From contig JALWPV010000028.1 of NCBI GenBank assembly GCA_027080775.1, positions 62,001 through 126,000 of the forward strand: a stretch of 64,000 bases of DNA, in the 5' to 3' direction. This document shows, piece after piece, positions 1 to 64,000 of this stretch. Numbering within the stretch: position 1 is the stretch's first letter; the number at the start of each line of letters is the position of its first letter. A model generated the notes under the pieces. The model worked only from the letters and a program-made list of their open reading frames with translations. It did no database searches and was not told where the DNA came from. The position numbers and the translations under genes are program-made. Source of the stretch: Acidilobaceae archaeon (GTDB lineage: Archaea; Thermoproteota; Thermoprotei_A; Sulfolobales; Acidilobaceae).

Positions 1-420
1 CCCTAGTATGGCGGTGTTAACTATTGGTACTCCCAGGGTCTCCATCGCTATCTCCACGGCATCGACGACCGCCACTCTAGCCTCCCTGTCGAGTCCCACA
101 ACCTTGGCTACCTCCCCGGGGCTGAGGCGCGTGTTAACTATTAGCGCGCCGCCCTCCCTGAGGCCCTCTATGGTCTCCCTCGTCAGCAGTGATGGGTCCA
201 AGACTACTACTATGTGGGGGTTAGTTATCGGGGTCCTAGGCACGAGAGGCGTATCAGATATCCTTGTATAGGCCCTCACGGGGGCTCCACGACGCTCAGC
301 GCCGAACTCGGGGAATGCTAGGGCGTAGCGCCCCTCTAGTATTGCCGCAGCAGCTACTATCTCGCTCGCGGTTACAGCGCCCTGCCCGCCCCTGCCGTGC
401 CACCGGATATCTATCCTCAA
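1..420 (-). CDS. porG: pyruvate/2-oxoacid:ferredoxin oxidoreductase gamma subunit (3' end outside window)
   Basis: The first 140 residues of a POR-type gamma subunit are present; the gene runs off the left edge. The N-terminal GRGGQGAVTA motif is the hallmark of the gamma domain, followed by FGAERRGAPV, IVVLDPSL and an ITNPH segment, all typical of gamma subunits of pyruvate or 2-oxoisovalerate:ferredoxin oxidoreductase. This subunit helps bind coenzyme A in the complex that decarboxylates 2-oxoacids and reduces ferredoxin. I chose the TTG at 420 because gaggggtg lies six bases upstream. The remaining subunits (delta, alpha, beta) should follow to the left. Substrate (pyruvate versus branched-chain oxoacid) cannot be decided here. 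Confidence 0.87.
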   Translation of the reverse strand, partial: MRIDIRWHGRGGQGAVTASEIVAAAAILEGRYALAFPEFGAERRGAPVRAYTRISDTPLVPRTPITNPHIVVVLDPSLLTRETIEGLREGGALIVNTRLSPGEVAKVVGLDREARVAVVDAVEIAMETLGVPIVNTAILG

Positions 421-532
421 AGCGGGCACCCCTCAAGTGCTCCATACTAGCATTAACTCCCCCTCTCAATAAATGCTTGTCACACCAGCGAAGTCCTGCG
501 CACTAGTTTGGAGGGCCTGGTTGGCGTCGTGC

Positions 533-545
533 ATAAACTCTTAAG
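533..545 (+). promoter_or_regulatory. putative TATA box for the 573 gene
   Basis: An A/T-rich ataaactcttaag element lies about 30 bases before the GTG at 573 in an otherwise GC-rich spacer. This would give a very short leader, fitting the absence of a clear Shine-Dalgarno site. Confidence 0.4.
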
Positions 546-572
546 ATTGATGCCCAGTAGGGCTGGCTCGGG

Positions 573-953
573 GTGCTTCTCTTGCCGGGCGAGGTAGAAC
601 CTGTGGTCACGATTAGGGTTAGCAGCCTATCCGACCTAGCCAGACTCGCATCCACCATGGCTTCCCGCTTAATAGTAATGCCTGTGTATCGCTTCAAGAG
701 GGATGGGAAGGTATACTACATGCTCCAGGCCTCGTTCAAGGACTACTACAAGCTCTACGGTCTCCCAATAGTCTATTATTACTCTAGGAGCGAGGACGAT
801 GACGTTAAAGACGAGGATGCAAAATACATACTCGTGAAGGCCGACATGACAGGGGAGACCGTTGAGGTAGCCGCATACGCTAAGACTGGCTTCGTGGTCA
901 TACCAATCGTCAACCTAGCCGAGAAGCCTCCCCACCTACCCGACGAGCTATGA
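573..953 (+). CDS. conserved hypothetical protein, 126 aa
   Basis: I do not recognise a named family. The protein has a short N-terminal helix (about residues 15-30), a beta-rich middle with RFKRDGKVYYMLQ, a tyrosine-rich stretch (DYYKLYGLPIVYYYS) and an acidic loop, ending in further strands. It looks like a small cytosolic alpha/beta protein. A start at GTG 603 (MTIRVSS) is an alternative, but the TATA-like element about 30 bases before 573 favours the longer form as a nearly leaderless transcript. It is transcribed convergently with the winged-helix gene that ends 14 bases downstream. Confidence 0.6.
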   Translation: MLLLPGEVEPVVTIRVSSLSDLARLASTMASRLIVMPVYRFKRDGKVYYMLQASFKDYYKLYGLPIVYYYSRSEDDDVKDEDAKYILVKADMTGETVEVAAYAKTGFVVIPIVNLAEKPPHLPDEL

Positions 954-967
954 GTCACTCTCGGGCA

Positions 968-1303
968 TCAGCTCTCGGCAGGGACTGCCTCTGCCTGCCC
1001 TCCAGTCCCCACCACCTCTTGAGTGACTATGGCGTCGTCCTCCTTGCTGTGCGCCTCAACGGCGTTTAGCCCCTTTTCAATTATTAAGCTTAAATCACTA
1101 AACCCAATATTTAGGAGCCTCTCGCCGAGCACACTTATCCTGTATATCCTGTGGCTGCCTTTGGAGTATACAACGTCAACTAAGCCTAGCTCCTCCATGA
1201 ACTTAAACGCTGATAGAACCAGATACCTGGGCATACCTGTTACAGCCACCATATCACCAGGGCTGGCCATCCCAACACTCCTTAGAGCCTTCAGTAGCTC
1301 CAA
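968..1303 (-). CDS. winged-helix transcriptional regulator, 111 aa
   Basis: Residues 1-75 form a winged helix: an N-terminal helix (ELLKALRSVGMASPGD), a turn and recognition helix (VAVTGMPRYLVLSAFKFMEELGLVDVV) and a wing (YSKGSHRIYRISVLGERLL). The rest is a short helix and a polar tail. It probably binds DNA as a small archaeal ArsR/MarR-like repressor or activator; target unknown. TTG 1303 is preferred over TTG 1307-1309 because gggagg sits seven bases before it. A TATA-like tatatgt (rc of about 1343-1353) lies upstream. Confidence 0.7.
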   Translation of the reverse strand: MELLKALRSVGMASPGDMVAVTGMPRYLVLSAFKFMEELGLVDVVYSKGSHRIYRISVLGERLLNIGFSDLSLIIEKGLNAVEAHSKEDDAIVTQEVVGTGGQAEAVPAES

Positions 1304-1430
1304 GATCAAGCCTCCCGCACCCCGCTGTTGTTTTAGGTGCGCTACCTACATATAATCCATGCATCGCGTAGTACGACTAGGGTAACACCGCCAGATCTCA
1401 TGGATAGCGATATCTGCGTGGTGTCACTCG

Positions 1431-1940
1431 ATGCGCGGTAGACGGGGGGGATTCATCAGAGTAAGGGCGCGGTGCATCGCCATAGACGCTAGCGGCAGAC
1501 TCCTAGTACAGATCACGCCCGACGGCCACGCGGAGATCCCGGGAGGCAGACTCGAGTACGAGGAGAGCATACCATTCTGCCTTGTAAGGGAGATGGCCGA
1601 GGAGGCTGGAGTCACGGCTGAGCCCCGAGAGCTTATCTATGTCGTAGAGTTCAGGGGGGTTAGGAAGGGCAGGAGGAGACACGAGATCCTATTCTATTTC
1701 AAGTGTAACATACGCGGCGAGCCCCACCAGAAGGAGAGAGGCCTTAGATTCGAGTGGCTCAGACCCGAAGACCTCTCCAGAGAGGCGTTCTGGCCTCCCC
1801 AGCTTCTAGAATACCTGCAGAGCGACGCACCCTACTTCCCCTTCGTGAGGTACTTAAGTATTGTAGATGATAGGGTCGAGTACATCCTATCTAGGAGGGC
1901 CTCCCCCACAGAGGCCAGGGAAGCCCAACACCTCCCTTAA
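1431..1940 (+). CDS. NUDIX hydrolase, 169 aa
   Basis: A complete Nudix box is visible around residues 36-58: GGRLEYEE followed by REMAEEAGV, matching G-x5-E-x7-R-E-U-x-E-E-x-G-U. The glutamates of REMAEEAG bind the metal ions that hydrolyse a nucleoside diphosphate linked to another moiety. The preceding strand pattern (RCIAIDASGRLLVQI) fits the alpha/beta/alpha Nudix fold. The substrate (ADP-ribose, oxidised nucleotides or others) is not evident. The ATG at 1431 has gtggtg seven bases upstream. Its last 54 bases overlap the convergent gene on the other strand. Confidence 0.88.
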   Translation: MRGRRGGFIRVRARCIAIDASGRLLVQITPDGHAEIPGGRLEYEESIPFCLVREMAEEAGVTAEPRELIYVVEFRGVRKGRRRHEILFYFKCNIRGEPHQKERGLRFEWLRPEDLSREAFWPPQLLEYLQSDAPYFPFVRYLSIVDDRVEYILSRRASPTEAREAQHLP

Positions 1941-2993
1941 GAGATCCCGCCTCTCAAGCCTATCAATATCGTATGCCGCGGCCAGCCCACCACCTTTCAC
2001 TTTTACCTGCGCCTCGCCGGCAAGGATAGCCGATATAGTGGATGCTATACCGGATGACAGGGATAAGCAGTCACTATAACATCCTAGAATGGCTATAAGC
2101 CCCGAAGGCCCCTCCTCCAGGCTCCCTACGAGGGGCGACTTGTCTGGTGCCAGGATGGTCTCCCTAACCCTGAGACCCTGGATTAGGTGAAGATCGCCCC
2201 TCTCTATCGAGTCTCCCAGGGCCCCGGCTATGCTTCCAAGCAGCCCGACCGCCCCACTAGCGCTACCGGCGGCCTCTAAGCATATGGTGAAGCGCCCGTC
2301 AAGCCATAAACCGCTAAGGGAATCAGATACCACTAGAGAGGCGCCCAGCGGGGTGAAGCCATCTATGCACCCGGTTCTAGTTCTAGGGAGATGCTTGGGG
2401 ACATGATCCCGTAGCATGGACATCCATATGTAGCCTTCATCCACTATCACGTAGTCAAAGTTATAGGAGGTACCACCTACATCTATACCTACGACTTTCC
2501 CCTCCTTAGTGGCAATTCCTATGCGTGGGCTGTAGAGGCTCTCCACTCTCTTCAAGCTCTTTAGTAGAGCAACCGTGAGCTTGGGGGCTGAGGCGATGTA
2601 CGCCTCACCCTCTATATAGGCTAACGTACTCATCTTAATGGGGAACGACGAGCCTGTGCTTCCCTCGACGACGCGCAAGCCTACCTTCCTGGGCTCCCAG
2701 ATCGTTTTTTCGACGCGCTTCACCGTGTACGCCATACTTGCATCGCTGACGAGGTAGTGGATCCTCGTCTTCTTGAAGAGCTGAGCCTTACCAACAAGCT
2801 TCCTCATGTGCGAGTAGGTACCATTAGCCACTTCTAGGTTACGCTTGTCAGTATAGAGCCTGTGCAGCACAACGTACCCACTTCCCAGCGAGTACAGAGC
2901 TACCGCTATGCTAGTCTTCTTCAGCGTCTTCGAGAGGATCTGGGCTATAACGGCTGCATGAGGCCCTCCTCCAATTATTGCTACCCGAACCAA
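1887..2993 (-). CDS. FAD-dependent oxidoreductase, DAO/sarcosine oxidase beta-like, 368 aa
   Basis: An N-terminal Rossmann strand-loop (VRVAIIGGGPHAAV), a mid segment SAPKLTVALLKSLKRVE corresponding to the D-amino-acid-oxidase substrate-domain helix, and a C-terminal DKSPLVGSLEEGPSGLIAILGCYSDCLSLSSG pattern (residues about 310-345 in shorter pieces) fit the DAO fold used by sarcosine oxidase beta and proline dehydrogenase beta subunits. It likely holds FAD and oxidises a secondary amine or amino acid. The glycine motif is imperfect (GGGPHA rather than GxGxxG). TTG 2993 is chosen because ggggaggtg ends eight bases upstream, inside the stop of the preceding gene; the two genes form an operon and presumably a complex. 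Confidence 0.65.
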   Translation of the reverse strand: MVRVAIIGGGPHAAVIAQILSKTLKKTSIAVALYSLGSGYVVLHRLYTDKRNLEVANGTYSHMRKLVGKAQLFKKTRIHYLVSDASMAYTVKRVEKTIWEPRKVGLRVVEGSTGSSFPIKMSTLAYIEGEAYIASAPKLTVALLKSLKRVESLYSPRIGIATKEGKVVGIDVGGTSYNFDYVIVDEGYIWMSMLRDHVPKHLPRTRTGCIDGFTPLGASLVVSDSLSGLWLDGRFTICLEAAGSASGAVGLLGSIAGALGDSIERGDLHLIQGLRVRETILAPDKSPLVGSLEEGPSGLIAILGCYSDCLSLSSGIASTISAILAGEAQVKVKGGGLAAAYDIDRLERRDLLREVLGFPGLCGGGPPR

Positions 2994-2997
2994 GGAC

Positions 2998-4677
2998 TCA
3001 CACCTCCCCGGCGATAAGCATTGCCTCGTCAAGCCTGAGTGGGGCTGCGGCTCCAGCAGGGACTATTGTCTCCAGTGGTAGGAGTGCTGGCGAGACGCCA
3101 AGTATCATACTGGAGAACTGTATTATTGCTGGCAAGGCCTCCCTGCCCGAGTCGAGCCCCTTAAGCGCACCGGTCGCCTCTATTGCAGCTCTTACGTCCC
3201 TAAACCTCCTCAGGTAATGCTCTAATGCTGCGAGCTCCACTCCGGCGCAGGCGTCAACGAATTCAGCGCGAGCCACCCCCGGGGAGACAAGCATCTCGGG
3301 CTCCGCCGGCGGGCTGGCCTGGGGCCCCTGCCTCTGCTCCACCAAGAGATCCGCGGCCTGGGGATCCTTCATAAGGTCTATTAGCGCCGCCTTCAAGTCC
3401 GACTCGTCCGCCAGGCCGAGGTAGACGGCCGCCCCGAGGCCAGCCAGCGCGCCTCCGTGATAGGAGGCGTACTCGCTCACCTCACCCGCAGCCAGCCCAG
3501 CAACAAAGACTCCCTCGCCGCAGGAGTGGTTCTCTGCGAAGCGTGGGACAATGGCTTTTATCGTCTCCGAGTAGGTGAAGCCCCTGCATAGGGGGGCTAG
3601 TGTAACTATGTCGGGGTAAGGGCCTATAGTGGACACTATAGCGTCCGCGACTATGCTTTCATACTCGCGGAAATCAACGATTAAGCCCTCGGGGCCCGGC
3701 TTCACGCTGGTCACGCGGTCTACCACTAGCTCCACGCCGTACCTGGAGGCGTAGTCGAGGTATCTCAGGCCCTTGGCTAGGCCGTCCTTCGCTATTAAAA
3801 CCACTCTGTCAGCATACTTGGATGCCAACTGCCCGGCGACCCGTAGGGCCCAGTCGTTCCAGCCTACTACAGCGACGCTCTTGAAGTGTATGTTATACGA
3901 AGACGTCAGCCTTAGCATGTAGTCCGACGACACTATGCCCGGGAGCCAGTTACCCGGGAACACCGGCCTCGCGTCAACGCCGCCCGATGCCATGACGAGC
4001 GCCTTGGCCTCGAGCGCTAGGTAGCCCTCGGGAGTCCTCACGAGCAGTGACCCGTCGGGTAGCCTCAGTATGTACTCGGAGCTAGCCATGACCCTCACGC
4101 CGCCATCGGAGATTAGCCTCGAGTGAAGCCCCGAGGCCAGCTCGGCGGAGGATTTTGAGGGGTCGACCTCGCTCGGGCTCCATAGGCCTCCTGTATACCC
4201 ACCTATGCTATCCGAGAAATCTATGACTCCAACCCTAGCCCCCGCCTTGGCCGCCGCTAGCGCCGCCGAGAGTCCGCTGACCCCCGAGCCTACTACTACG
4301 ACGTCGAACCTGACCTTAGGCAGCGATGACGGCGCCAGTGGGGACCGGCCTGGAGCCACCGAACCCTCTACAACAGGCCCCCCGGGAGACGTGGGAGGCT
4401 CAGGGCCCCTCGGCCTAGAGAGCCTTAATACGGTAGCGGGGGGCGCCTGGCCGAAGATGTCTACAATCACACCGTCCCCCACGATAAGGCGAGAGCAATC
4501 CCAGGGCTTGTAGGCATAAGGCCAGGCGGGGGGCGCCTGTCTGAGAGAGTACCTAAAGGCCAACTCGCTTACTATGCCAACGTCAAGCGGTTTCCCTGGC
4601 TGCACTCGCAGCTCCTCTTTATCGTATAATACTCTACAGCCAGCGCCTGGAGGAGCATCCATTTCGAGGCGCACCAT
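2998..4677 (-). CDS. sarcosine oxidase alpha / HcnAB-like FAD protein, 559 aa
   Basis: The core is a pyridine-nucleotide-disulfide type flavoprotein: FAD motif VVVGSGVSGLSAALAAAKAG (around residue 130), VMASGG, a second Rossmann VAVVGWNDWALRVA and a closing GEGVFVAGLAAGE. This order, flanked by an N-terminal ferredoxin-like segment and a C-terminal BFD-like helical segment, is that of sarcosine oxidase alpha, hydrogen cyanide synthase HcnB and archaeal dye-linked L-proline dehydrogenase alpha. The cysteines that normally bind 2Fe-2S clusters in both flanking modules are missing here: the C-terminal CxC pair is reduced to one Cys in VDACAG. I prefer ATG 4677 to TTG 4737 because a TATA box for this strand would otherwise fall inside the coding sequence. 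It forms an operon with the DAO-like gene. Confidence 0.65.
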   Translation of the reverse strand: MVRLEMDAPPGAGCRVLYDKEELRVQPGKPLDVGIVSELAFRYSLRQAPPAWPYAYKPWDCSRLIVGDGVIVDIFGQAPPATVLRLSRPRGPEPPTSPGGPVVEGSVAPGRSPLAPSSLPKVRFDVVVVGSGVSGLSAALAAAKAGARVGVIDFSDSIGGYTGGLWSPSEVDPSKSSAELASGLHSRLISDGGVRVMASSEYILRLPDGSLLVRTPEGYLALEAKALVMASGGVDARPVFPGNWLPGIVSSDYMLRLTSSYNIHFKSVAVVGWNDWALRVAGQLASKYADRVVLIAKDGLAKGLRYLDYASRYGVELVVDRVTSVKPGPEGLIVDFREYESIVADAIVSTIGPYPDIVTLAPLCRGFTYSETIKAIVPRFAENHSCGEGVFVAGLAAGEVSEYASYHGGALAGLGAAVYLGLADESDLKAALIDLMKDPQAADLLVEQRQGPQASPPAEPEMLVSPGVARAEFVDACAGVELAALEHYLRRFRDVRAAIEATGALKGLDSGREALPAIIQFSSMILGVSPALLPLETIVPAGAAAPLRLDEAMLIAGEV

Positions 4678-4716
4678 TATGCTAGGCGCTCTCAGCGATG
4701 GAGCAGAGAGGTAAGC

Positions 4717-4729
4717 CTTTATAAACTTT
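4717..4729. promoter_or_regulatory. symmetric TATA box between divergent dehydrogenase and pilin genes
   Basis: The sequence ctttataaacttt contains the self-complementary core tttataaa. Rightwards, a start site about 26 bases on gives a 29-base leader carrying ggggtga before the pilin ATG. Leftwards, it gives a leader of about 20 bases before ATG 4677. One element may therefore serve both genes. Confidence 0.45.
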
Positions 4730-4777
4730 AGACGCAATCACGAAGACTGGTAGCACAAAACCTGGGGGTGACAAGTC

Positions 4778-5206
4778 ATGACGGTAGCCCAGAGAAGGAG
4801 GGGCCTCTCCCCCATAGTCTCTGTAATACTGCTAATACTCGTAGCCGTCGGCGCGACAATAATACTTTACACCTGGCTAAGCAGTGCTGCATCAAACAAC
4901 CCCACGCACACGGGCGAGCTGTATGAAAGAGTGGTCATTAATGCCGTACAATACAATAACACAGCAAACACGGCCACGATTTACGTGACAAACCTGGGTA
5001 AGGTAAGCGTGAAGATCGCATCCGCTTACATACTTGATGCAGTAAATGGTCAGGCTGTGTGTAGCAACACAAGCGCCAACGTGCCAATCGGCGTAGGTAA
5101 GACGGGTAATGTAACTATAACATCATGCTCCCTAGGTAAGGGAGTCTACATAGCTAAGATAGTAACGAGCGATGGTGTATCAGCAACATATACATTCACA
5201 AGATAA
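4778..5206 (+). CDS. type IV pilin / archaellin-like secreted subunit, 142 aa
   Basis: The N-terminus is a class III signal peptide: basic RRRG followed directly by LSPIVSVILLILVAVGATIILYTWL split as a polymerising hydrophobic helix. Cleavage by prepilin peptidase PibD would be expected after RRRG. Residues 45-142 form a beta-rich head with several Asn-x-Ser/Thr sites for N-glycosylation and two cysteines that could form a disulfide. It most likely assembles into an extracellular pilus or adhesion filament using the ATPase and membrane proteins encoded just downstream. The ATG is preceded by ggggtgac. It is transcribed away from the dehydrogenase pair, with its own terminator-like region. Confidence 0.88.
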   Translation: MTVAQRRRGLSPIVSVILLILVAVGATIILYTWLSSAASNNPTHTGELYERVVINAVQYNNTANTATIYVTNLGKVSVKIASAYILDAVNGQAVCSNTSANVPIGVGKTGNVTITSCSLGKGVYIAKIVTSDGVSATYTFTR

Positions 5207-5242
5207 TAAAATAATATTCTTATATATCTTTTTTAAAGATAT
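5207..5242 (+). terminator. T-rich terminator with small hairpin after the pilin gene
   Basis: Directly after the pilin stop, an A/T-rich tract leads to a run of six T. Positions 5224-5231 (atatcttt) and 5235-5242 (aaagatat) form an eight-base inverted repeat around a TTT loop, and aaagatat is repeated once more at 5244-5251. T-runs of this kind terminate archaeal transcription; the hairpin may stabilise the 3' end. Confidence 0.5.
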
Positions 5243-5280
5243 TAAAGATATTAGTGAAGTGTGGACTCCCAATGCTTTTA

Positions 5281-5310
5281 GGGCAGAAGCCCCTCTGTAA
5301 GAAATAGAGG
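5281..5310 (+). other. two overlapping short hairpins in the pilus spacer
   Basis: GGGC (5281-5284) pairs with GCCC (5289-5292), and CCTCT (5291-5295) pairs with AGAGG (5306-5310). The two stems share bases 5291-5292, so they would compete or stack in RNA. No coding sequence explains this 160-base spacer. Confidence 0.35.
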
Positions 5311-5334
5311 AATGTGACATCGGAGAAGCTGCTG

Positions 5335-5350
5335 TAGTACTATAGTACTA
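5335..5350. promoter_or_regulatory. 16-bp perfect palindrome upstream of the pilus ATPase
   Basis: The sequence tagtactatagtacta reads the same on both strands. It ends 19 bases before the ATPase start and overlaps the only TATA-like run (actataaa). Its position on the promoter suggests an operator for a dimeric regulator. Confidence 0.5.
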
Positions 5351-5369
5351 TAAAGGTTGGTGTTAAGCC

Positions 5370-6944
5370 TTGCTGGAGTACAATCAAAGTCCAAACAGAG
5401 TGAACGTCCCAGCGAGGGCGAGTCCATCTTCTATAGTAGACTTCTACAGGATTCACGAATTCAGTTCCGCACTCATATACTACGAGCGCGACCTGACTCT
5501 TACTTATCGTGTCCTAGAGCCAACTCTCGATGCTGTCGAGACCGAGGTCCTACTAGAGCTTCGTCGTATCCTCCTAAGCGAATCGCATTGGCATAGACTC
5601 CCCGAGCCCCTGCGCTTCATAGATGCTGTGAAGGCTGTCTACGAGGCTCTTAGGGACCTCTTTAGAGGGCCCTTAAGGCATCTGCTGTCTAAACTTCGTG
5701 AGAACCTGGACGCTAGAGGTGGAGCGCTGGCCTATTCGGTTTTGAAGCTCTCCTACTATATTGCCCGCGACGTCTTCGGCTACGGTCCCCTTGACCCCCT
5801 GATTCGGGATCCCTATGTAGAGGATATTAGTGGTGAGGGTGATAGTAGGGTTTACGTGTACCATAGGGTTCACGGGTGGCTTAGGACTAGCGTATATCTA
5901 TCGAGGGAGGAGGCTGATAGGCTGGCTAAGCTCTTGGTGCTCCGGGCTAGGAGGAATATTAGTGTGGCGCACCCGATTAGTGAGGGCAGCCTTATACCAG
6001 AGGGTTACAGGGTACACGTGGCTTTGGGTGTCGTTACGAGGCGTGGGAGCACCTTTACTATTAGGAAGTATGCTGAGGAGCCCTTCACGCTCCCGAGGCT
6101 TGTGGCGCTTCACTCGATAGACCCGAGGATAGCCGGGTACCTATGGCTTGCGGTGGATAACATAGTTAGCATGCTTATAGGCGGGCCTATGGGATCGGGT
6201 AAGACGACACTGCTGAACACGGTGGCGATGCTCCTCAAGCCTGAGTATAAGATTGTGACCCTGGAGGATACGCCCGAGTTGTTCCTGCCACACGAGAACT
6301 GGGTGCCGCTCGTCACTAGGCCCAGCTATGAGCCCGGTGTAGAGGACATAGGCCTATACGACCTTCTTAGGAGTAGCCTACGCCAGAGGCCCGAGTATCT
6401 TATCATAGGTGAGATAAGGGGAGAGGAGGCTTACACCTTCTTCCAGGCCATAGCCGTGGGCCACGGCGGCCTTGCAACGATACACGGGGAGAGCGTGGAG
6501 CACGTCGTGAACAGGCTTCGCTCCCCACCCATGAATGTCCCGGTGAACATGATACCCCTGGTTAGGGTCTACATACTGACTAGGAATTACCCCACCAGCG
6601 AGGGCCTCGCAAGGAGGGTAACTGAGGTAAGGGAGGCTGAGGGCGTCGACGCCGCCACCGGGAGGATCCTGCTTAACACCCTCGCTTCATACGATCCCGG
6701 GAGTGATAGGTGGGAGGTGGCGCCTAAGAGCGTGGTGCTCGACATGCTGGCTGAGAGGCTGGGCCTTTCTATACTCGAGCTTAGGGAGGAGTGGGAGAGG
6801 AGGGCAACCATAATGAAGTATCTAGCCGAGAAGAGGCTCTACGACGCCGCCACCGTGGTATCCTATGTTAAGAGGTACGCTGTCGACCCTGACCCCGTAT
6901 ACGGGGAGGCTGAGGCCTATGTCGGGAGGGTCACAATCGAGTAG
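5370..6944 (+). CDS. type IV pilus/archaellum-type secretion ATPase (FlaI/PilB/VirB11 family), 524 aa
   Basis: This hexameric cytoplasmic ATPase powers filament assembly. The Walker A motif GGPMGSGKTT is near residue 270, followed by the Asp box LEDTPE, Walker B LIIGEIRGEEA near 345 and the His box GHGGLATIHGES. Helical residues 1-200 form the N-terminal domain that contacts the membrane partner. Length fits archaeal FlaI/UpsE. TTG 5370 has ggttggtg eight bases upstream; GTG 5400 is an alternative because the nearest TATA-like run is close. The two following genes encode the expected membrane platform. Neighbour content (one pilin, no flaF-G-H genes) favours a pilus or adhesion filament rather than the archaellum. 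Confidence 0.92.
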   Translation: MLEYNQSPNRVNVPARASPSSIVDFYRIHEFSSALIYYERDLTLTYRVLEPTLDAVETEVLLELRRILLSESHWHRLPEPLRFIDAVKAVYEALRDLFRGPLRHLLSKLRENLDARGGALAYSVLKLSYYIARDVFGYGPLDPLIRDPYVEDISGEGDSRVYVYHRVHGWLRTSVYLSREEADRLAKLLVLRARRNISVAHPISEGSLIPEGYRVHVALGVVTRRGSTFTIRKYAEEPFTLPRLVALHSIDPRIAGYLWLAVDNIVSMLIGGPMGSGKTTLLNTVAMLLKPEYKIVTLEDTPELFLPHENWVPLVTRPSYEPGVEDIGLYDLLRSSLRQRPEYLIIGEIRGEEAYTFFQAIAVGHGGLATIHGESVEHVVNRLRSPPMNVPVNMIPLVRVYILTRNYPTSEGLARRVTEVREAEGVDAATGRILLNTLASYDPGSDRWEVAPKSVVLDMLAERLGLSILELREEWERRATIMKYLAEKRLYDAATVVSYVKRYAVDPDPVYGEAEAYVGRVTIE

Positions 6945-7812
6945 GGTCAAGGTGTACCCACTCCTAGGCCTATACAGGATAGCGGAGAGACTGGGCCTAG
7001 CTGGCCCAGCGGATAAGCTGGCCTCCAAGCTCGACGTGTACATACGCGGCTCCGGCCTCAGGGTCTCGCCGAGGGGCTATGCCGCCCTGGTATTCCTCTC
7101 GAGTATCTCGAGCTTGGCGCTCGCACCCATCCTATTGGTCTTGACTCGTAATCCGCTCCTCTCATTGGGCGCCTCCCTGGTAATATCTGCGGTAGCTTAT
7201 GTTCTGGGCTACTCATACCCCATGGTGAGATATAGGAATAGGGGTGAGATGCTCGAGATAAAGGTGATAAAGCTCGAGATGTACATGCTCTCCGCCTTCC
7301 TCTCGACGCCTAGCTATAGGGATGCGCTCTACAAGCTCTACGAGCGCCGTGACCTAGTAGGCTTCGAGGTCGAACTCGAGGAGGCTGCTAGGTACATGGC
7401 CCTCCAGAGGGGGGACGCTGCGGAAGCACTCGCCAGGGCAGCCTCCATAACGCCCTCGAGGACCACGCGGGCCCTTCTCGAGAGCCTCAGGGGCCTCCTC
7501 CAAGCTGGCTTCGGCCTCGTTGAGTACCTACGCTGGGCCCTCGCGAGCCACTACAGCCAGGTCGAGGCTAGGTATAGAGCAGCGTTGGACAGTCTCTCGA
7601 TGCTCATGGAGATATATATGGCCCTGGCAGTCTTGGCCCCGGTCCTCACAATCATAGGTATAATAGCGCTCTATGGAATAGGGACCTCGATAGTCAAGCC
7701 CACGATAAACCCCCAGCTTATAATAGGAGCCGTGGCCTTCGTCGTCAGCCCCGCCGTGGCCTTGTGGGTCCTCATAACTGCTGACAGCATAATCTCGAGG
7801 CTAAGGCCCTGA
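6919..7812 (+). CDS. type II/IV secretion membrane protein, TadC/FlaJ-type, first half, 297 aa
   Basis: Two hydrophobic segments (about residues 50-100, then 240-290) flank a helical cytoplasmic T2SF-like domain with MLSAFLSTPSYRDALYKLYE and SLRGLLQAGFGLVEYLRWALA. Such domains form the inner-membrane platform rotated or pushed by the ATPase. FlaJ-type proteins usually carry two such domains in one chain of about 500 residues; here this protein holds one and the next gene the other. ATG 6919 follows gaggctgagg and overlaps the end of the ATPase gene by 26 bases, implying coupled translation. Confidence 0.78.
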   Translation: MSGGSQSSRVKVYPLLGLYRIAERLGLAGPADKLASKLDVYIRGSGLRVSPRGYAALVFLSSISSLALAPILLVLTRNPLLSLGASLVISAVAYVLGYSYPMVRYRNRGEMLEIKVIKLEMYMLSAFLSTPSYRDALYKLYERRDLVGFEVELEEAARYMALQRGDAAEALARAASITPSRTTRALLESLRGLLQAGFGLVEYLRWALASHYSQVEARYRAALDSLSMLMEIYMALAVLAPVLTIIGIIALYGIGTSIVKPTINPQLIIGAVAFVVSPAVALWVLITADSIISRLRP

Positions 7813-7822
7813 GGGGCCGGCG

Positions 7823-8743
7823 ATGCCCCTGGAGCAGCGGGGTGCGAGGCTGGAGCCGAGACCGGTAAGATATATAGTATATGGAGCTATAGCGGCCGCC
7901 GCGTCAACGGGGCTCCTCGTGGCCTTGATAGGCCCCCGCAGGCTAGCCGCCGAGGCGAGCATCAGTGTAGCCATAGCGCCTCCCCCCACGCCCCGACTAC
8001 CCGCGGGGTTCCACGTCATACTAGTGATAGCTGTGGCTATAGGATCGTTCCTAGCGGCCTTGGGGCTATACTCTAGGCGCGTGGCAAACCTCTACAGGGC
8101 CCTCGACGAGTACGCCGTAACAATGGTCATGGAATTCCTCGCCCTACTCAGGAGCGGCTACTCCGTCACAGAGGCTATCTCCGTCATGGCCGAGAGGGAC
8201 TACGGCCCGCTGAATGGCTTCGTGAGGAGGCTCGACACACTAATGAGGAGGAACTACACATTCGAGGAGGCATTCGATGAAAGCGTTAAGGACCTCCCGA
8301 GGCACACACGGGTATTCCTAGTCACCATCAGGGACGCATATGACGCCGGGGGAAGGGCGATAGAGTTCGCCGGGAGCCTATCCTCGGTTATGGCCAGCAT
8401 TAACGCCCTCGAGGATCTCAGGAGGAGCAGCCTCAAGGGCTACACCTACATAATAGCAGTCTCGATAACAATGCTGGCCATCGTAGGCCTGGCCACCCTT
8501 TACCTCCTGGGAGCGCTCAGCCACGCCGCCGGTAGCCTCGTTAGACCTGTCTTTAGCCGCGATGAGGTTGCAGCCATGCTCTTCTATATCTCCCTGTGGG
8601 TGAGCATATTCTCCGGTCTCGTAGCGGGTAAGCTCATCACAGGCACGGTGAAAGCAGGCTTCTGGCACGCCTTCCTATACTACCTTGCCACTATAGCGCC
8701 GCTGCTAGGAGGGTGGTACCACCTCATATCCACCGCTAGTTGA
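7823..8743 (+). CDS. type II/IV secretion membrane protein, TadC/FlaJ-type, second half, 306 aa
   Basis: The protein has hydrophobic segments at about residues 15-40, 60-85, 205-235 and 250-300, with a cytoplasmic T2SF domain between: EFLALLRSGYSVTEAISVMAE, LDTLMRRNYTFEEAFDES and FLVTIRDAYDAGG are characteristic. It would pair with the preceding protein to make the complete platform. ATG 7823 lies 10 bases after the previous stop with gagggg upstream, so the ATPase and both membrane genes form one operon (5370-8743). The operon ends here; the next gene is convergent. Confidence 0.8.
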   Translation: MPLEQRGARLEPRPVRYIVYGAIAAAASTGLLVALIGPRRLAAEASISVAIAPPPTPRLPAGFHVILVIAVAIGSFLAALGLYSRRVANLYRALDEYAVTMVMEFLALLRSGYSVTEAISVMAERDYGPLNGFVRRLDTLMRRNYTFEEAFDESVKDLPRHTRVFLVTIRDAYDAGGRAIEFAGSLSSVMASINALEDLRRSSLKGYTYIIAVSITMLAIVGLATLYLLGALSHAAGSLVRPVFSRDEVAAMLFYISLWVSIFSGLVAGKLITGTVKAGFWHAFLYYLATIAPLLGGWYHLISTAS

Positions 8744-8776
8744 GATGTAGGTGAAACGAACGTATATCTCGACATT

Positions 8777-10039
8777 TTACGCCGCGGAGAGGAGCTTGAC
8801 CGCTAGATCGGCTATGGCTTCAACCTCCGATACCACGTCGGCCCCACTCATTGGGGCTACTAAAATCACGCCGATTCCGTGTCTCTCAAGTATGGAGGGC
8901 GATATGCCGCTTGGCGTGCCAACCACGATCTTCCTACCAAGGGCTTTGGACTGGGCGCTCATACTCGCTATGACACCATGGGAGCGTATCGCTTCTACCA
9001 GCTCTCCAGCCTCGTCATCCGCAATTACTATGAACATGAATCTTCCATATCTCCTTATGGCGTCTAGCACGAACCAGTTGAGGGTAGAGGAGATGAAGGA
9101 GTCGAGGCTGTCATACCTCCGGAGGGTGTCGAGGAACACCGCGGCTGCGCGCCTACCAGTTCGCCCGCTTGCCGCCTCCAGGAGTATCTTTGGTGTCGAA
9201 GCCTGTAGGCCTAAGGCGCTGGCGGCGGCTAGGCCTCTGGCGCTTAGCTCCCCTGGTACTTGTATGTTTTGCACGCCGCGCCTGCGGAGGGCGTCCTCGA
9301 ATAGCGCAACCTCTACTGCAGCGTTTAGCCAGAGGGCCTCTCCGAGTGCTGTGGGCTCCGCTGTCATTACGCCCTTGTATACGCCCTCGTGGTATGGGAA
9401 CTCGTGGCCACAGGATGCACACTCCAGCAGAACCTCGGGCCTCCTAACTAGGGCGCCACAGTCCTCGCAGACGTAGACCTCACCGACTACCTCGTAGTCA
9501 ACGCCCTCCTCCCTCAGCGGAGTCCCGCACCTAGGGCATACGAGGCCCTGGCCCGTGGCTGCCTCCTCGAACTCATCCTCCCTGCCCACATAGCCGCAGA
9601 GCCTATGGTGTATGATCCTTGTCTTACGGAGACGCCTGGAGCCACACCTCGAACAGACCAGGTGCACGATCAGCCTCTGAGAGCCGCATTTAGGGCAGGT
9701 CATGAACCTACTCTTGATTGCAGCTTTGGCTATGCCGAGGCTGTGCATAAATGCTAGCAACCTCTGGGCGTCATCGAAGTCTACCCCGTCTAGTCCTACG
9801 TATGAGAGGGAGAGTGTCACCCTGTTTATGGTGTAGGATAGCTCCCCTCGGCGCATTAGCCGGTAGAATGCCTTAAGCCTATCAGCTAACGCTATACTCG
9901 CGGGATCCCTATACTCTACGTTGGCCCTCCTCAGGAGCCTGCTGTACTCCCCCGCCGCGGGGCCTGCAAGCCTACCCTCAATTATCGCTCTTGCTATGTC
10001 AACGAGCTGTCTTATGTCGAGGCCAGCCTCCCCGAGCAT
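8777..10039 (-). CDS. TackOD1-like multi-zinc-ribbon protein, 420 aa
   Basis: Residues about 113-225 hold a dense series of metal-binding motifs: CPKCGS, CSRCGS, IHHRLCGYVG, CPRCG, CEDCG and CASCG. Their order and the IIHHRLCGYVGREDEFE and GVDYE signatures match the TackOD1 (thaumarchaeal output domain 1) family of TACK archaea, proposed to be signalling or regulatory output modules. The N-terminal 100 residues are helical. The C-terminal 200 residues look alpha/beta (FMFIVIADDEAGE, KIVVGTPSG, GIGVILVAP), resembling a receiver-like fold without a clear phosphorylation pocket. The start follows the Sir2 stop by 10 bases with gaggtgg upstream, so the two are co-transcribed. Function is unknown. 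Confidence 0.7.
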   Translation of the reverse strand: MLGEAGLDIRQLVDIARAIIEGRLAGPAAGEYSRLLRRANVEYRDPASIALADRLKAFYRLMRRGELSYTINRVTLSLSYVGLDGVDFDDAQRLLAFMHSLGIAKAAIKSRFMTCPKCGSQRLIVHLVCSRCGSRRLRKTRIIHHRLCGYVGREDEFEEAATGQGLVCPRCGTPLREEGVDYEVVGEVYVCEDCGALVRRPEVLLECASCGHEFPYHEGVYKGVMTAEPTALGEALWLNAAVEVALFEDALRRRGVQNIQVPGELSARGLAAASALGLQASTPKILLEAASGRTGRRAAAVFLDTLRRYDSLDSFISSTLNWFVLDAIRRYGRFMFIVIADDEAGELVEAIRSHGVIASMSAQSKALGRKIVVGTPSGISPSILERHGIGVILVAPMSGADVVSEVEAIADLAVKLLSAA

Positions 10040-10049
10040 TTAACCACCT

Positions 10050-10844
10050 CTACTCGATGGGGGCCTGGCGGCACTCCTCTGTGTCGTATCCAAGCCTCGC
10101 TAGAGCGGCCTCGCATATTTTAGGCAGCGCCTCCTCTACAGGCTCGCTGATCCTTATGTCGGCCAGGTCATCCATCATGGTGTCGCCTAGGTTCACGATG
10201 ATAAGCACCCCTCCCCGCCTCTTCACTATCCAGGGTATCTCGTTTGCAGGCCTGACAACGAGACTGGAGCCAGCTACGAGTACGAGGTCGCTCTTGGAGG
10301 CGAGTGTGAGGGCCTCCATTAGGGGCTTCTCGGGTAGGGGTTCGCCGAAGAATGTGACGTCAGGCTTGAGGAGGCCCCCGCAGACGGGGCACCTGGGTAC
10401 CTTGCCCTCGTGGAGCTGGCGTAGAGCCTCCTCAAGGGGGTAGCGGCGCCCGCATGAGAGGCAGACCACTCTGCTGGGGTTGCCGTGTAGTTCTATTACG
10501 TTCTTGCTCCCGGCGCGCTGGTGGAGGCCGTCAACGTTCTGGGTTATGACAGCCCTCACCAGCCCCCTCCTCTCCAGAGCGGCAATAGCGTAATGTGCAG
10601 CATTAGGTCTGGCATTAGCGCTGGCCTTGTATAGCTCCTCGAAAACACGCCATGCGGGGAGGGGGTCGGCTAGGAAGTAGTTTATATCGAACAGTTCGGG
10701 GTCGACGCGCTTCCAGAGGCCCTGGGGACCCCTGAAGTCTGGTATACCGCTTGCCGTGCTCACGCCAGCCCCCGTGAAGACTATGGCGTGCCTAGCGTTG
10801 AGCAGCGCCTCAGCTGCCCTCTCGTAGAGGCTTCCCAGCCGCAT
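10050..10844 (-). CDS. sir2: Sir2-family NAD-dependent protein deacylase, 264 aa
   Basis: This enzyme removes acyl groups from lysines using NAD+, giving nicotinamide and O-acyl-ADP-ribose. Motifs in order: [16 protein letters not shown] (residues 25-40), [12 protein letters not shown], catalytic His in ELHGN, zinc-binding CLSCG and CPVCGG, then [11 protein letters not shown]. Length is usual for archaeal Sir2, whose known substrates include the chromatin protein Alba. A TATA-like ggatattatcc run about 26 bases upstream makes ATG 10844 nearly leaderless. It heads an operon with the TackOD1-like gene. Confidence 0.93.
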
Positions 10845-10913
10845 CGCACTCCGAATATAGTCTCCGGAGGATATTATCCCTCTCGGATTCAGGGGCTGGA
10901 GGACGGATAAACC

Positions 10914-11621
10914 ATGACTAAGCGTAGCGGCGTGCCGGTTAAGCTGTGGCTAGACGAGGAGACGCTGGCCCTCCTACGAAGCTACTGCAGGAGGAGGGGG
11001 GTGGAGCTACTTCCCGAGTGCATAGCCTCTATCCTTAGGGAATGCGTGGAGGGCCAGGCCGCGGCGGCCAGCCCCGACATGGATAGGGTTGTCAGGCGCA
11101 TCGAGAGGGTTGTACAGGATCTACTAAACCCCTTCACGGGGAAAATCGATGAGATAAACAGGAGGCTATCAGAGCTAGTTGAAGCACTCGAGGCCTCCGC
11201 CTACAGGGAAGAGGAGAGGGAGAGCATCCCGGCACCACAGGCTCCTAAGGCCAGGGGTCCCGTCGAACGGTCGAGGAGAGGCTCGGCCATCGAGCGGTTA
11301 AAGGCTGAGGGAGTAGTATTTGAGGACGATGTCAGATGGATGCGGGCACCGGAGCGGTTCTTCCAGAAGCTTGAGCGGGAGGGCGCCGTAGTCCTCGACG
11401 TTCAGGGGGAGAAGGTTGCTGTTGACCCAGACTTCTGGAGGGAATTCCTAGAGTTTGTGGAGGCCCTTCAGGTGAGCGACCTAACCGAGGCATCCGACAT
11501 CGTTGAGGAGAAACTCGGCCCACAGGCTTCAAAACTATTCCGCAAGCTCGCGCGGGCAGGCCTCCTACACTACAACGAGGAGACTGGATCGTGGGAGGCA
11601 AGCGAGAGCCTCGAGGCCTAA
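10914..11621 (+). CDS. coiled-coil protein with C-terminal winged-helix-like domains, 235 aa
   Basis: I do not recognise a named family. Residues 1-48 ([20 protein letters not shown]) look like a ribbon-helix-helix or short helical module; 58-105 are a predicted coiled coil; 125-235 contain two small helix-rich units with short wings ([15 protein letters not shown] and [14 protein letters not shown]). The last 80 residues align with the C-terminal part of the protein at 26259-26822 on the other strand (EGxVVxDxxG...LF..L...G...Y), so the two are paralogues. A role in nucleic-acid or chromosome organisation is possible but unproven. ATG 10914 has ggagga ten bases upstream; the gene is divergent from sir2. 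Confidence 0.7.
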
Positions 11622-11682
11622 TTAAACATTAAACCCAAGTCTACAGCTTAAGCGGCCCCTAGCGCCGCTGGGCCGGGTAGCG

Positions 11683-13125
11683 GTGATGCGCTTGATGATA
11701 TACGTCAGGAACACGTTGGGCAGGAGGCTGGAGGTGTTCGAGCCATTCGATCCGCCACTGGTTAGGATGTATACCTGCGGGCCCACGGTATATGATAGCA
11801 CCCACATAGGCCACGCGAGGATGTTCACTGCGTTCGACGCCATAAAGAGGTACTTAAGGCTCAGGGGATACCATGTCGTACACGTTCAGAACATAACTGA
11901 TATAGACGATAAGATAATAGACAGGGCCTCGAGGGAGGGGCGCGACTGGAGGGAGATAGCTGACTTCTATACGAGGGAGTACCTGGAGGTCCTCTCGGGC
12001 CTCGGCATAGAGGTCGACTATCACCCCCGCGTAACCGAGCATATAGGTGAGATAATCGAGTTCATCGAGAAGCTCGTGGAGAGGGGCTACGCATACGTAG
12101 CACCCAGCGGCAGCGTGTACTACGACGTAGACACGTACCCCTTTTACGGGGAGCTGAGCGGGCGCCTCGAGAGAGAGCAGTGGGGTCAGGAGGAGCAGTT
12201 CGCTAGTGAGAAGAGGCACCCGTATGACTTCGCGCTCTGGAAGGCATCTAAGCCTGGGGAACCCTGGTGGGAGAGCCCCTGGGGCAGGGGGAGGCCTGGC
12301 TGGCACATAGAGTGCAGCGTGATGAGTACGCGCTTCCTAGGCCCTAAGATAGACATCCACGGCGGGGGCACGGACCTCATATTCCCCCATCACGAGAACG
12401 AGAAGGCCCAGAGCGAGGCCGCCCTAGGCCTTAGGCCCTGGGTGAAGTATTGGCTGCACGTGGGCTACCTAACCGTTGGAGGCGAGAAGATGAGTAAGAG
12501 CCTGGGCAACATAATACTAGTAAAAGAGGCGGCTAAACGCTGGGGCTACAGGGCCCTCAGGCTCTGGCTCCTAAGCGCCCACTACCGGAGTCAGATAAAC
12601 TTCAGCGAGGAGGCGCTCGACACCGCTAGGAGGCTCTATGAGAGACTCTCAAAGACCGCACAGGCATTGAGGAGGCATCTATCCTCCCTAGGCCCGGCGC
12701 ACAGCGCGAGCAAGCGTGACCTGGAGATAATAGCGAGGATCCACTCCGAACTGGCGGGCTTCCACTCCGAGATGAGTATGGACTTCAACACTGCAGGCGC
12801 GCTACGCCACCTCCTGAACTTGTCCTCGATAATAAACGAGGATGTACTGTCCAGCGACAACAGCGCCGTAGCCTTGGAGGCCTTTAAGGCCCTAAGCGAG
12901 TTCGACTCGGTCTTCGGCCTGGTGGAGGAGGAGCTGAGGGAGGCTAGGTGGGAGGAGGCAGTACCTGTCGATGCACTAGTGGATTTGATAATAGAGGTTA
13001 GGAGTGAGCTCAGGAAGAGGAGGCTATACGAGTTAAGTGACCGCATAAGAGAGAGGCTGCTACGGCTCGGTATAAAGGTTCTCGATTACAGGGATCATAG
13101 CGAGTGGTACGTTTCTAGAGAGTGA
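11683..13125 (+). CDS. cysS: cysteinyl-tRNA synthetase, 480 aa
   Basis: Class I aminoacyl-tRNA synthetase charging tRNA-Cys. The HIGH motif appears as THIGHARM near residue 41 and KMSKS as KMSKSLGN near 268. Zinc ligands are YTCGPTVYD at the N-terminus, ECSVM and HHENE. Length is typical. The start is uncertain among GTG 11683, ATG 11686 and ATG 11695; the last has ggtga at good spacing and gives an N-terminus MIYVRNTLGRR. A TATA-like attaaacattaaa lies in the upstream spacer. The presence of cysS means Cys-tRNA is made directly here, not only by the SepRS route. Confidence 0.96.
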   Translation: MMRLMIYVRNTLGRRLEVFEPFDPPLVRMYTCGPTVYDSTHIGHARMFTAFDAIKRYLRLRGYHVVHVQNITDIDDKIIDRASREGRDWREIADFYTREYLEVLSGLGIEVDYHPRVTEHIGEIIEFIEKLVERGYAYVAPSGSVYYDVDTYPFYGELSGRLEREQWGQEEQFASEKRHPYDFALWKASKPGEPWWESPWGRGRPGWHIECSVMSTRFLGPKIDIHGGGTDLIFPHHENEKAQSEAALGLRPWVKYWLHVGYLTVGGEKMSKSLGNIILVKEAAKRWGYRALRLWLLSAHYRSQINFSEEALDTARRLYERLSKTAQALRRHLSSLGPAHSASKRDLEIIARIHSELAGFHSEMSMDFNTAGALRHLLNLSSIINEDVLSSDNSAVALEAFKALSEFDSVFGLVEEELREARWEEAVPVDALVDLIIEVRSELRKRRLYELSDRIRERLLRLGIKVLDYRDHSEWYVSRE

Positions 13126-13126
13126 G

Positions 13127-14308
13127 TTAGGCCTCGAAGAGGGGCTCGCTGGGTCTGGCGAGCAGGCCTGACGCTAGCGTTGCGAGGACTGCTGAGAGCA
13201 TTATTGCGCCGGCCACCCGTGGCTGCAGGAATCCGCCCTTGAGGCCCACATATGCTATAAGTGTTGACACCGTGAGCCTAGCACCAAAGGATGTAACTAA
13301 TTCGCGCGGCGCCTGCCTGAGGAGGCTCTTGAAGGCAGCCCATGTTGCCAGGATCTTCAATGGATAGGTTAGGGCCAGGAATGCTAGGGCCAGTAGGAGG
13401 GCCTCACCCGGGCTGGCTATCGAGGCGTTTATCCCCGCCGTCACGAAGAACACGGGCGCAAGGAACCCCGTGATAAGGGCTTCGATCTTATCCCTTACTG
13501 GAGGTTCACGCGCAAACTCCTGCAGGGCTAGACCCAGTATGAAGCTCGCTAGGACAGCGTGGATCCCCACAGCCTCTGAGACTAGTGTAGCGGCTAGTAG
13601 CAACGCGATAATTATCCTGACCTCGGCCTCGTAACCAAGCGCTGGGAGCCCCCTGAGGAGCCATGCCAGTATGAATGGCACGACGACCAGCCCCACTATG
13701 TAGAGGACTAGGCCGAGCGACGTCTCCACGAGAAGCAAGGCGAAGACAACTATGCTAGCGACATCCGCTACCATGGCCGAGGAGAGGGCGGCCTGCCCTA
13801 GATGGCTCCTCTCGACGCCCATGGCCTTTATTATGGCGTAGACCACCGCCACGCTAGTAGTGGAGAGCGCCACGCCCACGAGCAGCGCTACCCTAGCAGT
13901 ATAGCCCATCGCTGCGAACACTAGGGACGAAGCGAGTAATGGGGCCGCGAACCCCGCTAGCCCTATCGCTATACTCTCCTTCAGGTTATCCTTGACGAAG
14001 GGTACATCAACTTCTAGCCCTGCTAGGAACATTACGGCCGAGCCGCCCATAAGCGCTAGAGGCTCTAGGGACCCAGTAGCCTTCACGCCCAGCCATCCCG
14101 CGATCATGCCGAACAATACTTCTATTACTGGCGACGCTACATTGAGTGCCTCAGCGAATAGGAGGGCGTCAACTATTATCGCGGATGCCACGGCCAGCGA
14201 GTATAGGTTCTTTGAGTGGGCGCTCTCGAACCTCAGGGAGGCCGCTGCCCATGCAATAGCGATAAGGAGGCCAGCGGCGATCAAGGCGGATCTAACGCGC
14301 TTGTCCAC
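13127..14308 (-). CDS. cation:proton antiporter, CPA2/KefB-like, 393 aa
   Basis: The whole chain is hydrophobic with about 11-12 membrane segments. GVALSTTSVAVVYAIIKAMG and LVSEAVGIHAVLASFILGLALQEF are characteristic of the Na+/H+ exchanger domain of the CPA2 family. It lacks the C-terminal TrkA-N regulatory domain of bacterial Kef, as is usual for archaeal members. It would exchange Na+ or K+ for protons across the cytoplasmic membrane. The GTG start is close to a TATA-like cttcttaactag. The gene is convergent with cysS, separated by one base. Confidence 0.85.
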   Translation of the reverse strand: MDKRVRSALIAAGLLIAIAWAAASLRFESAHSKNLYSLAVASAIIVDALLFAEALNVASPVIEVLFGMIAGWLGVKATGSLEPLALMGGSAVMFLAGLEVDVPFVKDNLKESIAIGLAGFAAPLLASSLVFAAMGYTARVALLVGVALSTTSVAVVYAIIKAMGVERSHLGQAALSSAMVADVASIVVFALLLVETSLGLVLYIVGLVVVPFILAWLLRGLPALGYEAEVRIIIALLLAATLVSEAVGIHAVLASFILGLALQEFAREPPVRDKIEALITGFLAPVFFVTAGINASIASPGEALLLALAFLALTYPLKILATWAAFKSLLRQAPRELVTSFGARLTVSTLIAYVGLKGGFLQPRVAGAIMLSAVLATLASGLLARPSEPLFEA

Positions 14309-14387
14309 CCCAGCGGAACCCCACGCCCAACCCTGTTAGTCTAGTTAAGAAGCATTAGGCGAGCCGGTATGCATGAGGCGAGGATCT

Positions 14388-14861
14388 ATGACCCTGAGAG
14401 AGGGCGATCCAGCACCGGATTTCGAGGCGGTGTCCTACACTGGTGATAGGGTAAGGCTCTCTGATTATAGGGGCCAGGTAGTGGTGTTGTACTTCTATCC
14501 CAGGGCGATGACTCCGGGGTGCACGCGGGAGGCACTGCGGTTCAACGAGCTACTCGAGGAGTTCAGGAGGCTCGGGGCAGTAGTTATAGGCGTTTCCACC
14601 GACAGCCCTGAGAGGCTCAAGCGCTTTGCCGAGAAGCACTCCCTCTCATTCACGCTGCTAAGCGATCCCGAGGGCAGGATCGCCTCGCTCTACGGCGTCC
14701 TCAAGCGCTCGGGAAAGACGAGGAGACCCAGCGCTGAGAGAGTCACATTCATAATAGACTGGAGGGGCATCGTATCCAAGGTGCTCCGCAACGTGAGGCC
14801 CGCCGAGAAGCACGCCGATCTCGCACTCGAGCACGTGAAGGCCCTGGGCTCCCAGGCCTAA
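14388..14861 (+). CDS. peroxiredoxin, Bcp/PrxQ type, single-cysteine form, 157 aa
   Basis: Thiol peroxidase reducing H2O2 and organic peroxides. The active site PRAMTPGCTREA holds the peroxidatic cysteine near residue 44 with the conserved Thr and later Arg. PrxQ proteins often have a resolving cysteine five residues later; here that position is not Cys and no other cysteine occurs, so it must use an external thiol. The start ATG 14388 (MTLREGDPAPDF) has ggcgagg upstream and matches family N-termini better than ATG 14373. It is divergent from the antiporter. Confidence 0.9.
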   Translation: MTLREGDPAPDFEAVSYTGDRVRLSDYRGQVVVLYFYPRAMTPGCTREALRFNELLEEFRRLGAVVIGVSTDSPERLKRFAEKHSLSFTLLSDPEGRIASLYGVLKRSGKTRRPSAERVTFIIDWRGIVSKVLRNVRPAEKHADLALEHVKALGSQA

Positions 14862-14875
14862 TCGCCTGTGCCCCT

Positions 14876-15901
14876 CTATACCGGGCAGACCCTAGGGTTC
14901 CAGGGCTCGGCCCCATCCAGGCTGTCGAGGGGCAGCATGTCTAGGTTAACCCTGAGACCGCCATAAGCGGCAATGAGCCTGAAGCCTGCTCTCAGGAAGA
15001 GGTCTACCTCACCCTCCGTGGAATCGATATATACAATCCGCGCTCCCTGATCCACGAGCCTTGAGACAGCATATGCGAGTATTCCAAGGCCAACCTCTAC
15101 CTCCTTCTTGGCCCGTTTCGATACTACAAGCGAGTTTACCCTTCCGACGATAGAGCCTGTAAGGCTTTCATGCGTGTAGGCTTCAACGAAGCCTATGGGC
15201 TCGCCGCTGCTAGATATAGCTAAAGCAGTGAATGCACCCCTTCTACTTAGGAAGCGCTCGTAGTACTCCCTTAGCTCCTGGACGTCCAAGTAGCTGGCTA
15301 GGCGGGACCGGGCGCTCTCGCTCAGGAGGGCGGCTATAGCTTGCAGGTCCCAGTCGTCCCTATGAGGGAAGGCACCCCTGACGACCAGCCCGCCCGAGGG
15401 TTTCCCCTTCGGTTCCGAGCCAGCGGGCTCCATCGATAGCACGTAGCCCCAGGTCAGTATGGGATGCCCGCCCCCTAAGAGTTCGACGAGGAGACGTGGA
15501 AGCGGCCCTGCCCCTAGCGTCGAGTAGACTACGACACTGCCCCGAACGCCCTGCCATGATACTAGGGAATGCCTAGCCCAGGAGAGTAGGGCCTCGGAGA
15601 CCCTCACCGCTACCGCGGGGGGCAGGGATGGCTTGACAACCAGGACTACCCCAGCCTCGAAGGGTTCAAGGCCCCCGCCACTCCAAGCCCAGGAGTAGGA
15701 CCACACCCTACCATTCTCGCTTACCACGGCCGAGAACAGGCGGGGGTCATAGTGGGGTGGCGCGAACCACTCCAGCACGGTAGCTGGAGAGACAGGCTCG
15801 TAGAAGGGGGCGACGGGCAGGCTTAGGTAGTACTCGTTCACAAGCTCTGCAATCTCATCATGCATTCCACTCCCATCAAAGCATAGAATCAGGGAGGCCA
15901 A
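14876..15901 (-). CDS. GNAT-family N-acetyltransferase-like protein, 341 aa
   Basis: The C-terminal half (about residues 175-330) reads as a GNAT domain: GGLVVRGAFPHRDDWDLQAI split as strand-helix, AISSSGEPIGFVEAYTH, VNSLVVSKRAKKEVEVGLGILAYAVSRL (acetyl-CoA pyrophosphate loop replaced by RAKKEVEVG) and IVYIDSTEGEVDLFLRAGFRLIAAYG. The N-terminal half may be a second, degenerate GNAT fold (FSAVVSENGRVWSYSW). Acceptor substrate is unknown. The TTG at 15901 is uncertain: no strong ribosome site is seen, but a TATA-like ctttaataa lies about 50 bases upstream. Confidence 0.65.
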   Translation of the reverse strand: MASLILCFDGSGMHDEIAELVNEYYLSLPVAPFYEPVSPATVLEWFAPPHYDPRLFSAVVSENGRVWSYSWAWSGGGLEPFEAGVVLVVKPSLPPAVAVRVSEALLSWARHSLVSWQGVRGSVVVYSTLGAGPLPRLLVELLGGGHPILTWGYVLSMEPAGSEPKGKPSGGLVVRGAFPHRDDWDLQAIAALLSESARSRLASYLDVQELREYYERFLSRRGAFTALAISSSGEPIGFVEAYTHESLTGSIVGRVNSLVVSKRAKKEVEVGLGILAYAVSRLVDQGARIVYIDSTEGEVDLFLRAGFRLIAAYGGLRVNLDMLPLDSLDGAEPWNPRVCPV

Positions 15902-16028
15902 CTCACTGGCACCGGCACCGATGCCATATCATAGATAGAGATAGAGAGGGTTATTAAAGGGTTTAGCGGTGATTACCGGAATATACAAAAAACCTTTGGC
16001 AATCAGTCCTCGATAAGCGAATTCTGCA

Positions 16029-16129
16029 TGGCGGGCCCGCCGGGATTTGAACCCGGGACCACCGGCTTAGAAGGCCGGCGCTCTCTCAGGGCCCCCGCGC
16101 AGGGGCTGTCCTGGCTGAGCTACGGGCCC
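16029..16129 (-). tRNA. tRNA-Arg(UCU) with insertion/intron in the D-loop
   Basis: The minus strand folds as a tRNA: acceptor GGGCCCG/CGGGCCC, discriminator G and encoded CCA (16031-16029), T-arm CCGGG-TTCAAAT-CCCGG, anticodon stem CCGGC/GCCGG with loop CTTCTAA, anticodon TCT (arginine AGA codons). Compared with the tRNA-Arg(CCU) at 30770-30847, the D-arm between GCTCAGCCAGGA and GAGC has about 23 extra bases able to form a GC-rich hairpin (GCCCC/GGGGC). This is most simply a non-canonical intron removed by the splicing endonuclease. Exact splice points cannot be fixed by eye. Confidence 0.92.
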
Positions 16130-16167
16130 TGCCAGGGCGTTTCTACTGGGGCTTGGGGGTTAATGTT

Positions 16168-16908
16168 TTAGCTCTGGGAGCCGTCCTTCATTGGCGTTAG
16201 TCTCTTGCAGTTCTCGCAGGGTGTCCTGTGCAATGTTATCTGGTCTATCCGGGGCTCTCGCGTGTCTATGAAGAGTAGCTTGTTGTAGAGAGGCTCCCCC
16301 GCGCCGGTTAGGAGCTTGAGTACCTCGGATACCTCGTGGGAGGCTACTATAGCTGCTGTCGTCACTATTGCTGGGGGTCTCCTAGGGGGTGCCGGGCCGG
16401 GGGCTATGCAGTGTAGGCATATCGATTTGCCGGGCTCTACTGTGGTTACCTGACCGTAGAAACCGTCTATGGCGCCGTGCACTAGGGGGATCCCGGCCTC
16501 CCAGGCAGCGTCTGCTAGGGCTAGCCTGGAGGCCCAGTTGTCGAGTGCGTCTACAACAACGTCTGCGCCTCTTATTAACGTCCCGGCGTTGTCGGTGGTT
16601 ATCCTCGTGTGGTGAGTGCTCACGGCTAGGTCTGGCCTTAGCTCCCTCAGCCTCCTCGCGGCTGCGTAGACTTTGGGGAGGCCTAGGTCGGCCTGGGAGT
16701 AGAGTACCTGCCTGTTGAGGTTGCTCTCGCTCACAGTGTCGTGGTCTACTAGTACGAGCGAGCCTACGCCTAGGGCCGCTAGTTCGAGGGCCACGAAGGA
16801 CCCGAGGCCCCCCAGGCCGGCTACGACCACCTTCGACCCTGCTAGCCGCTCCTGGGCCCTAGGGCCTAGAAGGGGTAGCTGCCTGCTATACCTTCTCAGG
16901 GGATCCAC
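16168..16908 (-). CDS. E1-like adenylyltransferase (ThiF/MoeB/UbaA family), 246 aa
   Basis: Activates the C-terminus of a ubiquitin-like sulfur carrier by adenylation. Motifs: ATP loop GLGGLGSFVALELAALG near residue 30, DHDTVSESNLNRQVLY, the conserved Lys in LPKVYAAARRL, DALDNW, and zinc cysteines CLHC and CENC near the C-terminus. Length fits MoeB/ThiF/archaeal UbaA. The carrier and thiolase candidates in this window are at 44949 and 45139. GTG 16908 overlaps the end of the upstream gene by 23 bases, so translation is probably coupled to it. Confidence 0.9.
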   Translation of the reverse strand: MDPLRRYSRQLPLLGPRAQERLAGSKVVVAGLGGLGSFVALELAALGVGSLVLVDHDTVSESNLNRQVLYSQADLGLPKVYAAARRLRELRPDLAVSTHHTRITTDNAGTLIRGADVVVDALDNWASRLALADAAWEAGIPLVHGAIDGFYGQVTTVEPGKSICLHCIAPGPAPPRRPPAIVTTAAIVASHEVSEVLKLLTGAGEPLYNKLLFIDTREPRIDQITLHRTPCENCKRLTPMKDGSQS

Positions 16909-17305
16909 AGTAAGCCACCACCCCCCGCGCCGTGGCTGCTAGGGCCTCGATTAGGCCTAGAGTCACCGGGTGGAGCCCCCCGGTGACCCGGTACTCGAGC
17001 AGCTCGTCCCTCAGGTCCCTCTTGAGGGCTCCAGCCAGCTCGATCATCTCTCTGGCAAGGGGCTCTAGCCACGCGCAGGCTCCGGGTAGGTCCTCCAGGC
17101 TCCCCAGCATCTCCTCCAATAGCCTCCGGGCTACGTAGCAGGCGACCACGAAGAACCTCTTCGCAACGCTAGCCTCCCCCCTAGAGGCCCTCTCGTATTT
17201 GGCCTCGAAGGCCCGGCTAGCCCCTAGGACCTCCTCTACCTCCCGCGGGCCGTTACGAACCGAGCGCCACACGAGGTCGTAGTACTGCTCGGCTAAACTC
17301 CCCAT
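16886..17305 (-). CDS. hypothetical all-helical protein, 139 aa
   Basis: No family recognised. The sequence is predicted to be almost entirely alpha-helical (LRRLLEEMLG-like repeats, EPLAREMIELAGALKRDLRDELLEY split into helices), with HPVTLGLIEALAATARGVVAYCG at the C-terminus. It is cytosolic, without signal or membrane segments. It overlaps the E1-like gene and is read first in that two-gene operon, so it may assist sulfur transfer or tRNA modification; that is inference from position only. ATG 17305 is divergent from aconitase. Confidence 0.65.
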   Translation of the reverse strand: MGSLAEQYYDLVWRSVRNGPREVEEVLGASRAFEAKYERASRGEASVAKRFFVVACYVARRLLEEMLGSLEDLPGACAWLEPLAREMIELAGALKRDLRDELLEYRVTGGLHPVTLGLIEALAATARGVVAYCGSPEKV

Positions 17306-17332
17306 ATGGACCCCCTAATAGTCGTGTATACA

Positions 17333-17346
17333 ATCTAATTACTTAA
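17333..17346 (+). promoter_or_regulatory. TATA-like element upstream of aconitase
   Basis: A ctaattacttaacc run sits about 45-50 bases before the chosen start in the 70-base divergent spacer. A start site 26 bases on leaves a leader of about 20 bases with gcggggtg as ribosome site. Confidence 0.4.
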
Positions 17347-17386
17347 CCCGGCCTCTCCCCGCCTAGCATGGAGCGGGGTGCTTGGA

Positions 17387-20104
17387 GTGGCGGAGAGGGA
17401 TCCCCTCAACCTTAAGAGCATCCTCGAGGAGGTCGAGACCCCGCTGGGGAAGGCCAGCCTATACAGGATAGATAAGATAGAGGAGATAGGGCTGGGCGAC
17501 TACTGGAAGCTACCCTACTCCGTAAGGATACTCCTCGAGAACGTGATAAGGAACTTCGACGGCTACATAGTTACCGAGGACGAGGTGAAGGCTGTAGCCC
17601 AGTGGGCCCAGAACGCCGGTAGGAGGGAGATGCCACTCTTCCCAGCTAGGGTCATAATGCAGGACTTCACCGGTGTCCCCGCGGTTGTAGACCTAGCTGC
17701 AATGAGGGACGCCATGAAGGAGCTCGGCGGCGACCCCAAGAAGGTGAACCCCATAATACCCGTCGACCTAATAATAGACCACAGCGTCCAGGTCGACTAC
17801 TATGGCACAGCCTACGCCCTCAAGAAGAACATGGAGCGCGAGTACGAGAGGAACTGGGAGCGCTACACGCTCCTGAAGTGGGCCCAGAGGGCTTTCTCGA
17901 ACTTCAGGATAGTGCCCCCTGGTAGGGGCATAATACACCAGGTCAACATAGAATACCTAGCCAAGGTCGTGATGTACAGGAATCACGGCGGCAAGCCCAT
18001 GGCGTTCCCCGACAGCGTGCTAGGCACGGACAGCCACACAACCATGGTTAATGGTGTGAGCGTCCTCGGCTGGGGCGTCGGCGGCATAGAGGCGGAGGCC
18101 GTCATACTCGGCCAGCCCTACTACATGCTGATACCAGAGGTAGTGGGGGTGAAGCTCGTAGGCGAGCTGCCCGAGGGAGCCACGCCCACCGACCTGGTGC
18201 TCTATGTGACTGAGAAGCTGAGGAAGAAGGGCGTCGTAGCTAAGTTCGTCGAGTACTTCGGCCCCGCCGTGAAGAAGCTCTCGGTGCCCGACAGGGCCAC
18301 GCTGGCCAACATGGCCCCCGAGTACGGCGCCACCATGGGCTTCTTCCCTATAGATGAGGCCACCATCAAGTTCCTAGAGCTCACCGGCAGGGATCCCAGG
18401 CACGTGAAGCTAGTGGAGCAGTACGCCAAGCTTGTTGGACTATGGTACTCGGAGGACGCTCCCACCCCACAGTACACTGACGTGGTAGAGATAGACCTGA
18501 ACGATGTAGAGCCATCCATAAGCGGGCCGAGCCACCCCGAGGACAGGATACCGCTCAGAGAGGCGAAGAAGAGGGTAGGAGAACTCATAGAGGATTACCT
18601 GAAGAAGAAGGGAAGGAAGAGGGTCACCGTCGAGGTCGAAGTCGCCGGCGAGAAGGGGGAGGTAGGCGATGGCAGTGTAGTGCTGGCCGCCATAACTAGC
18701 TGCACTAACACAAGCAACCCAACAGTCATGATAGCCGCTGGCCTCCTAGCCAAGAAGGCTGTCGAGAGGGGCCTCAAGCCGAAGCCTTGGGTAAAGACAA
18801 GCAACGCCCCCGGGAGCAGGGTCGTGCCGGAGTACTGGGAGAAACTTGGCCTCATGCCATTCCTAGAGGCACTTAGGTACCACATAACGGGCTTCGGGTG
18901 CACGGTCTGCATAGGCAACAGCGGGCCCCTCCCGCAGCCCGTGGAGGAGGCCATCAAGAAGTATGACCTCTACGCCGTGACTGTCCTTAGCGGTAATAGG
19001 AACTTCAGCGGCAGGATCCACCCGCTCGCCCAGGGCAACTTCTTGGCCAGCCCGCCGCTCGTAGTGGCGTACGCCCTCGCAGGGAGGATAGACATAGACT
19101 TCTACAATGAGCCCATAGGCTATGACCCTAACGGGGAGCCCGTCTACCTCAAGGACATATGGCCCACCTCCGAGGAGATAAAGAAGGCCATTGAGGAGGC
19201 CCTGGACCCTGAGCTGTTCAAGAAGAAGTACGGCAACATATTCGAGGGAGACGAGTACTGGAACAAGCTGCCAGTCATAGAGAGCGACACGTACCCCTGG
19301 GACCCCAAGAGCACCTACATCAGGAAGCCACCCTTCTTTGAGGGCATGGGCCTAGAGCCGGAGCCTCTCAAGGACATCAAGGGCGCTAGGGTGCTCGTCA
19401 TGGCACCCGACAGGATAAGCACCGACCACATAAGCCCCGCTGGGAGGATAAGCCCCGATAGCCTAGCTGGCAGGTACCTCATAGAGCAGGGCGTCAGCCC
19501 GAAGGACCTCAACACCTGCGGTAGCAGGAGGGGCAACCACGAGGTGCTGATGAGGTGTACCTTCGACAACCCCAAGTTCAGGAACCTACTAGTGCCCGAC
19601 AGACAGGGAGCATGGACAATATACTGGCCGACAGGCGAGGTCATGCACATCTTCGAGGCGGCAATGAAATACAAGGAGCAGGGTATACCACTAATCATCA
19701 TTGGAGGGAAGAACTACGGCGTCGGCAGCAGCAGGGACTGGGCCGCTAAGGGACCGTACCTCCTAGGAGTGAAGGCCGTTATAGCCGAGAGCTTCGAGCG
19801 CATACACAGGAGCAACCTAGTCGGCATGGGGATACTACCGCTGGAGTTCATGCCAGGCGAGAACGCCAAGACCCTGGGCCTCGATGGGAGCGAGGTCTAC
19901 GACATCCTAGGCATAGAGGAGGGCCTCTACCCCGGCAAGATACTGACTGTCAGGGCCAGGAAGAGTGACGGCAGAGTCATAGAGTTCAAGGTGAAGGCAC
20001 GCCTAGACACTCCAATAGAGGTCGAGTACTACAGGCACGGAGGCATACTACGCTACGTCCTAAGGAAGCTCCTCAAGGGTGAGCTAAGGCACCCCGGCGC
20101 CTAG
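17387..20104 (+). CDS. acnA: aconitate hydratase (AcnA/IRP type), 905 aa
   Basis: Interconverts citrate and isocitrate in the citric acid cycle. The three 4Fe-4S ligand cysteines are in TSCTNTSNP (near residue 438) and GCTVCIGNSGP (near 504). GTDSHTTMVNGVSVLGWGVGG, ISTDHISPAGRI (swivel domain) and GVGSSRDWAAKGP are diagnostic of the AcnA branch. Length is full. GTG 17387 is chosen because gcggggtg lies six bases before it; GTG 17378 overlaps that ribosome site. The end overlaps the convergent gene by four bases. Confidence 0.97.
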   Translation: MAERDPLNLKSILEEVETPLGKASLYRIDKIEEIGLGDYWKLPYSVRILLENVIRNFDGYIVTEDEVKAVAQWAQNAGRREMPLFPARVIMQDFTGVPAVVDLAAMRDAMKELGGDPKKVNPIIPVDLIIDHSVQVDYYGTAYALKKNMEREYERNWERYTLLKWAQRAFSNFRIVPPGRGIIHQVNIEYLAKVVMYRNHGGKPMAFPDSVLGTDSHTTMVNGVSVLGWGVGGIEAEAVILGQPYYMLIPEVVGVKLVGELPEGATPTDLVLYVTEKLRKKGVVAKFVEYFGPAVKKLSVPDRATLANMAPEYGATMGFFPIDEATIKFLELTGRDPRHVKLVEQYAKLVGLWYSEDAPTPQYTDVVEIDLNDVEPSISGPSHPEDRIPLREAKKRVGELIEDYLKKKGRKRVTVEVEVAGEKGEVGDGSVVLAAITSCTNTSNPTVMIAAGLLAKKAVERGLKPKPWVKTSNAPGSRVVPEYWEKLGLMPFLEALRYHITGFGCTVCIGNSGPLPQPVEEAIKKYDLYAVTVLSGNRNFSGRIHPLAQGNFLASPPLVVAYALAGRIDIDFYNEPIGYDPNGEPVYLKDIWPTSEEIKKAIEEALDPELFKKKYGNIFEGDEYWNKLPVIESDTYPWDPKSTYIRKPPFFEGMGLEPEPLKDIKGARVLVMAPDRISTDHISPAGRISPDSLAGRYLIEQGVSPKDLNTCGSRRGNHEVLMRCTFDNPKFRNLLVPDRQGAWTIYWPTGEVMHIFEAAMKYKEQGIPLIIIGGKNYGVGSSRDWAAKGPYLLGVKAVIAESFERIHRSNLVGMGILPLEFMPGENAKTLGLDGSEVYDILGIEEGLYPGKILTVRARKSDGRVIEFKVKARLDTPIEVEYYRHGGILRYVLRKLLKGELRHPGA

Positions 20105-20490
20105 CCGCATTCCCCGGCGAACCCCTCTCCTTTTTCTAGTACGAGCCTAGCAACCCTAACCCTATAGCCCAGCCTCCCGGGGAGATCCTCTCCAGATTCA
20201 AGTAATGCCAAGGGCACTGTGTAGGCCTTAACCCTCCTCCGGGCCACCTTCGCCACCACGAGCGTTGAGCCTATCCTAGCGGCGAACCAGCTCCCCCACC
20301 TAATCACGCATAGACTCCAACCCTCGGGGGAATCGCGGGTTCTCCGGAGCGCGTAGAGACCTGTGGCCGCCAGCCTCCGCGAGCATCCGAGAAGGTCGGC
20401 TACCTCCCTGGGCTTGGAGGCGCCGCGCATTAGAGCCGCAGCAAAGGGTAGGAGCCAGGGCCTCCTGAGTAGGAACTCGCGTATCGCCAC
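20101..20490 (-). CDS. hypothetical protein with possible HTH, 129 aa
   Basis: Residues 20-55 (LMRGASKPREVADLLGCSRRLAATGLYALRR in pieces) resemble a helix-turn-helix: SKPREVADLLGCS as the turn and a basic recognition helix. The rest is a small beta-rich, Arg/Val-rich domain (STLVVAKVARRRVKAYTVPLALL). It may be a small DNA-binding or RNA-binding protein; the family is not recognised. GTG 20490 has ggggaggt seven bases upstream, better than GTG 20511. It overlaps the aconitase stop by four bases in convergent orientation. Confidence 0.55.
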   Translation of the reverse strand: MAIREFLLRRPWLLPFAAALMRGASKPREVADLLGCSRRLAATGLYALRRTRDSPEGWSLCVIRWGSWFAARIGSTLVVAKVARRRVKAYTVPLALLESGEDLPGRLGYRVRVARLVLEKGEGFAGECG

Positions 20491-20642
20491 CCCCTTTACC
20501 TCCCCCAGCACAGTATCCCCTAGGGCGGCGGGTGGTGACGCCTCGCTGGGTTGGCTGATTAGGTGATGTATTCACGGACCAGCGGAGCCCGCCGCCTCGC
20601 AGCTTGCACCCTTCCTCAGCGCGGAGGCGCTCGGCCTAGATT

Positions 20643-21527
20643 CTAGGTGCGCTCACTGGCGGCTGGGTGCACTAGCACCGGTATCCGCGAGGAGTTAAGG
20701 ATCCTGTCGAGCGTTGACCCTAGGAAGAGCGATTTTATCCCCTCATGGAGTCTCCTCTCTGCGAAGATTAGGCTGGCCCCGGCGGCCTCTGCATACGATA
20801 CTATGGCCTCGTGCGGCCTACCCGTTGTCACCACCTTCTCGACATCGACGCCCCTATAGGAGAGCTTTCTCGCAACCTCATCGACGAACTCCCCCGAATC
20901 CCTCTCCCTAACGTGAATTAAGACTATCTTCGACTTGGTCTTACTTGCCAGTTTTGTGACGTAGTCTAGAGCTTCCTCGCTGTAGGTACCTGTGATAGCA
21001 TACGCTATCGTGCTAAAGAGTCCTCCCTCAGGAACAATTATAGCGGCTTTATCGTCCTGCTTGTATGCCCTGAGGAATAACACGGGGACCGGGCTCAGCT
21101 TCACTAGTAGCCTACTGGTGCTGCCGATGCTGAAGAGCCTCCTGAGCCCCCAGCCGCGGCTGGCAACCACGACTTCAGAAGCCCTTACCTCGGAGGCTAT
21201 CTCCGCTATAGCCGCAGCTGGATCGGAGACAGGTATCTCATCGTAGATCGCCGCCCTGGCACCTAGCTTCTCAGCCATGGACTTGTAGGACTCCAGTTTC
21301 CTACGGGCCTCCAGCTCTAACTCGGATACTATCAGGCTTACATTGTAGCCAGCGCTCACGTGCTCGATGATGCTATCCTCTATAACGTGGACGAGCACTA
21401 GCTCCGCGGAGTATTGCTTGGATATAGAAACAGCTATCTGCAGTAGGGGCTCGGATACGGGCGAGAAGTCTAGGGGCACGAGCAGCCTCACGAGAGGATC
21501 CAACCCTCCATCCCTCGCCTCATGCAT
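20643..21527 (-). CDS. universal stress protein with two tandem Usp domains, 294 aa
   Basis: Two UspA folds follow each other. Domain 1 starts LLVPLDFSPVSEPLLQIAVSIS and ends VVASRGWGLRRLFSIGSTSRLLVKLSPVPVLFL; the G-x2-G-x9-G-S/T ATP loop is recognisable as SRGWG...GSTS. Domain 2 starts EEALDYVTKLASKTKSKIVLIHV and ends LFLGSTLDRILNSSRIPVLVHP. Such proteins bind ATP or AMP and help survival under stress; the precise role is unknown. ATG 21527 is about 26 bases from a TATA-like cttaaag, so the mRNA is probably leaderless. Confidence 0.88.
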   Translation of the reverse strand: MHEARDGGLDPLVRLLVPLDFSPVSEPLLQIAVSISKQYSAELVLVHVIEDSIIEHVSAGYNVSLIVSELELEARRKLESYKSMAEKLGARAAIYDEIPVSDPAAAIAEIASEVRASEVVVASRGWGLRRLFSIGSTSRLLVKLSPVPVLFLRAYKQDDKAAIIVPEGGLFSTIAYAITGTYSEEALDYVTKLASKTKSKIVLIHVRERDSGEFVDEVARKLSYRGVDVEKVVTTGRPHEAIVSYAEAAGASLIFAERRLHEGIKSLFLGSTLDRILNSSRIPVLVHPAASERT

Positions 21528-21544
21528 GGCCAGTGGGGGGTGCT

Positions 21545-21558
21545 AAGTTCTTTAAGCC
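21545..21558 (-). promoter_or_regulatory. TATA box for the universal stress gene
   Basis: On the minus strand the run ggcttaaagaactt is centred 26 bases before ATG 21527, the spacing expected for a leaderless archaeal transcript. Confidence 0.45.
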
Positions 21559-21570
21559 GGGGAGGCGGGT

Positions 21571-22695
21571 CTAGAAGTGGACTACGAAGAGGAGTATGTA
21601 GAAGAGTATGAGCATTCCTAGACCGAAGGGGACTCCTAGGCGCGCCCACTCCTTCATGTTTATCTTTAGTCTACCCGCCATCACGATGTTGGGTATGTTA
21701 CCAGGTACGAGCATCCCGCCCGATATGAGTAGGCTCAAGAGAGCGCTTCTCTGCTGGAAGACGGTGAGCCCCTTGTATATCTCCGCCGCCGTTAGTGTGG
21801 CGTTGTCTACTACCGCACTTATGGTGTTTAACCAGTAGAGCATGTGGGGGCCCATCTTAGAGAAGTACCAGACGGCGAGGGGTGTCAGGCTGCCTCCAAG
21901 GAGTTCAAGTGCAGCCACGAATATGTAAACTCTTATGGTCCTGTTTATGACCCCTCGAAGGGTCTCCGCGTACTCTATGCGCCTCTCGCCCTTCTGGAGC
22001 TGGGAGGCATACCTCCTCATAGCCAGAGCGTTAGCTATTGACGCTATTGCGATGCCTGTGAAAACGTCCCTGCCAAGCAGGTCTATGAGGTAGGTGAAGC
22101 CAACGCCCAGCTTCGAGACGGCGATCGTCGAGAGGGGCTCACCCACAGGTGTTAAGGCCGCCCCGAGGCCCACTGAGAAGGCCGAGTATACCGCGAACTT
22201 CACCTTGCCATCCTTGCTTATGGGGAGGCCAGCCACTATCTCGGCTAATATGACGGCTGTCACGATGACGCTTATTATGCTAGCAATGCTACCTAAGAGG
22301 AACGTCATCACGAAGGCGAAGAGTGGAAGGCCTAGTCTGTCGATGAGCGAGAATATCGCCCTATATATCTGCCTGTTATAATAGAGAAAGATTAATCCTG
22401 CCAGGAAGACTACCTCTGTTATACCTATGGGCTTCCCGGAAAGGATGACTGGAGTCTTCACGGCGGAGTAGCCTAGCTCCTTTATTATCTCCCAGTCGAA
22501 TACCTTGTAGGCCCAATTCACGGCCACACCTATTATACCCATCAAGAGGAAGAATGGCTCGAGATTCTCCTCTATCTTCCTCGATAGGAATGGAGCTACC
22601 AGTACTACTACTAGGATAGCGCCTAGTATAGCCGTTAAAGCATGGTCGGGCTGCTGGGGGAGTTGCCTCAGCAGTATCTCGAATATATCCGCCAA
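21571..22695 (-). CDS. DUF1646 family membrane transporter, 374 aa
   Basis: About ten hydrophobic helices span the chain. The motifs ALTPVGEPLSTIAVSKLG, NTISAVVDNATLTAAEI and SGGMLVPGNIPNIVMAGRLKI in sequence are those of the DUF1646 family of archaeal and bacterial membrane proteins, related to the ion transporter superfamily (NhaD/ArsB-like). Substrate is unknown; cation transport is likely. I start at TTG 22695 (LADIFEILL) because ggggagggcg lies just upstream; the longer reading back to 22962 adds a non-hydrophobic, unlikely extension and would overlap the divergent gene. Confidence 0.85.
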   Translation of the reverse strand: MADIFEILLRQLPQQPDHALTAILGAILVVVLVAPFLSRKIEENLEPFFLLMGIIGVAVNWAYKVFDWEIIKELGYSAVKTPVILSGKPIGITEVVFLAGLIFLYYNRQIYRAIFSLIDRLGLPLFAFVMTFLLGSIASIISVIVTAVILAEIVAGLPISKDGKVKFAVYSAFSVGLGAALTPVGEPLSTIAVSKLGVGFTYLIDLLGRDVFTGIAIASIANALAMRRYASQLQKGERRIEYAETLRGVINRTIRVYIFVAALELLGGSLTPLAVWYFSKMGPHMLYWLNTISAVVDNATLTAAEIYKGLTVFQQRSALLSLLISGGMLVPGNIPNIVMAGRLKINMKEWARLGVPFGLGMLILFYILLFVVHF

Positions 22696-22773
22696 AGCGC
22701 CCTCCCCGGGAGAGGCCGGGCCCGAGGCATAGAATAATGGCCCCTGTTTAAGAAGGGTGAAAAGGGAGGGCGT

Positions 22774-24153
22774 ATGAAGCGGAGGAGAGTCTATGTCATT
22801 GTAAGGCGTATGCGCTCCAACAGGTACTCGATCGCCGCGCTGATAGCCGCTATAGATATATGGTACGGCCGGGCAGGCTCCGAGCCGCCACCGATAGTCT
22901 TCGCTGATTCCACTGGAGAGGTAGTGGGCCTCATTAGTAAATCGCTTGAGAAAGGCTTCCAACCTGTCGTGCTATACTCCATGATGACCACCAGTCTAGT
23001 CGAAAACCTTAGTACTATTCGCAGGGAGATAGGCCTTGCGCGGTCCAAGGGGGCCATCACTATCCTGGGGGGCCCCCATGCTACGGGCGATCCCCTGGGA
23101 TCCCTGAGGCTTGGCTTCGACTACATCATAATTGGCGAGGGAGAGGAGGTGCTGCCCCCCCTGCTGACCTCAATCGAGGAAGGATTGGATGAAGCCAGGA
23201 TTAGGGGCGTCGCCTTCCTCGATAATGACAGGGCCTGCTATACGGGCAGAGCACCCCAGGTTAACCTCGATGATTACCCTAACTTCCCCTACTGGCGCGG
23301 CATCTACGCCCCCATAGAACTCACGAGGGGATGCGTGCATGCCTGCCTCTTCTGCCAAGTTTCATTTACGCAGGGGGCCACGCCCAGGCATAGGAGCCTA
23401 GAGAGCACTCTACACTTGGCCGAAGAGTTCCTGAGGACTGGCAGGAGGGATCTCAGGTTCATAACGCCCAACACCTTCTCATACCTTGGCGACGGCTGGA
23501 ACATTAACCTAGAAGGCCTATGCAGCCTAGTCGAGGGCCTCACAAGACTTACTAAGAGGTATGGGGGGAGGTTTTTCCTGGGATCCTTCCCGAGCGAGGT
23601 GCGCCCCGAGCACGCCGCCATCGAGGAGGCTGTGAGATGCATTGCGGGTCGAGTAGCTAACAGGAGGGTCATAGTGGGCGCTCAGAGTGGGAGTAATAGG
23701 CTGCTGAGGATAATGCATAGGGGGCATACTGTGGAAGACGTTGTGGCTGCCGTTGAAACACTGAACGCCTACGGTTTCACGGCTGACGTTGATGTAATAA
23801 TAGGTTTCCCCGGGGAGACCAGGGAGGACCTCGAGGCGACAGTTAAGCTCTCAGAGCTACTCACGACCAGGTATAAGGCTAGGATACACGCTCACTACTA
23901 CCTACCGCTTCCAGGTACGCCCCTATCAGGCGTGGAGCCTGAGAGGCCCCCTAGGGATGTCCTTAGGAGGCTCTATAGGCTCTTGGGAAGGGGCCTCCTG
24001 TACGGGGACTGGTTGAATCAGTACAAGCTCTCCTGGACTATGGTTGAGCTGTACCAGAAAGGCATTATTGTAGGGTTGAAGGGCTATGCCTCAATGAAAA
24101 AGTGTGGAGGCGCCCCTATTAGGCCTTGCCCATCCTCTCCTTTAGCTTCTTGA
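22774..24153 (+). CDS. radical SAM protein, MJ_1487-like with B12-binding-type N-domain, 459 aa
   Basis: The N-terminal part (residues 25-150) has a B12-binding-like Rossmann pattern: PVVLYSMMTTSLVENL, ITILGGPHATGDPLGSL and DYIIIGEGEEVLPPLL. The radical SAM motif CVHACLFCQ (C-x3-C-x2-C) follows near residue 188, then an Elp3/MiaB-like barrel with GAQSGSNRLLRIMHRGHTVEDV and VDVIIGFPGETREDLE. This order fits the archaeal MJ_1487 family of radical SAM enzymes of unknown substrate. ATG 22774 is preceded by gggaggg. The last 35 bases overlap the convergent etfA gene. Confidence 0.88.
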   Translation: MKRRRVYVIVRRMRSNRYSIAALIAAIDIWYGRAGSEPPPIVFADSTGEVVGLISKSLEKGFQPVVLYSMMTTSLVENLSTIRREIGLARSKGAITILGGPHATGDPLGSLRLGFDYIIIGEGEEVLPPLLTSIEEGLDEARIRGVAFLDNDRACYTGRAPQVNLDDYPNFPYWRGIYAPIELTRGCVHACLFCQVSFTQGATPRHRSLESTLHLAEEFLRTGRRDLRFITPNTFSYLGDGWNINLEGLCSLVEGLTRLTKRYGGRFFLGSFPSEVRPEHAAIEEAVRCIAGRVANRRVIVGAQSGSNRLLRIMHRGHTVEDVVAAVETLNAYGFTADVDVIIGFPGETREDLEATVKLSELLTTRYKARIHAHYYLPLPGTPLSGVEPERPPRDVLRRLYRLLGRGLLYGDWLNQYKLSWTMVELYQKGIIVGLKGYASMKKCGGAPIRPCPSSPLAS

Positions 24154-25039
24154 TTAGCACTGGAAGGAACTGGTAGAGGTCAGCTACGACACCGTAGTCG
24201 GCGTGCTTGAATATCTGAGCGCTCTTATCCTTGTTTATGGCTACTATGATCTTAGAGTCTGTTATACCGGCTATGTGCTGTGGCGCTCCGCTGATGCCTA
24301 TGGCTATGTAGAGTTTGGGTGCTACCTTCTTACCGCTTAGTCCAACCCAGTGATCCTCGCTTAGCCACTTGAGGTCGGCAGCTATGGGCCTCGAGCATCC
24401 TATCTGGGCTCCTAGTAGCTCGGCCAGCTCGAATGCGAGCTTCAGGTCCTCCTTCTTCTTGAAGCCACGGCCAACACTCACTATTATCTCGGCTTCCTCG
24501 AGGTTCACGCCGCCCTTGACCTTCTCCTGCCTCCCAACAACCTTCACGGTGGGCTCTGCTTCGACTTTGAGTTCCTCCACGCTTCCCCCGCCTTTCTTCT
24601 CGGCTGGCTTGGTCTTCCGGGGAGCTAGTAGTACTATAGCGGGGAGCGGAGCCTTCTCAGTGGCTATCGCCCTGGCGCTTAGGGCGCCTCTCTTGTATCT
24701 CACGTAGTCTTCCCCAACTTCGACGTCGTAGGCCTCGGTTGTCATGGGTAGATCATAGAGGCCGGCGAGTCTCGACATTATGTCTCTGTTATTCTTCGTT
24801 GATACACCGGCCACTATCGAGGGCTTCTCGTCGTCATAGAGCTTCTTGAGGGCAGCAAACACTACATCCATAACGTCGCTGTCGAGCTTGTAGACCTTGA
24901 CGCCGTACTCGGCTATAGCATCAGCCTGAGCAGCGGCCTTGCCATACGCTAGCACGACGGCGTCGCCAGCTGAGGAGAAAGCGCCTAGAGCCTCGCCTGC
25001 ATCCCTCTCCGAGGAGGCCACTACCAAGACCTTAACCAT
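24119..25039 (-). CDS. etfA: electron transfer flavoprotein alpha subunit
   Basis: FAD-binding subunit of the ETF heterodimer, which carries electrons from flavoprotein dehydrogenases. The C-terminal FAD domain is diagnostic: IIVSVGRGF, IGCSRPIAADLKWLSEDHWVG, AIGISGAPQHIAGI and IVAINKDKSAQIFKHADYGVVADLYQFLP. The N-terminal domain is shorter, as usual in archaea, and a Lys/Glu-rich linker joins the two. ATG 25039 (MVKVLVVASS) follows a gggggtggtg site. It lies 13 bases after etfB in one operon. A membrane acceptor candidate is the HdrD/EtfD-like protein at 35452-37572. Confidence 0.95.
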   Translation of the reverse strand: MVKVLVVASSERDAGEALGAFSSAGDAVVLAYGKAAAQADAIAEYGVKVYKLDSDVMDVVFAALKKLYDDEKPSIVAGVSTKNNRDIMSRLAGLYDLPMTTEAYDVEVGEDYVRYKRGALSARAIATEKAPLPAIVLLAPRKTKPAEKKGGGSVEELKVEAEPTVKVVGRQEKVKGGVNLEEAEIIVSVGRGFKKKEDLKLAFELAELLGAQIGCSRPIAADLKWLSEDHWVGLSGKKVAPKLYIAIGISGAPQHIAGITDSKIIVAINKDKSAQIFKHADYGVVADLYQFLPVLIKKLKERMGKA

Positions 25040-25052
25040 GCCCACCACCCCC

Positions 25053-25853
25053 CTAGAGCTGGAGGACGCCCTCCTTCACTAGGTAGTCTATGAGCTTATC
25101 GGCAATCTCTTCTAGAGTGTCGCCCTCTATTATTATCTGCTTCCTCTTAACGGCGACTACCCTGAGCTCCTCGATTACTCTCTTAGGCTTTACTAAGCCC
25201 TCCACGTCGGCCGCCTTAAGGGTCTTTTGAGGCTTCTTCGACGCCCTCCTAATCTGTAGTAGCGTGGGCGGGCGCGGCTGGTTTATCTCCCTGGTCACGC
25301 TTACTACCGCGGGTAGGGGTGCTTCAACTGTTTCTAGGTAGTCCTCCAGATCCCTCTCAGCCACTATCTTGCCATCCTTGACTTCTATCTTCCTGGCAAA
25401 GCTCACGTAGGGGAGCCCTAGCTTAGCGGCCACCCTCCCAGCGATCTGGCCTGTGAAGCCGTCTATGGTGGCCTCACCAGCTAGTATGAGGTCCGGGTTC
25501 AGCCCCTCCTTCTTGATAATGCCTACTATAGCGCTGGCCGTGGTTACCGGGTCTCCCGGCACTATCTCGTCATCCGCTAGTATGTAGGCCTCGTCAACAC
25601 CCTTCGCCAGGGCCTCCTGCACGGCCATCTTTAGGTCCTTGCTCCTCTTGGCTACAGGGCCCCATGTTAGTATGGTTATGCTATAGACCTTCCCTCCTAG
25701 TGCGCTCTTCAACCTGTTGGCCTCCTCTACAGCGTTCCTGTCGATATCGCTAATCTTAAGCGACATGGCGTCGATATCCACGGTGCCATCAGGCCTCGAC
25801 CTTATTGTCTCGGGGTTCAGCGCTGCCTTTACTAGCACCACTATGTCTCCCAT
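25053..25853 (-). CDS. etfB: electron transfer flavoprotein beta subunit
   Basis: Partner of EtfA. Motifs: IVVLVKAALNPETI at the N-terminus, MSLKISDIDRNAVEEA, the AMP/FAD-binding LADDEIVPGDPVTTA, LILAGEATIDGFTGQIAGRVAAKLG and PRPPTLLQIRRASKKP (ETF beta signature region). Length, 266 residues, is typical. ATG 25853 follows another possible GTG start by one codon; a TATA-like taaaaag lies about 40 bases upstream. No fixC or fixX gene is adjacent, so the electron donor dehydrogenase must be encoded elsewhere. Confidence 0.95.
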   Translation of the reverse strand: MGDIVVLVKAALNPETIRSRPDGTVDIDAMSLKISDIDRNAVEEANRLKSALGGKVYSITILTWGPVAKRSKDLKMAVQEALAKGVDEAYILADDEIVPGDPVTTASAIVGIIKKEGLNPDLILAGEATIDGFTGQIAGRVAAKLGLPYVSFARKIEVKDGKIVAERDLEDYLETVEAPLPAVVSVTREINQPRPPTLLQIRRASKKPQKTLKAADVEGLVKPKRVIEELRVVAVKRKQIIIEGDTLEEIADKLIDYLVKEGVLQL

Positions 25854-25951
25854 CACGGGGCACCGCGGAGAGGAGGGGTGGACCCCCTTTTTAGCGGCGG
25901 ACCGTGAAATGCTAGTTGGTGCTGACAGCTCCTTTTTAAAACCTCCACCTC

Positions 25952-26299
25952 CTAGAAGTAGCTCCTCATGACATGAACGTACTTTAGACCGTTAACTTCT
26001 AGGACGGAGCGGGGATCGACAACGCCAAGCTCTATGCCCAGCTGGACAGCCCTACAGCCAGCTAGTATAACATAGTCATGACTTGCTATAATTTTAATCG
26101 CCTCTGCCTCATCGACAAGCCTTCCTTCATAGAAGGAGCGTGGCAACGATATAGTTATTCCAGACTCAGGATCCCTCTCCACCCTCCCTAGGACATCCTC
26201 GTCGACGAGAGAAACTATCCTGTAGGCACCAGCATCTACTATCTTTAGGTAGTATCTATTACTCCCCGAGCATGACCCAGCGCTTTCTCCTGGCATCAT
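25952..26299 (-). CDS. DUF424 family protein, 115 aa
   Basis: From residue 15 onward the sequence matches the archaeal DUF424 family: YYLKIVDAGAYRIVSLVDEDVLGRV, ISLPRSFYEGRLVDEAEAIKII, GCRAVQLGIELGVVDPRSVLEVNGLKYVHV. The fold is small alpha/beta. Function is unproven; members often sit near translation genes. ATG 26299 is preceded by gaggggggtc about ten bases away. It overlaps the upstream gene by 41 bases in another frame, implying coupled translation. Confidence 0.8.
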   Translation of the reverse strand: MMPGESAGSCSGSNRYYLKIVDAGAYRIVSLVDEDVLGRVERDPESGITISLPRSFYEGRLVDEAEAIKIIASHDYVILAGCRAVQLGIELGVVDPRSVLEVNGLKYVHVMRSYF

Positions 26300-26822
26300 A
26301 GTATACTTGACCCCCCTCGCGTAGGGCCTGGAATAATCTCCCGTATTCCCCCAGGGCTTTAGCTGCCTCCGCAGCATCAGCCGTGCGCAGGGAAGCCAAT
26401 AGGGCCTTAAACTCTTGCAGTGAGTCCCTCGTCATTACTGCGAAGTCGCCTCCAGCATCGATAACAACTAGACCCTCAGCCGCCGCTTCCGCCCTGAGCC
26501 TGTGAGGGCTCATACCCAGGCGGGCGCGGGCCTCGCTGGCCATCACGAACCTTAGCTCCCTCAGCACACGCCTGAGCCTCTGGACTTGGCCGCGCCTAGA
26601 CTCTCTGGAAGGCACTACCTGGGCACGCCGGAGAGCCCGCATCTCACCTAGTATGGCGTCGATACGGCGCATACACTCGGAGCGAAGATCCTCTATCTCG
26701 CGCTTCAACTCCTCCAGGCCAGCCTTTAGCTCCTCGAGCTCGCGCCTAGTATCGGCCGAGCCGCATCGATCGGTGCCTCCGCGCCTTCCCCCTGCTAGGA
26801 ACTCGTCTATGCGCCTACCCAA
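26259..26822 (-). CDS. coiled-coil protein with winged-helix-like C-terminus, 187 aa
   Basis: Residues 22-70 are a heptad-rich coiled coil (RRELEELKAGLEELKREIEDL in pieces). The C-terminal 100 residues (RLRRVLRELRFVMASEARARLGMS and EGLVVIDAGGDFAVMTRDSLQEFKALLASL, then LFQALREGGQVYYDARRKRWVM) contain two small helix-wing units. These align with the C-terminus of the 235-residue protein at 10914-11621. TTG 26822 has gagaggga upstream. It is translationally coupled to the DUF424 gene. No named family is recognised. Confidence 0.7.
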   Translation of the reverse strand: MGRRIDEFLAGGRRGGTDRCGSADTRRELEELKAGLEELKREIEDLRSECMRRIDAILGEMRALRRAQVVPSRESRRGQVQRLRRVLRELRFVMASEARARLGMSPHRLRAEAAAEGLVVIDAGGDFAVMTRDSLQEFKALLASLRTADAAEAAKALGEYGRLFQALREGGQVYYDARRKRWVMLGE

Positions 26823-26898
26823 TCATCCCTCTCCAGGCTATGGTAGATCCGGAGGGAGGAGAAAAGGGATTAAGGGGGCCTCAAGGGAGTTGGCGATC

Positions 26899-27831
26899 TT
26901 ACGCCTGCACCACCCTATCGGTGAATACCTTGAATGGGTCCACGAGGGGCTTGCCCTCATAGTGGACTGGCCTAGTGGCTGGTGGATGCTCCAGGTAGCC
27001 TGGCATTATCTTCTCTATCCTTGCGTCGAAGGGCTCCTTTGTTAGGTCTCTGTAGATTACGCCTAGGGGTATGCGGTCTCCCCACTCCATCGCCTTAGCT
27101 ATCGCCCTGGCGGTCTTCTCGCCCCTCTCCTCGGGGCTCTTGATCGTCGCGTCATAGTCTGGTTCCTGCTCGTCGATATAGTATATCCTCTGCTCGTACC
27201 ACTGCTGCGTCATAACATTATTGTACGTTGGACACGGCTGCAGTACATCGATGAATGCAGCGCCGCGGTGCTTTATCGCCTCCTTCATTATTTCCTTAAG
27301 CTTGTCCACGTGGTAGGCGTAGGCCCTAGCCACGAAGGTATAGCCCGACGCTATGGCCAGTAGTAGGGGGTTCAGGGCGTCCTGTATATTGGGGGCTCTC
27401 AGGGCCTTCGTCTGAACCCATGCTGGCAGGGTGGGCCCTGCCTGCCCCTTGGTTAGACCGTAGACAGCGTTGTCGTGCATTACCACCGTGAGGTCAACGT
27501 TCCTCCTGCCAAGGGCCACGAAGTGGGCCGCCCCTATGCCTAGTAGGTCGCCGTCACCACTCATCACGAGCACCGTTAGGTGGGGGTTAGCCAACTTGAT
27601 ACCGGTAGCCACAGGTATGGGTCTGCCGTGTATGGTGTGGACGCCGGTTACGTTAATGTAGTAGGGTATCCTGCTGCTGCAGCCTATCCCTGAGACCACT
27701 ACAGTCTTTGCTGGGTCGAGGTCTAGCTCCGCGAACGCCTTGAACGCGGCTGTGAGTATCCCATAGTTCCCACAGCCGGGGCACCACTGGACCCAGGCGG
27801 GGCTCCTGTACTCGAGCCAGCTACGCGCCAT
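26899..27831 (-). CDS. 2-oxoacid:ferredoxin oxidoreductase beta subunit, 310 aa
   Basis: Thiamine diphosphate-binding subunit. WCPGCGN near residue 14, GIGCSS near 47 and the Cys in LQPCPTYNN near 197 are the four 4Fe-4S ligands; MSGDGDLLGIG and HDNAVYGLTKGQ bind TPP-Mg. The two-subunit form without a separate ferredoxin domain is that of Sulfolobus and Aeropyrum OFORs, which oxidise pyruvate and 2-oxoglutarate with CoA and reduce ferredoxin. ATG 27831 overlaps the alpha gene by 11 bases and has ggtggtg upstream, so the pair is translationally coupled. Confidence 0.95.
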   Translation of the reverse strand: MARSWLEYRSPAWVQWCPGCGNYGILTAAFKAFAELDLDPAKTVVVSGIGCSSRIPYYINVTGVHTIHGRPIPVATGIKLANPHLTVLVMSGDGDLLGIGAAHFVALGRRNVDLTVVMHDNAVYGLTKGQAGPTLPAWVQTKALRAPNIQDALNPLLLAIASGYTFVARAYAYHVDKLKEIMKEAIKHRGAAFIDVLQPCPTYNNVMTQQWYEQRIYYIDEQEPDYDATIKSPEERGEKTARAIAKAMEWGDRIPLGVIYRDLTKEPFDARIEKIMPGYLEHPPATRPVHYEGKPLVDPFKVFTDRVVQA

Positions 27832-29740
27832 CCGACACCACCACCCTCTCAACATTATTCTCTAGGATCTCCTTCACGGCCCTCACTATCTCCTGCTCCT
27901 GGAGGGCCCTACCAGTAAACTTCTGGATAACGTGGGGAGCCTTGTGGCCCGTGAACATTCTTATGGCAAGGCTGGTCTGGGCCAGCATGTTATAGTCGAC
28001 CACGGCGATCCTCGAGGCGGACTTAAACACTTCGTCGATAGTCTTTACCGGGAATGGAATGAATGTCTTTATATGCACGTACCTCACCTTGATGCCCTCG
28101 CCCTCCAGCTTCTCCATAGCGTCTAGCACAGGGCCCTTCACGGTGCCCCAGCTTATGATAGTGATATCAGAGTTGGAGGACCCATATACCTTGACCCTCT
28201 CATCCTCGGGGATACCCTTCTCTATAGCCTCAAGCTTCCTCAGCCTCTTCTCGACCATGGCGTTCCTAACCTCGGGATCCTCTATGGCATAGCCGTACTC
28301 GGTGTGCTCGAGGCTCGAGTTGAGCTGCTTCGCGAAGCCCACTGGCACCCTCGGGCTTATTCCGTCCTCCGTGAGTTTGTACCTTAGGTACTCGCCGTCA
28401 CTCCACTCGTAGGAGAACTTACCCCTATCAATCGTTATCGAGTCAAGATCGAACTTGTCGAGACTCTTAGTTGAGGCGGCGAGCGTCTTGTCTACTAGGT
28501 GTACAACCGGTATCTGGAACTTCTCCGCCCAGTTGAGAGCCTTTATGGCATCGTAGAACGCCTCCTCATGGTCCCCACTAGCCACCACGATCTTCACGGC
28601 ATCGCCGTGGCCAGCGAACATGGCGTGGAGAAGGTCCTGCTGACCCGTCCTCGTAGCCATCCCCGTGCTCGGCCCTGCACGCTGCCATATAGTTATGACC
28701 ACGGGGGCCTCCATTATGTAGGCCATGCTTATGGCCTCATTCATGAGTGAGAAGCCTGGCCCACTAGTGGTGGTTGCTGACCTCGCGCCAGCGAGCGCGG
28801 CACCTATCGCCATGTTTATGGCGGAGATCTCATCCTCGGTCTGTATTACGGCTACACCTAGCTTCTCCAAACCAACCTTCTCTGCCAGCTCCTCCCTGAC
28901 CTCTACCAGCCTGTGACCCTCCATGTATAGCGCCTCGTCGGCGGCGGGCGTTATCGGGTAGTATGTCTGCACCGTTAACCCACCCACGACCTTACCCATA
29001 GCCACCACATCGTTACCGCTGGCCACCATTCTAACCTTGCCCTTGTGGGGGCCATCAGGCAGATTGCCGAGGCCGTACGCCTCCTTCACGTAGTCATAGG
29101 CTATGTCTGCCGCTATCTTGTTAGGCTCTATGACCCTGGTCTTACCCGCGAAGTAAGCCTCGATGGCGCGGTGCACGTACTCCTTCTCCACGCCCAGGAA
29201 GGCCAAAGCGGCGGAGAGACCCACGACGTTGGCAGCCCTGGCGACCGAGACGACCGGTCTCCCACTCTTCTCGGCAACCTCCTTTATAGCGGACTTGAGG
29301 TCTATACCTAGGAGCTTGGCCCCACGGGATTCAAGATACTTAATAGCATCCGCAACCGTGTCTCCGAGGCCGTGCTGCGAGAGCTTGGCCTTCACGCGCT
29401 CCTTGAGGGGCCCCGGCATCGGGGCTATCCTGTCCACCCGAGTCTTCAGGGTGCTGGTGTCGTAGACGAAGATCCCACCCTCTCTGACGTCGTCCATGTG
29501 GGTGAAGACGCTCTCTGCATCCAATGCTACGACGGCATCAACAGGTAGGCGGGGGCTGCGGGCGACGGTGTCGCGTATCCTTATGTTGAAGTAGCTGTGC
29601 GCCCCTATAATATTGCTGTGGTACTCGCGCACGCCGAAGATGTCGTATCCCTTCATCACCAGCGCCCTGACCCCTATCTGCCCCGCCGACTCTATGCCGC
29701 CGCCCTGCGGGCCTCCTATCAGCAGGGCTAGGTCTACCAA
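27821..29740 (-). CDS. 2-oxoacid:ferredoxin oxidoreductase alpha subunit (gamma-alpha fusion), 639 aa
   Basis: The first 200 residues are a gamma domain (LLIGGPQGGGIESAG, GVREYHSNIIGAHSYF), fused to an alpha domain beginning near residue 235 with VASGNDVVAMGKVVGG and the YPITP motif in TYYPITPAADE, which is typical of enzymes accepting several 2-oxoacids. TTSGPGFSLMNEAISMAY and WQRAGPSTGMATRTGQQDL form the pyrimidine and CoA regions. It catalyses CoA-dependent oxidative decarboxylation with ferredoxin as acceptor. TTG 29740 is preferred because ggggagg lies six bases upstream; TTG 29746 would abut that site. Confidence 0.95.
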   Translation of the reverse strand: MVDLALLIGGPQGGGIESAGQIGVRALVMKGYDIFGVREYHSNIIGAHSYFNIRIRDTVARSPRLPVDAVVALDAESVFTHMDDVREGGIFVYDTSTLKTRVDRIAPMPGPLKERVKAKLSQHGLGDTVADAIKYLESRGAKLLGIDLKSAIKEVAEKSGRPVVSVARAANVVGLSAALAFLGVEKEYVHRAIEAYFAGKTRVIEPNKIAADIAYDYVKEAYGLGNLPDGPHKGKVRMVASGNDVVAMGKVVGGLTVQTYYPITPAADEALYMEGHRLVEVREELAEKVGLEKLGVAVIQTEDEISAINMAIGAALAGARSATTTSGPGFSLMNEAISMAYIMEAPVVITIWQRAGPSTGMATRTGQQDLLHAMFAGHGDAVKIVVASGDHEEAFYDAIKALNWAEKFQIPVVHLVDKTLAASTKSLDKFDLDSITIDRGKFSYEWSDGEYLRYKLTEDGISPRVPVGFAKQLNSSLEHTEYGYAIEDPEVRNAMVEKRLRKLEAIEKGIPEDERVKVYGSSNSDITIISWGTVKGPVLDAMEKLEGEGIKVRYVHIKTFIPFPVKTIDEVFKSASRIAVVDYNMLAQTSLAIRMFTGHKAPHVIQKFTGRALQEQEIVRAVKEILENNVERVVVSDGA

Positions 29741-29762
29741 CTCCAACCTCCCCTTCCAACCT

Positions 29763-30062
29763 CTATTCTGAGGCGCCTACGATTTCCTCCCTAACATCTG
29801 GGTCCACATAGGCTGACTCATACAGCGCCTCTCCCCTCCTTAAATATTCTCGGGCCTCCTCCCACGAGACTCTCCTCCTACAAGAGTTACACCAGTAGAA
29901 ACGGCCCTCCTTTATCTTCAGAGGCTCCCACCTATCACAGGTGTCATCCTCACTGGTTATCCTGCCCCAGAGGGTACAGTAGCCCACAATAGGGTAGTGG
30001 AAGTGAGGCCTCCACCATCTACACGTTGCACACTTCCTCCTGCGCTCCGCACCTTCCGGCAC
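29763..30062 (-). CDS. small cysteine-rich (zinc or Fe-S) protein, 99 aa
   Basis: The protein starts with a basic segment, then CATCRWWRPHF, YCTLWGRI and DTCDRWEP, giving C-x2-C-x13-C-x12-C spacing, followed by a second pair in YWCNSCRRRVSWEEA. This suggests one four-cysteine metal site and a partial second site. The C-terminus is acidic and helical. No named family. I start at GTG 30062 because gggggtg lies eight bases upstream and a TATA-like rc element (30101-30112) fits; the open frame continues upstream to 30491 but that part overlaps the divergent gene and has no protein-like pattern. Confidence 0.65.
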   Translation of the reverse strand: MPEGAERRRKCATCRWWRPHFHYPIVGYCTLWGRITSEDDTCDRWEPLKIKEGRFYWCNSCRRRVSWEEAREYLRRGEALYESAYVDPDVREEIVGASE

Positions 30063-30300
30063 TCTCCAAGCACCCCCGCGGAAGCCTTGATCCCAGCGCC
30101 GAGATAAAACAGGGTTGACAGCGGCCCCCTCTGAGAGGCAGCTTTGGTGGGCTAGGGTATATTCCTCGTCATCGCCCCTAGGGCTCTCCGGTGGTCGGCT
30201 CCTCATGGCCGAGAGACGCTCGGGGCACCGGGCTCTACGAGCATACCGACCATGGGTGAAATTAACCGTTATACCTCGCAGGGAGGAGCATGGGGGCTCC

Positions 30301-30693
30301 GTGAGCTTGGAGGGCAGGATCCTAGAGGCGCTGTCGAGGGTCATAGCAAGGCTCGACGCCCTTGAGAGGAGGATCGATGATCTGGAGAGGGATTTAGAGG
30401 CGTTTGCCTCCACAGTATACGCGCAATGCGCCTCTGAGTATTTGGGCTCGAAGCTAACGCGGGCTGGGCTGCCCTCAGGCGTTGATGCCATCGCGAGGAC
30501 GGAGAAGGCCTTCTATATCATTAAGTTCAAGATAAGAGCGTCCCGCAGCGACGCGGAGAAACTCGAGAGAATAGCGCCCCACGTGGCAGCTTTAATGGGC
30601 CTTGCAGAGGAGGGCTTAGAGTATGTACCGTTAATCGTAACGAGCCGCTTCGAGGGCGAGCCCCCGTCAAGCGTTAGGGTAATAGTATGCTGA
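30301..30693 (+). CDS. coiled-coil plus PD-(D/E)XK-like domain protein, 130 aa
   Basis: Residues 1-40 form a coiled coil (LSRVIARLDALERRIDDLERD in pieces). Residues 65-130 have an alpha/beta pattern AFYIIKFKIRASRSDAEKLERIAPHVAALMG then YVPLIVTSRFEGE, resembling the compact restriction-endonuclease fold seen in archaeal DUF3782-type proteins, though the expected catalytic D-(D/E)xK is weak (Ile-Lys-Phe-Lys). GTG 30301 follows a gggggc site and a TATA-like aaattaacc about 35-45 bases upstream. Function is unknown; nuclease activity is only a possibility. It precedes tRNA-Arg(CCU). Confidence 0.55.
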   Translation: MSLEGRILEALSRVIARLDALERRIDDLERDLEAFASTVYAQCASEYLGSKLTRAGLPSGVDAIARTEKAFYIIKFKIRASRSDAEKLERIAPHVAALMGLAEEGLEYVPLIVTSRFEGEPPSSVRVIVC

Positions 30694-30769
30694 GCACATA
30701 GCCTCCAACGCCGCCAGGCGGGAAGACTTAAATGGGCCAGCCGAGGTGCACTCCTCCACAGGGAGGCCT

Positions 30770-30847
<78 letters not shown>

Positions 30848-30957
30848 CACCAAGGCTTCCCGGGCTCCTAGAGCACTATTGGATCATCGGGGACTCATGC
30901 CTCCGGTTTGGAGAGTGTTTTAAGCGCGTTGCACCACACAATAGCTGGTGGCCTCCC

Positions 30958-31656
30958 ATGGCCTTCGAGGAGAAGGCGCCCAGCTATGACGAGTGGTTCC
31001 TGAAGAATAGGAACGTACTCTACTCCGAGGTGCGCCTCATCAAATATTTTCTGGAGAAGTACTGGGTCGGCAGATCGCTCAGCGTTGGTTGTGGTAGCGC
31101 GCTCTTCGAGAGCATACTCAGAGACGAGTATGGGATCAGGGTAACCCACTGCCTGGAACCTGCTGAGGGCATGGCGAGGATAGCTGAGAGTAGGGGCTTT
31201 AAGGTCGATAGGGGGCGCGCCGAGGAGCTGCCTTACCCGGACGGGTACTTCGATACTGTTATACATAACGGTATAATACATTATGTCGAGGACCCGCTTA
31301 AGGCTATGAGGGAGGCCTTTAGAGTCCTGAGGAGTGGAGGCCAGATTATAGTGGCGTGGGTTGCAGGCGAGGGCTCTTATGGCATCCTATACCAGCTCGC
31401 GGGCACCCTAGGCAGCTGGGAGCCCCTGCGTAGAATAGCGCCTGAGCACCCCTACCCTATAGAGTTCATACGTGAGGCCAAGAGGTGGCCGACGGCGGAT
31501 GAGGTTAAGGAGCTTGTGGAGTCAGTAGGCTTCACCAGGGTCGAGTTCGCCCAGACGTTGACCATGCATCCAAGGTACTCTAATAACTATGTAGAGGATC
31601 CTATTGAAGGCTTCGATAGGGGAGACTATGTAGCGCTGCGGGCCGTGAAGCCTTAA
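30958..31656 (+). CDS. SAM-dependent methyltransferase, class I, 232 aa
   Basis: The Rossmann core shows motif I SLSVGCGSALFESIL (a GxGxG variant), the acidic residue in THCLEPAEGMARIA, motif II/III RAEELPYPDGYFDTVIHNGIIHYVEDP and AMREAFRVLRSGGQIIVAW, typical of the UbiE/Methyltransf_11 group. The substrate is unknown. I chose ATG 30958 because ggtgg lies seven bases upstream; the longer frame to 30814 runs into the tRNA. A TATA-like tttaagc lies about 35 bases before. Its stop overlaps the convergent regulator by four bases. Confidence 0.85.
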   Translation: MAFEEKAPSYDEWFLKNRNVLYSEVRLIKYFLEKYWVGRSLSVGCGSALFESILRDEYGIRVTHCLEPAEGMARIAESRGFKVDRGRAEELPYPDGYFDTVIHNGIIHYVEDPLKAMREAFRVLRSGGQIIVAWVAGEGSYGILYQLAGTLGSWEPLRRIAPEHPYPIEFIREAKRWPTADEVKELVESVGFTRVEFAQTLTMHPRYSNNYVEDPIEGFDRGDYVALRAVKP

Positions 31657-31979
31657 GGCCCAGCCTCTTTTAGGAACTCGGTGAGTATATCCACGCACTC
31701 TTTTGCCTTAGCTTTAAGTGCTTCCCAATCTGCCTCTACTATCTTCCTAGGCCTGCCTGGCCTCTTGCGTAGCCCCCTCTCCTTCTCTGATCTGACTACG
31801 CCTAGAGCCTCTAGCTCATTCACCATGCGGGATATGGTCGGGTAGCTCACCTTGAGTACGTCAACCAGATCCCTTACAGCCACCTTCTTCTCATCGCTCT
31901 TCGCGAGCGCGGCGAGCATCTTACCAACGAGTTCGGGGTCTCCGACACCCAAGCATCTCGCTAGGTAGATGTACTTCAC
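31653..31979 (-). CDS. winged-helix transcriptional regulator, 108 aa
   Basis: Residues 15-85 form a winged helix: MLAALAKSDEKKVAVRDLVDVLKVSYPTISRMVNELEALGVVRSEK in pieces, with a basic wing RGLRKRPGRPRK, then a C-terminal helix. Resembles MarR/TrmB-type archaeal regulators. Its target is unknown. GTG 31979 is preceded by gcgagga, close to ideal spacing; upstream on the same strand is an A/T-rich block (32019-32095) that probably holds its promoter and that of neighbouring genes. Confidence 0.75.
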   Translation of the reverse strand: MKYIYLARCLGVGDPELVGKMLAALAKSDEKKVAVRDLVDVLKVSYPTISRMVNELEALGVVRSEKERGLRKRPGRPRKIVEADWEALKAKAKECVDILTEFLKEAGP

Positions 31980-32018
31980 TTCCTCGCTTATACCCCCTCA
32001 CCCCGGATTGATTGCCGG

Positions 32019-32095
32019 AAAACAAGCCTTTTTAATATGCAATAAGGTATAGTAAATATAATCTCGCCCGTAATTTTTAAACTATTACATCGCCT
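32019..32095. promoter_or_regulatory. A/T-rich promoter region upstream of the regulator gene
   Basis: On the minus strand this spacer contains catattaaaaagg about 60 bases before the regulator start and further A/T runs (ataaggtatagtaaatataatc). It is the most A/T-rich intergenic stretch in this part. No gene is visible. Confidence 0.4.
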
Positions 32096-32106
32096 CAAGT
32101 GCCGGG

Positions 32107-32718
32107 TTACATCGTCATCGCCGTGATGCCCTCTCTAATTATGGATACGGCGAAGCCGGCCATTATCAAGCTCATGAATTTGTCCACGAGCGAAATACCA
32201 TACTCGCCTAGGAATTTGATTAGACGCGAGCTATAATAGAATATCGGGTAGGCTATGCCTATGTTTACCACAGCGCTAAGGAGCGCGGTCGTGTAGCCAT
32301 AGGAGTATTTTATGTATAGTAGCGTTGAGATGCTGCCAGGCCCGGCTAGGAGTGGAACCGCGAGTGGAACTATCGCCCCCCCTCCGCCCTCCCTTGCCGA
32401 GCCCCCGATGTGTATGTCGAAGAGGCTCGCCACAGCATATATCATGAGTATAATACCAGCGGCTACCCTGAAGTCGCTGAAGCTAACATTTAATATCTCG
32501 AATAGGTAATCCCCTATAACGGCGAACGCTACAAGCATTGCGAGCGCTGATAACAGGACTGTGTTGAGGAACTCAACCCTCTTCTCCTCCGCGATCTTCG
32601 ACGCCTCAACAGCGTAGAAGGGGGATACCGTGACTGGGTCGAGCACGACGAATAGCATCAGTATCGACTTCAATAATACCCAAGCATTCACCACGACCCC
32701 AGCGCATTTGAGGCGCAT
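32107..32718 (-). CDS. MarC family integral membrane protein, 203 aa
   Basis: Six hydrophobic helices with the MarC/UPF0056 signatures: FVVLDPVTVSPFYA, FRVAAGIILMIYAVASL, VPLAVPLLAGPGSISTLLY and GFAVSIIREGI. The conserved Asp-Pro and PLLAGPG loops are present. The physiological role of the family is unsettled (once named for multiple antibiotic resistance). ATG 32718 is used; an internal GTG at VVVNAWVLL is a possible alternative because no strong ribosome site is seen. Confidence 0.9.
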   Translation of the reverse strand: MRLKCAGVVVNAWVLLKSILMLFVVLDPVTVSPFYAVEASKIAEEKRVEFLNTVLLSALAMLVAFAVIGDYLFEILNVSFSDFRVAAGIILMIYAVASLFDIHIGGSAREGGGGAIVPLAVPLLAGPGSISTLLYIKYSYGYTTALLSAVVNIGIAYPIFYYSSRLIKFLGEYGISLVDKFMSLIMAGFAVSIIREGITAMTM

Positions 32719-32766
32719 CCAAGCTCATTTTTAGCTTTCTCCTGCATGCTAGGAGTACAGCCCCTC

Positions 32767-33597
32767 CTACCCGCTTCTATGCTTCGCCTTGAGATACTCC
32801 TCCGGTGGCACATAGAATAATAGCTTAGCCTTATGATAGTCCCTGATGACTGTGCGCGCAGCCTCCTCTATCAGGGGCTCGCCTGTGCTTCTGTAGAACC
32901 AACCGCGGCGTCTAGCTATCTCCTCGAGTATCTCCACCGGATCCCTCGAAGCGATCCCATAGGCGTCTAGCACGCTGCGTGGGTTATACTTAAGCGCCCT
33001 TTCGAGGAGAGCGAGTGCCGGGGGGACAGGGTCCGCTAGTTCCTCGGGAGAACGCCCTCTTATCACCGACTCTAACCATCCACCCTCCACTGGTATGACG
33101 CCTGGCGTATCTATGAGATAGAAGCCAGGCTCCACCTTGTATAGCTGCACGTGCCTAGTATATCCCGGGCTGCCTGGCACAGGGCTCGTCGAGGCTCCGT
33201 GGCGGCCCCTGAGGGCGTTTATTATTGAAGACTTCCCCGTCTTAGGGTAGCCGACAATAGCCACGGTGAAGGGCTTCTCCCCAGCGGCTCTCTTGATTGC
33301 TGCTCTCAATATCCTGGTGCCTAACCTAGCGCGGGCTGAGGTATACACGACTGCATAGCCCAGCGATTCATATATGCTCTGCCACTTCTCAGCAACCCTC
33401 CTCGGCACTAGATCGGACTTGTTCAACACAAGCATCATCTTCTTCCCGAAGGCCCTAACCATGGACTCAAGCCTCCTGCTATGAGTTGACATCGGATCCC
33501 TTATGTCGAGTACCTCCACTACTACATCGGCATGCTTTATTGTCCTCGCGAGTAGCCTCCAGCTGGCCAGCTCCACTAGCTTCCCCCCAGCACGCAC
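32767..33597 (-). CDS. circularly permuted GTPase, YlqF/RbgA-like, 276 aa
   Basis: GTPase motifs occur in permuted order: G4 LNKSD (residue 58), G5 TSA, then G1 GYPKTGKSS (116), G2 PGSPGYTRH and G3 DTPG (160). This order is that of the YlqF/YawG family, which matures the large ribosomal subunit. The C-terminal 60 residues (AYGIASRDPVEILEEIARRRGW) are a helical domain. ATG/GTG 33597 is the first in frame; the window upstream is a 110-base spacer before the ferredoxin. Confidence 0.92.
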   Translation of the reverse strand: MRAGGKLVELASWRLLARTIKHADVVVEVLDIRDPMSTHSRRLESMVRAFGKKMMLVLNKSDLVPRRVAEKWQSIYESLGYAVVYTSARARLGTRILRAAIKRAAGEKPFTVAIVGYPKTGKSSIINALRGRHGASTSPVPGSPGYTRHVQLYKVEPGFYLIDTPGVIPVEGGWLESVIRGRSPEELADPVPPALALLERALKYNPRSVLDAYGIASRDPVEILEEIARRRGWFYRSTGEPLIEEAARTVIRDYHKAKLLFYVPPEEYLKAKHRSG

Positions 33598-33706
33598 TCT
33601 AGGCGCACTTAGAGCCGATAAGCAAATTGAAGCGGGGCCCTCGTTTAGAAGGTGCTAGACGCTGGAAAAAGACTTGCTTTACACCTATTTAGGGGTTTAA
33701 GAGTGG

Positions 33707-33955
33707 TTACTCCTCGATCTTCTCGTAGTGTATTATGCTGACCGGGCAGCTCTCAGCCGCTGAGGCCACGCAGTCCTCTAGGTCCTCCGGCACTATGCCA
33801 ACAGACTTGGACTCGCTGTGCTCGACTCTGTACTGCTCTACGATCTGACTCTTTCCGTCCTCATCGTTCATCTCGAATACGTCGGGGCATAGGCTTACAC
33901 ACACCATGTCCGCTATGCACTGGTCGCGGTCGATCCAGACCTTTATCTTGGCCAT
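33707..33955 (-). CDS. monocluster 4Fe-4S ferredoxin with Asp ligand, 82 aa
   Basis: Low-potential electron carrier for the ferredoxin-linked oxidoreductases in this window. The cluster motif reads C-x2-D-x2-C-x3-CP (CIADMVCVSLCP), so the second ligand is Asp instead of Cys, as in Pyrococcus furiosus ferredoxin; the fourth ligand is in SCPVSIIH. An extra cysteine in EDCVAS could form a disulfide with one near the cluster, again as in P. furiosus. ATG 33955 is preceded by a gggtgtgaggg site. Confidence 0.95.
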   Translation of the reverse strand: MAKIKVWIDRDQCIADMVCVSLCPDVFEMNDEDGKSQIVEQYRVEHSESKSVGIVPEDLEDCVASAAESCPVSIIHYEKIEE

Positions 33956-34165
33956 CCCTCACACCCCCTATGGGCGCCGTGTCGGGGAGGAGTAATCGGT
34001 GTTTTAAACGCTATTCTCAATACTATAATGTACAGCAACCTCTAGAGCATTTCTCTCTCCTCGCCGCCCACCGACAGCACTCACTAAAACACTAAAGCTT
34101 AGGAGTGAGCTGTTCGAGCTAATATTTCCCGGCGACTACTGTATCGCTTGGGGGGTGTAGCTCTT

Positions 34166-34939
34166 TTGCGTGGCGTATACTTGGAGGAGGAGATAAATGG
34201 TTTCATCTTCAGGGAGTACTCCGACCTCGGCAGGCCGAGGGTCCTTGTCCTGGGCCTGCCGGATGTCGGGCTCGTGGGCTCTATAGCGGCTATGCATATC
34301 ATACGTAGCCTTGACTTGAAGGATAGTGTGGGCGTGGAGAGCTACGCCTTCCTGCCCCCAGTGGTTGTCATAACGCGGGGAGAACCCAAGCATCCCATGA
34401 GAATATACTCTAATGGCGAGATTGCAGCCCTTGTGACAGATGTGCCGGTGAGCCCTGCTGGGATCCCAGCGCTCTCATCTGCTATAGTAGAATACGCCAG
34501 GAGGAAGGGTGTTGAGCTCCTAGTAAGCATTACAGGCCTCGGCTCGCCAGCCCGCCTGAAGGGCGGTGAGCCCAAGGCTTACTGGATAGCGTCTACTGAG
34601 AGGGCAGAGAGGAAGGCCCAATCCCTCGGGCTCGAGAGGTTCTCGGATGGAATAATGGTTGGCCCCTACTCGATAGTGCTCAAGGAGGCCGCGCGCAAGA
34701 GGGTGGACAATATAGTAATCCTCGTCGAGTCCTACGTTGACTTCCCCGATCCCGAAGCCGCCGCTGAGGCCGTTAAAGCGGTATCGAAACTCACAGGCGT
34801 AAACATAGACGTTGGCAAACTCCTCAAAGAGGCTGAAACCCTAAAACTGAGGCTACAGGAGCTAATGAAGGGGACAAAGGAGACCCTGAGCAAGATGGGT
34901 AAAGGCTATGAATACTCGTCCACACTAATCTACAGCTGA
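34166..34939 (+). CDS. PAC2 family protein (proteasome assembly chaperone-like), 257 aa
   Basis: Alpha/beta protein with PAC2 signatures RVLVLGLPDVGLVGSIAAMHII, FLPPVVVITRGEP, LVTDVPVSPAGIPALSSAIVEYARRKG, and SITGLGSPARLKGGEP. Eukaryotic and archaeal relatives act in proteasome assembly (PbaA-type) but several archaeal paralogues exist, so the exact task is open. The C-terminus is a coiled coil. TTG 34166 is chosen because ggggggtg lies eight bases upstream; TTG 34148 precedes that site. The Hsp20-like gene follows after 15 bases. Confidence 0.88.
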   Translation: MRGVYLEEEINGFIFREYSDLGRPRVLVLGLPDVGLVGSIAAMHIIRSLDLKDSVGVESYAFLPPVVVITRGEPKHPMRIYSNGEIAALVTDVPVSPAGIPALSSAIVEYARRKGVELLVSITGLGSPARLKGGEPKAYWIASTERAERKAQSLGLERFSDGIMVGPYSIVLKEAARKRVDNIVILVESYVDFPDPEAAAEAVKAVSKLTGVNIDVGKLLKEAETLKLRLQELMKGTKETLSKMGKGYEYSSTLIYS

Positions 34940-34954
34940 GGACCGGTGGGAGGC

Positions 34955-35407
34955 ATGAGCTACCCCGACGATGTCGCCAGAATAATCAGATACTTCAGAA
35001 GAAGAATGGAGGAAATAGAGTCCCTAGCAATGTCCGCCATATCAGACCTACTGGAGTACCCCTCCCCTGGAGACCTCGCCACGAAGGCCCGTATGCTGCG
35101 CGATGGGGCCATAGAGCCGCTGGTCTCGGTATTCGATGAGGGCGAGTACCTGCTTATAGCAGTGAATTTACCCGGCGCTGCGCGTGACTCCATAGAGGTG
35201 AGACTATACACCGATAGGGTGGAGATACGAGCTATACTACAGGAGGAGACCGTGCGCAGAGCCCTCGGCTCGCTCTACTGGTCGAGGGGGCTTAGGGAGT
35301 ATAGAGGATCATTCAAGCTCCCAGCCCCTATAGATCCTAGTACAGCCGAGAAGGAGGTGCGTGGTGATATACTACTAATCCGCGCCCGGAAACTAATCCA
35401 GTCCTAG
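34955..35407 (+). CDS. small heat shock (Hsp20/alpha-crystallin-like) protein, 150 aa
   Basis: Helical residues 1-45, then a beta-sandwich: GEYLLIAVNLPGAARDSIEVRLYTDRVEIRA, SRGLREYRGSFKLPAPIDPSTAEKEVRGDILLIRARK. The YRGSFKLPAPIDPSTAEKEV segment is the Hsp20 signature. The C-terminus lacks a clear I-x-I anchor. It would hold unfolded proteins. ATG 34955 overlaps a ggtgggagg site; GTG 34946 is possible. Co-transcription with the PAC2 gene links two protein-quality functions. Confidence 0.78.
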   Translation: MSYPDDVARIIRYFRRRMEEIESLAMSAISDLLEYPSPGDLATKARMLRDGAIEPLVSVFDEGEYLLIAVNLPGAARDSIEVRLYTDRVEIRAILQEETVRRALGSLYWSRGLREYRGSFKLPAPIDPSTAEKEVRGDILLIRARKLIQS

Positions 35408-35451
35408 AGAAGGAAAAACGGGACGCTGCCACTTGCTTCTCTACCGATGCC

Positions 35452-37572
35452 TCAGCTGTTCTGGCTGCCTTCCTCTTCCAGCACGCTCTCGGCCAGGATC
35501 TCCGCTATATCCTTGACCTCAAGGTTGAAATCGTCTGCCTCCGCCCTAAACATTGTGTTACACATGGGGCAGGCCACAGCCACGGTCTTGGCGCCGGTCT
35601 CCGAGGCCTCTTGTGTCCTTATCCTGGAGAGTCTCTCTCCACGCTTTATCTCGAAGAACAGGTGGCCTCCCCCGCCACCGCAGCAGAAGCTATTCTCCCT
35701 GTTCCTAGGCATCTCCACTAGCTTCACGCCGGGCACGCTCTTGATGACCTCTCTAGGCTCCTCGAATATGCCGTTCCACCTGCCGAGATAGCAGGGGTCA
35801 TGGTAAGTGGCTACTAGGTCGACCCTCTTCCTGGGCTTCAGCTTGCCCTCCCTGACCAGACGGGCTAGGACCTGGCTGTGATGCTCGACCTCTAGTTTCT
35901 CCAGGAAGTCTGCTAGCTGCTTGGTCTCCTCATTCGATCTCAGATAGTTTATGTACTTCTTGTAGTCGTGCTTAAACACGGTATAACCATGCGGGCAGTT
36001 GACGAGCAGTTTCTTAAACTTGTATTGGGAGAGCATCTCGAGGTTCTGCTTCATTATCTCCACGAAAAGCGTCTCCTCCCCTATCCTCCTTGCAGGCTCT
36101 CCACAGCAGCTCTCCTCGAGTAGGACCCCAACCTTGATGCCGGCCTTCTTCAGGAGGGCTATGACACTCTCCGCCACAGGCCTTATCCTCGGGTCGTAGC
36201 TTGTCACGCATCCTATCCAATACAGGTAGTCGTACTCCTCGTCCTCCCTGGCTATTATATCCTCACCGAACTTCTCTGCCAGGGACTGTATCCACTCCTC
36301 CCTATCGGCGGGATTGAAGCCGAAGGGATTGCCCTGCTGCATTATGTTATAGAGCGCGTTCTGGGCGTCCTCGGGAACCTCTTCGCTACCCATGGAGATT
36401 AGGCCGCGGCGTATATCTATTATCGTCTCGACTTGGTTGTTGAGTACGGGGCACTGGTACACGCAGGCACCACAGGTCACGCAGCTGAAGACCTCCTCGG
36501 GGTCTATGCGGAGTTCTCCCATCTCCTCACTCGTAACGTCGACATCCCATTTGCCCTCATACATTGCATCCCTTAGTTTCACCATTATATTGCGTGGACT
36601 CAGGATCTTGCCGCTAGCCACTGCTGGGCACGCATTGGTGCATCTCATACATGACGTGCAGGCCTCAAAGTCCATCCTCTGCTTCCAAGTCGTGTCTATG
36701 AGCTTCACGACTCCTATGGGCTTCTCCTCTTCTATTCTCTTGTCTATGTCCTCCACAGCCTTATAGGCCGCCCTAACATCAGGCTCGAGCCTCGCTAGGC
36801 TCACGTTCAGGCTCGCCGTTACTATGTGCCAGAGGTTAGTGTATGGGATCACCGCGAGCATGAACTGCGCTAGGAAGAAGTGGAACAGCCAGAGGGGCCT
36901 GTATATGCTTGCAAGGGTGCTGATACCATGATGTATAGCCCACTTGAAGACCAGGTATCCCACAGGATCCCAGAGGGGGCTCTCATAGGGCGCTCTGTAA
37001 GGTGTCGCTGCTGAGGCTATGCCATCCAGGAAGAACCCAGTAACTACTATGGTTATTAGGCCGGCGTGAACAGCATAGTATACCCTGTCCTGCGGCAGGT
37101 TAGGCGTTAACCTAAGCGCCCTCCTTATTATTGCTACTATGCAGCCCGTAAGTACTGAGATGCCAGCTACATTATTGAGTAGCTTATAGGCCTCAAACAC
37201 TCCGCCCACAAGGTATCTGTGACCTGTTAGAGGTAGCAGCACGTCTGACTCGAGTGCCCGGAGAATACTTGCTATGAAGAGCCATGTTATCCCGCCGTAG
37301 ATTAGCAGGTGCATTGTCCCCGGGAACTTGTGGCGTATGACTTTCCATTGGAGCAACGCGTACTTCGTGAAGTACTTTAGCCTCGTCCCTAGGGGTCTAT
37401 ACTGGATCCTCTGGTTCCCCCTCGTCCACCGCGAGTACGCCTCGTAGAGCGCGTAGAGTAGTGCAGCCACAACTATCGTTGCAGTCACATAGACCACAGG
37501 CCTCAGTTGTTCTACGAAGAGCCAGTGCTCTATGCATGGCGGTGTGGTGCATGGAGCCGACGTTATATTCAC
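35452..37572 (-). CDS. membrane Fe-S / heme-b oxidoreductase, HdrD/EtfD-like, 706 aa
   Basis: About six membrane helices in residues 20-260 (YVTATIVVAALLYALYEAY onward) with several His suitable for heme b, resembling NarI/HdrE. Then two ferredoxin clusters, CTSCMRCTNACP (303) and CVTCGACVYQCP (363), and two CCG domains: ESCCGEP (487) with CPHG, and FCCGGGGGH (624) with ACPMC, which bind noncubane clusters. This is the architecture of membrane heterodisulfide-reductase-like proteins proposed as ETF:quinone oxidoreductases. ETF is encoded 10 kb away. It likely passes electrons between a soluble carrier and the quinone pool. A TATA-like cttttattgag (rc) lies 30-40 bases upstream. Confidence 0.85.
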   Translation of the reverse strand: MNITSAPCTTPPCIEHWLFVEQLRPVVYVTATIVVAALLYALYEAYSRWTRGNQRIQYRPLGTRLKYFTKYALLQWKVIRHKFPGTMHLLIYGGITWLFIASILRALESDVLLPLTGHRYLVGGVFEAYKLLNNVAGISVLTGCIVAIIRRALRLTPNLPQDRVYYAVHAGLITIVVTGFFLDGIASAATPYRAPYESPLWDPVGYLVFKWAIHHGISTLASIYRPLWLFHFFLAQFMLAVIPYTNLWHIVTASLNVSLARLEPDVRAAYKAVEDIDKRIEEEKPIGVVKLIDTTWKQRMDFEACTSCMRCTNACPAVASGKILSPRNIMVKLRDAMYEGKWDVDVTSEEMGELRIDPEEVFSCVTCGACVYQCPVLNNQVETIIDIRRGLISMGSEEVPEDAQNALYNIMQQGNPFGFNPADREEWIQSLAEKFGEDIIAREDEEYDYLYWIGCVTSYDPRIRPVAESVIALLKKAGIKVGVLLEESCCGEPARRIGEETLFVEIMKQNLEMLSQYKFKKLLVNCPHGYTVFKHDYKKYINYLRSNEETKQLADFLEKLEVEHHSQVLARLVREGKLKPRKRVDLVATYHDPCYLGRWNGIFEEPREVIKSVPGVKLVEMPRNRENSFCCGGGGGHLFFEIKRGERLSRIRTQEASETGAKTVAVACPMCNTMFRAEADDFNLEVKDIAEILAESVLEEEGSQNS

Positions 37573-37718
37573 ACTTACCCCCCGCGGCTGGGCCTTGGTG
37601 TGGCACTCAATAAAAGGTAGCGCCGGAAAGCCCTTGACGAAGCGCCTATACCACTATTTAAGTTCTAACATTTAACTCTATTATTAATTGATAATGGCTA
37701 CATTCTGGTGGTTACCCC

Positions 37719-37726
37719 TTTAAGGT
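37719..37726 (+). promoter_or_regulatory. TATA box for DNA polymerase B1
   Basis: The run tttaaggt is centred about 36 bases before ATG 37759, leaving a leader of about 11 bases that carries aggggca. The surrounding 37650-37700 region is unusually A/T-rich. Confidence 0.45.
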
Positions 37727-37758
37727 ATTCCCAGGGTAAAACCAGTCTAGGGGCACAA

Positions 37759-40626
37759 ATGGCTTCCTATGATAAGAGAAGGAGGCGCGGCCCGGCAAGA
37801 AACACTAATGGCAAGAGAGATCTTACATACTGGCTGAGGCGCACACCAAAGCATCCCCACAACGCGGCTAAGAGAGGACTACACAATAGAGAAGAGCCCA
37901 AAGCAGGCACCCGGGATTCGCGGGCATACACAAGCCTCGCGAGGGGCATCGAGCCTTCGAGTACCCCCGGGTATCAAAGTGGGCCCAGGAATAACTCAGA
38001 CGCCAGCACCCTCGAGGCGGAAACACTCGGAAGCCCCGAGACATCAGGCATCGGGAACGCCCCGGTGGAGCTCGGTAACTCCCCGAGCGAGGTAAAGGTG
38101 CTGGAGAGACTTAGGAGTCCCTATGTAGAGATGGTAGAGGGCTACCTTCTCGATGTTAAGTATGACGGCGCGCTAGGCAAAGCTGTAGCACTCGTCCTAG
38201 ACCGCCAGAGCGGCAGGATCGTGCGCTGGGTTGACAGGACTGGCCACAAGCCCTACTTCCTCGTCAACGTACCACCGGAGGAGGCGGGAGCCCCCGCTAG
38301 GGGTGTCTCAAGGCATGAAGCCTTCGAGCGGTTTGACGTTGTTGTTAAGCTCGATCCTATCACGAGGAAGAAGGTTGCAATGACCAAGGTGGTAGTGAAC
38401 AATCCACTAGCAGTAAGGAGCCTCAGGGAGCGGTTCAAGGGGCCCGGAGAGGGGGCTTGGGAGGCCGACATAAGATACCACCACAACTATGTATACGATA
38501 ACAAGTTGATACCGGGGATGCCCTACCGCGTCTCCACTAAATGGGAGAGCCTGGGCTGGGATCTGGAGAGTGTCGACAAGGAGAAGCTATCGCTTGTAAT
38601 AGGCTCCGACGCTGACGAGGAGAGGTATAAGAATGCCGCCGTGTGGCTCCCCATATTCGAGGTGCCCCCTCCCGAACCCTGTATAGCAAGTCTTGATATA
38701 GAGGTCTTCACACCCTCCAAGGGCAGGGTGCCTGACCCAAACCAAGCCATGTATCCGATAATAAGCGTGGCAGTCTCTAGGAGTAATGGTACTAGCAAGG
38801 TATTCCTCCTAGCAGGCAGCTGGGAGCGCTTCGAGGAACTACCAGATGATGTAGAAGTTGAACTATACGATGACGAGGCGGCCCTAGTGCTGGAGTCCCT
38901 AATGTATGCTGCAGAATGCCCGGTACTAGTGACGTTCAACGGCGATTCATTCGACCTGCCCTATATACACAATAGGCTGCTAATGCTGGGCGTGCCCAGG
39001 GATTTCATACCAGTCATCATTGGGAGCGACTACTCGAGTGTGGAGTGGGGTGTCCACGTAGACCTCTACAGACTATTCGACATCAGGGCACTCCAAGCCT
39101 ATGCCTTTGGCAACGCCTATAGAGAGAAAACCCTGGACGAGGTGGCTAGAGCCCTATTGAATATAGGCAAGATAGAGCTTCCAGATACAGTATCCAATAT
39201 ACCACTCGATCTACTAGCACGCTACAACGCTAGAGACGCTAACATAACCCTGAGGCTGGTCACTGACAAGGGCAGGCTGGTGTGGAACCTTATAGTGCTA
39301 CTCATGCGTATTTCGAAGCTCGGCATAGAGGACGTAACTAGAACCCAGGTCTCAGGCTGGATTAAGAGCCTCATGTACTGGGAGCACAGGCGCAGAGGCT
39401 ACCTCATACCCCGCAAGGCCGATATAGAGAAGATAGGGAGCAAGCTGACGACTAGGGCCATCATAAAGGACAAGAAGTACAAGGGCGCCCTAGTCCTAGA
39501 GCCGCCCGTAGGCGTCTTCTTCAACATAGTGGTTCTCGACTTCGCAAGCCTATACCCATCGATAATAAAGAATTGGAACCTCAGCTATGAGACTGTCGAT
39601 AACAACAGCTGCCCAGGCGGCGGACTCGAGAAGCTGCCAGGCGTGGACCACTATGTGTGCAAGTCCATTAGGGGTATAACCAGCGAGATCGTAGGCTTGC
39701 TGAGGGACTTTAGAGTAAAAATCTACAAGAGGAAAGCCAAGGATCCCAGTCTCCCGCCCGCGGAGCGCGAGTGGTTCAACGTCGTACAGGCCTCAATGAA
39801 GGTTATCATAAACGCGAGCTATGGAGTCTTTGGGAACGAGCAGTTCAACTTCTTCTCCCTAGCGTTGGCGGAGAGCGTAACTGGCATAGGCAGAACCATA
39901 CTGCTGGACTCACTAAGGAAGGCCGAGGAGCTGCGCCTCCACATACTCTATGGTGATACAGACTCCCTATTCGTCTGGGCCCCTCGGCAGGAGGCCCTTG
40001 AGGAGCTAGTATCATACGTCAACAGGAAGTACGGGCTCGACCTAGAGGTGGACAAGGTATTCAAGGTAGCCGTCTTTAGCGGGCTAAAGAAGAATTACAT
40101 CGGAGTAACGGATTCCGGGGACGTCATAATTAAGGGTATGATGGGCAAGAAGCGTAACATGCCAATATTCATACGGCAAGCTTTCGCTGACGCCGTAAAG
40201 ATGCTTCAGGCCCTCTCCGAGCCAGAGCATGTTTTCGAGGTGATAGATGGTGTTAGAGACTTCATAAAGGAGATATATGCTAGACTGAGGAACTGGGAGT
40301 ACACTCTCGACGACCTAGCATTCCACGTCTCCCTAACAAAGGATTTGAGGGAGTACAAGAAGAACACGCCCCAGCACGTTAAGGCTGCCCTCCAACTCGA
40401 GAGATACGGTGTTAAAGTGGGGAGGGGCGACATAATAGCGTTCGTTAAAGTCCGAGGTGGCCTAGGAGTTAAACCCGTCCAGCTAGCGGCTATGAGGGAG
40501 ATAGACACGTCGAAGTACCTCGAGCACCTTAGGAGCGCGTTCGAGCAGATGCTAACAGCCTTCGGCATCTCCTGGGACGATATAACAGGCCTGAAGAGCC
40601 TAGAGGCCATACTGGGCCGCCGATGA
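37759..40626 (+). CDS. dpo1: replicative DNA polymerase, family B, PolB1 (Dpo1) type, 955 aa
   Basis: Chromosome replication polymerase with 3'-5' exonuclease. Exo I LDIEVF (312), Exo II TFNGDSFDLPYI, Exo III YNARDANIT; polymerase motif A DFASLYPSII (593), motif B KVIINASYG (680), motif C YGDTDSLF (731). The segments GHKPYFLVN, NNYVYDNKLIPGMPY, KKNTPQHVKAALQL and GVSWDDI-like end match Sulfolobus Dpo1 closely. About 110 N-terminal residues before LRSPYVEMVEGY are basic, low-complexity and probably disordered, longer than in Sulfolobus. ATG 37759 has agggg five bases upstream; GTG 37708 would precede the TATA box. Confidence 0.97.
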   Translation: MASYDKRRRRGPARNTNGKRDLTYWLRRTPKHPHNAAKRGLHNREEPKAGTRDSRAYTSLARGIEPSSTPGYQSGPRNNSDASTLEAETLGSPETSGIGNAPVELGNSPSEVKVLERLRSPYVEMVEGYLLDVKYDGALGKAVALVLDRQSGRIVRWVDRTGHKPYFLVNVPPEEAGAPARGVSRHEAFERFDVVVKLDPITRKKVAMTKVVVNNPLAVRSLRERFKGPGEGAWEADIRYHHNYVYDNKLIPGMPYRVSTKWESLGWDLESVDKEKLSLVIGSDADEERYKNAAVWLPIFEVPPPEPCIASLDIEVFTPSKGRVPDPNQAMYPIISVAVSRSNGTSKVFLLAGSWERFEELPDDVEVELYDDEAALVLESLMYAAECPVLVTFNGDSFDLPYIHNRLLMLGVPRDFIPVIIGSDYSSVEWGVHVDLYRLFDIRALQAYAFGNAYREKTLDEVARALLNIGKIELPDTVSNIPLDLLARYNARDANITLRLVTDKGRLVWNLIVLLMRISKLGIEDVTRTQVSGWIKSLMYWEHRRRGYLIPRKADIEKIGSKLTTRAIIKDKKYKGALVLEPPVGVFFNIVVLDFASLYPSIIKNWNLSYETVDNNSCPGGGLEKLPGVDHYVCKSIRGITSEIVGLLRDFRVKIYKRKAKDPSLPPAEREWFNVVQASMKVIINASYGVFGNEQFNFFSLALAESVTGIGRTILLDSLRKAEELRLHILYGDTDSLFVWAPRQEALEELVSYVNRKYGLDLEVDKVFKVAVFSGLKKNYIGVTDSGDVIIKGMMGKKRNMPIFIRQAFADAVKMLQALSEPEHVFEVIDGVRDFIKEIYARLRNWEYTLDDLAFHVSLTKDLREYKKNTPQHVKAALQLERYGVKVGRGDIIAFVKVRGGLGVKPVQLAAMREIDTSKYLEHLRSAFEQMLTAFGISWDDITGLKSLEAILGRR

Positions 40627-40694
40627 GCGGCGACTTCGGGCCTTAGGCCGTGGAGGGCCTATGTGGAGCCGTGTGAGGTGCTAGGCGGCCCGCG

Positions 40695-41024
40695 GTGATA
40701 CCAGCGTCCTACACGGTTGCAGGCTCCTTCACCCAGGGAATCCCAGACACAGGCGGGGATGGGTTAGTGGAGAACCCGCGTGCCTGCGAGAGGATATCCT
40801 ATATTGTGGAGGCTCAGATACACGCCATACAGGCCCAGATAGAGAGCATAGACCTAAGGCTCGCTTCACTGGGCGATAGCGACGAGGATAGGATAGAGGG
40901 GGCGCTGCTTAGGGCCGCTAGGAGGCTGCTCCTAAGGGACCTCCGCGAGCTCGTCGGGTTCAGTGACGCTAGCTGCTCAGCCGCGCCCGCTGCTACAGTG
41001 AGTGGAGCAGTAGTCGAGGCCTAG
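40695..41024 (+). CDS. small helical protein downstream of PolB1, up to 109 aa
   Basis: Residues 28-85 form an acidic helical hairpin or coiled coil (ACERISYIVEAQIHAIQAQIESIDLRL in pieces, then RRLLLRDLRELVG). The N-terminal 25 residues have no clear pattern, so a later GTG at residue about 25 (MENPRACERIS) is possible. It follows dpo1 by 68 bases on the same strand and overlaps the 3' end of iorB by 48 bases. Sulfolobus Dpo1 has small acidic subunits (PBP1, PBP2); whether this is an analogue cannot be told from sequence. Confidence 0.5.
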   Translation: MIPASYTVAGSFTQGIPDTGGDGLVENPRACERISYIVEAQIHAIQAQIESIDLRLASLGDSDEDRIEGALLRAARRLLLRDLRELVGFSDASCSAAPAATVSGAVVEA

Positions 41025-41582
41025 CCTGAAGGCCTTCAGGTTCTCCTCCCTCCTCCTCAGCGTGCCTATAACCCTTTCTAGCTCTTCGACGCCCACGAAG
41101 CCCTCTAGTATCCCGCTGCCCGCGAGGGCGCCTAGCATAACCATGTTTGAGAAGAGGAGACCCCCGACTTTTGATGCGAGTTCCCTGGCAGGGACAACCA
41201 CTACTTTAGCGTCCCCCGCGGCCCTCCTCATGGCTGAGACCAGCTCCTCCCTGGAGGGAACGCGCACGCCGGGAACCGCGGGTCTCAGTATAGTGTCAGC
41301 GGCCAGCAGGAGGCCCCCACTACGCAGGTGGCTAACCCTACGCGCCGCCTCTATGAGTTCCAATCCGATCAGCACGTCAGCATCGCCGGGAGCTATAAGT
41401 GGGGCATGCACGTCGCCGAGGCGTATGTGGACCTCGACGCTCCCACCCCTCTGACTCAACCCATGCGTCTCCGCTACGAGGGCCTTTGTCCCGCTAGCCA
41501 CAGCGGCCCTAGCCAGGGTGGAGGCAAGCGTGATTATGCCCTGGCCACCTACACCCGCTGCCAGTATGCTCAGCCTACCCAC
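40977..41582 (-). CDS. iorB: indolepyruvate:ferredoxin oxidoreductase beta subunit, 201 aa
   Basis: Gamma-like subunit of the aryl-pyruvate oxidoreductase. AAGVGGQGIITLASTLARAA at the N-terminus, ETHGLSQRGGSVEVHIRLG, and LIGLELIEAAR are diagnostic of IorB. It works with IorA in degradation of Trp, Phe and Tyr after transamination. GTG 41582 is preferred because gggggtg lies six bases before it, inside the spacing from iorA; GTG 41591 overlaps that site. It is the second gene of the iorAB operon. Confidence 0.93.
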   Translation of the reverse strand: MGRLSILAAGVGGQGIITLASTLARAAVASGTKALVAETHGLSQRGGSVEVHIRLGDVHAPLIAPGDADVLIGLELIEAARRVSHLRSGGLLLAADTILRPAVPGVRVPSREELVSAMRRAAGDAKVVVVPARELASKVGGLLFSNMVMLGALAGSGILEGFVGVEELERVIGTLRRREENLKAFRLGLDYCSTHCSSGRG

Positions 41583-41595
41583 CGCGGCCACCCCC

Positions 41596-43515
41596 TTAGA
41601 ACCACAGTTTCTCCCATTCAGGGCTGCCCTCGCGCACCTTCACTATAGCGTTGAAGGGACACACCTGGGCGCATACCCCGCAGCCCGTGCATAGGTCAGG
41701 GTCTATCCACGCCTTCCCATCGCTCTTGACCATTATCGCCGGGCACGTGAATGCATTGTAGCATATCCCGCATGCGGTGCATTTGTCTTCTACCACGGCG
41801 TAGAGCGGCGTCTCCACCCCGCGGCGGCGGGCGATTCTGTCTATGTAAAGCGAGCAGGCCCTCCTGGCTACCGCCACAGCGGGCTTTTTGTTATCCACAA
41901 CATACTTTAGGGCGTCCCTCAGCGCGTTGAAGGCCTCCTTCAGGTTGTAGGGGTCGAACACCACAACCTTCTCCACCCCTAACCCGCGTGCAACGTCTTC
42001 GATCGGTATCCACCTGGCCTTCTCGCCCATAGCCGTTATTCCCGTTGAGGGGTTCGGCTGCTCGCCGGTCATGGCAGTCACCCTGTTATCCATGACTAAC
42101 ACCAGGAGTGGATTGCCATTGTAGACGGCGTTGGCTAGGGCTGGCAAGCCCGCGTGATAGAATGTTGAATCACCAATAATCGCTATCGCAACCTGACCCT
42201 CCGCCACTCGAGCAAGGCCGTTAGCCGCCCCTATGCTGCCCCCCATCTCTAGTATCAGGTCCTGCTCCTGGAAGGGCGGTAGGACGCCTAGGCTATAGCA
42301 TCCTATATCACCGCTATACACGGCCTTTAGGCTAAGCGAGTTTACTGCCTTCCGCAAGGCGAAGTATGTCGCCCGATGCGGGCATCCCGGGCACATTGCT
42401 GGAGGCCTCTCAGGCAACTCCAAATCAACAGTGTTGCCTGCCCTCCAGGGCGTCTCAAGCGGGTTCTTCCCCATGAATTCCAGTATGGCCCTCGCCGCCC
42501 TATCGAGCGTCATCTCGCCCTCATAGCCCACGTAGTCTTTCCCGTGTACCTCCACGTCTAAGCCCTCGCTGGCTACGAGGTCCTTGAGCTGCATCTCCAC
42601 TACGGGCTCTAATTCCTCCACTACAAGGACCCTCTCCGCACCTGCAATAGCTTCCCTCACGAGCCTCGCTGGCAGAGGCACGGGTGTGCCGACCTTAGCC
42701 ACTGCCACATCTAAGCCCAGTCTGTCAACGGCCTCTCTCACATAGGCATAAGAGATCCCAGAGGCCACGATGACGACCCTCGAGGATCCCTCTACCCTGT
42801 TAAAGGGGAGATCGTTAACAGCCTCCTTGACCCGCATCCACCTCTCTATGATGGCCTTCCTACGCTCTCTCGCGTGGGCTGGTATCAGAGTGAACCTCTT
42901 AGGATCCTTCTTGAAGTATCCCTTGGGGGCTCTAGGCCTTAGCTGGCCCAGCTTCACGGGGCCCCGTGTGTGGGACACCCTCGTTGTTGGAGTCATGAGG
43001 ATGGGCGTCCCTAGCTTCTCACTAAAGTCTAGGGCGGTAGCAGCCATTTCTTTAGCTTCCGCGGGCGAGTGTGGCTCGAAAACAGGTACGTAGGCCATCA
43101 TGCCGTAGAACCGGTTGTCCTGCTCGTTCTGGCTACTCCACATGCTAGGATCCTCAGCGCTTACAATAAGGAGGCCTGATCTGACACCAACGTATGATAT
43201 ACTCATGAAGGCGTCAGCTGCAACATTAAGGCCGACGTGCTTCATAGCCGCTAGCGCTCTCACGCCACTAGCGCTAGCGGCAAAAGCGGCCTCGAGCGCC
43301 ACCTTCTCGTTCGTGCTCCACTCAACGTATATACCAAGCTTCTTGGCTACTGACGCGAGCGTCTCAACTATCTCGGTGGAGGGAGTCCCCGGGTAGGCGG
43401 ATGCGAAACCTAGGCCAGCCTCGAGCGCGCCGCGGGCTATAGCCTCGTTGCCCAGGAGGAGCACCTCGGCTCCCGGGGGTCCTAGGACTTCCGGGGAAGG
43501 CAAGGCTGCTCCCAC
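41596..43515 (-). CDS. iorA: indolepyruvate:ferredoxin oxidoreductase alpha subunit, 639 aa
   Basis: Converts arylpyruvates with CoA to aryl-acetyl-CoA, reducing ferredoxin. The alpha-type half begins LLLGNEAIARGALEAG with SAYPGTPSTEI; AMKHVGLNVAADAFMS follows. The TPP half shows PPAMCPGCPHRATYFALRKA (cysteines) and IGDSTFYHAG. The C-terminus has a two-cluster ferredoxin domain: CTACGICYNAFTCP (with the unusual five-residue gap known for IorA) and CTGCGVCAQVCP. GTG 43515 is the start. iorB follows closely. Confidence 0.96.
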   Translation of the reverse strand: MGAALPSPEVLGPPGAEVLLLGNEAIARGALEAGLGFASAYPGTPSTEIVETLASVAKKLGIYVEWSTNEKVALEAAFAASASGVRALAAMKHVGLNVAADAFMSISYVGVRSGLLIVSAEDPSMWSSQNEQDNRFYGMMAYVPVFEPHSPAEAKEMAATALDFSEKLGTPILMTPTTRVSHTRGPVKLGQLRPRAPKGYFKKDPKRFTLIPAHARERRKAIIERWMRVKEAVNDLPFNRVEGSSRVVIVASGISYAYVREAVDRLGLDVAVAKVGTPVPLPARLVREAIAGAERVLVVEELEPVVEMQLKDLVASEGLDVEVHGKDYVGYEGEMTLDRAARAILEFMGKNPLETPWRAGNTVDLELPERPPAMCPGCPHRATYFALRKAVNSLSLKAVYSGDIGCYSLGVLPPFQEQDLILEMGGSIGAANGLARVAEGQVAIAIIGDSTFYHAGLPALANAVYNGNPLLVLVMDNRVTAMTGEQPNPSTGITAMGEKARWIPIEDVARGLGVEKVVVFDPYNLKEAFNALRDALKYVVDNKKPAVAVARRACSLYIDRIARRRGVETPLYAVVEDKCTACGICYNAFTCPAIMVKSDGKAWIDPDLCTGCGVCAQVCPFNAIVKVREGSPEWEKLWF

Positions 43516-43614
43516 TGGACGCCTTGGGGCAGGCTAGTATAAGATTCTGAGTCCAAAAGCCTCCCCGGAGAGGTTTCTCAACGATTCGCTATTCCTCCTA
43601 CGGCTACACAATAG

Positions 43615-43630
43615 AAATATTTATATATCT
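43615..43630 (+). promoter_or_regulatory. TATA box region before the 43674 gene
   Basis: The run aaatatttatatatct stands out in a GC-rich setting; a start site about 26 bases on gives a leader of about 26 bases with gaggtgag before ATG 43674. Confidence 0.5.
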
Positions 43631-43673
43631 CCCTGCCACGCTTGTAACTGGAGTAGAGGAGGTGAGACCTATT

Positions 43674-44129
43674 ATGGTACAGCGCGCTGAAGCACTCAGA
43701 AGCGGTGGAGAGAAGAGAACAAACACTGAAGCCGCTGATAGAGGGAAGCTACTCGAGAAACTTAGGAGGATAGCTCTCCGCGAGCTAGAGAAGAGAAGCA
43801 CTACCCTAGTAGACGAGCCATGGATAAGCGTTACCACAGCGCTCAGCGATAAGGACATCGAGGAGATGGTACTAATGATACTAAGGGAGGCTCGGTGCCC
43901 CCTAACATGGAGGGAGATGAAATACATATTCGCCGGCGTCGTTGGTGAGGATAGGCTACGCAAGATACTGATAAACCTGAAGGCTAGAGGAGTAATAGCC
44001 GAGCTAACTAAGATAAGATTCGCGCTACCCGAATACGTGCCTGTAGAGGAGATACACAAGGTAAAGAACCCTGGGGTCTTGGGGAAGATATACGAGAGGC
44101 TTAGAGAGAAGAGGATACCACCAAATTAG
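43674..44129 (+). CDS. hypothetical winged-helix-like protein, 151 aa
   Basis: Highly charged N-terminal helix (residues 15-45), then SDKDIEEMVLMILREARCPLTWREMKYIFAGVVGEDRLRKILINLKARGVIAEL in sequence, which reads as a winged helix (three helices and RGVIAELTKIRFALPEY as wing). A basic C-terminal tail follows. DNA or RNA binding is likely, the family is not recognised. ATG 43674 has gaggtga eight bases upstream. It has its own strong TATA box and leads a group of small genes before the initiator tRNA. Confidence 0.7.
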   Translation: MVQRAEALRSGGEKRTNTEAADRGKLLEKLRRIALRELEKRSTTLVDEPWISVTTALSDKDIEEMVLMILREARCPLTWREMKYIFAGVVGEDRLRKILINLKARGVIAELTKIRFALPEYVPVEEIHKVKNPGVLGKIYERLREKRIPPN

Positions 44130-44162
44130 CCCCCACACCTCTACCCTCCTCTGGGGAACTCC

Positions 44163-44387
44163 TTGACTGGGAGGCTGAAAGCCAAGGTTAAGATAATGGG
44201 TGTTCTAGCCTTCGTCGAAACCGAACTCGGCGAGCGAGCTGTAGTCCCCGTGAGCAGTCTTTGCTCGATGCTCCGCAGGTTCCGCCTCAAGGTCGCAGAG
44301 GGAGATAGGGTTGAGTGCCCTGAGACAATAGAGATAGGTGAGAGCGATGTCGTCACTGTCGACGCTAGCGGAGAGAGTGAGGAGTGA
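44163..44387 (+). CDS. hypothetical small protein, 74 aa
   Basis: Beta-rich chain: RLKAKVKIMGVLAFVETELGERAVVPVSSLCSML, then RLKVAEGDRVECPETIEIGESDVVTVD. The alternation and Gly/Val/Glu content suggest a small beta-barrel. TTG 44163 follows ctggggaact. It overlaps the next gene by 41 bases, so translation is probably coupled. No family recognised. Confidence 0.55.
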   Translation: MTGRLKAKVKIMGVLAFVETELGERAVVPVSSLCSMLRRFRLKVAEGDRVECPETIEIGESDVVTVDASGESEE

Positions 44388-44682
44388 GCTTCGTGCGAAG
44401 GGTCTGAGAGTGGGACTCCCCCGAGGGTCTGGAGCCTGCGTGGAGTTACCCGTGGATTACGGGGACAGCGTAGTCTATGTCTACATGTACCCGGGTCGTT
44501 TCAGTGAGGCTCTGGTGGCTAAGATAACGCCTACGAGATGTGGGTGCCAGCGAGCGCTGCTGTGCCCCTACGGGCTCTACGCTCTTGCCGAGCCTGAAGC
44601 ACTTAGCGAGGCAATCCAAGCAAAGCTGTATAGGGCATCTATTATAGCTAGGATGATCAAGGAGGAGGGCATAAACCTATAG
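44347..44682 (+). CDS. hypothetical protein with Cys cluster, 111 aa
   Basis: An alpha/beta chain: TLAERVRSELRAKGLRVGLPRGSGACVELPVDYGDSVVYVYMYPGR in pieces, then TRCGCQRALLCPYGLYAL. Three cysteines in C-x-C-x5-C with one earlier Cys may bind a metal. It ends in a helix (IIARMIKEEG). ATG 44347 has ataggtga five bases upstream. It sits just before initiator tRNA-Met. No family recognised. Confidence 0.6.
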   Translation: MSSLSTLAERVRSELRAKGLRVGLPRGSGACVELPVDYGDSVVYVYMYPGRFSEALVAKITPTRCGCQRALLCPYGLYALAEPEALSEAIQAKLYRASIIARMIKEEGINL

Positions 44683-44747
44683 CTCCACCTTGCCCCAAGA
44701 TTTATTAGCCCACCCAAGCATTCAACTTCCAACTGGCGGGGTAAAGC

Positions 44748-44861
44748 AGCGGGGTAGGGTAGCCAGGTAGCCCGCGGGGCTCATAAGAGCCCCCAGGCAC
44801 TAGAGGCCTGGGGGTCTGGGAGACCCCGAGGTCGGTGGTTCAAATCCACCCCCCGCTACCA
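44748..44861 (+). tRNA. initiator tRNA-Met(CAU) with canonical intron
   Basis: Acceptor AGCGGGG/CCCCGCT with A1:U72, the archaeal initiator hallmark, discriminator A and encoded CCA (44859-44861). D-arm GGGT/GCCC, anticodon stem CGGGG/CCCCG with loop CTCATAA, T-arm GGTGG-TTCAAAT-CCACC. The three G:C pairs next to the anticodon loop are as expected. The 37-base insert at 44786-44822, between positions 37 and 38, must be removed for the anticodon stem to form. Confidence 0.95.
44786..44822 (+). other. 37-nt intron of initiator tRNA-Met
   Basis: Inserted at the canonical 37/38 site. The segment cccccagg...cctggggg forms a strong internal stem. Removal restores the CTCATAA anticodon loop closed by CGGGG/CCCCG. 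Splicing by the bulge-helix-bulge endonuclease is expected. Confidence 0.85.
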
Positions 44862-44948
44862 CGCCCGCCCCGAGGGCGTGGGGCGGCCCCGCCGCCACCT
44901 CCTAGCCTCCCTCTAAGAGGCCTTAGGAGCCATGGAGGCGCTAACCCT

Positions 44949-45146
44949 ATGGCCAGGGTAGTAGTTGAGCCCGAAGGCAGGGTTATCGAGGTTAGGGAGC
45001 CCCTAAGGGTGAGTGAGCTCCTAGCCTCGCTCGGGCTTAACTCTGAGGAGGCCGTTGTACTCATTAATGGAACCCCGGTGCCAGAGCAGGCTGTTATAGA
45101 GGGTGAAGACGAGGTGAGGGTTCTGAGGGTGCGATCGAGTGGCTAG
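44949..45146 (+). CDS. ubiquitin-like sulfur carrier protein (ThiS/MoaD/SAMP/TtuB-like), 65 aa
   Basis: A complete beta-grasp: ARVVVEPEGRVIEVREPLRVSELLASLGLNSEEAVVLINGTPVPEQAVIEGEDEVRVLRV in pieces. The C-terminus ends R-S-S-G: terminal Gly is kept but the usual second Gly is Ser. Its C-terminus would be adenylated by an E1 (candidate at 16168) and carry sulfur as thiocarboxylate. It overlaps ttuA by eight bases, which identifies tRNA 2-thiolation as the likely role. ATG 44949 starts a family-like N-terminus; the longer frame back to 44835 runs into the tRNA. Confidence 0.85.
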   Translation: MARVVVEPEGRVIEVREPLRVSELLASLGLNSEEAVVLINGTPVPEQAVIEGEDEVRVLRVRSSG

Positions 45147-46128
45147 GATACCGCCTTGCAGCGTGTGCGGCAAGCCCGCTGTGGCTTATGTGAGGCCCCT
45201 CCGCAAATTCCTGTGTAGGGAGCACTTCATCGAGTACTTTAACAGGAGGGTTGCGAGGATACTAGAGAGGGCTCGAGTAGGCCCGGGCGACAGGATCCTG
45301 GTGGCCCTATCTGGAGGCAAGGATAGTGCGGCCCTACTTAACGCCTTGGCCGACCTGAGGAGATCGTTTGGCTATGAACTCATAGCTGTCCACATTGATT
45401 TGGGCATCAGAGGCTTCTCCGAGGAGAGTCGTAGGGCCGTGGAGGCGGAGTCCGCTAGGCTTGGTGTTCCCCTGCTGGTGGTTGATTTGAGGGAGGCTAT
45501 AGGGGTCTCGATCCCAGAGCTGGCTAGGATGTCGAGGAGGCCTACATGCAGCGTTTGTGGCCTCGTGAAGAGGTACGTTCTGAACGCGGCAGCGGTGGAG
45601 TCCCGGGCTAGGTACATAGCGATGGGCCACAACGGTGACGACATTATCGCATATGCGATCAAGTCGTTCCTGGGCCAGGATCTTGAGTCACTCCGCAAGC
45701 TGGGGCCTTACAGCGACTCTATGGAAGGCTTAGCTGTAGGGAGGCTTAGGCCCCTATACATGATCACCGAGAAGGAGTCCCTGGTATACGCGCTACTCAA
45801 GAGGGCCCACATTAACAGGGCCACATGCCCCCATCTCGACCCCAACCAGCTGGAGGTAGTAATAAAGCACCTAATGAACGAGTTCGAGACGCGCAGGCCG
45901 GGGGTCAAGATACAGCTACTGGGGAACCTCGCGAGGAGGTACCGCGACTACCCAGAGCCCAGGGAGGCGGTGGCCGCCTGCCCCTCCTGCGGGCTCATAA
46001 GCTCAGGGGGGGAGTGCTCGTTCTGCAGGCTAACCAGGAAGGCCCTGGGAGAGCCCATGGGGCGTAGGGTCAGGCTCTATATCCGGGGCAAACTCGAGGA
46101 GCTAGGCCTCGGGGGCGCTAGCGGTTGA
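45139..46128 (+). CDS. ttuA: tRNA 2-thiouridine synthetase, TtuA/NcsA/TtcA family, 329 aa
   Basis: Adenylates and thiolates uridine 54 or 34 of tRNA. N-terminal zinc finger CSVCGKPA...C..H (7-30), PP-loop LSGGKDSAALL near 56, catalytic and Fe-S cysteines CSVCG (135-138) and ATCPHL near 232, GHNGDDIIAY, and a C-terminal zinc finger CPSCG...CSFC (about 277-293). The order matches Thermus and Pyrococcus TtuA, an enzyme with a 4Fe-4S cluster. GTG 45139 overlaps the sulfur-carrier gene. It is followed by a four-base overlap with the phospholipid synthase gene. Confidence 0.93.
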   Translation: MARIPPCSVCGKPAVAYVRPLRKFLCREHFIEYFNRRVARILERARVGPGDRILVALSGGKDSAALLNALADLRRSFGYELIAVHIDLGIRGFSEESRRAVEAESARLGVPLLVVDLREAIGVSIPELARMSRRPTCSVCGLVKRYVLNAAAVESRARYIAMGHNGDDIIAYAIKSFLGQDLESLRKLGPYSDSMEGLAVGRLRPLYMITEKESLVYALLKRAHINRATCPHLDPNQLEVVIKHLMNEFETRRPGVKIQLLGNLARRYRDYPEPREAVAACPSCGLISSGGECSFCRLTRKALGEPMGRRVRLYIRGKLEELGLGGASG

Positions 46129-46844
46129 GGCCTGCAGATGCCGCAACACTCGCCGGCGGGGCCCTAGCAGGGGCATCGATGCCGCTCGCAGTGGCGGGCC
46201 ATTATTCCATTGCCGTCAGGCTCCTAATGCTAGCCTACCTATGCGACGTCCTCGACGGCTGGCTCGCCAGACGCTACGGCGGATCCACCAGCGAGGGCCT
46301 AATGCTGGATAGGGCCCTCGACAGGGTGTCGCAAGTCCTCGCCCCCCTGACGCTTTATACAGCCTGGGTCTCCGCGAGGCTGACGCCACTCGAGTCCGTG
46401 CTGCTGGCCTTGTATGCCGGGGGCATAGTGGCGGTGGCCTTCTGGAGACTCGTCCACAGGATAGTCTGGCGCCTAACACACTTCGCTGGGCTCCCACTGT
46501 TCGTTCACGCTGGCGTCATGCTGTCAAGCTACATAGCAGACTCTCCAGTAAACCCGCTTATACTGCTCGCGCTCCTAGCAGCCTCAGCGGCTCCCATACC
46601 CTACGTTAGAAGGCTGTCTAAGTCATCATCCACGCCCAGCCCCGGGGTGGCCCCACGGGCAGCTGCAGTGCTAGTGTTGGCCCTGCTCCCGTATAGGAAC
46701 CCGGTAGTAATACTCCTAGGCAAGTTGGTACTGATATCACTCCTACTTTACGCCGCAGTAGGCGCGCTCCCCCCACTACTAGGTGTAACGCCCGGGCCGC
46801 GGAGCGGGGAGAGTGGGCGCTCCACCTCCCATCAGCTAGGGTGA
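46125..46844 (+). CDS. CDP-alcohol phosphatidyltransferase family membrane protein, 239 aa
   Basis: Membrane enzyme transferring a polar head group to CDP-archaeol or similar. The signature D-G-x2-A-R-x8-G-x3-D-x3-D is perfect (DGWLARRYGG, then GLMLDRALD) near residue 45. Six or so membrane helices follow. It may make archaetidylserine or archaetidylinositol phosphate; head group cannot be told. TTG 46125 overlaps the ttuA stop by four bases. The 3' end overlaps the convergent AOR gene by nine bases. Confidence 0.88.
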   Translation: MRPADAATLAGGALAGASMPLAVAGHYSIAVRLLMLAYLCDVLDGWLARRYGGSTSEGLMLDRALDRVSQVLAPLTLYTAWVSARLTPLESVLLALYAGGIVAVAFWRLVHRIVWRLTHFAGLPLFVHAGVMLSSYIADSPVNPLILLALLAASAAPIPYVRRLSKSSSTPSPGVAPRAAAVLVLALLPYRNPVVILLGKLVLISLLLYAAVGALPPLLGVTPGPRSGESGRSTSHQLG

Positions 46845-48716
46845 CCTGGCCAGTAGCGGGCGCAGTTTCTCGGGGACTAGGTCTAGCATATCGAGGTATA
46901 TCATGGTTGATATAAGGGGTACCCCACTGCTACTCCACCCCCTAGCTGCATAATACTCGCTCTTCATGACATTGAGTTCCTCTGGCCTCACCAAGCTGCC
47001 CCTGCTCGGCCCGGAGGATATGGGCTCCACCATTAGGCGTACTGGTAGTGTGTCGTCCCTAGCCGGGTCCAAGCCCATCCAGATGTTAGCGATCCTCTCG
47101 AGATTCACCGCGCGCTCACCCGCCCTCAGGAGATCGCCTGGAGTCTCCTTGAGTCCTGTGACTGCTTCCACTAGCGGCGAGACGTTCTCTGGATTCAGCG
47201 TGTACCTGGAGAACTTACAGATACCGGTGGCGTCATAGAATCCCATGAGGTCCTCAGCCTGCTTGACTAGGACCCCCTTACCACGCACCGCCAGCCTATC
47301 AACGCCCTCGTACACCCAGAGCTTGCCGGGCAGTTCTATGGCGTAGGCTCCACTTGTCAAGTGATCCCCACCTCTACTCGAGACAGCGAAGCCCAGGGCC
47401 ATCCCCTTCAAGCCCCTGGCATCATATGCTGGGAGCTCCATGCCTTTCACGTTGATTGAGAGCTCCGCTCCGGCGCCCAGCCTCTCAGCGGCCCTCCTAG
47501 ACCCGTCGGCTAGGAGGCTGCCGAGGCGCCCCCTCCTATACGCCATGTCCCTTATGAGCCCGGCTATCGACTCGACGTCGCCCCAGCTGGGGGCGCCCTC
47601 GAGTAGGCCCTCCTCGCCAGCGTGTATGGCCCAGGCTATGGTGGCGCCTAGGCTTATAGTGTCGAACCCCAGCTCATCCGCGAGGCTGTTGAGATAGGCT
47701 ATATCGTCTATCCTGCAGATGCCGAGGTCCGAGCCTAGAGCGTAGACGGTCTCATACTCAGGCCCGTCGACCCTGGCGCCCCTAGCCTCGAGCACCTGGC
47801 TGCAGGGCCTAGCACAGCCCACGCAGGGGTTCCTCGATACCCTCTTCTCTGGGGCGAACCGGGATAGCTCCCTGTGTGCCCTCTCGGAATCCCGGCACCA
47901 GGAGAGGTCGCTCCTCTTCCAGTTGAGACCCGGGAATACCCCGTACTTCTTATTCGTGTAGTCGAGAATTATCGGCGTGCCATACTCGACTAGAGCCTTG
48001 CTGGCCTGGTTCTCCGACGTGATCCTATTCAGGGCCACAGCCAGCCTCCTGGCCTCGGGGGGATCCAGGGGCCTGGGGTCCCGGTAGCCCCTAACTAGGA
48101 TCGCCTTGAGCCTCTTCGCCCCCATGACCGCGCCCAGGCCCGTCCTGCCAGCCTGCCTCCCGCCAACGTCTATCATGGATATAGCTGAGAGGTTCTCCCC
48201 CGCTGGTCCTATTATTGCGTCCGCGTAGCCCTTGAAGTCCCTGGAGAGGGCGGCCCTGGCCTCCCCCACAGTCTTACCCCAGAGCCCTCTGGCCTGCTCC
48301 ACGCGGGCGCCAGTCTCATCTAACACTAGCACTCCCGGCTCCTCCAGGGCGCCCCTGATAACGAGGAAGTCGTATCCCAGCCTCCGCACCTCCAAGCCGA
48401 GGCGCCCGCCAGCCATGCTACGGCCTAGGAGCCCTGTGAGGGGGCTCCTAGCTACAAACGCCGTCTTGCTGGCCGTGCTCAACCCCGAGCCCACAAGGGC
48501 TCCCGGGGCTATCACCAGGGGGTTCTCGGGCGCCAGCGGCTTGGGCGGCTCGCTGAGGCTGGCAGCCAGGGAGAGCCACAGGTAGACCGCTAGGCTCCTA
48601 CCGCCTAGGAGCCTTTGGTACACATTGCCAGGGACCTCAAGGATTTCCACGCCGACACCATCAGCCCCATGGAGATCCAGGATCAGGCCCTTATACGAGA
48701 ACCAGCCCGGCCCCAC
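46836..48716 (-). CDS. aor: tungsten aldehyde:ferredoxin oxidoreductase, 626 aa
   Basis: Oxidises aldehydes to acids with ferredoxin as acceptor. N-terminal domain: LGGRSLAVYL, GLSTASKTAFVARSPLTGLLGRSMAGGRLG and FLVIRG, pterin-binding. The 4Fe-4S ligands are CVGCARPC near residue 297 and the Cys of GICKF near 498. The DGPEYET and DATGICKFSRY pterin motifs are present. Length is typical of AOR and close to formaldehyde FOR. It fits with the keto-acid oxidoreductases here as part of peptide fermentation, where it disposes of aldehydes. Substrate specificity is unresolved. Confidence 0.93.
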   Translation of the reverse strand: MGPGWFSYKGLILDLHGADGVGVEILEVPGNVYQRLLGGRSLAVYLWLSLAASLSEPPKPLAPENPLVIAPGALVGSGLSTASKTAFVARSPLTGLLGRSMAGGRLGLEVRRLGYDFLVIRGALEEPGVLVLDETGARVEQARGLWGKTVGEARAALSRDFKGYADAIIGPAGENLSAISMIDVGGRQAGRTGLGAVMGAKRLKAILVRGYRDPRPLDPPEARRLAVALNRITSENQASKALVEYGTPIILDYTNKKYGVFPGLNWKRSDLSWCRDSERAHRELSRFAPEKRVSRNPCVGCARPCSQVLEARGARVDGPEYETVYALGSDLGICRIDDIAYLNSLADELGFDTISLGATIAWAIHAGEEGLLEGAPSWGDVESIAGLIRDMAYRRGRLGSLLADGSRRAAERLGAGAELSINVKGMELPAYDARGLKGMALGFAVSSRGGDHLTSGAYAIELPGKLWVYEGVDRLAVRGKGVLVKQAEDLMGFYDATGICKFSRYTLNPENVSPLVEAVTGLKETPGDLLRAGERAVNLERIANIWMGLDPARDDTLPVRLMVEPISSGPSRGSLVRPEELNVMKSEYYAARGWSSSGVPLISTMIYLDMLDLVPEKLRPLLARSP

Positions 48717-48811
48717 AACCAGCCCCCCGCGGACTTCGGGATGGCGTCATAACAATTTAGCCTTGGCTTGAAGGGCTAGTGTTAGCAGGCTATGCCCGAG
48801 GATCCTGGGTG

Positions 48812-48889
48812 TGGTGGGCCCGCGGGGATTTGAACCCCGGACCTCCGCCGTGTAAGGGCGGCGTCCTAACCAGGCTAGACGACGGGCCC
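48812..48889 (-). tRNA. tRNA-Val(UAC)
   Basis: Acceptor GGGCCCG/CGGGCCC, discriminator A, encoded CCA at 48814-48812. D-arm GTCT...GGAC, anticodon stem CCGCC/GGCGG with loop CTTACAC (anticodon TAC), T-arm CGGGG-TTCAAAT-CCCCG. No intron is needed. Confidence 0.95.
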
Positions 48890-48933
48890 CCGGCTCGGGG
48901 GTGAATGCACCTGGCAGTTTATAGGCCCTACGT

Positions 48934-49452
48934 CTAGCAGGCTAGTTGCTTCTCCTTGCTGCACCTAGCCAGGTTCCCGGCCGCCTTACGTAGTGGGGCC
49001 TCGACTGCCTTTAGGGCGTACATCATTGTATAGTATTCCCTCATTATTCCATCCACGCTGGAGAGGTCGATCTCTATTTTGGCCTTCGAGTCCCCGGACG
49101 GCAGCTCTACGACTGCCCTACCCCTCTCTATCACTAAGCCCGCGTTCTTGGTCGAGATTCTTAGTGTGGAGTCGAGGGCCACGGCGGAGAACGCGGAGGA
49201 GTGGTACTTCCATATGGCGTTTGGGGCAACCACTATTGAGGCGCAACCAGTACTACAAGGCTTATCCTCGGAGGGCCTACAGCCCCGGGACCTCTCCGCT
49301 ACACATGATGCCCTCGCGATGAGGCTGTCAAAAGACTCGACCAGCGCTACTATCCTGGATATGAGCCCTACGGCCCTGGCGGCGGCTAGCCCTGTCTTCG
49401 GCATCCTCTCTATGAGGGCTTCGTAATAGGATACCACCTGCTCGCCCGGCAC
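48934..49452 (-). CDS. hypothetical protein, 172 aa
   Basis: N-terminal helical half (EALIERMPKTGLAAARAVGLISRIVALVESFDSLIARA in pieces) with a cysteine-rich loop (CVAERSRGCRPSEDKPCSTGC), then a beta-rich middle (AVALDSTLRISTKNAGLVIERGRAVVELPSG) and a helical C-terminus with a final Cys. It may bind a metal through the Cys loop. Family is not recognised. GTG 49452 is the first start; other starts a few codons in are possible. It lies between tRNA-Val and the cysteine-rich gene. Confidence 0.6.
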   Translation of the reverse strand: MPGEQVVSYYEALIERMPKTGLAAARAVGLISRIVALVESFDSLIARASCVAERSRGCRPSEDKPCSTGCASIVVAPNAIWKYHSSAFSAVALDSTLRISTKNAGLVIERGRAVVELPSGDSKAKIEIDLSSVDGIMREYYTMMYALKAVEAPLRKAAGNLARCSKEKQLAC

Positions 49453-49496
49453 TCCATCGCACCCTGCGGGTGAGCCTGTGGAGGGGAATTCTTATG

Positions 49497-49895
49497 CTAC
49501 GCGCCGCCTGGCCTAGGCGGGCCCCCAGCGGCGCTTGGCCGTGGAATTATCCTGAGTGCTAGCGAGGCCGCCGCCTCCATGCCTCTGGGGCTCCTGAGCA
49601 TCCGCTTGAGCACCTCCTTGTCCCCACCTACACGCGTCACGTAGCACTCCCGGCAGACACGTATGCCAGGCTCCACCTCGATGCTACACTCCCGGCAGAC
49701 CAGTCTCCCGCATATGCTGCAGGTCGTTAGGGCAAGCCTCTCCCTGCATATACTGCATAGGGAGGCCGAGCATATGCTGCAGAGTCCTGTCTCCTCGTCG
49801 TAGTGTCTGTCGCATACCAGCCTTCCACAGAGTCTGCACCTATGAGTAGCTGGCGCCCCGCATATCTCGCAGGCTCTGGCTCCAGAGGTGCTCAG
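49497..49895 (-). CDS. cysteine-rich multi-zinc-finger protein lacking a canonical start codon, about 132 aa
   Basis: The minus-strand frame is open for 132 codons with many zinc-type motifs: ACEICGAPATHRCRLCG, LVCDRHY, LCSICSASLCSIC, CSICGRLVCREC, CRECYV, then a basic/Pro-rich tail. B-box/RING-like pairing of the cysteines is likely. No ATG, GTG or TTG occurs between the upstream in-frame TGA and the first cysteine pair. The best start is CTG at 49895, which overlaps the upstream stop as CTGA and has gggggta nearby; a -1 frameshift from the upstream gene would give the same sequence as a fusion. Function is unknown. Confidence 0.65.
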   Translation of the reverse strand: MSTSGARACEICGAPATHRCRLCGRLVCDRHYDEETGLCSICSASLCSICRERLALTTCSICGRLVCRECSIEVEPGIRVCRECYVTRVGGDKEVLKRMLRSPRGMEAAASLALRIIPRPSAAGGPPRPGGA

Positions 49896-50218
49896 CCCAG
49901 CACTACCCCCAGCGTGTCCCTTATGACTCCCCTCCTTACTAGGGTCTCATACGTACGCCATATTCTCTTGTCAGTCACTAGCCCCGTATAGAAGCCCTTG
50001 GACTCTAGTATTTCTCTCACTAGGTTCGGAAACTCCCCTGGATCGATGCCTGAGGCCATGGCGGCTGCCTCCCTCACGGCCTCCGCGACATCGCGGGTCG
50101 AGGGGTACCGCCTCCTCTTCCTCCGGCTCCCTCTGAGTTCCTCCTCCAGCTCCTTCTCGGCCTCCCTGAGCTCCTCTAGTACATCCTCCGGTATCTCGTC
50201 AAACTCTCCATTACGCAT
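49892..50218 (-). CDS. hypothetical charged protein, 108 aa
   Basis: N-terminal acidic helix (EIPEDVLEELREAEKELEEEL in pieces), then a basic linker RGSRRKRRRYPS, then a compact helical domain (VAEAVREAAAMASGIDPGEFPNLVREILESKGFYTGLVTDKRIWRTYETLVRRG in pieces) that resembles a winged-helix-like module. ATG 50218 has ggtgg eight bases upstream. It ends at a TGA overlapped by the CTG of the cysteine-rich gene, so the two are co-translated or fused by frameshift. No family recognised. Confidence 0.65.
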   Translation of the reverse strand: MRNGEFDEIPEDVLEELREAEKELEEELRGSRRKRRRYPSTRDVAEAVREAAAMASGIDPGEFPNLVREILESKGFYTGLVTDKRIWRTYETLVRRGVIRDTLGVVLG

Positions 50219-50261
50219 TTTTTGTTCCACCGCCTACTACGTGAAGGCGTCATAACTGCAA

Positions 50262-50270
50262 GCTAATAAG
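50262..50270 (+). promoter_or_regulatory. TATA box for leaderless gene at 50293
   Basis: The run gctaataag is centred 27 bases before ATG 50293, the spacing of a leaderless archaeal mRNA. Confidence 0.45.
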
Positions 50271-50292
50271 GCCTTACCGGCTAGTCTAGCCC

Positions 50293-50850
50293 ATGGAACC
50301 GCCTCTGGGGCGGGTGGTCATGATTTTGAGGCCCCGCAACGAGACAGTAACCGTTAGAGTCGACGGTAGTAGGATAACGATCGCCGGAAGGACCTACCGG
50401 GGGGCCCACATAGTTCTGATAGGGGTGTCCACACTCCGCATGGCCGTGGAGCCCGAGCGCGTCGCGATAAGCGCTAACTTCGACGAGCTGCCCGAGATCG
50501 AAGACGTGAGCCCTGACGTGCTCAGAGTAAGGGCTCCAAGGGCCTCCCTAGAACTCGACCTGGACGGCTCCACTATAATGGAGGTTAGCGAGGATAAGGG
50601 AAGCATTAGCATAAGGGCCCGCAACCTCACCCTCAAATTCGACACTAACCCGCACTCAGGCAGAGTTACCGTGAAGGTGCCCAGAATAGAGTCATTAACT
50701 GTAAACAAGCTTGTGATAACTAGTAACACGAGGGCGTCCGTGAACGCTATAATAGAGCCATTCATAACCGGCGTTGTATCCCTCGACGCTTCGGGGGGCG
50801 CGAGGATATACACCTCGAAGCGCGACGGGGCCCTTAGGATAGAGGCCTAA
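50293..50850 (+). CDS. hypothetical beta-rich protein, 185 aa
   Basis: Almost entirely short beta strands: NETVTVRVDGSRITIAGRTYRG, ASLELDLDGSTIMEVSEDKGSISIRARNLTLKFD, GRVTVKVPRIESLTVNKLVITSNTRASVNAIIE, GARIYTSKRDGALRIEA. The pattern resembles right-handed beta-helix or DUF4097-like adhesin folds, without a signal peptide or membrane segment. The role is unknown. ATG 50293 is leaderless from a good TATA box; ATG 50320 (MILRPRNE) is a weaker alternative. Confidence 0.65.
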   Translation: MEPPLGRVVMILRPRNETVTVRVDGSRITIAGRTYRGAHIVLIGVSTLRMAVEPERVAISANFDELPEIEDVSPDVLRVRAPRASLELDLDGSTIMEVSEDKGSISIRARNLTLKFDTNPHSGRVTVKVPRIESLTVNKLVITSNTRASVNAIIEPFITGVVSLDASGGARIYTSKRDGALRIEA

Positions 50851-51059
50851 GCTACCCTGATAAGCTCTCCATCAACATTTCAATTTTCGAGGCACAACCG
50901 CCCGATATGCCAGCGTCGTCAGCACCGGTGGAGGCTCCGCATCGAGGCCTGTAGGGCCCCTAGGGGACGTGCAAAACTCTTCATCCGAGGGTGCTCGGAG
51001 AGGTCCCCAGTAATATCTTCACCGCCTACGGGGCTCGTGACTAGCTTCCGGCGCTCTCC
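50851..51059. other. 209-bp spacer, no gene seen
   Basis: No credible open frame or tRNA. A short complementary pair (ccccgtaggc and gcctacggggc region) and ctaggggac motifs occur, but nothing recognisable. It separates two convergent genes. Confidence 0.4.
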
Positions 51060-51530
51060 TCATAGCACCGGGGATCCTCCTTGGCTCGAGGGCTTATTGC
51101 TTTCCCCTCCCCGGTGGGAGGGTAGCGCCTTATCAAGTCTGAATGCCTCTGGCATTAACTCTCCGAGCCGCCACATCCTCGCCTGCTTGGTCGGGAGCGA
51201 GACGCTGTAGATCCGAGTGTCCGGCTTGGCGAACTCTGATAGCACCTGGAGGCAGGCCCCGCAGGGGGGTATTGGCATCCTACTCGTGGAGACTATGAGC
51301 ACTTCTACTATCTCACGCTCACCATTGGTTACAGCGTTGAATACTGCTACCCTCTCCGCGCACACCGTGAGGCCGTAGCTACTATTCTCGACGTTAACCC
51401 CCCGGTATATCCTCCCACTCGCCCCGCGTACAGCCGCCGCCACCCTCAGACCCGAGTAGGGGGCGTAGGCGTTGCCGATAACCTCCACAGCCTCCCTTAG
51501 GAGGTCGCCAGGCACATCCACACTAGTCAC
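51060..51530 (-). CDS. cdd: cytidine deaminase, 156 aa
   Basis: Hydrolytic deamination of cytidine to uridine. Zinc ligands and catalytic Glu are in CAERVAVFNA and PPCGACLQVL; the YAPYSGLRVAAAV N-terminus and GVNVENSSYGLTVCAERVA are classical. The tail of 25 residues after the core (SHRGGESNKPSSQG) is low-complexity and unusual. GTG 51530 or a nearby GTG is the start; ggtga sites are near. It is divergent from the MoxR gene. Confidence 0.9.
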   Translation of the reverse strand: MTSVDVPGDLLREAVEVIGNAYAPYSGLRVAAAVRGASGRIYRGVNVENSSYGLTVCAERVAVFNAVTNGEREIVEVLIVSTSRMPIPPCGACLQVLSEFAKPDTRIYSVSLPTKQARMWRLGELMPEAFRLDKALPSHRGGESNKPSSQGGSPVL

Positions 51531-51611
51531 CCACTAACACTGGAGAACGGGGGTTAGTGCTTATCAGCTCGGGAGGCCAGGCGGTGAGTGTGGGAGAGCG
51601 GGGATCTAGTA

Positions 51612-52754
51612 ATGCCGAAGAGCACTGCCAGCCTATTAAAGGCGCGCCGCTTTCTAGAGGAGCTTCAAGCACCATTCGTTGGCAGGGAGGAAGAGGCGCT
51701 CGTGATAGCATTAGCCCTAATATCCGGGGAGCACGCGGTACTCATCGGTGAGCCTGGGACTGCTAAGAGCGCTCTCGTCCGGAGAGCGGCCCAGCTAGTA
51801 CAGGCCCGGTTCTTCAAGTACCTCCTAACAAAGTTCACCGAGCCAAGCGAACTCTTCGGCCCTTTGGATATAGCGGCGCTCAAGGAGGGCGTCTATAGGA
51901 GGGTCACTAGGGGGAAGCTCCCGGAGGCCGAGCTGGCATTCCTGGACGAGATATTCAACGCTAACAGCGCCGTGCTCAACGCCCTACTTAGCATACTACA
52001 GGAGAGGGTCCTATATGATGGATACACGGAGATCCGGGTCCCACTCTGGTCTCTAATAGGCGCCACTAACAGGGTGCCCGACGAGGCCGAACTGGAGGCG
52101 CTATACGATAGACTATTGTTCAGGCACTATGTGCGGCCTGTGAGGGAAGAGCTATGGGGTGAGCTTCTCGACGCTGCCTGGAACCTGGAGCGATACGGTA
52201 ACGACCAGGTGGAGCCAGTAATGACTATGGATGATATAAAAGAGTATAACAAGCTCATATACACGGTTAACCTCTCGGGGATAAAGAGCCAGTTACTGAG
52301 GCTCTTCATGATATTCAAGGAGAGGAGGATACACCTAAGCGACCGAAGGAAGGGTAAGGCCCTGAAGGCTATAGCTGCTCATGCACTCCTTAATGGTAGG
52401 CTGCATGCTACCGAGGATGACCTAGTCGTGCTTAAATATATAGCTCCCCGTGACCTCGACGATTTCGATAAGGTCGAGACCATACTCTTAGAAGAGGTGA
52501 AGACCAAGGATAGGGTCCTACGCGAGATCAGGGAGATTGAAGCGAACATAAGGAGCATAGAGAGGCTCGTCGAGCAGGCGGGGGAGTTCGATCCGAGACT
52601 CATAGAGTATAGCAAGTCACTTAGGATAGCTAGGAATAGGGTCGAGAACCTGGTACGCAATATAGAGGATGACGAGGTAGAGCGAGAGGCCAGCAACCTA
52701 ATAGATCTCATCGAGAGGATACTAGACATGATTAGCTACAAACTCAATCTCTAA
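51612..52754 (+). CDS. MoxR/RavA-type AAA+ ATPase, 380 aa
   Basis: Chaperone-like ATPase that partners with a VWA protein. Walker A GEPGTAKSALV near residue 47, KFTEPSELFGPLD, Walker B LAFLDEIFNANSAVLNALLS, sensor GATNRVPD, and the DRLLFR finger. The C-terminal helical part (about 260-380) contains a coiled coil (REIREIEANIRSIERL). The order of motifs is that of the RavA subfamily. ATG 51612 has cggggat eight bases upstream. The VWA gene follows after 30 bases. Confidence 0.92.
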   Translation: MPKSTASLLKARRFLEELQAPFVGREEEALVIALALISGEHAVLIGEPGTAKSALVRRAAQLVQARFFKYLLTKFTEPSELFGPLDIAALKEGVYRRVTRGKLPEAELAFLDEIFNANSAVLNALLSILQERVLYDGYTEIRVPLWSLIGATNRVPDEAELEALYDRLLFRHYVRPVREELWGELLDAAWNLERYGNDQVEPVMTMDDIKEYNKLIYTVNLSGIKSQLLRLFMIFKERRIHLSDRRKGKALKAIAAHALLNGRLHATEDDLVVLKYIAPRDLDDFDKVETILLEEVKTKDRVLREIREIEANIRSIERLVEQAGEFDPRLIEYSKSLRIARNRVENLVRNIEDDEVEREASNLIDLIERILDMISYKLNL

Positions 52755-52784
52755 CTCTAGACCTCCCCCGGGGGACAACCCTGC

Positions 52785-54104
52785 ATGGGAAAGAAGGAGG
52801 GACCTAAGAGATACAGCATCATAGCTGGTGTAGGTGAAATCGACGGTATCCGAGCCTATAAGGGCTCGAAGATCCTCTCAATAGCCGAGAGCATCGGCGG
52901 TAAGAGGTTGGATCAGAGCCTCTTCGACGTCCCACTAGCTGTGGATATATTCTACTCCTTCTTCCTCCCGGTACCTGCCATCGACTACAGCCTTGTAGAG
53001 GGGAATAATGATGAAGCCCTACTATTCAGGGTGTCAACATTGAGCGCGCTACTATCAAGCAGAAGGTTCCATAGGCTCAAGTCCCTTACAACGGCAGACT
53101 CAACCACGAGTGTTGTGGCGTCCGCTTCGTTCATAGAGAGGCTTGCGAGGCTAATGGAGCACGCGAGGGCTGGCAGCGGGCGCGGGAAGTCCAGGGAGGA
53201 TAGCGGCGAGAGTTCCACGTCGAGTATAGTGGAGAGGGCCCTAGAGCAGGCGGAGCATGACGCCAGAGTCGCTAAGAGCATCAAGAGCCTGATAGCGAGG
53301 ACTGGCGCCGGTAACACCTCCATGCTATCGTACGGCGATAACCCCGAGGAGATACTTAGGCTGGCCAGGAACACTAATGTTGAGAGGATACTAAGGATAG
53401 TGATGGGCGTCAAGTTCTCACTCACCAGCAAGTCGAAGCTCATGAAGAGACATAGCCGCGGATGGCTCGGGGGTATAGAGTATGGTAGCGACTTAGAGCG
53501 GCTTCACTATAGCCAGCTGGCACTGCCCGAGGAACTCTTCCTAGCCAAGCTGGCGGACTCCAAGTTGCTATTATATGAGAAAGCATTGCCGGCCGCTAAG
53601 GGCCCAATCTATGTGCTACTCGATAAGAGCGGTAGCATGATAGGCGAGAAGATAGACTGGGCCAGGGCCGTCGCGGTCGCTCTTCTTCAGAGAAGCGCCA
53701 TGGAGAACAGACCCTTCTACGCGAGGTTCTTCGATAGCACTGTCTACCCCCTGATGAAGGTGTCCAAATCCACTCATCCCTCAGAGGTCTTAGATGTATT
53801 GAAATACCTGGCCACGGTTAGGGCGGGAGGCGGCACCAACATAACGGGAGCGCTCCTAGCCGCCATAGATGACGTGGTCAGCGCCTCCCAAAGGGAGGCC
53901 GTCAGCGACATAGTAATAATCACCGATGGCGAGGACCGCATAGATGTTGAGCAGGTGATGCGTAGCATGTCCAAGGCGAGGCTCAACATTATAAGTGTTA
54001 TGATCCAGGGCCACAACAATTACCTCAAGAGACTTAGCACGCGATACATGACCGTTAGAAAGCTAGGCTCCGAGTCGATCCTCGAGATTGTAGACTTCGA
54101 ATAG
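52785..54104 (+). CDS. VWA-domain protein (ViaA/CoxE-like), 439 aa
   Basis: The C-terminal VWA domain (about residues 280-430) starts PIYVLLDKSGSM, the MIDAS motif binding Mg2+, continues with GGTNITGALLAAI and DIVIITDGEDRIDVEQV. The N-terminal 270 residues are helical and charged, with a Ser-rich linker (GRGKSREDSGESSTSS). It is the usual partner of MoxR ATPases, modulating folding or insertion of metal-cofactor enzymes. ATG 52785 is preceded by ccccggggga. No signal peptide. Confidence 0.9.
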   Translation: MGKKEGPKRYSIIAGVGEIDGIRAYKGSKILSIAESIGGKRLDQSLFDVPLAVDIFYSFFLPVPAIDYSLVEGNNDEALLFRVSTLSALLSSRRFHRLKSLTTADSTTSVVASASFIERLARLMEHARAGSGRGKSREDSGESSTSSIVERALEQAEHDARVAKSIKSLIARTGAGNTSMLSYGDNPEEILRLARNTNVERILRIVMGVKFSLTSKSKLMKRHSRGWLGGIEYGSDLERLHYSQLALPEELFLAKLADSKLLLYEKALPAAKGPIYVLLDKSGSMIGEKIDWARAVAVALLQRSAMENRPFYARFFDSTVYPLMKVSKSTHPSEVLDVLKYLATVRAGGGTNITGALLAAIDDVVSASQREAVSDIVIITDGEDRIDVEQVMRSMSKARLNIISVMIQGHNNYLKRLSTRYMTVRKLGSESILEIVDFE

Positions 54105-54129
54105 TAGGCCCCGAGGCGTGGTTCCGGGC

Positions 54130-55002
54130 CTATGGCGGCTCTATACCGTACACCTTCACCACGTTATCCACGTTAATCCTATACAGGTACTCCTCCGACG
54201 CTAGACCCTTACTGGCCAGCCTCTGCTGGGTGGAGGCCATTTCCCACGGGTAAACGACTGCTCCGGGCCTCGCGGGGTCATCTATGTAGTCACTCTCAAC
54301 TATGTAAACAGGATCCAGCCTAGTGAACGCGTACTCGAGGATCCTGGCCAGCCCGGGTATCGTTGAGGAGTAGCCCAACTCATATGCTCGGGCTGCCATT
54401 ACGGGCTTTACGTGGTGGAAGAATATCCTGCTACGCATCTCCCCCCCAACGCCTACCCTATCAACGGCCATGCTTGTGAGGTCGACAGTGTCCGTCCCAG
54501 CGTTCTCTAGGTGCATGTGTACTACGCAGCCGTTGTCCCTAGCATGCTCCAAGGCCCTCTCGAGTATGAGGTTAGCTATCACGACCCTCTCCGGCATGGT
54601 CTTATAGTGCTGCCTCCCCACCTCACCTATCCCATCCAAGACTCCCTCCGAGCAGAGCTTGGCCACATAGTCTACAACGCGGAGCCCTAGCTTGAGTACC
54701 TCCACGGGCTTCATGTGGTACCTATCGATTAGGTGGTCAACATCCGCTGGGTGGAAGCCGGCTATACATGCAACCTTGAGCCCCTCATCCTCTGCCGCCT
54801 TACACTCTCTGATATGGATGTCTATCAACTCTACGTATGAGTCGTACCCGCGGAATTCCAGGGCATAGTGCCACGGCGAGAGCGCGACTAGCGCTTGGAA
54901 CCAGCCCCCGGCCTCCTTGAATCTACGCGCTATCCTAGCGGCTCCCACGCCCCTCACGGGATTAGTGTGACCATGACCATCAGCTATTGGAGCCCTGGAC
55001 AA
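54130..55002 (-). CDS. TatD-like metal-dependent hydrolase, 290 aa
   Basis: TIM-barrel amidohydrolase-like enzyme: HGHTNP at the N-terminus supplies H-x-H, GEVGRQH the Glu, MHLEN and FFHHV the His, and VESDYIDDP the Asp of the dinuclear metal site. Other segments are GFHPADVDHLI. TatD enzymes are nucleases or hydrolases; the archaeal group's substrate is unknown. TTG 55002 has gggggaga upstream; the frame upstream to 55101 shows no conserved pattern and overlaps the divergent gene. Confidence 0.82.
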   Translation of the reverse strand: MSRAPIADGHGHTNPVRGVGAARIARRFKEAGGWFQALVALSPWHYALEFRGYDSYVELIDIHIRECKAAEDEGLKVACIAGFHPADVDHLIDRYHMKPVEVLKLGLRVVDYVAKLCSEGVLDGIGEVGRQHYKTMPERVVIANLILERALEHARDNGCVVHMHLENAGTDTVDLTSMAVDRVGVGGEMRSRIFFHHVKPVMAARAYELGYSSTIPGLARILEYAFTRLDPVYIVESDYIDDPARPGAVVYPWEMASTQQRLASKGLASEEYLYRINVDNVVKVYGIEPP

Positions 55003-55062
55003 GCTTCGTCTCCCCCAAGCGCATGCAGTGGAAGGCTTTCCGGGGCCCACGCGGCCGCGGGA

Positions 55063-55072
55063 CTCTAAATAC
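55063..55072 (+). promoter_or_regulatory. TATA box for leaderless gene at 55096
   Basis: The run ctctaaatac is centred about 28 bases before the GTG at 55096. Confidence 0.4.
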
Positions 55073-55095
55073 CTCCCACAAGCCGGGTATGGCTG

Positions 55096-55446
55096 GTGCA
55101 CGGGTTGAGTGGCGAGGTCGAACCCGCTGCCCAGAAAGAGTTCAATGCTAGCGCTAGAGTCGGGAAGGTGATGAAAAACATAGCCATGATAAGCCTTAAG
55201 CCGGAGGACCTCTCAAGCCCAGTAGCCTTTCAGATGGCCATGAGTAGGATATACGAGAGCATAATGAAGATCTTCGAGGAGGGAGGCCCCAAGCAGACCT
55301 ACATCGCCGAGGTGCGCTTCACGGATGACATGGGTAACCCCGTGGTTCTAGCCGTGGACCTCGGGGAGACGCCTCCACCCCTCTCTAGGGAGAAGGTCAA
55401 GGCGAGGGTTATAGTGGAGATATACGATGAGCCCGTTGAGGAGTAG
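55096..55446 (+). CDS. hypothetical protein, 116 aa
   Basis: Helical middle (MISLKPEDLSSPVAFQMAMSRIYESIMKIFEEG in pieces) then a strand pair: QTYIAEVRFTDDMGNPVVLAVDLGETPPPLSREKVKARVIVEIYD. No family recognised; cytosolic and acidic at the C-terminus. GTG 55096 is favoured by a TATA box at leaderless spacing; TTG 55105 has ggtg upstream as an alternative. Confidence 0.6.
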   Translation: MHGLSGEVEPAAQKEFNASARVGKVMKNIAMISLKPEDLSSPVAFQMAMSRIYESIMKIFEEGGPKQTYIAEVRFTDDMGNPVVLAVDLGETPPPLSREKVKARVIVEIYDEPVEE

Positions 55447-55465
55447 GGCCCGAGCCTAGTGGTTG

Positions 55466-56653
55466 CTATCGGCGCCTTCGCCTGGCCTGCCTTCTAGGGG
55501 CCTCCTCTGCTTCGACGGCGTAGACACCGACCCCCACGAGGCTTCTGAATACCTCATCGAGGAACTTTATGTGCACACCTCTCTGGCCGAGCATGGGGCC
55601 TATGGCGTCCCTCGACACTAGGATCCTCAGCTGTGGACCCGCGAAGTCAACGTCTATGACGTGCTTGTGGACCCAGGAGACCGGGTGGACGGCCCTTATG
55701 ACCTCGCGGAAGTCTAGTGTGTGCTGGATCGCCCTAAGCCTTAACCCTGTATCCTCCTCGATCGCAGCTATTCTCTCGCCCCCCGAGCCTATGAGCCTGC
55801 CCAGATGGCCCTCCTTGACGACTATTAGGGCGTCCGGGGTGTGCTCGCTCTCTATGCCCCACCTCCTCTTCGCCTCCTGGAGGTCCACCACTGTTATTAC
55901 ATCCGCGTCTGGAGCGTGGAGCCTGGCTGAGTCGATAACCGCCCTCTCGGTATCGTTGAGCCTCCTCTTCCTCATCTGAAGCTCCAGGAGGAACTTGATG
56001 CCCCTCTTGGCCCCGGGCCTTACTATGTCCTTCACTCCCAGGTCCACCACCACCGCCGACTCCTCGCCCGCCAGTATCTCCCTGGCCATGCTGGCGCCAT
56101 CGCGCCCGACCTCCTCCGTCCTCTGGAAGACCGGGTCGCCAGCTATGATCAGCCTACTATCCCTGCCGAGCCTCGTGATTACCTCAACTATAGTCTCCGG
56201 CGGGACGCTCTGCGCGTCGTCGAGGATTATAACAGATTCATCAAAAGTCCTGCCTCTAAGGAAATGTGGGTCAGCGAGCACGAGCCTCCCCTCACCCATG
56301 AGGGCGTCGAGCAGCCTCGGGTCGGCATAGCCGCCGAGTATGTCTCTGAGGTACTCCGACGCCAGCCGGGTGTACTCGCCGCTGCTGCCTATGAGGGTAA
56401 GCTCCTTGCCTGATACGACGTCGACGATGGGCCTGGATACTATGACGCGCTTGTACTCGCCCCTAGCGAGGGCCGAGAGGGCGTAGGCTGTTGCGAAGAG
56501 GCTCTTACCTGTGCCTGTGGGACCAAAGACGCCCACGAGGTCCCTGCCGCTCCGGAGGGCCTCCTTGAGCCTTTGCTGCCCCTCGCTCTGGGGCTCCAGC
56601 CTATCGAAGATATCCCTAACCTGTTCCAGTCCTACCCCCTGCGCCCCCGCCAT
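55466..56653 (-). CDS. PhoH-like ATPase with KH domains, 395 aa
   Basis: RecA-like ATPase/RNA-binding protein. Walker A FGPTGTGKSLFATAY near residue 45; VIVSRPIVDV; Walker B VIILDDAQSVPPETI; LIIAGDPVFQRTE. From about 270 on, two KH-type units appear: IGSGGERI (GxxG loop) and LGQRGVHI, then an Arg-rich tail. PhoH ATPases act in RNA quality control. ATG 56653 has ggtgtg five bases upstream. It is convergent with the 55096 gene. Confidence 0.9.
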   Translation of the reverse strand: MAGAQGVGLEQVRDIFDRLEPQSEGQQRLKEALRSGRDLVGVFGPTGTGKSLFATAYALSALARGEYKRVIVSRPIVDVVSGKELTLIGSSGEYTRLASEYLRDILGGYADPRLLDALMGEGRLVLADPHFLRGRTFDESVIILDDAQSVPPETIVEVITRLGRDSRLIIAGDPVFQRTEEVGRDGASMAREILAGEESAVVVDLGVKDIVRPGAKRGIKFLLELQMRKRRLNDTERAVIDSARLHAPDADVITVVDLQEAKRRWGIESEHTPDALIVVKEGHLGRLIGSGGERIAAIEEDTGLRLRAIQHTLDFREVIRAVHPVSWVHKHVIDVDFAGPQLRILVSRDAIGPMLGQRGVHIKFLDEVFRSLVGVGVYAVEAEEAPRRQARRRRR

Positions 56654-56715
56654 TGCGCACACCAACGGCGTAGGCGGTGAATCCGGGGCTATTAGGGGCT
56701 ATCCTCGAAGCCCCC

Positions 56716-58992
56716 TCAGGCGAGGGGCTTCCCCCTAGGCGTAGACTCGGGGATCCTGGCCGCCTTGGCTAGGTACCGTAGCACCCTCAGGGCTCCCCTG
56801 CGCGATAGGAACCTGTTACCGCTACCACAGTAGGGGGAATACACGCACCGGGGGCAGCCATCCTCGCAGGTGCACCCAGCGAGTATCTGCTCCGCCATCG
56901 CGTGTATCCTCTCGAGCCTCTCATACACCAGCCTCGAGGCCCCGTGGCCCCCAGGGGCCGAGTCGTATACTACGACGTGGCCGCTGGGGTAGCTCACTCC
57001 TCCCAGGTCGGTGTCGGAGGCCCCCACGACAGGCCTTGCAGCCGAGATTATGACGTGCTCCAGGGCATGGTACGCGCTTATGGCATCAGTGAAGCTCTCG
57101 AAGCCCGGGTCGGGGTACCGCATCATCACGCCTAGGGTTCTGTAGCGCCAGGTTATGGGCTCCTTGTATGCGACCTCGTTGATCGTCGCCCCACTGTATT
57201 CCTCCCTCACAGTGTACCCGCTAACACTGACCTGGAGCACCAGCTCCCCATAGACGACCTTCATGGGGCCCACATACCTAGACTCTATTGGCGCTATAGA
57301 GACAACGTCCACGGTGTAGAGGGGCTTCGTGTAGAAGCCCACGTCGCCCCCGAGGGGCCTGACGTCGGCCCTCAACCCGTTTAGGTCCAGTCTCACGGAC
57401 ACCATCGCCCTACCGGCGTGGTAGTAGATGGCGCCTGGGTAGAGGTCGTAGAGGGCCTGTGGGAGCTCCCTGTAGCCTATCAGCGCGTCCCTACCCCTCC
57501 TCGAGGCATCGTATATCCTGACCAGAGGGCCGCTGCTGCGGAGGCTCGAGTTCTCCACAACTCCCCGAGCCCTCCTCCAGTCCGGGTAGAAGCGCGTGCC
57601 CCCAACGGGCTTCGCGGCGCCGTCTCTAGCGAGTTCCTCGAGAGCCCTCGCCAGGGGGGCTGGCACGTCGGCCGCGTCGACTAGTCCCTCCTGCAATAGC
57701 AGTGCGGCCGCGTGGACCCTGGCGACGTCCACGTTGGCGGGCTCTATGTATGTGGGGTCCGGCTCCTGCCTGAAGTACTCCAGCGGCCTCGCGAGGAAGT
57801 ACGCCTCTATGGGGTCGTCCCCCAGCACGGTCGCCACAAGGCCCGTGCGCCCCCTCCTGCCAGCTCTGCCAGCCCTCTGTATGTAGCTCGAGTAGCTCCT
57901 GGGAAGCCTGGCCATAACCACCGCATCTAGGTCCCCTATGTCTATGCCCAACTCTAGGGTTGACGTTGCAGCCACAGCCCTAGCCGAGCCCTCGCGCAGG
58001 GCCTCTTCCACCCTCCTCCTCTCCTCGGCCCTAAGCCCGGCCCTATGGACAAGCATCGTAACGCCGAAGCTGCGTCTCGCTATCCTGGCGAGGAGCTCGG
58101 CTGTCTGCTGCGAGTCAGCGAAGCCTATCACCTTAAGGCCCTGCCTCACGAGCTCGGCGACTATTGCCGCTGCCAGTGTCCACCTGCTAGCCCGGCCCTG
58201 CTCCACGAAGACGTGGATCGCTCTCCCCCTACGCCTGCGGGGCCCCTTGACCACCTCCACGTCAACACCGAAGAGTGTGCGGCCTAGCTCCCCGGGGTTG
58301 CCGATAGTGGCGCCGGAGCCTATGTAGAGTATCCTCCTACCCCCAGCTAGCCTGCGGAGCCTGTAGATGACCCACTTGACATGGGCACCGAACACTCCCC
58401 CGAAGGCGTGTAGCTCGTCCAGGACCACTACCCTAACCCTAGACACGAGGCCCCTGAACCTATCGGAGAACGCCATTCCATAGTGCAGCATGTCGGGGTT
58501 TGATACCAGCACGTGTGGGGGGTCTAGGTATATCTCCTGCCTCCTACCCGGCGGCGTATCGCCGTCGAGGACGTCTACCCTATACCCTAGACCGCCCTCG
58601 AATAGCGCCTTGAACCTGTATAGCTGATCCCTAGCGAGTGCCTTGGTTGGATAGAGGATCAGGGCATAGGGCCTAGGAGGGTTGGGGCCAGAGCGCACTA
58701 AAGCCTCGGCTATGGGTATGGCGAATGCCTCAGTCTTGCCCGTGCCAGTGGCGGAGGCGATGACCAGGCTCTTCCTGGCCCTGAAGGCTTCTAGCGCCTC
58801 GAATTGGTGCTTGTATAGCCTCGTGACCCCTAGATCCTCTAGGGCCCTTCTCACCGCTGCCGGTAGCCCGGATTCCTCGAGGACGGGGCCGGAGGGCGGG
58901 TCCCCCGACTCCTCTAGGTGGCTATAGGCGACCCTGCCCCCGAGCCTGCCTATAGTATCGGCTACTGCCTGGAGGATCCTGCTCGGCTCCAA
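56716..58992 (-). CDS. DEAD/H-box helicase with C-terminal DUF1998 (MrfA/Hrq1-like), 758 aa
   Basis: ATP-dependent DNA helicase of superfamily 2. Motif Ia/I SATGTGKTEAFAIPIA, II VVLDELHAFGG (DELH), III GATIGNP, V ELGIDIGDLDAVVMA, VI IQRAGRAGRRGR. C-terminus has the DUF1998 zinc/Fe-S cluster CTCEDGCPRCVYSPYC and AYHALEHVIISA. Bacterial MrfA of this type repairs interstrand crosslinks. TTG 58992 abuts the stop of the preceding small gene with ggggaagg upstream, so they form an operon. Confidence 0.93.
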   Translation of the reverse strand: MEPSRILQAVADTIGRLGGRVAYSHLEESGDPPSGPVLEESGLPAAVRRALEDLGVTRLYKHQFEALEAFRARKSLVIASATGTGKTEAFAIPIAEALVRSGPNPPRPYALILYPTKALARDQLYRFKALFEGGLGYRVDVLDGDTPPGRRQEIYLDPPHVLVSNPDMLHYGMAFSDRFRGLVSRVRVVVLDELHAFGGVFGAHVKWVIYRLRRLAGGRRILYIGSGATIGNPGELGRTLFGVDVEVVKGPRRRRGRAIHVFVEQGRASRWTLAAAIVAELVRQGLKVIGFADSQQTAELLARIARRSFGVTMLVHRAGLRAEERRRVEEALREGSARAVAATSTLELGIDIGDLDAVVMARLPRSYSSYIQRAGRAGRRGRTGLVATVLGDDPIEAYFLARPLEYFRQEPDPTYIEPANVDVARVHAAALLLQEGLVDAADVPAPLARALEELARDGAAKPVGGTRFYPDWRRARGVVENSSLRSSGPLVRIYDASRRGRDALIGYRELPQALYDLYPGAIYYHAGRAMVSVRLDLNGLRADVRPLGGDVGFYTKPLYTVDVVSIAPIESRYVGPMKVVYGELVLQVSVSGYTVREEYSGATINEVAYKEPITWRYRTLGVMMRYPDPGFESFTDAISAYHALEHVIISAARPVVGASDTDLGGVSYPSGHVVVYDSAPGGHGASRLVYERLERIHAMAEQILAGCTCEDGCPRCVYSPYCGSGNRFLSRRGALRVLRYLAKAARIPESTPRGKPLA

Positions 58993-59385
58993 CTACCTTC
59001 CCCAGTTGTATCTCCTGATATACTTGTCGAGGCCAAGGGCTGCAGCGGCCCTCTCAACCGCCCACGAGTACGAGGGGTCCCCCCTGGAGAGTCTAACCTT
59101 CAACCGCCTATAGACAGCCCTGAGAACCTCCCTGCCCTCGCTGTCCACAACACTGAAGGCCCCGGAAACCCTCCCAGAGGGCCCCCTGACAAGCCTTACC
59201 ACCACGAGCACGTCACCGGGGCCTAAGTCAACGTCAACCGCGCCAGCGTACCCCCTGCTATAGGTTTTAGCTGCTACCGATTGACGCGTCGGCCTCGAGT
59301 AGACCTCCACGCGACCCGAGGCTCTAACCACGACCACTATCCTCGTCGCCGCATGCTTGCCGGTCCTGCTGACGCTCCTCTCCAC
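58993..59385 (-). CDS. hypothetical protein, operon partner of the helicase, 130 aa
   Basis: Beta-rich N-terminal half (ATRIVVVVRASGRVEVYSRP, GAVDVDLGPGDVLVVVRLVRG) then helical basic C-terminal half (EVLRAVYRRLKVRLSRGDPSYSW). It is basic and might bind nucleic acid. No family recognised. GTG 59385 is preceded by ggaggt. Its stop is directly followed by the helicase start. Confidence 0.6.
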   Translation of the reverse strand: MERSVSRTGKHAATRIVVVVRASGRVEVYSRPTRQSVAAKTYSRGYAGAVDVDLGPGDVLVVVRLVRGPSGRVSGAFSVVDSEGREVLRAVYRRLKVRLSRGDPSYSWAVERAAAALGLDKYIRRYNWGR

Positions 59386-59472
59386 AGCAACCTCCAGGGT
59401 CCTCCACCCCCCGCCAGCCGCGGGAGGGTGGAACTGATTAATCCAGAGCCCCCAGGGGCTCGGGGGCCTTGT

Positions 59473-60549
59473 TTGGGGCGCGAGGCCGACGTCGCAGTAG
59501 TAGGCCTGGGACCCGCCGGGGCAACGCTAGCCTTCGAGGCGGCCAGAAGGGGGTTAGAGGTCTCGGGCTTCGATGTGTCGAGGCGCTACACGAAGGCGTG
59601 TGGCAACGCCACGCCAGCAGAGGGCGAGGCAGCCCTATATGCCGAGTACTTCGACGCTGTTAAGTGTGAGGTTAACAACTTCTCCATACTAGTCGAGGGC
59701 AGGGAGGCGGCGGGGCTCTCGAGTAGGAGGCCCCTGTGGGTTATAATGGATAAGGAGAGTGTTGTTGCAGGCCTACGCGAGGCGGCGGAGGCCGAGGGCG
59801 CTGTCCTAGCGTATTCCCCCTCCGAGGCTCCCGGCGGGCGGGTGGTGATAGATGCTAGGGGGCCCTACGCTGCTGGCGACTATATACTACTCTATAGGAT
59901 CATCGCTAAGGCACCCGGCTGGGAGGGTGGCACCGCCCTCATAGACTTCAGGGTGTCAGAGGGCGGCCTCTACTGGGTCTTCCCGGACTCCCACGGAGTA
60001 GTAAACGCTGGCGCAGGATTCATCAGACCCCACAGGCCCGTGGAGTTGAGGGACGCCATAAAGGCCTACCTGGAGAGGCTCCTAGGGCCCTACGAGGTCC
60101 TCGACGAGAGGGCCGCCCCCCTGGCGGTGCTCCGCCCTCCCCGTCTCTACGGCAAGCAGAGGATCTACATAGGCGAGGCAGCGGGCCTCGTGAACGCCCT
60201 CTCGGGTGAGGGTATAAGGCAGGCCGTGGCAAGCGCCCTCAGGCTAGCCGAGGCCCTCCACTCCTGTGACGTGCACCCCGAGTGCTCGAAGAAGAGGTAC
60301 CGAACCTATACTAGGAGCCTGGAGATGGAGGCCTCACTCTCCAAGTTCCTCCTCAGAGCCGTCCTGCGCGCGGGTAAGAGGAGGTCGAGCGAGGCCCTGG
60401 AGGCCCTCAGCACTGGTTTCTGGAGGGACTTCCTCAGGGGCCGCCTCGCGAGGGCCCTACTCAGGGTCCCTCTGGCCCCTAGAGCCCTCCTAAGGGCTTC
60501 CCTAATGCTCGCCTCGGCCGCTATATCTCGAGGATCTTCTCTACCTTAG
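59473..60549 (+). CDS. geranylgeranyl reductase family flavoprotein, 358 aa
   Basis: FAD-dependent reductase, GGR/FixC-like. VVGLGPAGATLAFEAARRGLEV at the N-terminus, ACGNATPA (the usual C-G signature), VIMDKESVVAGLREAAEAEGA, GGLYWVFPDSHGVVNAGAGFI, YIGEAAGLVNALSGEGIRQAVAS. It likely saturates isoprenoid chains of membrane lipids or quinones; an ETF-linked role is a less likely alternative. TTG 59473 has gggggcc six bases upstream. The long frame to 59281 overlaps the divergent gene. The end overlaps the convergent gene by 29 bases. Confidence 0.85.
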   Translation: MGREADVAVVGLGPAGATLAFEAARRGLEVSGFDVSRRYTKACGNATPAEGEAALYAEYFDAVKCEVNNFSILVEGREAAGLSSRRPLWVIMDKESVVAGLREAAEAEGAVLAYSPSEAPGGRVVIDARGPYAAGDYILLYRIIAKAPGWEGGTALIDFRVSEGGLYWVFPDSHGVVNAGAGFIRPHRPVELRDAIKAYLERLLGPYEVLDERAAPLAVLRPPRLYGKQRIYIGEAAGLVNALSGEGIRQAVASALRLAEALHSCDVHPECSKKRYRTYTRSLEMEASLSKFLLRAVLRAGKRRSSEALEALSTGFWRDFLRGRLARALLRVPLAPRALLRASLMLASAAISRGSSLP

Positions 60550-61117
60550 CTATCACGGCCTCTAGGGAGTGCGCCCTCCCCTGACGACATATCTGGTACT
60601 CGATTACACCATCCGCCACGCGTATACGGACGTTGACGCCTGGCTCCTCTAGGGTAATGTAGCCCTCCTCGCTCTTCTCAACCTTGTACCCCCTTACCTT
60701 GAGGCTCCTATAGATGTAGTCGAGGTCGAGCGCCTCCTTCTTGAGCCTCTCCGCGGGATTACGCTTTATCTCTTCCGCGGCGCTCTTCGCCCTCTCAGCC
60801 ACGAGCGGACAGGAGTCCTCGTATTCTCTGGCCAGCTCCTCGAGGATCTCGGTTAGGACCCACTCGAGCTGGTGCGCTCTCAGCAGCTCTACGAGATCCT
60901 GGAAGTCCGAGGAGTCCAGGTACTCGACGAGTCTCGATGGGTCGCCCCCGAATACACTGAACTTGAACTTATCCTCAGCTCGGCCCAGGGCCTTCCTTAT
61001 GTCACTAATGACCGGTAATGGTATCTTAGCCGTGTTCCTAGCTATAACCCTGTTAGCGATGTGCCTGAGGAAGTCTTTACTAGCCCTACACTCCCTAGCA
61101 GCGCTCATCCCCTGCAT
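60521..61117 (-). CDS. hypothetical helical protein, 198 aa
   Basis: Helical over residues 5-150: RASKDFLRHIANRVIARNTAKIPLPVISDIRKALG, LVEYLDSSDFQDLVELLRAHQLEWVLTEILEELAREYE in pieces, then a small beta meander (KVRGYKVEKSEEGYITLEEPGVNVRIRVADGVIEYQIC). Cytosolic. No family recognised. ATG 61117 or 61108 (MSAARE) is the start. Convergent with the reductase gene and overlapping it. Confidence 0.6.
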   Translation of the reverse strand: MQGMSAARECRASKDFLRHIANRVIARNTAKIPLPVISDIRKALGRAEDKFKFSVFGGDPSRLVEYLDSSDFQDLVELLRAHQLEWVLTEILEELAREYEDSCPLVAERAKSAAEEIKRNPAERLKKEALDLDYIYRSLKVRGYKVEKSEEGYITLEEPGVNVRIRVADGVIEYQICRQGRAHSLEAVIAKVEKILEI

Positions 61118-61186
61118 CCCTGGTTAGCCACGCTATGGGGCTTGAAATCCTCTTCCTCTAATGGCTGGCGCTGATACGCAATACAG

Positions 61187-61477
61187 TTAAAGCGGGACTG
61201 CGCGTATGGCGTCTTCCTCCACGCTTACAATCTTCACCTTAAGGTTTATGCCCGGCTCCACATCGTCTACAAGCACTTTGAAGCCCCTATAGTAGCCGAT
61301 GCCTCTCCCATCCTCGTCGAGAGAGACTATCCTGACACTTACAACGTCGCCGGGGCTCGGGGGCTTGCCTGCCCTGGGATCTGGCGCGCCGTGCCTAGCG
61401 GCTGAGGGGTAAACACTCAGCCTCTGAATGTTGGAGGAGTAGATGTCCCTCCTGACCCTCTTCCTCCTGCGACCCAT
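61187..61477 (-). CDS. TRAM-domain protein, 96 aa
   Basis: Arg-rich start (MGRRRKRVRRDIYSS), then a TRAM beta-barrel in the last 55 residues: PGDVVSVRIVSLDEDGRGIGYYRGFKVLVDDVEPGINLKVKIVSVEEDAIRA. The DGRGIGYYRGFKVLV motif is diagnostic. TRAM proteins bind RNA, some act as cold-shock-like RNA chaperones in archaea. ATG 61477. Confidence 0.85.
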   Translation of the reverse strand: MGRRRKRVRRDIYSSNIQRLSVYPSAARHGAPDPRAGKPPSPGDVVSVRIVSLDEDGRGIGYYRGFKVLVDDVEPGINLKVKIVSVEEDAIRAVPL

Positions 61478-61574
61478 TAATCTCTGGCCTCGAATGCGCC
61501 GGGTGCGGGGGGAGGTTTTATTTGTCCCGGGCTAGCACGTTGGGGTGGGATGAAGAGCTGGAAGGACTGAAGAG

Positions 61575-62735
61575 GTGAGGAGGCTGAGCTACGCGGACCG
61601 TCTCCTCCCCCCGGTACTCATACTGGCCGGGCTCTTGGTTGCACTCGCCTGCGGCGCTTGGATCTACCACGACGCCCGCTTCTACTCCTCCGCTCTAGGC
61701 GGCCGGTACGTGAGCGATGAGATCTACTATGTCGACGTTGCTAGGCGGCTGCTCATAAACGTTTTCCACGTGAGGGGCGTGCACTGGTATAACTGGAGCG
61801 GTAAGACTAACCCGGACTATTACAACCCCGAGCACCCTCCCCTGGGGAAGTACATCATCGGGCTCTCGATGCTTCTCTGCGGCGATAGACCCGCGTGCTG
61901 GAGGATGCCTGGTGTCTTGGAGGCCTCGCTCGTCCCCATAGTGTTGTATCTAGGCTACGCCCTCAGGCGGCGATCGGCTTGGAGCGTGATCGCCGGCTTG
62001 GCGGCGGCTCTAGCGGCGGCCTCCGCCGTGTCGCTTAGATACGAGGCGGCTGTTGCAATGCTCGATATACACCAAGCCTTCTTCGAGTCGCTGGCCATAG
62101 CGGCTCTAGCCCTCGAGAGCCCCCTAGCCGCATCCATTCTAGTAGGGCTAGCGGCCTCCGTGAAGTATAGCGGCCTATTCATGGTGCCAGCACTATGGGT
62201 CTACCCCCTGGCTAAGGGTAGCCCGAGGCGGGAGCGCGTGAAAGTCTTCATAGAGTCCATACTGGCCCCGGTACTGGTGATACTCGCAGTCAACGCCCCG
62301 ATAATAGCGCATTTCGGGTTCAAGTGGTTCTGGGAGAACTCCGTGGTAGGGGCCCTCTCCTGGCACACGGAGAGCAGGCCCCCGGGCCCACCTGTCTCCT
62401 CGCCCGGAGGATGGCTGGTGAACGCTAACCCCTTCTACTTCGACTATAACACCATGATAGGAGGCGTGGCCAACACTCTGCTACAGGTCTCAGCGCTCCT
62501 AATAGGGGGGGTAGCGCTGGTCTACGCCTTCGCATACAACTCCTGGCCGGCCTCGGGGGCCGCCTCCCTATACTCGATCCTAGCTATGTACCTCCTCCTC
62601 TCGCATCTCTACATATTCCACATACCACACCTAAAGGGCAACCAGACCCTCTACAGCTTCTACCTCGTGCAGCTGACCCCTGCGAGCGCGGCTGTTATGG
62701 GGGACCTCGTGGCTCTAATGGGGGGCGACTCTTGA
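61575..62735 (+). CDS. membrane glycosyltransferase, GT39/PMT-like, 386 aa
   Basis: About nine hydrophobic helices. The luminal loop YVSDEIYYVDVARRLL and YNPEHPPLGKYIIGL, with the conserved D-E and H-P-P-L-G-K, is the signature of the dolichyl-phosphate-mannose protein mannosyltransferase/GT39 fold. It probably adds a sugar to S-layer proteins or lipids outside the membrane. Shorter than eukaryotic PMTs and lacking a MIR domain. GTG 61575 begins it. It overlaps the next gene by four bases. Confidence 0.82.
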   Translation: MRRLSYADRLLPPVLILAGLLVALACGAWIYHDARFYSSALGGRYVSDEIYYVDVARRLLINVFHVRGVHWYNWSGKTNPDYYNPEHPPLGKYIIGLSMLLCGDRPACWRMPGVLEASLVPIVLYLGYALRRRSAWSVIAGLAAALAAASAVSLRYEAAVAMLDIHQAFFESLAIAALALESPLAASILVGLAASVKYSGLFMVPALWVYPLAKGSPRRERVKVFIESILAPVLVILAVNAPIIAHFGFKWFWENSVVGALSWHTESRPPGPPVSSPGGWLVNANPFYFDYNTMIGGVANTLLQVSALLIGGVALVYAFAYNSWPASGAASLYSILAMYLLLSHLYIFHIPHLKGNQTLYSFYLVQLTPASAAVMGDLVALMGGDS

Positions 62736-63508
62736 GGCTGAGGCTAGCCGTGCTGCAGCCTGGAGGCACGGGCTTGGGGGTAACCCGGGAGTTGGCCCGG
62801 GGAGTGGAGGCTGACCTGCTCCTTTTACCCGAGAACTGGCTGGCCCCGAGACCCATACCCCTCAGCGAGTACCTGGAGGCGTCGACCGCCCTGGCTTCCA
62901 TGGTCGGCGCCCCCGTCCTGGCTGGAAGCCAGTATGTGATTGCCGAGGGTGAGGCCCAGAGCCTGGGTGTCATAGCGTTCCCCGATGGATCTTATGAGAT
63001 AGTGTGCGGCAAGGCATTCCCCTCGGCCAGCATAGGCGAGAGGGGCCGGATCTCCCCCACCCCGCTTGGGAGGCCCTTCGAGGTATCGGGAATAGCGTTC
63101 GCCTGCATCGTCTGCGTTGACATATACTACCCTGAGATCTCGAGGTACATGGCCCTGAGAGGAGCAGAAGTCATAGTGAACCCGGCTAGCATACCGTGGA
63201 ACCGCGTGTGGAGCTGGAGGGCAGTGCTATCCGCCAGGGCGGCGGAGAACATTATCTACACGATAGGCGTTAATAAGACGGGCACCGCGTACCCCGATGG
63301 GAGGGTGACGGGCGGGCACAGCGCCGTATACGCCCCAGACGGTGAACCACTAGCATCACTGGGTCCGCACCCCGGCGTCCTCCACGCAACAATAGACACC
63401 GGTGCTAGGCGGGTCGTCCTGGAGAGGAGGCGCTTCCTAGATGACGCCCGCGCCCTGGAGGCTAGGGGCCTCTACAACTGGGGCGCCCTGCATAACCGCA
63501 CGATTTAA
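62732..63508 (+). CDS. carbon-nitrogen hydrolase (nitrilase superfamily), 258 aa
   Basis: Catalytic triad Glu-Lys-Cys visible: LLLLPENW (Glu near 36), VCGKAFPS (Lys near 92) and CIVCVDIYYPE (Cys near 130). RYMALRGAEVIVNPASIPWN follows. Amide or nitrile hydrolysis; substrate unknown. TTG 62732 overlaps the glycosyltransferase gene by four bases, so they are co-translated. The apgM gene follows 35 bases on. Confidence 0.9.
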   Translation: MRLRLAVLQPGGTGLGVTRELARGVEADLLLLPENWLAPRPIPLSEYLEASTALASMVGAPVLAGSQYVIAEGEAQSLGVIAFPDGSYEIVCGKAFPSASIGERGRISPTPLGRPFEVSGIAFACIVCVDIYYPEISRYMALRGAEVIVNPASIPWNRVWSWRAVLSARAAENIIYTIGVNKTGTAYPDGRVTGGHSAVYAPDGEPLASLGPHPGVLHATIDTGARRVVLERRRFLDDARALEARGLYNWGALHNRTI

Positions 63509-63543
63509 CCCCGGAGACCCCGCCCTCGGAGGCGGTGGATAGA

Positions 63544-64000
63544 GTGGCCCTCCCAGTTAAGATCCTCTACGTGGTCCTAGACGGGGCCGCGGATGGCTCG
63601 GCGCCTAGGAGGTCCCTCGACATAGCGTCCACCCCGAACCTCGACGTGCTCGCGGGGAGGGCTAGGTGCTACTCTCTATACACCATAGCCAGGGGGGTGG
63701 CGCCGGAGAGCGACTCAGCCGTCATGAGCCTCCTAGGCTATGACCCACACAGATACTACACGGGCAGGGGGCCCCTGGAGGCCCTCGGAGCGGGCGTAGA
63801 GTTCCACGATGGACAGGTAGCGTTTAGGGCCAACTTCGCCACCGTGGACCCGAAGACTATGAAGATAATCGATAGGAGAGCCGGCAGGAGCCTCACTAGC
63901 AGGGAAGCCAGGATCCTAGCTGAAGCGCTTGACGGAATGATGCTGGCTGGCGGCGAGGCGAGGGCGCGCTTCAAGGCCACCGTAGGACATAGAGCCGTGC
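63544..64000 (+). CDS. apgM: 2,3-bisphosphoglycerate-independent phosphoglycerate mutase (archaeal ApgM), 3' end outside window
   Basis: The first 152 residues are present. The start KILYVVLDGAADGS and TPNLDVLA, the metal-site serine in ESDSAVMSLLGYDP, and GRGPLEALGAGVEF and VAFRANFATVD are characteristic of archaeal ApgM, which interconverts 3- and 2-phosphoglycerate in glycolysis/gluconeogenesis. GTG 63544 has ggaggcggtg just upstream. The gene follows the nitrilase in the same operon direction and runs off the right edge. Confidence 0.93.
   Translation, partial: MALPVKILYVVLDGAADGSAPRRSLDIASTPNLDVLAGRARCYSLYTIARGVAPESDSAVMSLLGYDPHRYYTGRGPLEALGAGVEFHDGQVAFRANFATVDPKTMKIIDRRAGRSLTSREARILAEALDGMMLAGGEARARFKATVGHRAV

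Follow-up and report, generated by a model that had tools for sequence, protein, structure and literature searches.

Termination-reinitiation pairs of the ATGA/GTGA type are described in archaea and bacteria (PMC6728339, whose text contains neither CTGA nor GTGA). A review of archaeal initiation gives only ATG, GTG and TTG as starts (PMC7531240). In prokaryotes, switches to CUG are very rare: 2 of 61,358 ancestral AUG, 1 of 5,080 GUG and 1 of 2,468 UUG codons (PMC5622118). The weaker GUG and UUG starts are compensated by stronger Shine-Dalgarno (SD) sequences (PMC5622118). Finally, bacterial infC (IF3) combines a non-AUG start, AUU, with translational autocontrol, according to the entry for Butler et al. 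1987 listed in PMC9845219.

We analysed a window of 64,000 nucleotides (the whole stretch of DNA under study) from contig JALWPV010000028.1 of an Acidilobaceae archaeon. The zinc gene, which encodes a two-module zinc-finger protein, lies on the minus strand at 49497..49895. Its frame opens at 49946 and runs to 49497, and the preceding in-frame stop is a TGA with its high base at 49949. Translation of 49497-49895 gives 132 amino acids with C-x2-C pairs, followed by the TAG stop. None of the 25 codons ahead of the first cysteine (Cys1) is ATG, GTG or TTG (NTG). With an ATA inside the first motif set aside, the near-cognate class (ATT/ATC/ATA/CTG) is represented among them by CTG at 49895 alone. 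This proposed start, to be read as Met, sits on the TGA stop of the upstream gene and forms CTGA at 49892..49895. It would leave 8 residues, Met included, ahead of Cys1, which is inside the family range.

The upstream gene (49892..50230, minus strand) encodes 112 amino acids from a GTG; it is conserved and possibly winged-helix-like. The pair resembles the ATGA/GTGA pairs (PMC6728339) in its four-nucleotide overlap, its co-direction and its conserved adjacency. However, the zinc gene offers CTG in place of ATG, GTG or TTG, and its coupling is a prediction from sequence. The downstream gene (48934..49452, minus strand, 172 amino acids, GTG start) is conserved and co-directed, and adjoins the zinc gene in several relatives. 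Downstream of this three-gene cluster there is a tRNA-Val (tac) gene (48812-48889, minus strand). On the other side, a divergent conserved gene of 185 amino acids occupies 50293-50850 of the plus strand, and its relatives (cluster 18) are found near the zinc gene in other genomes.

The zinc frame is a real gene. Fourteen cysteines and one arginine are invariant among 27 aligned members of what we define here as the crenarchaeal two-module zinc protein family, and the window protein has all of them. It is encoded at one locus in its own genome and has relatives in 36 of 40 related genomes. Across this thermophilic order, the gene is present in 179 of 197 genomes (115 of the 118 of high quality), and it also occurs in some other families of the same phylum. 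These results agree with an earlier note on this DNA, which had called the 132-codon frame protein-coding, with a close upstream in-frame stop, no NTG before the first zinc motif and a CTG overlapping the upstream stop as CTGA. The absence of NTG in the overlap is by itself unremarkable, since it is also missing from 47% of the synonymously shuffled versions of the tail of the upstream gene. It matters because the zinc frame is a conserved protein.

The AlphaFold model of the protein (mean pLDDT 85.7) presents two small zinc modules and C-terminal helices. Its best structural matches are the Rim2 and Slp4 zinc fingers, none of them significant (Foldseek E no better than 0.095). The cysteine spacing is like that of the B-box, ANCHR-like and FYVE-related cross-brace zinc domains (PF00643, PF22586, PF01363). 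However, the scores stay below the Pfam gathering cut-offs for all these models (24.4 vs 27 bits for PF22586 and 19.6 vs 24.1 for PF00643). The PDB and Pfam searches did not reveal a function, and a search of the literature for Sulfolobus or Crenarchaeota proteins with B-box zinc fingers gave no match.

Comparison with relatives suggests how the CTG arose. In many of them, the upstream gene ends in TGG and then a stop (ATGTGG-TAG, CATATGG-TAA, ATGG-TGA, GAGTGG-TGA, TTTGG-TGA), and the start of the zinc gene is the NTG that overlaps this TGG. A TGG-TGA ending offers a second in-frame GTG, that of GTGA, and here the NTG, this GTG or both serve as the start. In the window, the last codon of the upstream gene is GGC (49895..49897, minus strand), a glycine that stands for the TGG (Trp) of several adjacent relatives. 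The NTG-GTG-A of the relatives is GGG-CTG-A in the window genus, with GGG at the NTG position and Gly for the terminal Trp. One codon change in the upstream gene, TGG to GGC, thus removed the ancestral NTG start or starts of the zinc gene. Because this change turns NTG-GTG-A into GGG-CTG-A, CTGA occupies the place of the relatives' GTGA (loci L027, L045, L048 and L053), and the window CTG stands at a homologous start site.

A strong SD-like sequence accompanies this CTG. It is GGGGGT at 49905..49910 (minus strand), 9 nucleotides before the CTG, where SD-led initiation places the anti-SD complement about 5-10 nucleotides before the start. The 18 nucleotides ahead of the CTG, GCTGGGGGTAGTGCTGGG, form their best duplex with the anti-SD GAUCACCUCCU at -9.9 kcal/mol; this is the general archaeal anti-SD, and that of the genome's own 16S may differ. 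The medians are -5.9 kcal/mol for family members with NTG and -3.1 for random positions. An equally strong site precedes 3.8% of internal CTG/ACG codons. Six near-cognate starts of the family have stronger SDs than the members with NTG (Mann-Whitney p=0.005), as expected from the SD compensation reported for GUG/UUG (PMC5622118). The zinc gene shares with those start-codon switches a weaker start and a stronger SD. The difference is that here a CTG/ACG start recurs several times inside one archaeal protein family.

We consider it very probable that the zinc gene is translated separately, from an SD-supported and coupled start at CTG 49895. We infer that this codon is decoded by the initiator Met-tRNA, and the gene is probably coupled to the upstream one. 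Ribosomes that end the upstream gene at the overlapping TGA would reinitiate at the CTG; alternatively, fresh 30S subunits would bind there. The GGGGGT, which lies within the last codons of the upstream gene, would aid either route, and the product would be a separate protein of 132 amino acids. The CTG itself would be the degenerated descendant of a normal start, left in GGG-CTG-A by the TGG to GGC change. A regulatory role of such a weak start is possible, though unsupported. Of the three options that the earlier note had offered, namely a CTG start with NTGA-type coupling, a -1 slip at ggc-tga and an assembly base error, the first is favoured by the site of the relatives' GTG and by the SD 9 nucleotides upstream.

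It is improbable that another start codon is used (the GGG at the ancestral position, for example, or one upstream in frame), or that the gene is decaying, with poor translation. Such a reading would suit the GGG now found at the ancestral NTG position, as well as four Ignisphaera-type loci (L072, L119, L145 and L154) that seem to have no near-cognate codon where their relatives have NTG. Nevertheless, the CTG is the single near-cognate codon and has the correct spacing from a strong SD. Against decay, the cysteine motifs are intact, and few changes separate the sister species.

An assembly or base-calling error that hides a normal NTG start in the true genome is less probable still. The source genome is a MAG of 1.78 Mb in 85 contigs, and the closest named record is Acidilobaceae archaeon JALWEW010000121.1. 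A second MAG of the same genus (L002, with L031 as a second copy) carries the identical CTG junction, at 98% DNA identity and with 7 substitutions. These substitutions give seven codon differences in the zinc gene, 3 of them synonymous and 4 non-synonymous. In both species the NTG is absent. That a second MAG with these seven other differences has the same junction makes a chance base error unlikely. Moreover, no single indel is needed, the junction being one codon change (TGG to GGC) with respect to the relatives; the homopolymer indel that had been suggested is likewise superfluous, the same sequence being found in an independent MAG. It can be said for an error that both genomes of the genus holding the zinc gene are MAGs, that one ORF elsewhere in the assembly (C28:200452-200713) is frameshifted and intact in the sister MAG, and that the homologue L128 is probably an indel of this kind. 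The two junctions are nearly identical, and they give little independent evidence for selection on the CTG codon.

The least probable explanation is programmed -1 ribosomal frameshifting near GGC-TGA, which would fuse the upstream protein and the zinc protein. The zinc frame is indeed -1 with respect to the upstream gene, it stays open over the 17 codons ahead of the CTG, and there are G-rich runs close to the stop. However, at the 22 loci with the upstream gene at most 80 nucleotides from the zinc gene (L031 again a second copy of L002), all three relative frames (0, 1 and 2) occur, stops intervene, and every zinc gene outside the window genus has an NTG of its own. We found no X XXY YYZ slippery heptamer in the overlap, nor a -1-frame overlap or fused gene conserved in the relatives, and the upstream protein ends at its conserved C-terminus LGVV. 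A fusion is thus neither conserved nor needed, and we rejected it. The comparison of orthologues of both genes, which the earlier note had proposed as a check, found separate genes with a normal NTG for the zinc gene outside the window genus and contradicts the slip at ggc-tga.

The separate CTG start has parallels within the family. Ten of 170 distinct homologues have no NTG ahead of Cys1, for which the family tree requires about seven independent losses. CTG replaces NTG in the window genus, in G008 (directly after a stop) and in G166/G174. ACG is present in G136 and G164 and in a Zestosphaera MAG, where it aligns with the GTG of L074. The remaining cases are G027 and G116. At most of these loci, a strong SD precedes CTG or ACG (GAGGTG-7-CTG in L144/L151, GAGGTG-6-ACG in L121, GAGGGG-6-ACG in L091); L018 has CTG. 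At the G116 locus (L128), an ATG-ATG lies just upstream behind an SD, in another frame and beside an AAAA run, and a homopolymer error is probable.

The control families come from the same genomes or an overlapping set. Of their about 430 genes, 2 have no NTG; ribosomal and other highly expressed genes are over-represented among them. Automatic clusters of antisense frames, or with a conserved core that begins ahead of the start codon, were left out as unreliable. The difference from the zinc family gives Fisher p=1e-4 by loci, and p=0.003 by lineage, a value uncorrected for the search behind it. All ten loci without NTG are in draft genomes or MAGs. On contigs of at least 1.29 Mb (complete or near-complete assemblies), 0 of 49 members (a manual count) are without NTG, compared with 10 of 121 in drafts (Fisher p=0.06). 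Since none is on the large contigs, some of the single-genome losses may be errors. The firm lineages are those represented in two genomes, namely the window genus, g68 and g38. Loss of NTG seems to have recurred several times in this family.

The four Ignisphaera-type loci belong to genus g16, that of G025. They present TTA five codons before Cys1, mostly followed by TAY-GCN, where relatives have TTG or ATG, and there is no SD. They were kept out of the ten: in some of them an ATG or TTG lies in frame farther upstream, again with no SD. L072, L119, L085 and other f2/f3 loci have a conserved stretch just upstream of the zinc gene, CGTCGCTCCACC..CATCAT..GGTCATCCC. Read as its reverse complement, divergently from the zinc gene, it resembles a C/D-box sRNA. 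Rfam gave no match for the stretch conserved ahead of the zinc gene in other families.

Both control exceptions are likely to be non-NTG starts. In ThiL of G183 (L135, minus-strand frame at index 718), the position homologous to the NTG of close relatives (TTG, GTG or ATG, in NTG-AAA-ACN-GGN) is CTG, preceded by an SD of -12.0 kcal/mol. PTH2 of G027 (L211, plus-strand frame at index 1440) has no NTG, and an ATT behind GGTGA (-8.4 kcal/mol) occupies the expected start. In G027, both the zinc gene and PTH2 are without NTG. In the window genome, an insensitive scan of 371 codon-bias gene calls over 355 kb found no other gene that needs a CTG start. Two frames had seemed to have no NTG. For the first a GTG is a plausible start; the second, rather than starting at ACG, is frameshifted with respect to the sister MAG. 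Outside the window, the ORF at C28:200452-200713 of G000 (L311:453-713) is frameshifted compared with an intact copy of 145 amino acids in G002 (L321). It is an assembly error or a pseudogene.

Each of the three elements (CTG starts, NTGA coupling, SD compensation) is already known. The novelty is that the disappearance of NTG from a core archaeal gene can be traced, and that it recurs within one family. As a long shot, by analogy, the zinc protein could be an archaeal translation factor that affects, for example, start-codon choice. Its weak starts (CTG, ACG, perhaps TTA or ATT) would then act as an autoregulatory sensor, like the AUU of infC. The two share an unusual start codon; they differ in that the start codon varies in the zinc family and that a role of the zinc protein in initiation is hypothetical. 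If true, feedback based on the start codon would have an archaeal example in this family. Gene callers limited to NTG would miss or truncate the conserved zinc protein here. With a strong SD, about seven losses in the family and a path from NTG-GTGA to CTGA that can be traced to one codon change, this core gene would make archaeal non-NTG initiation directly testable.
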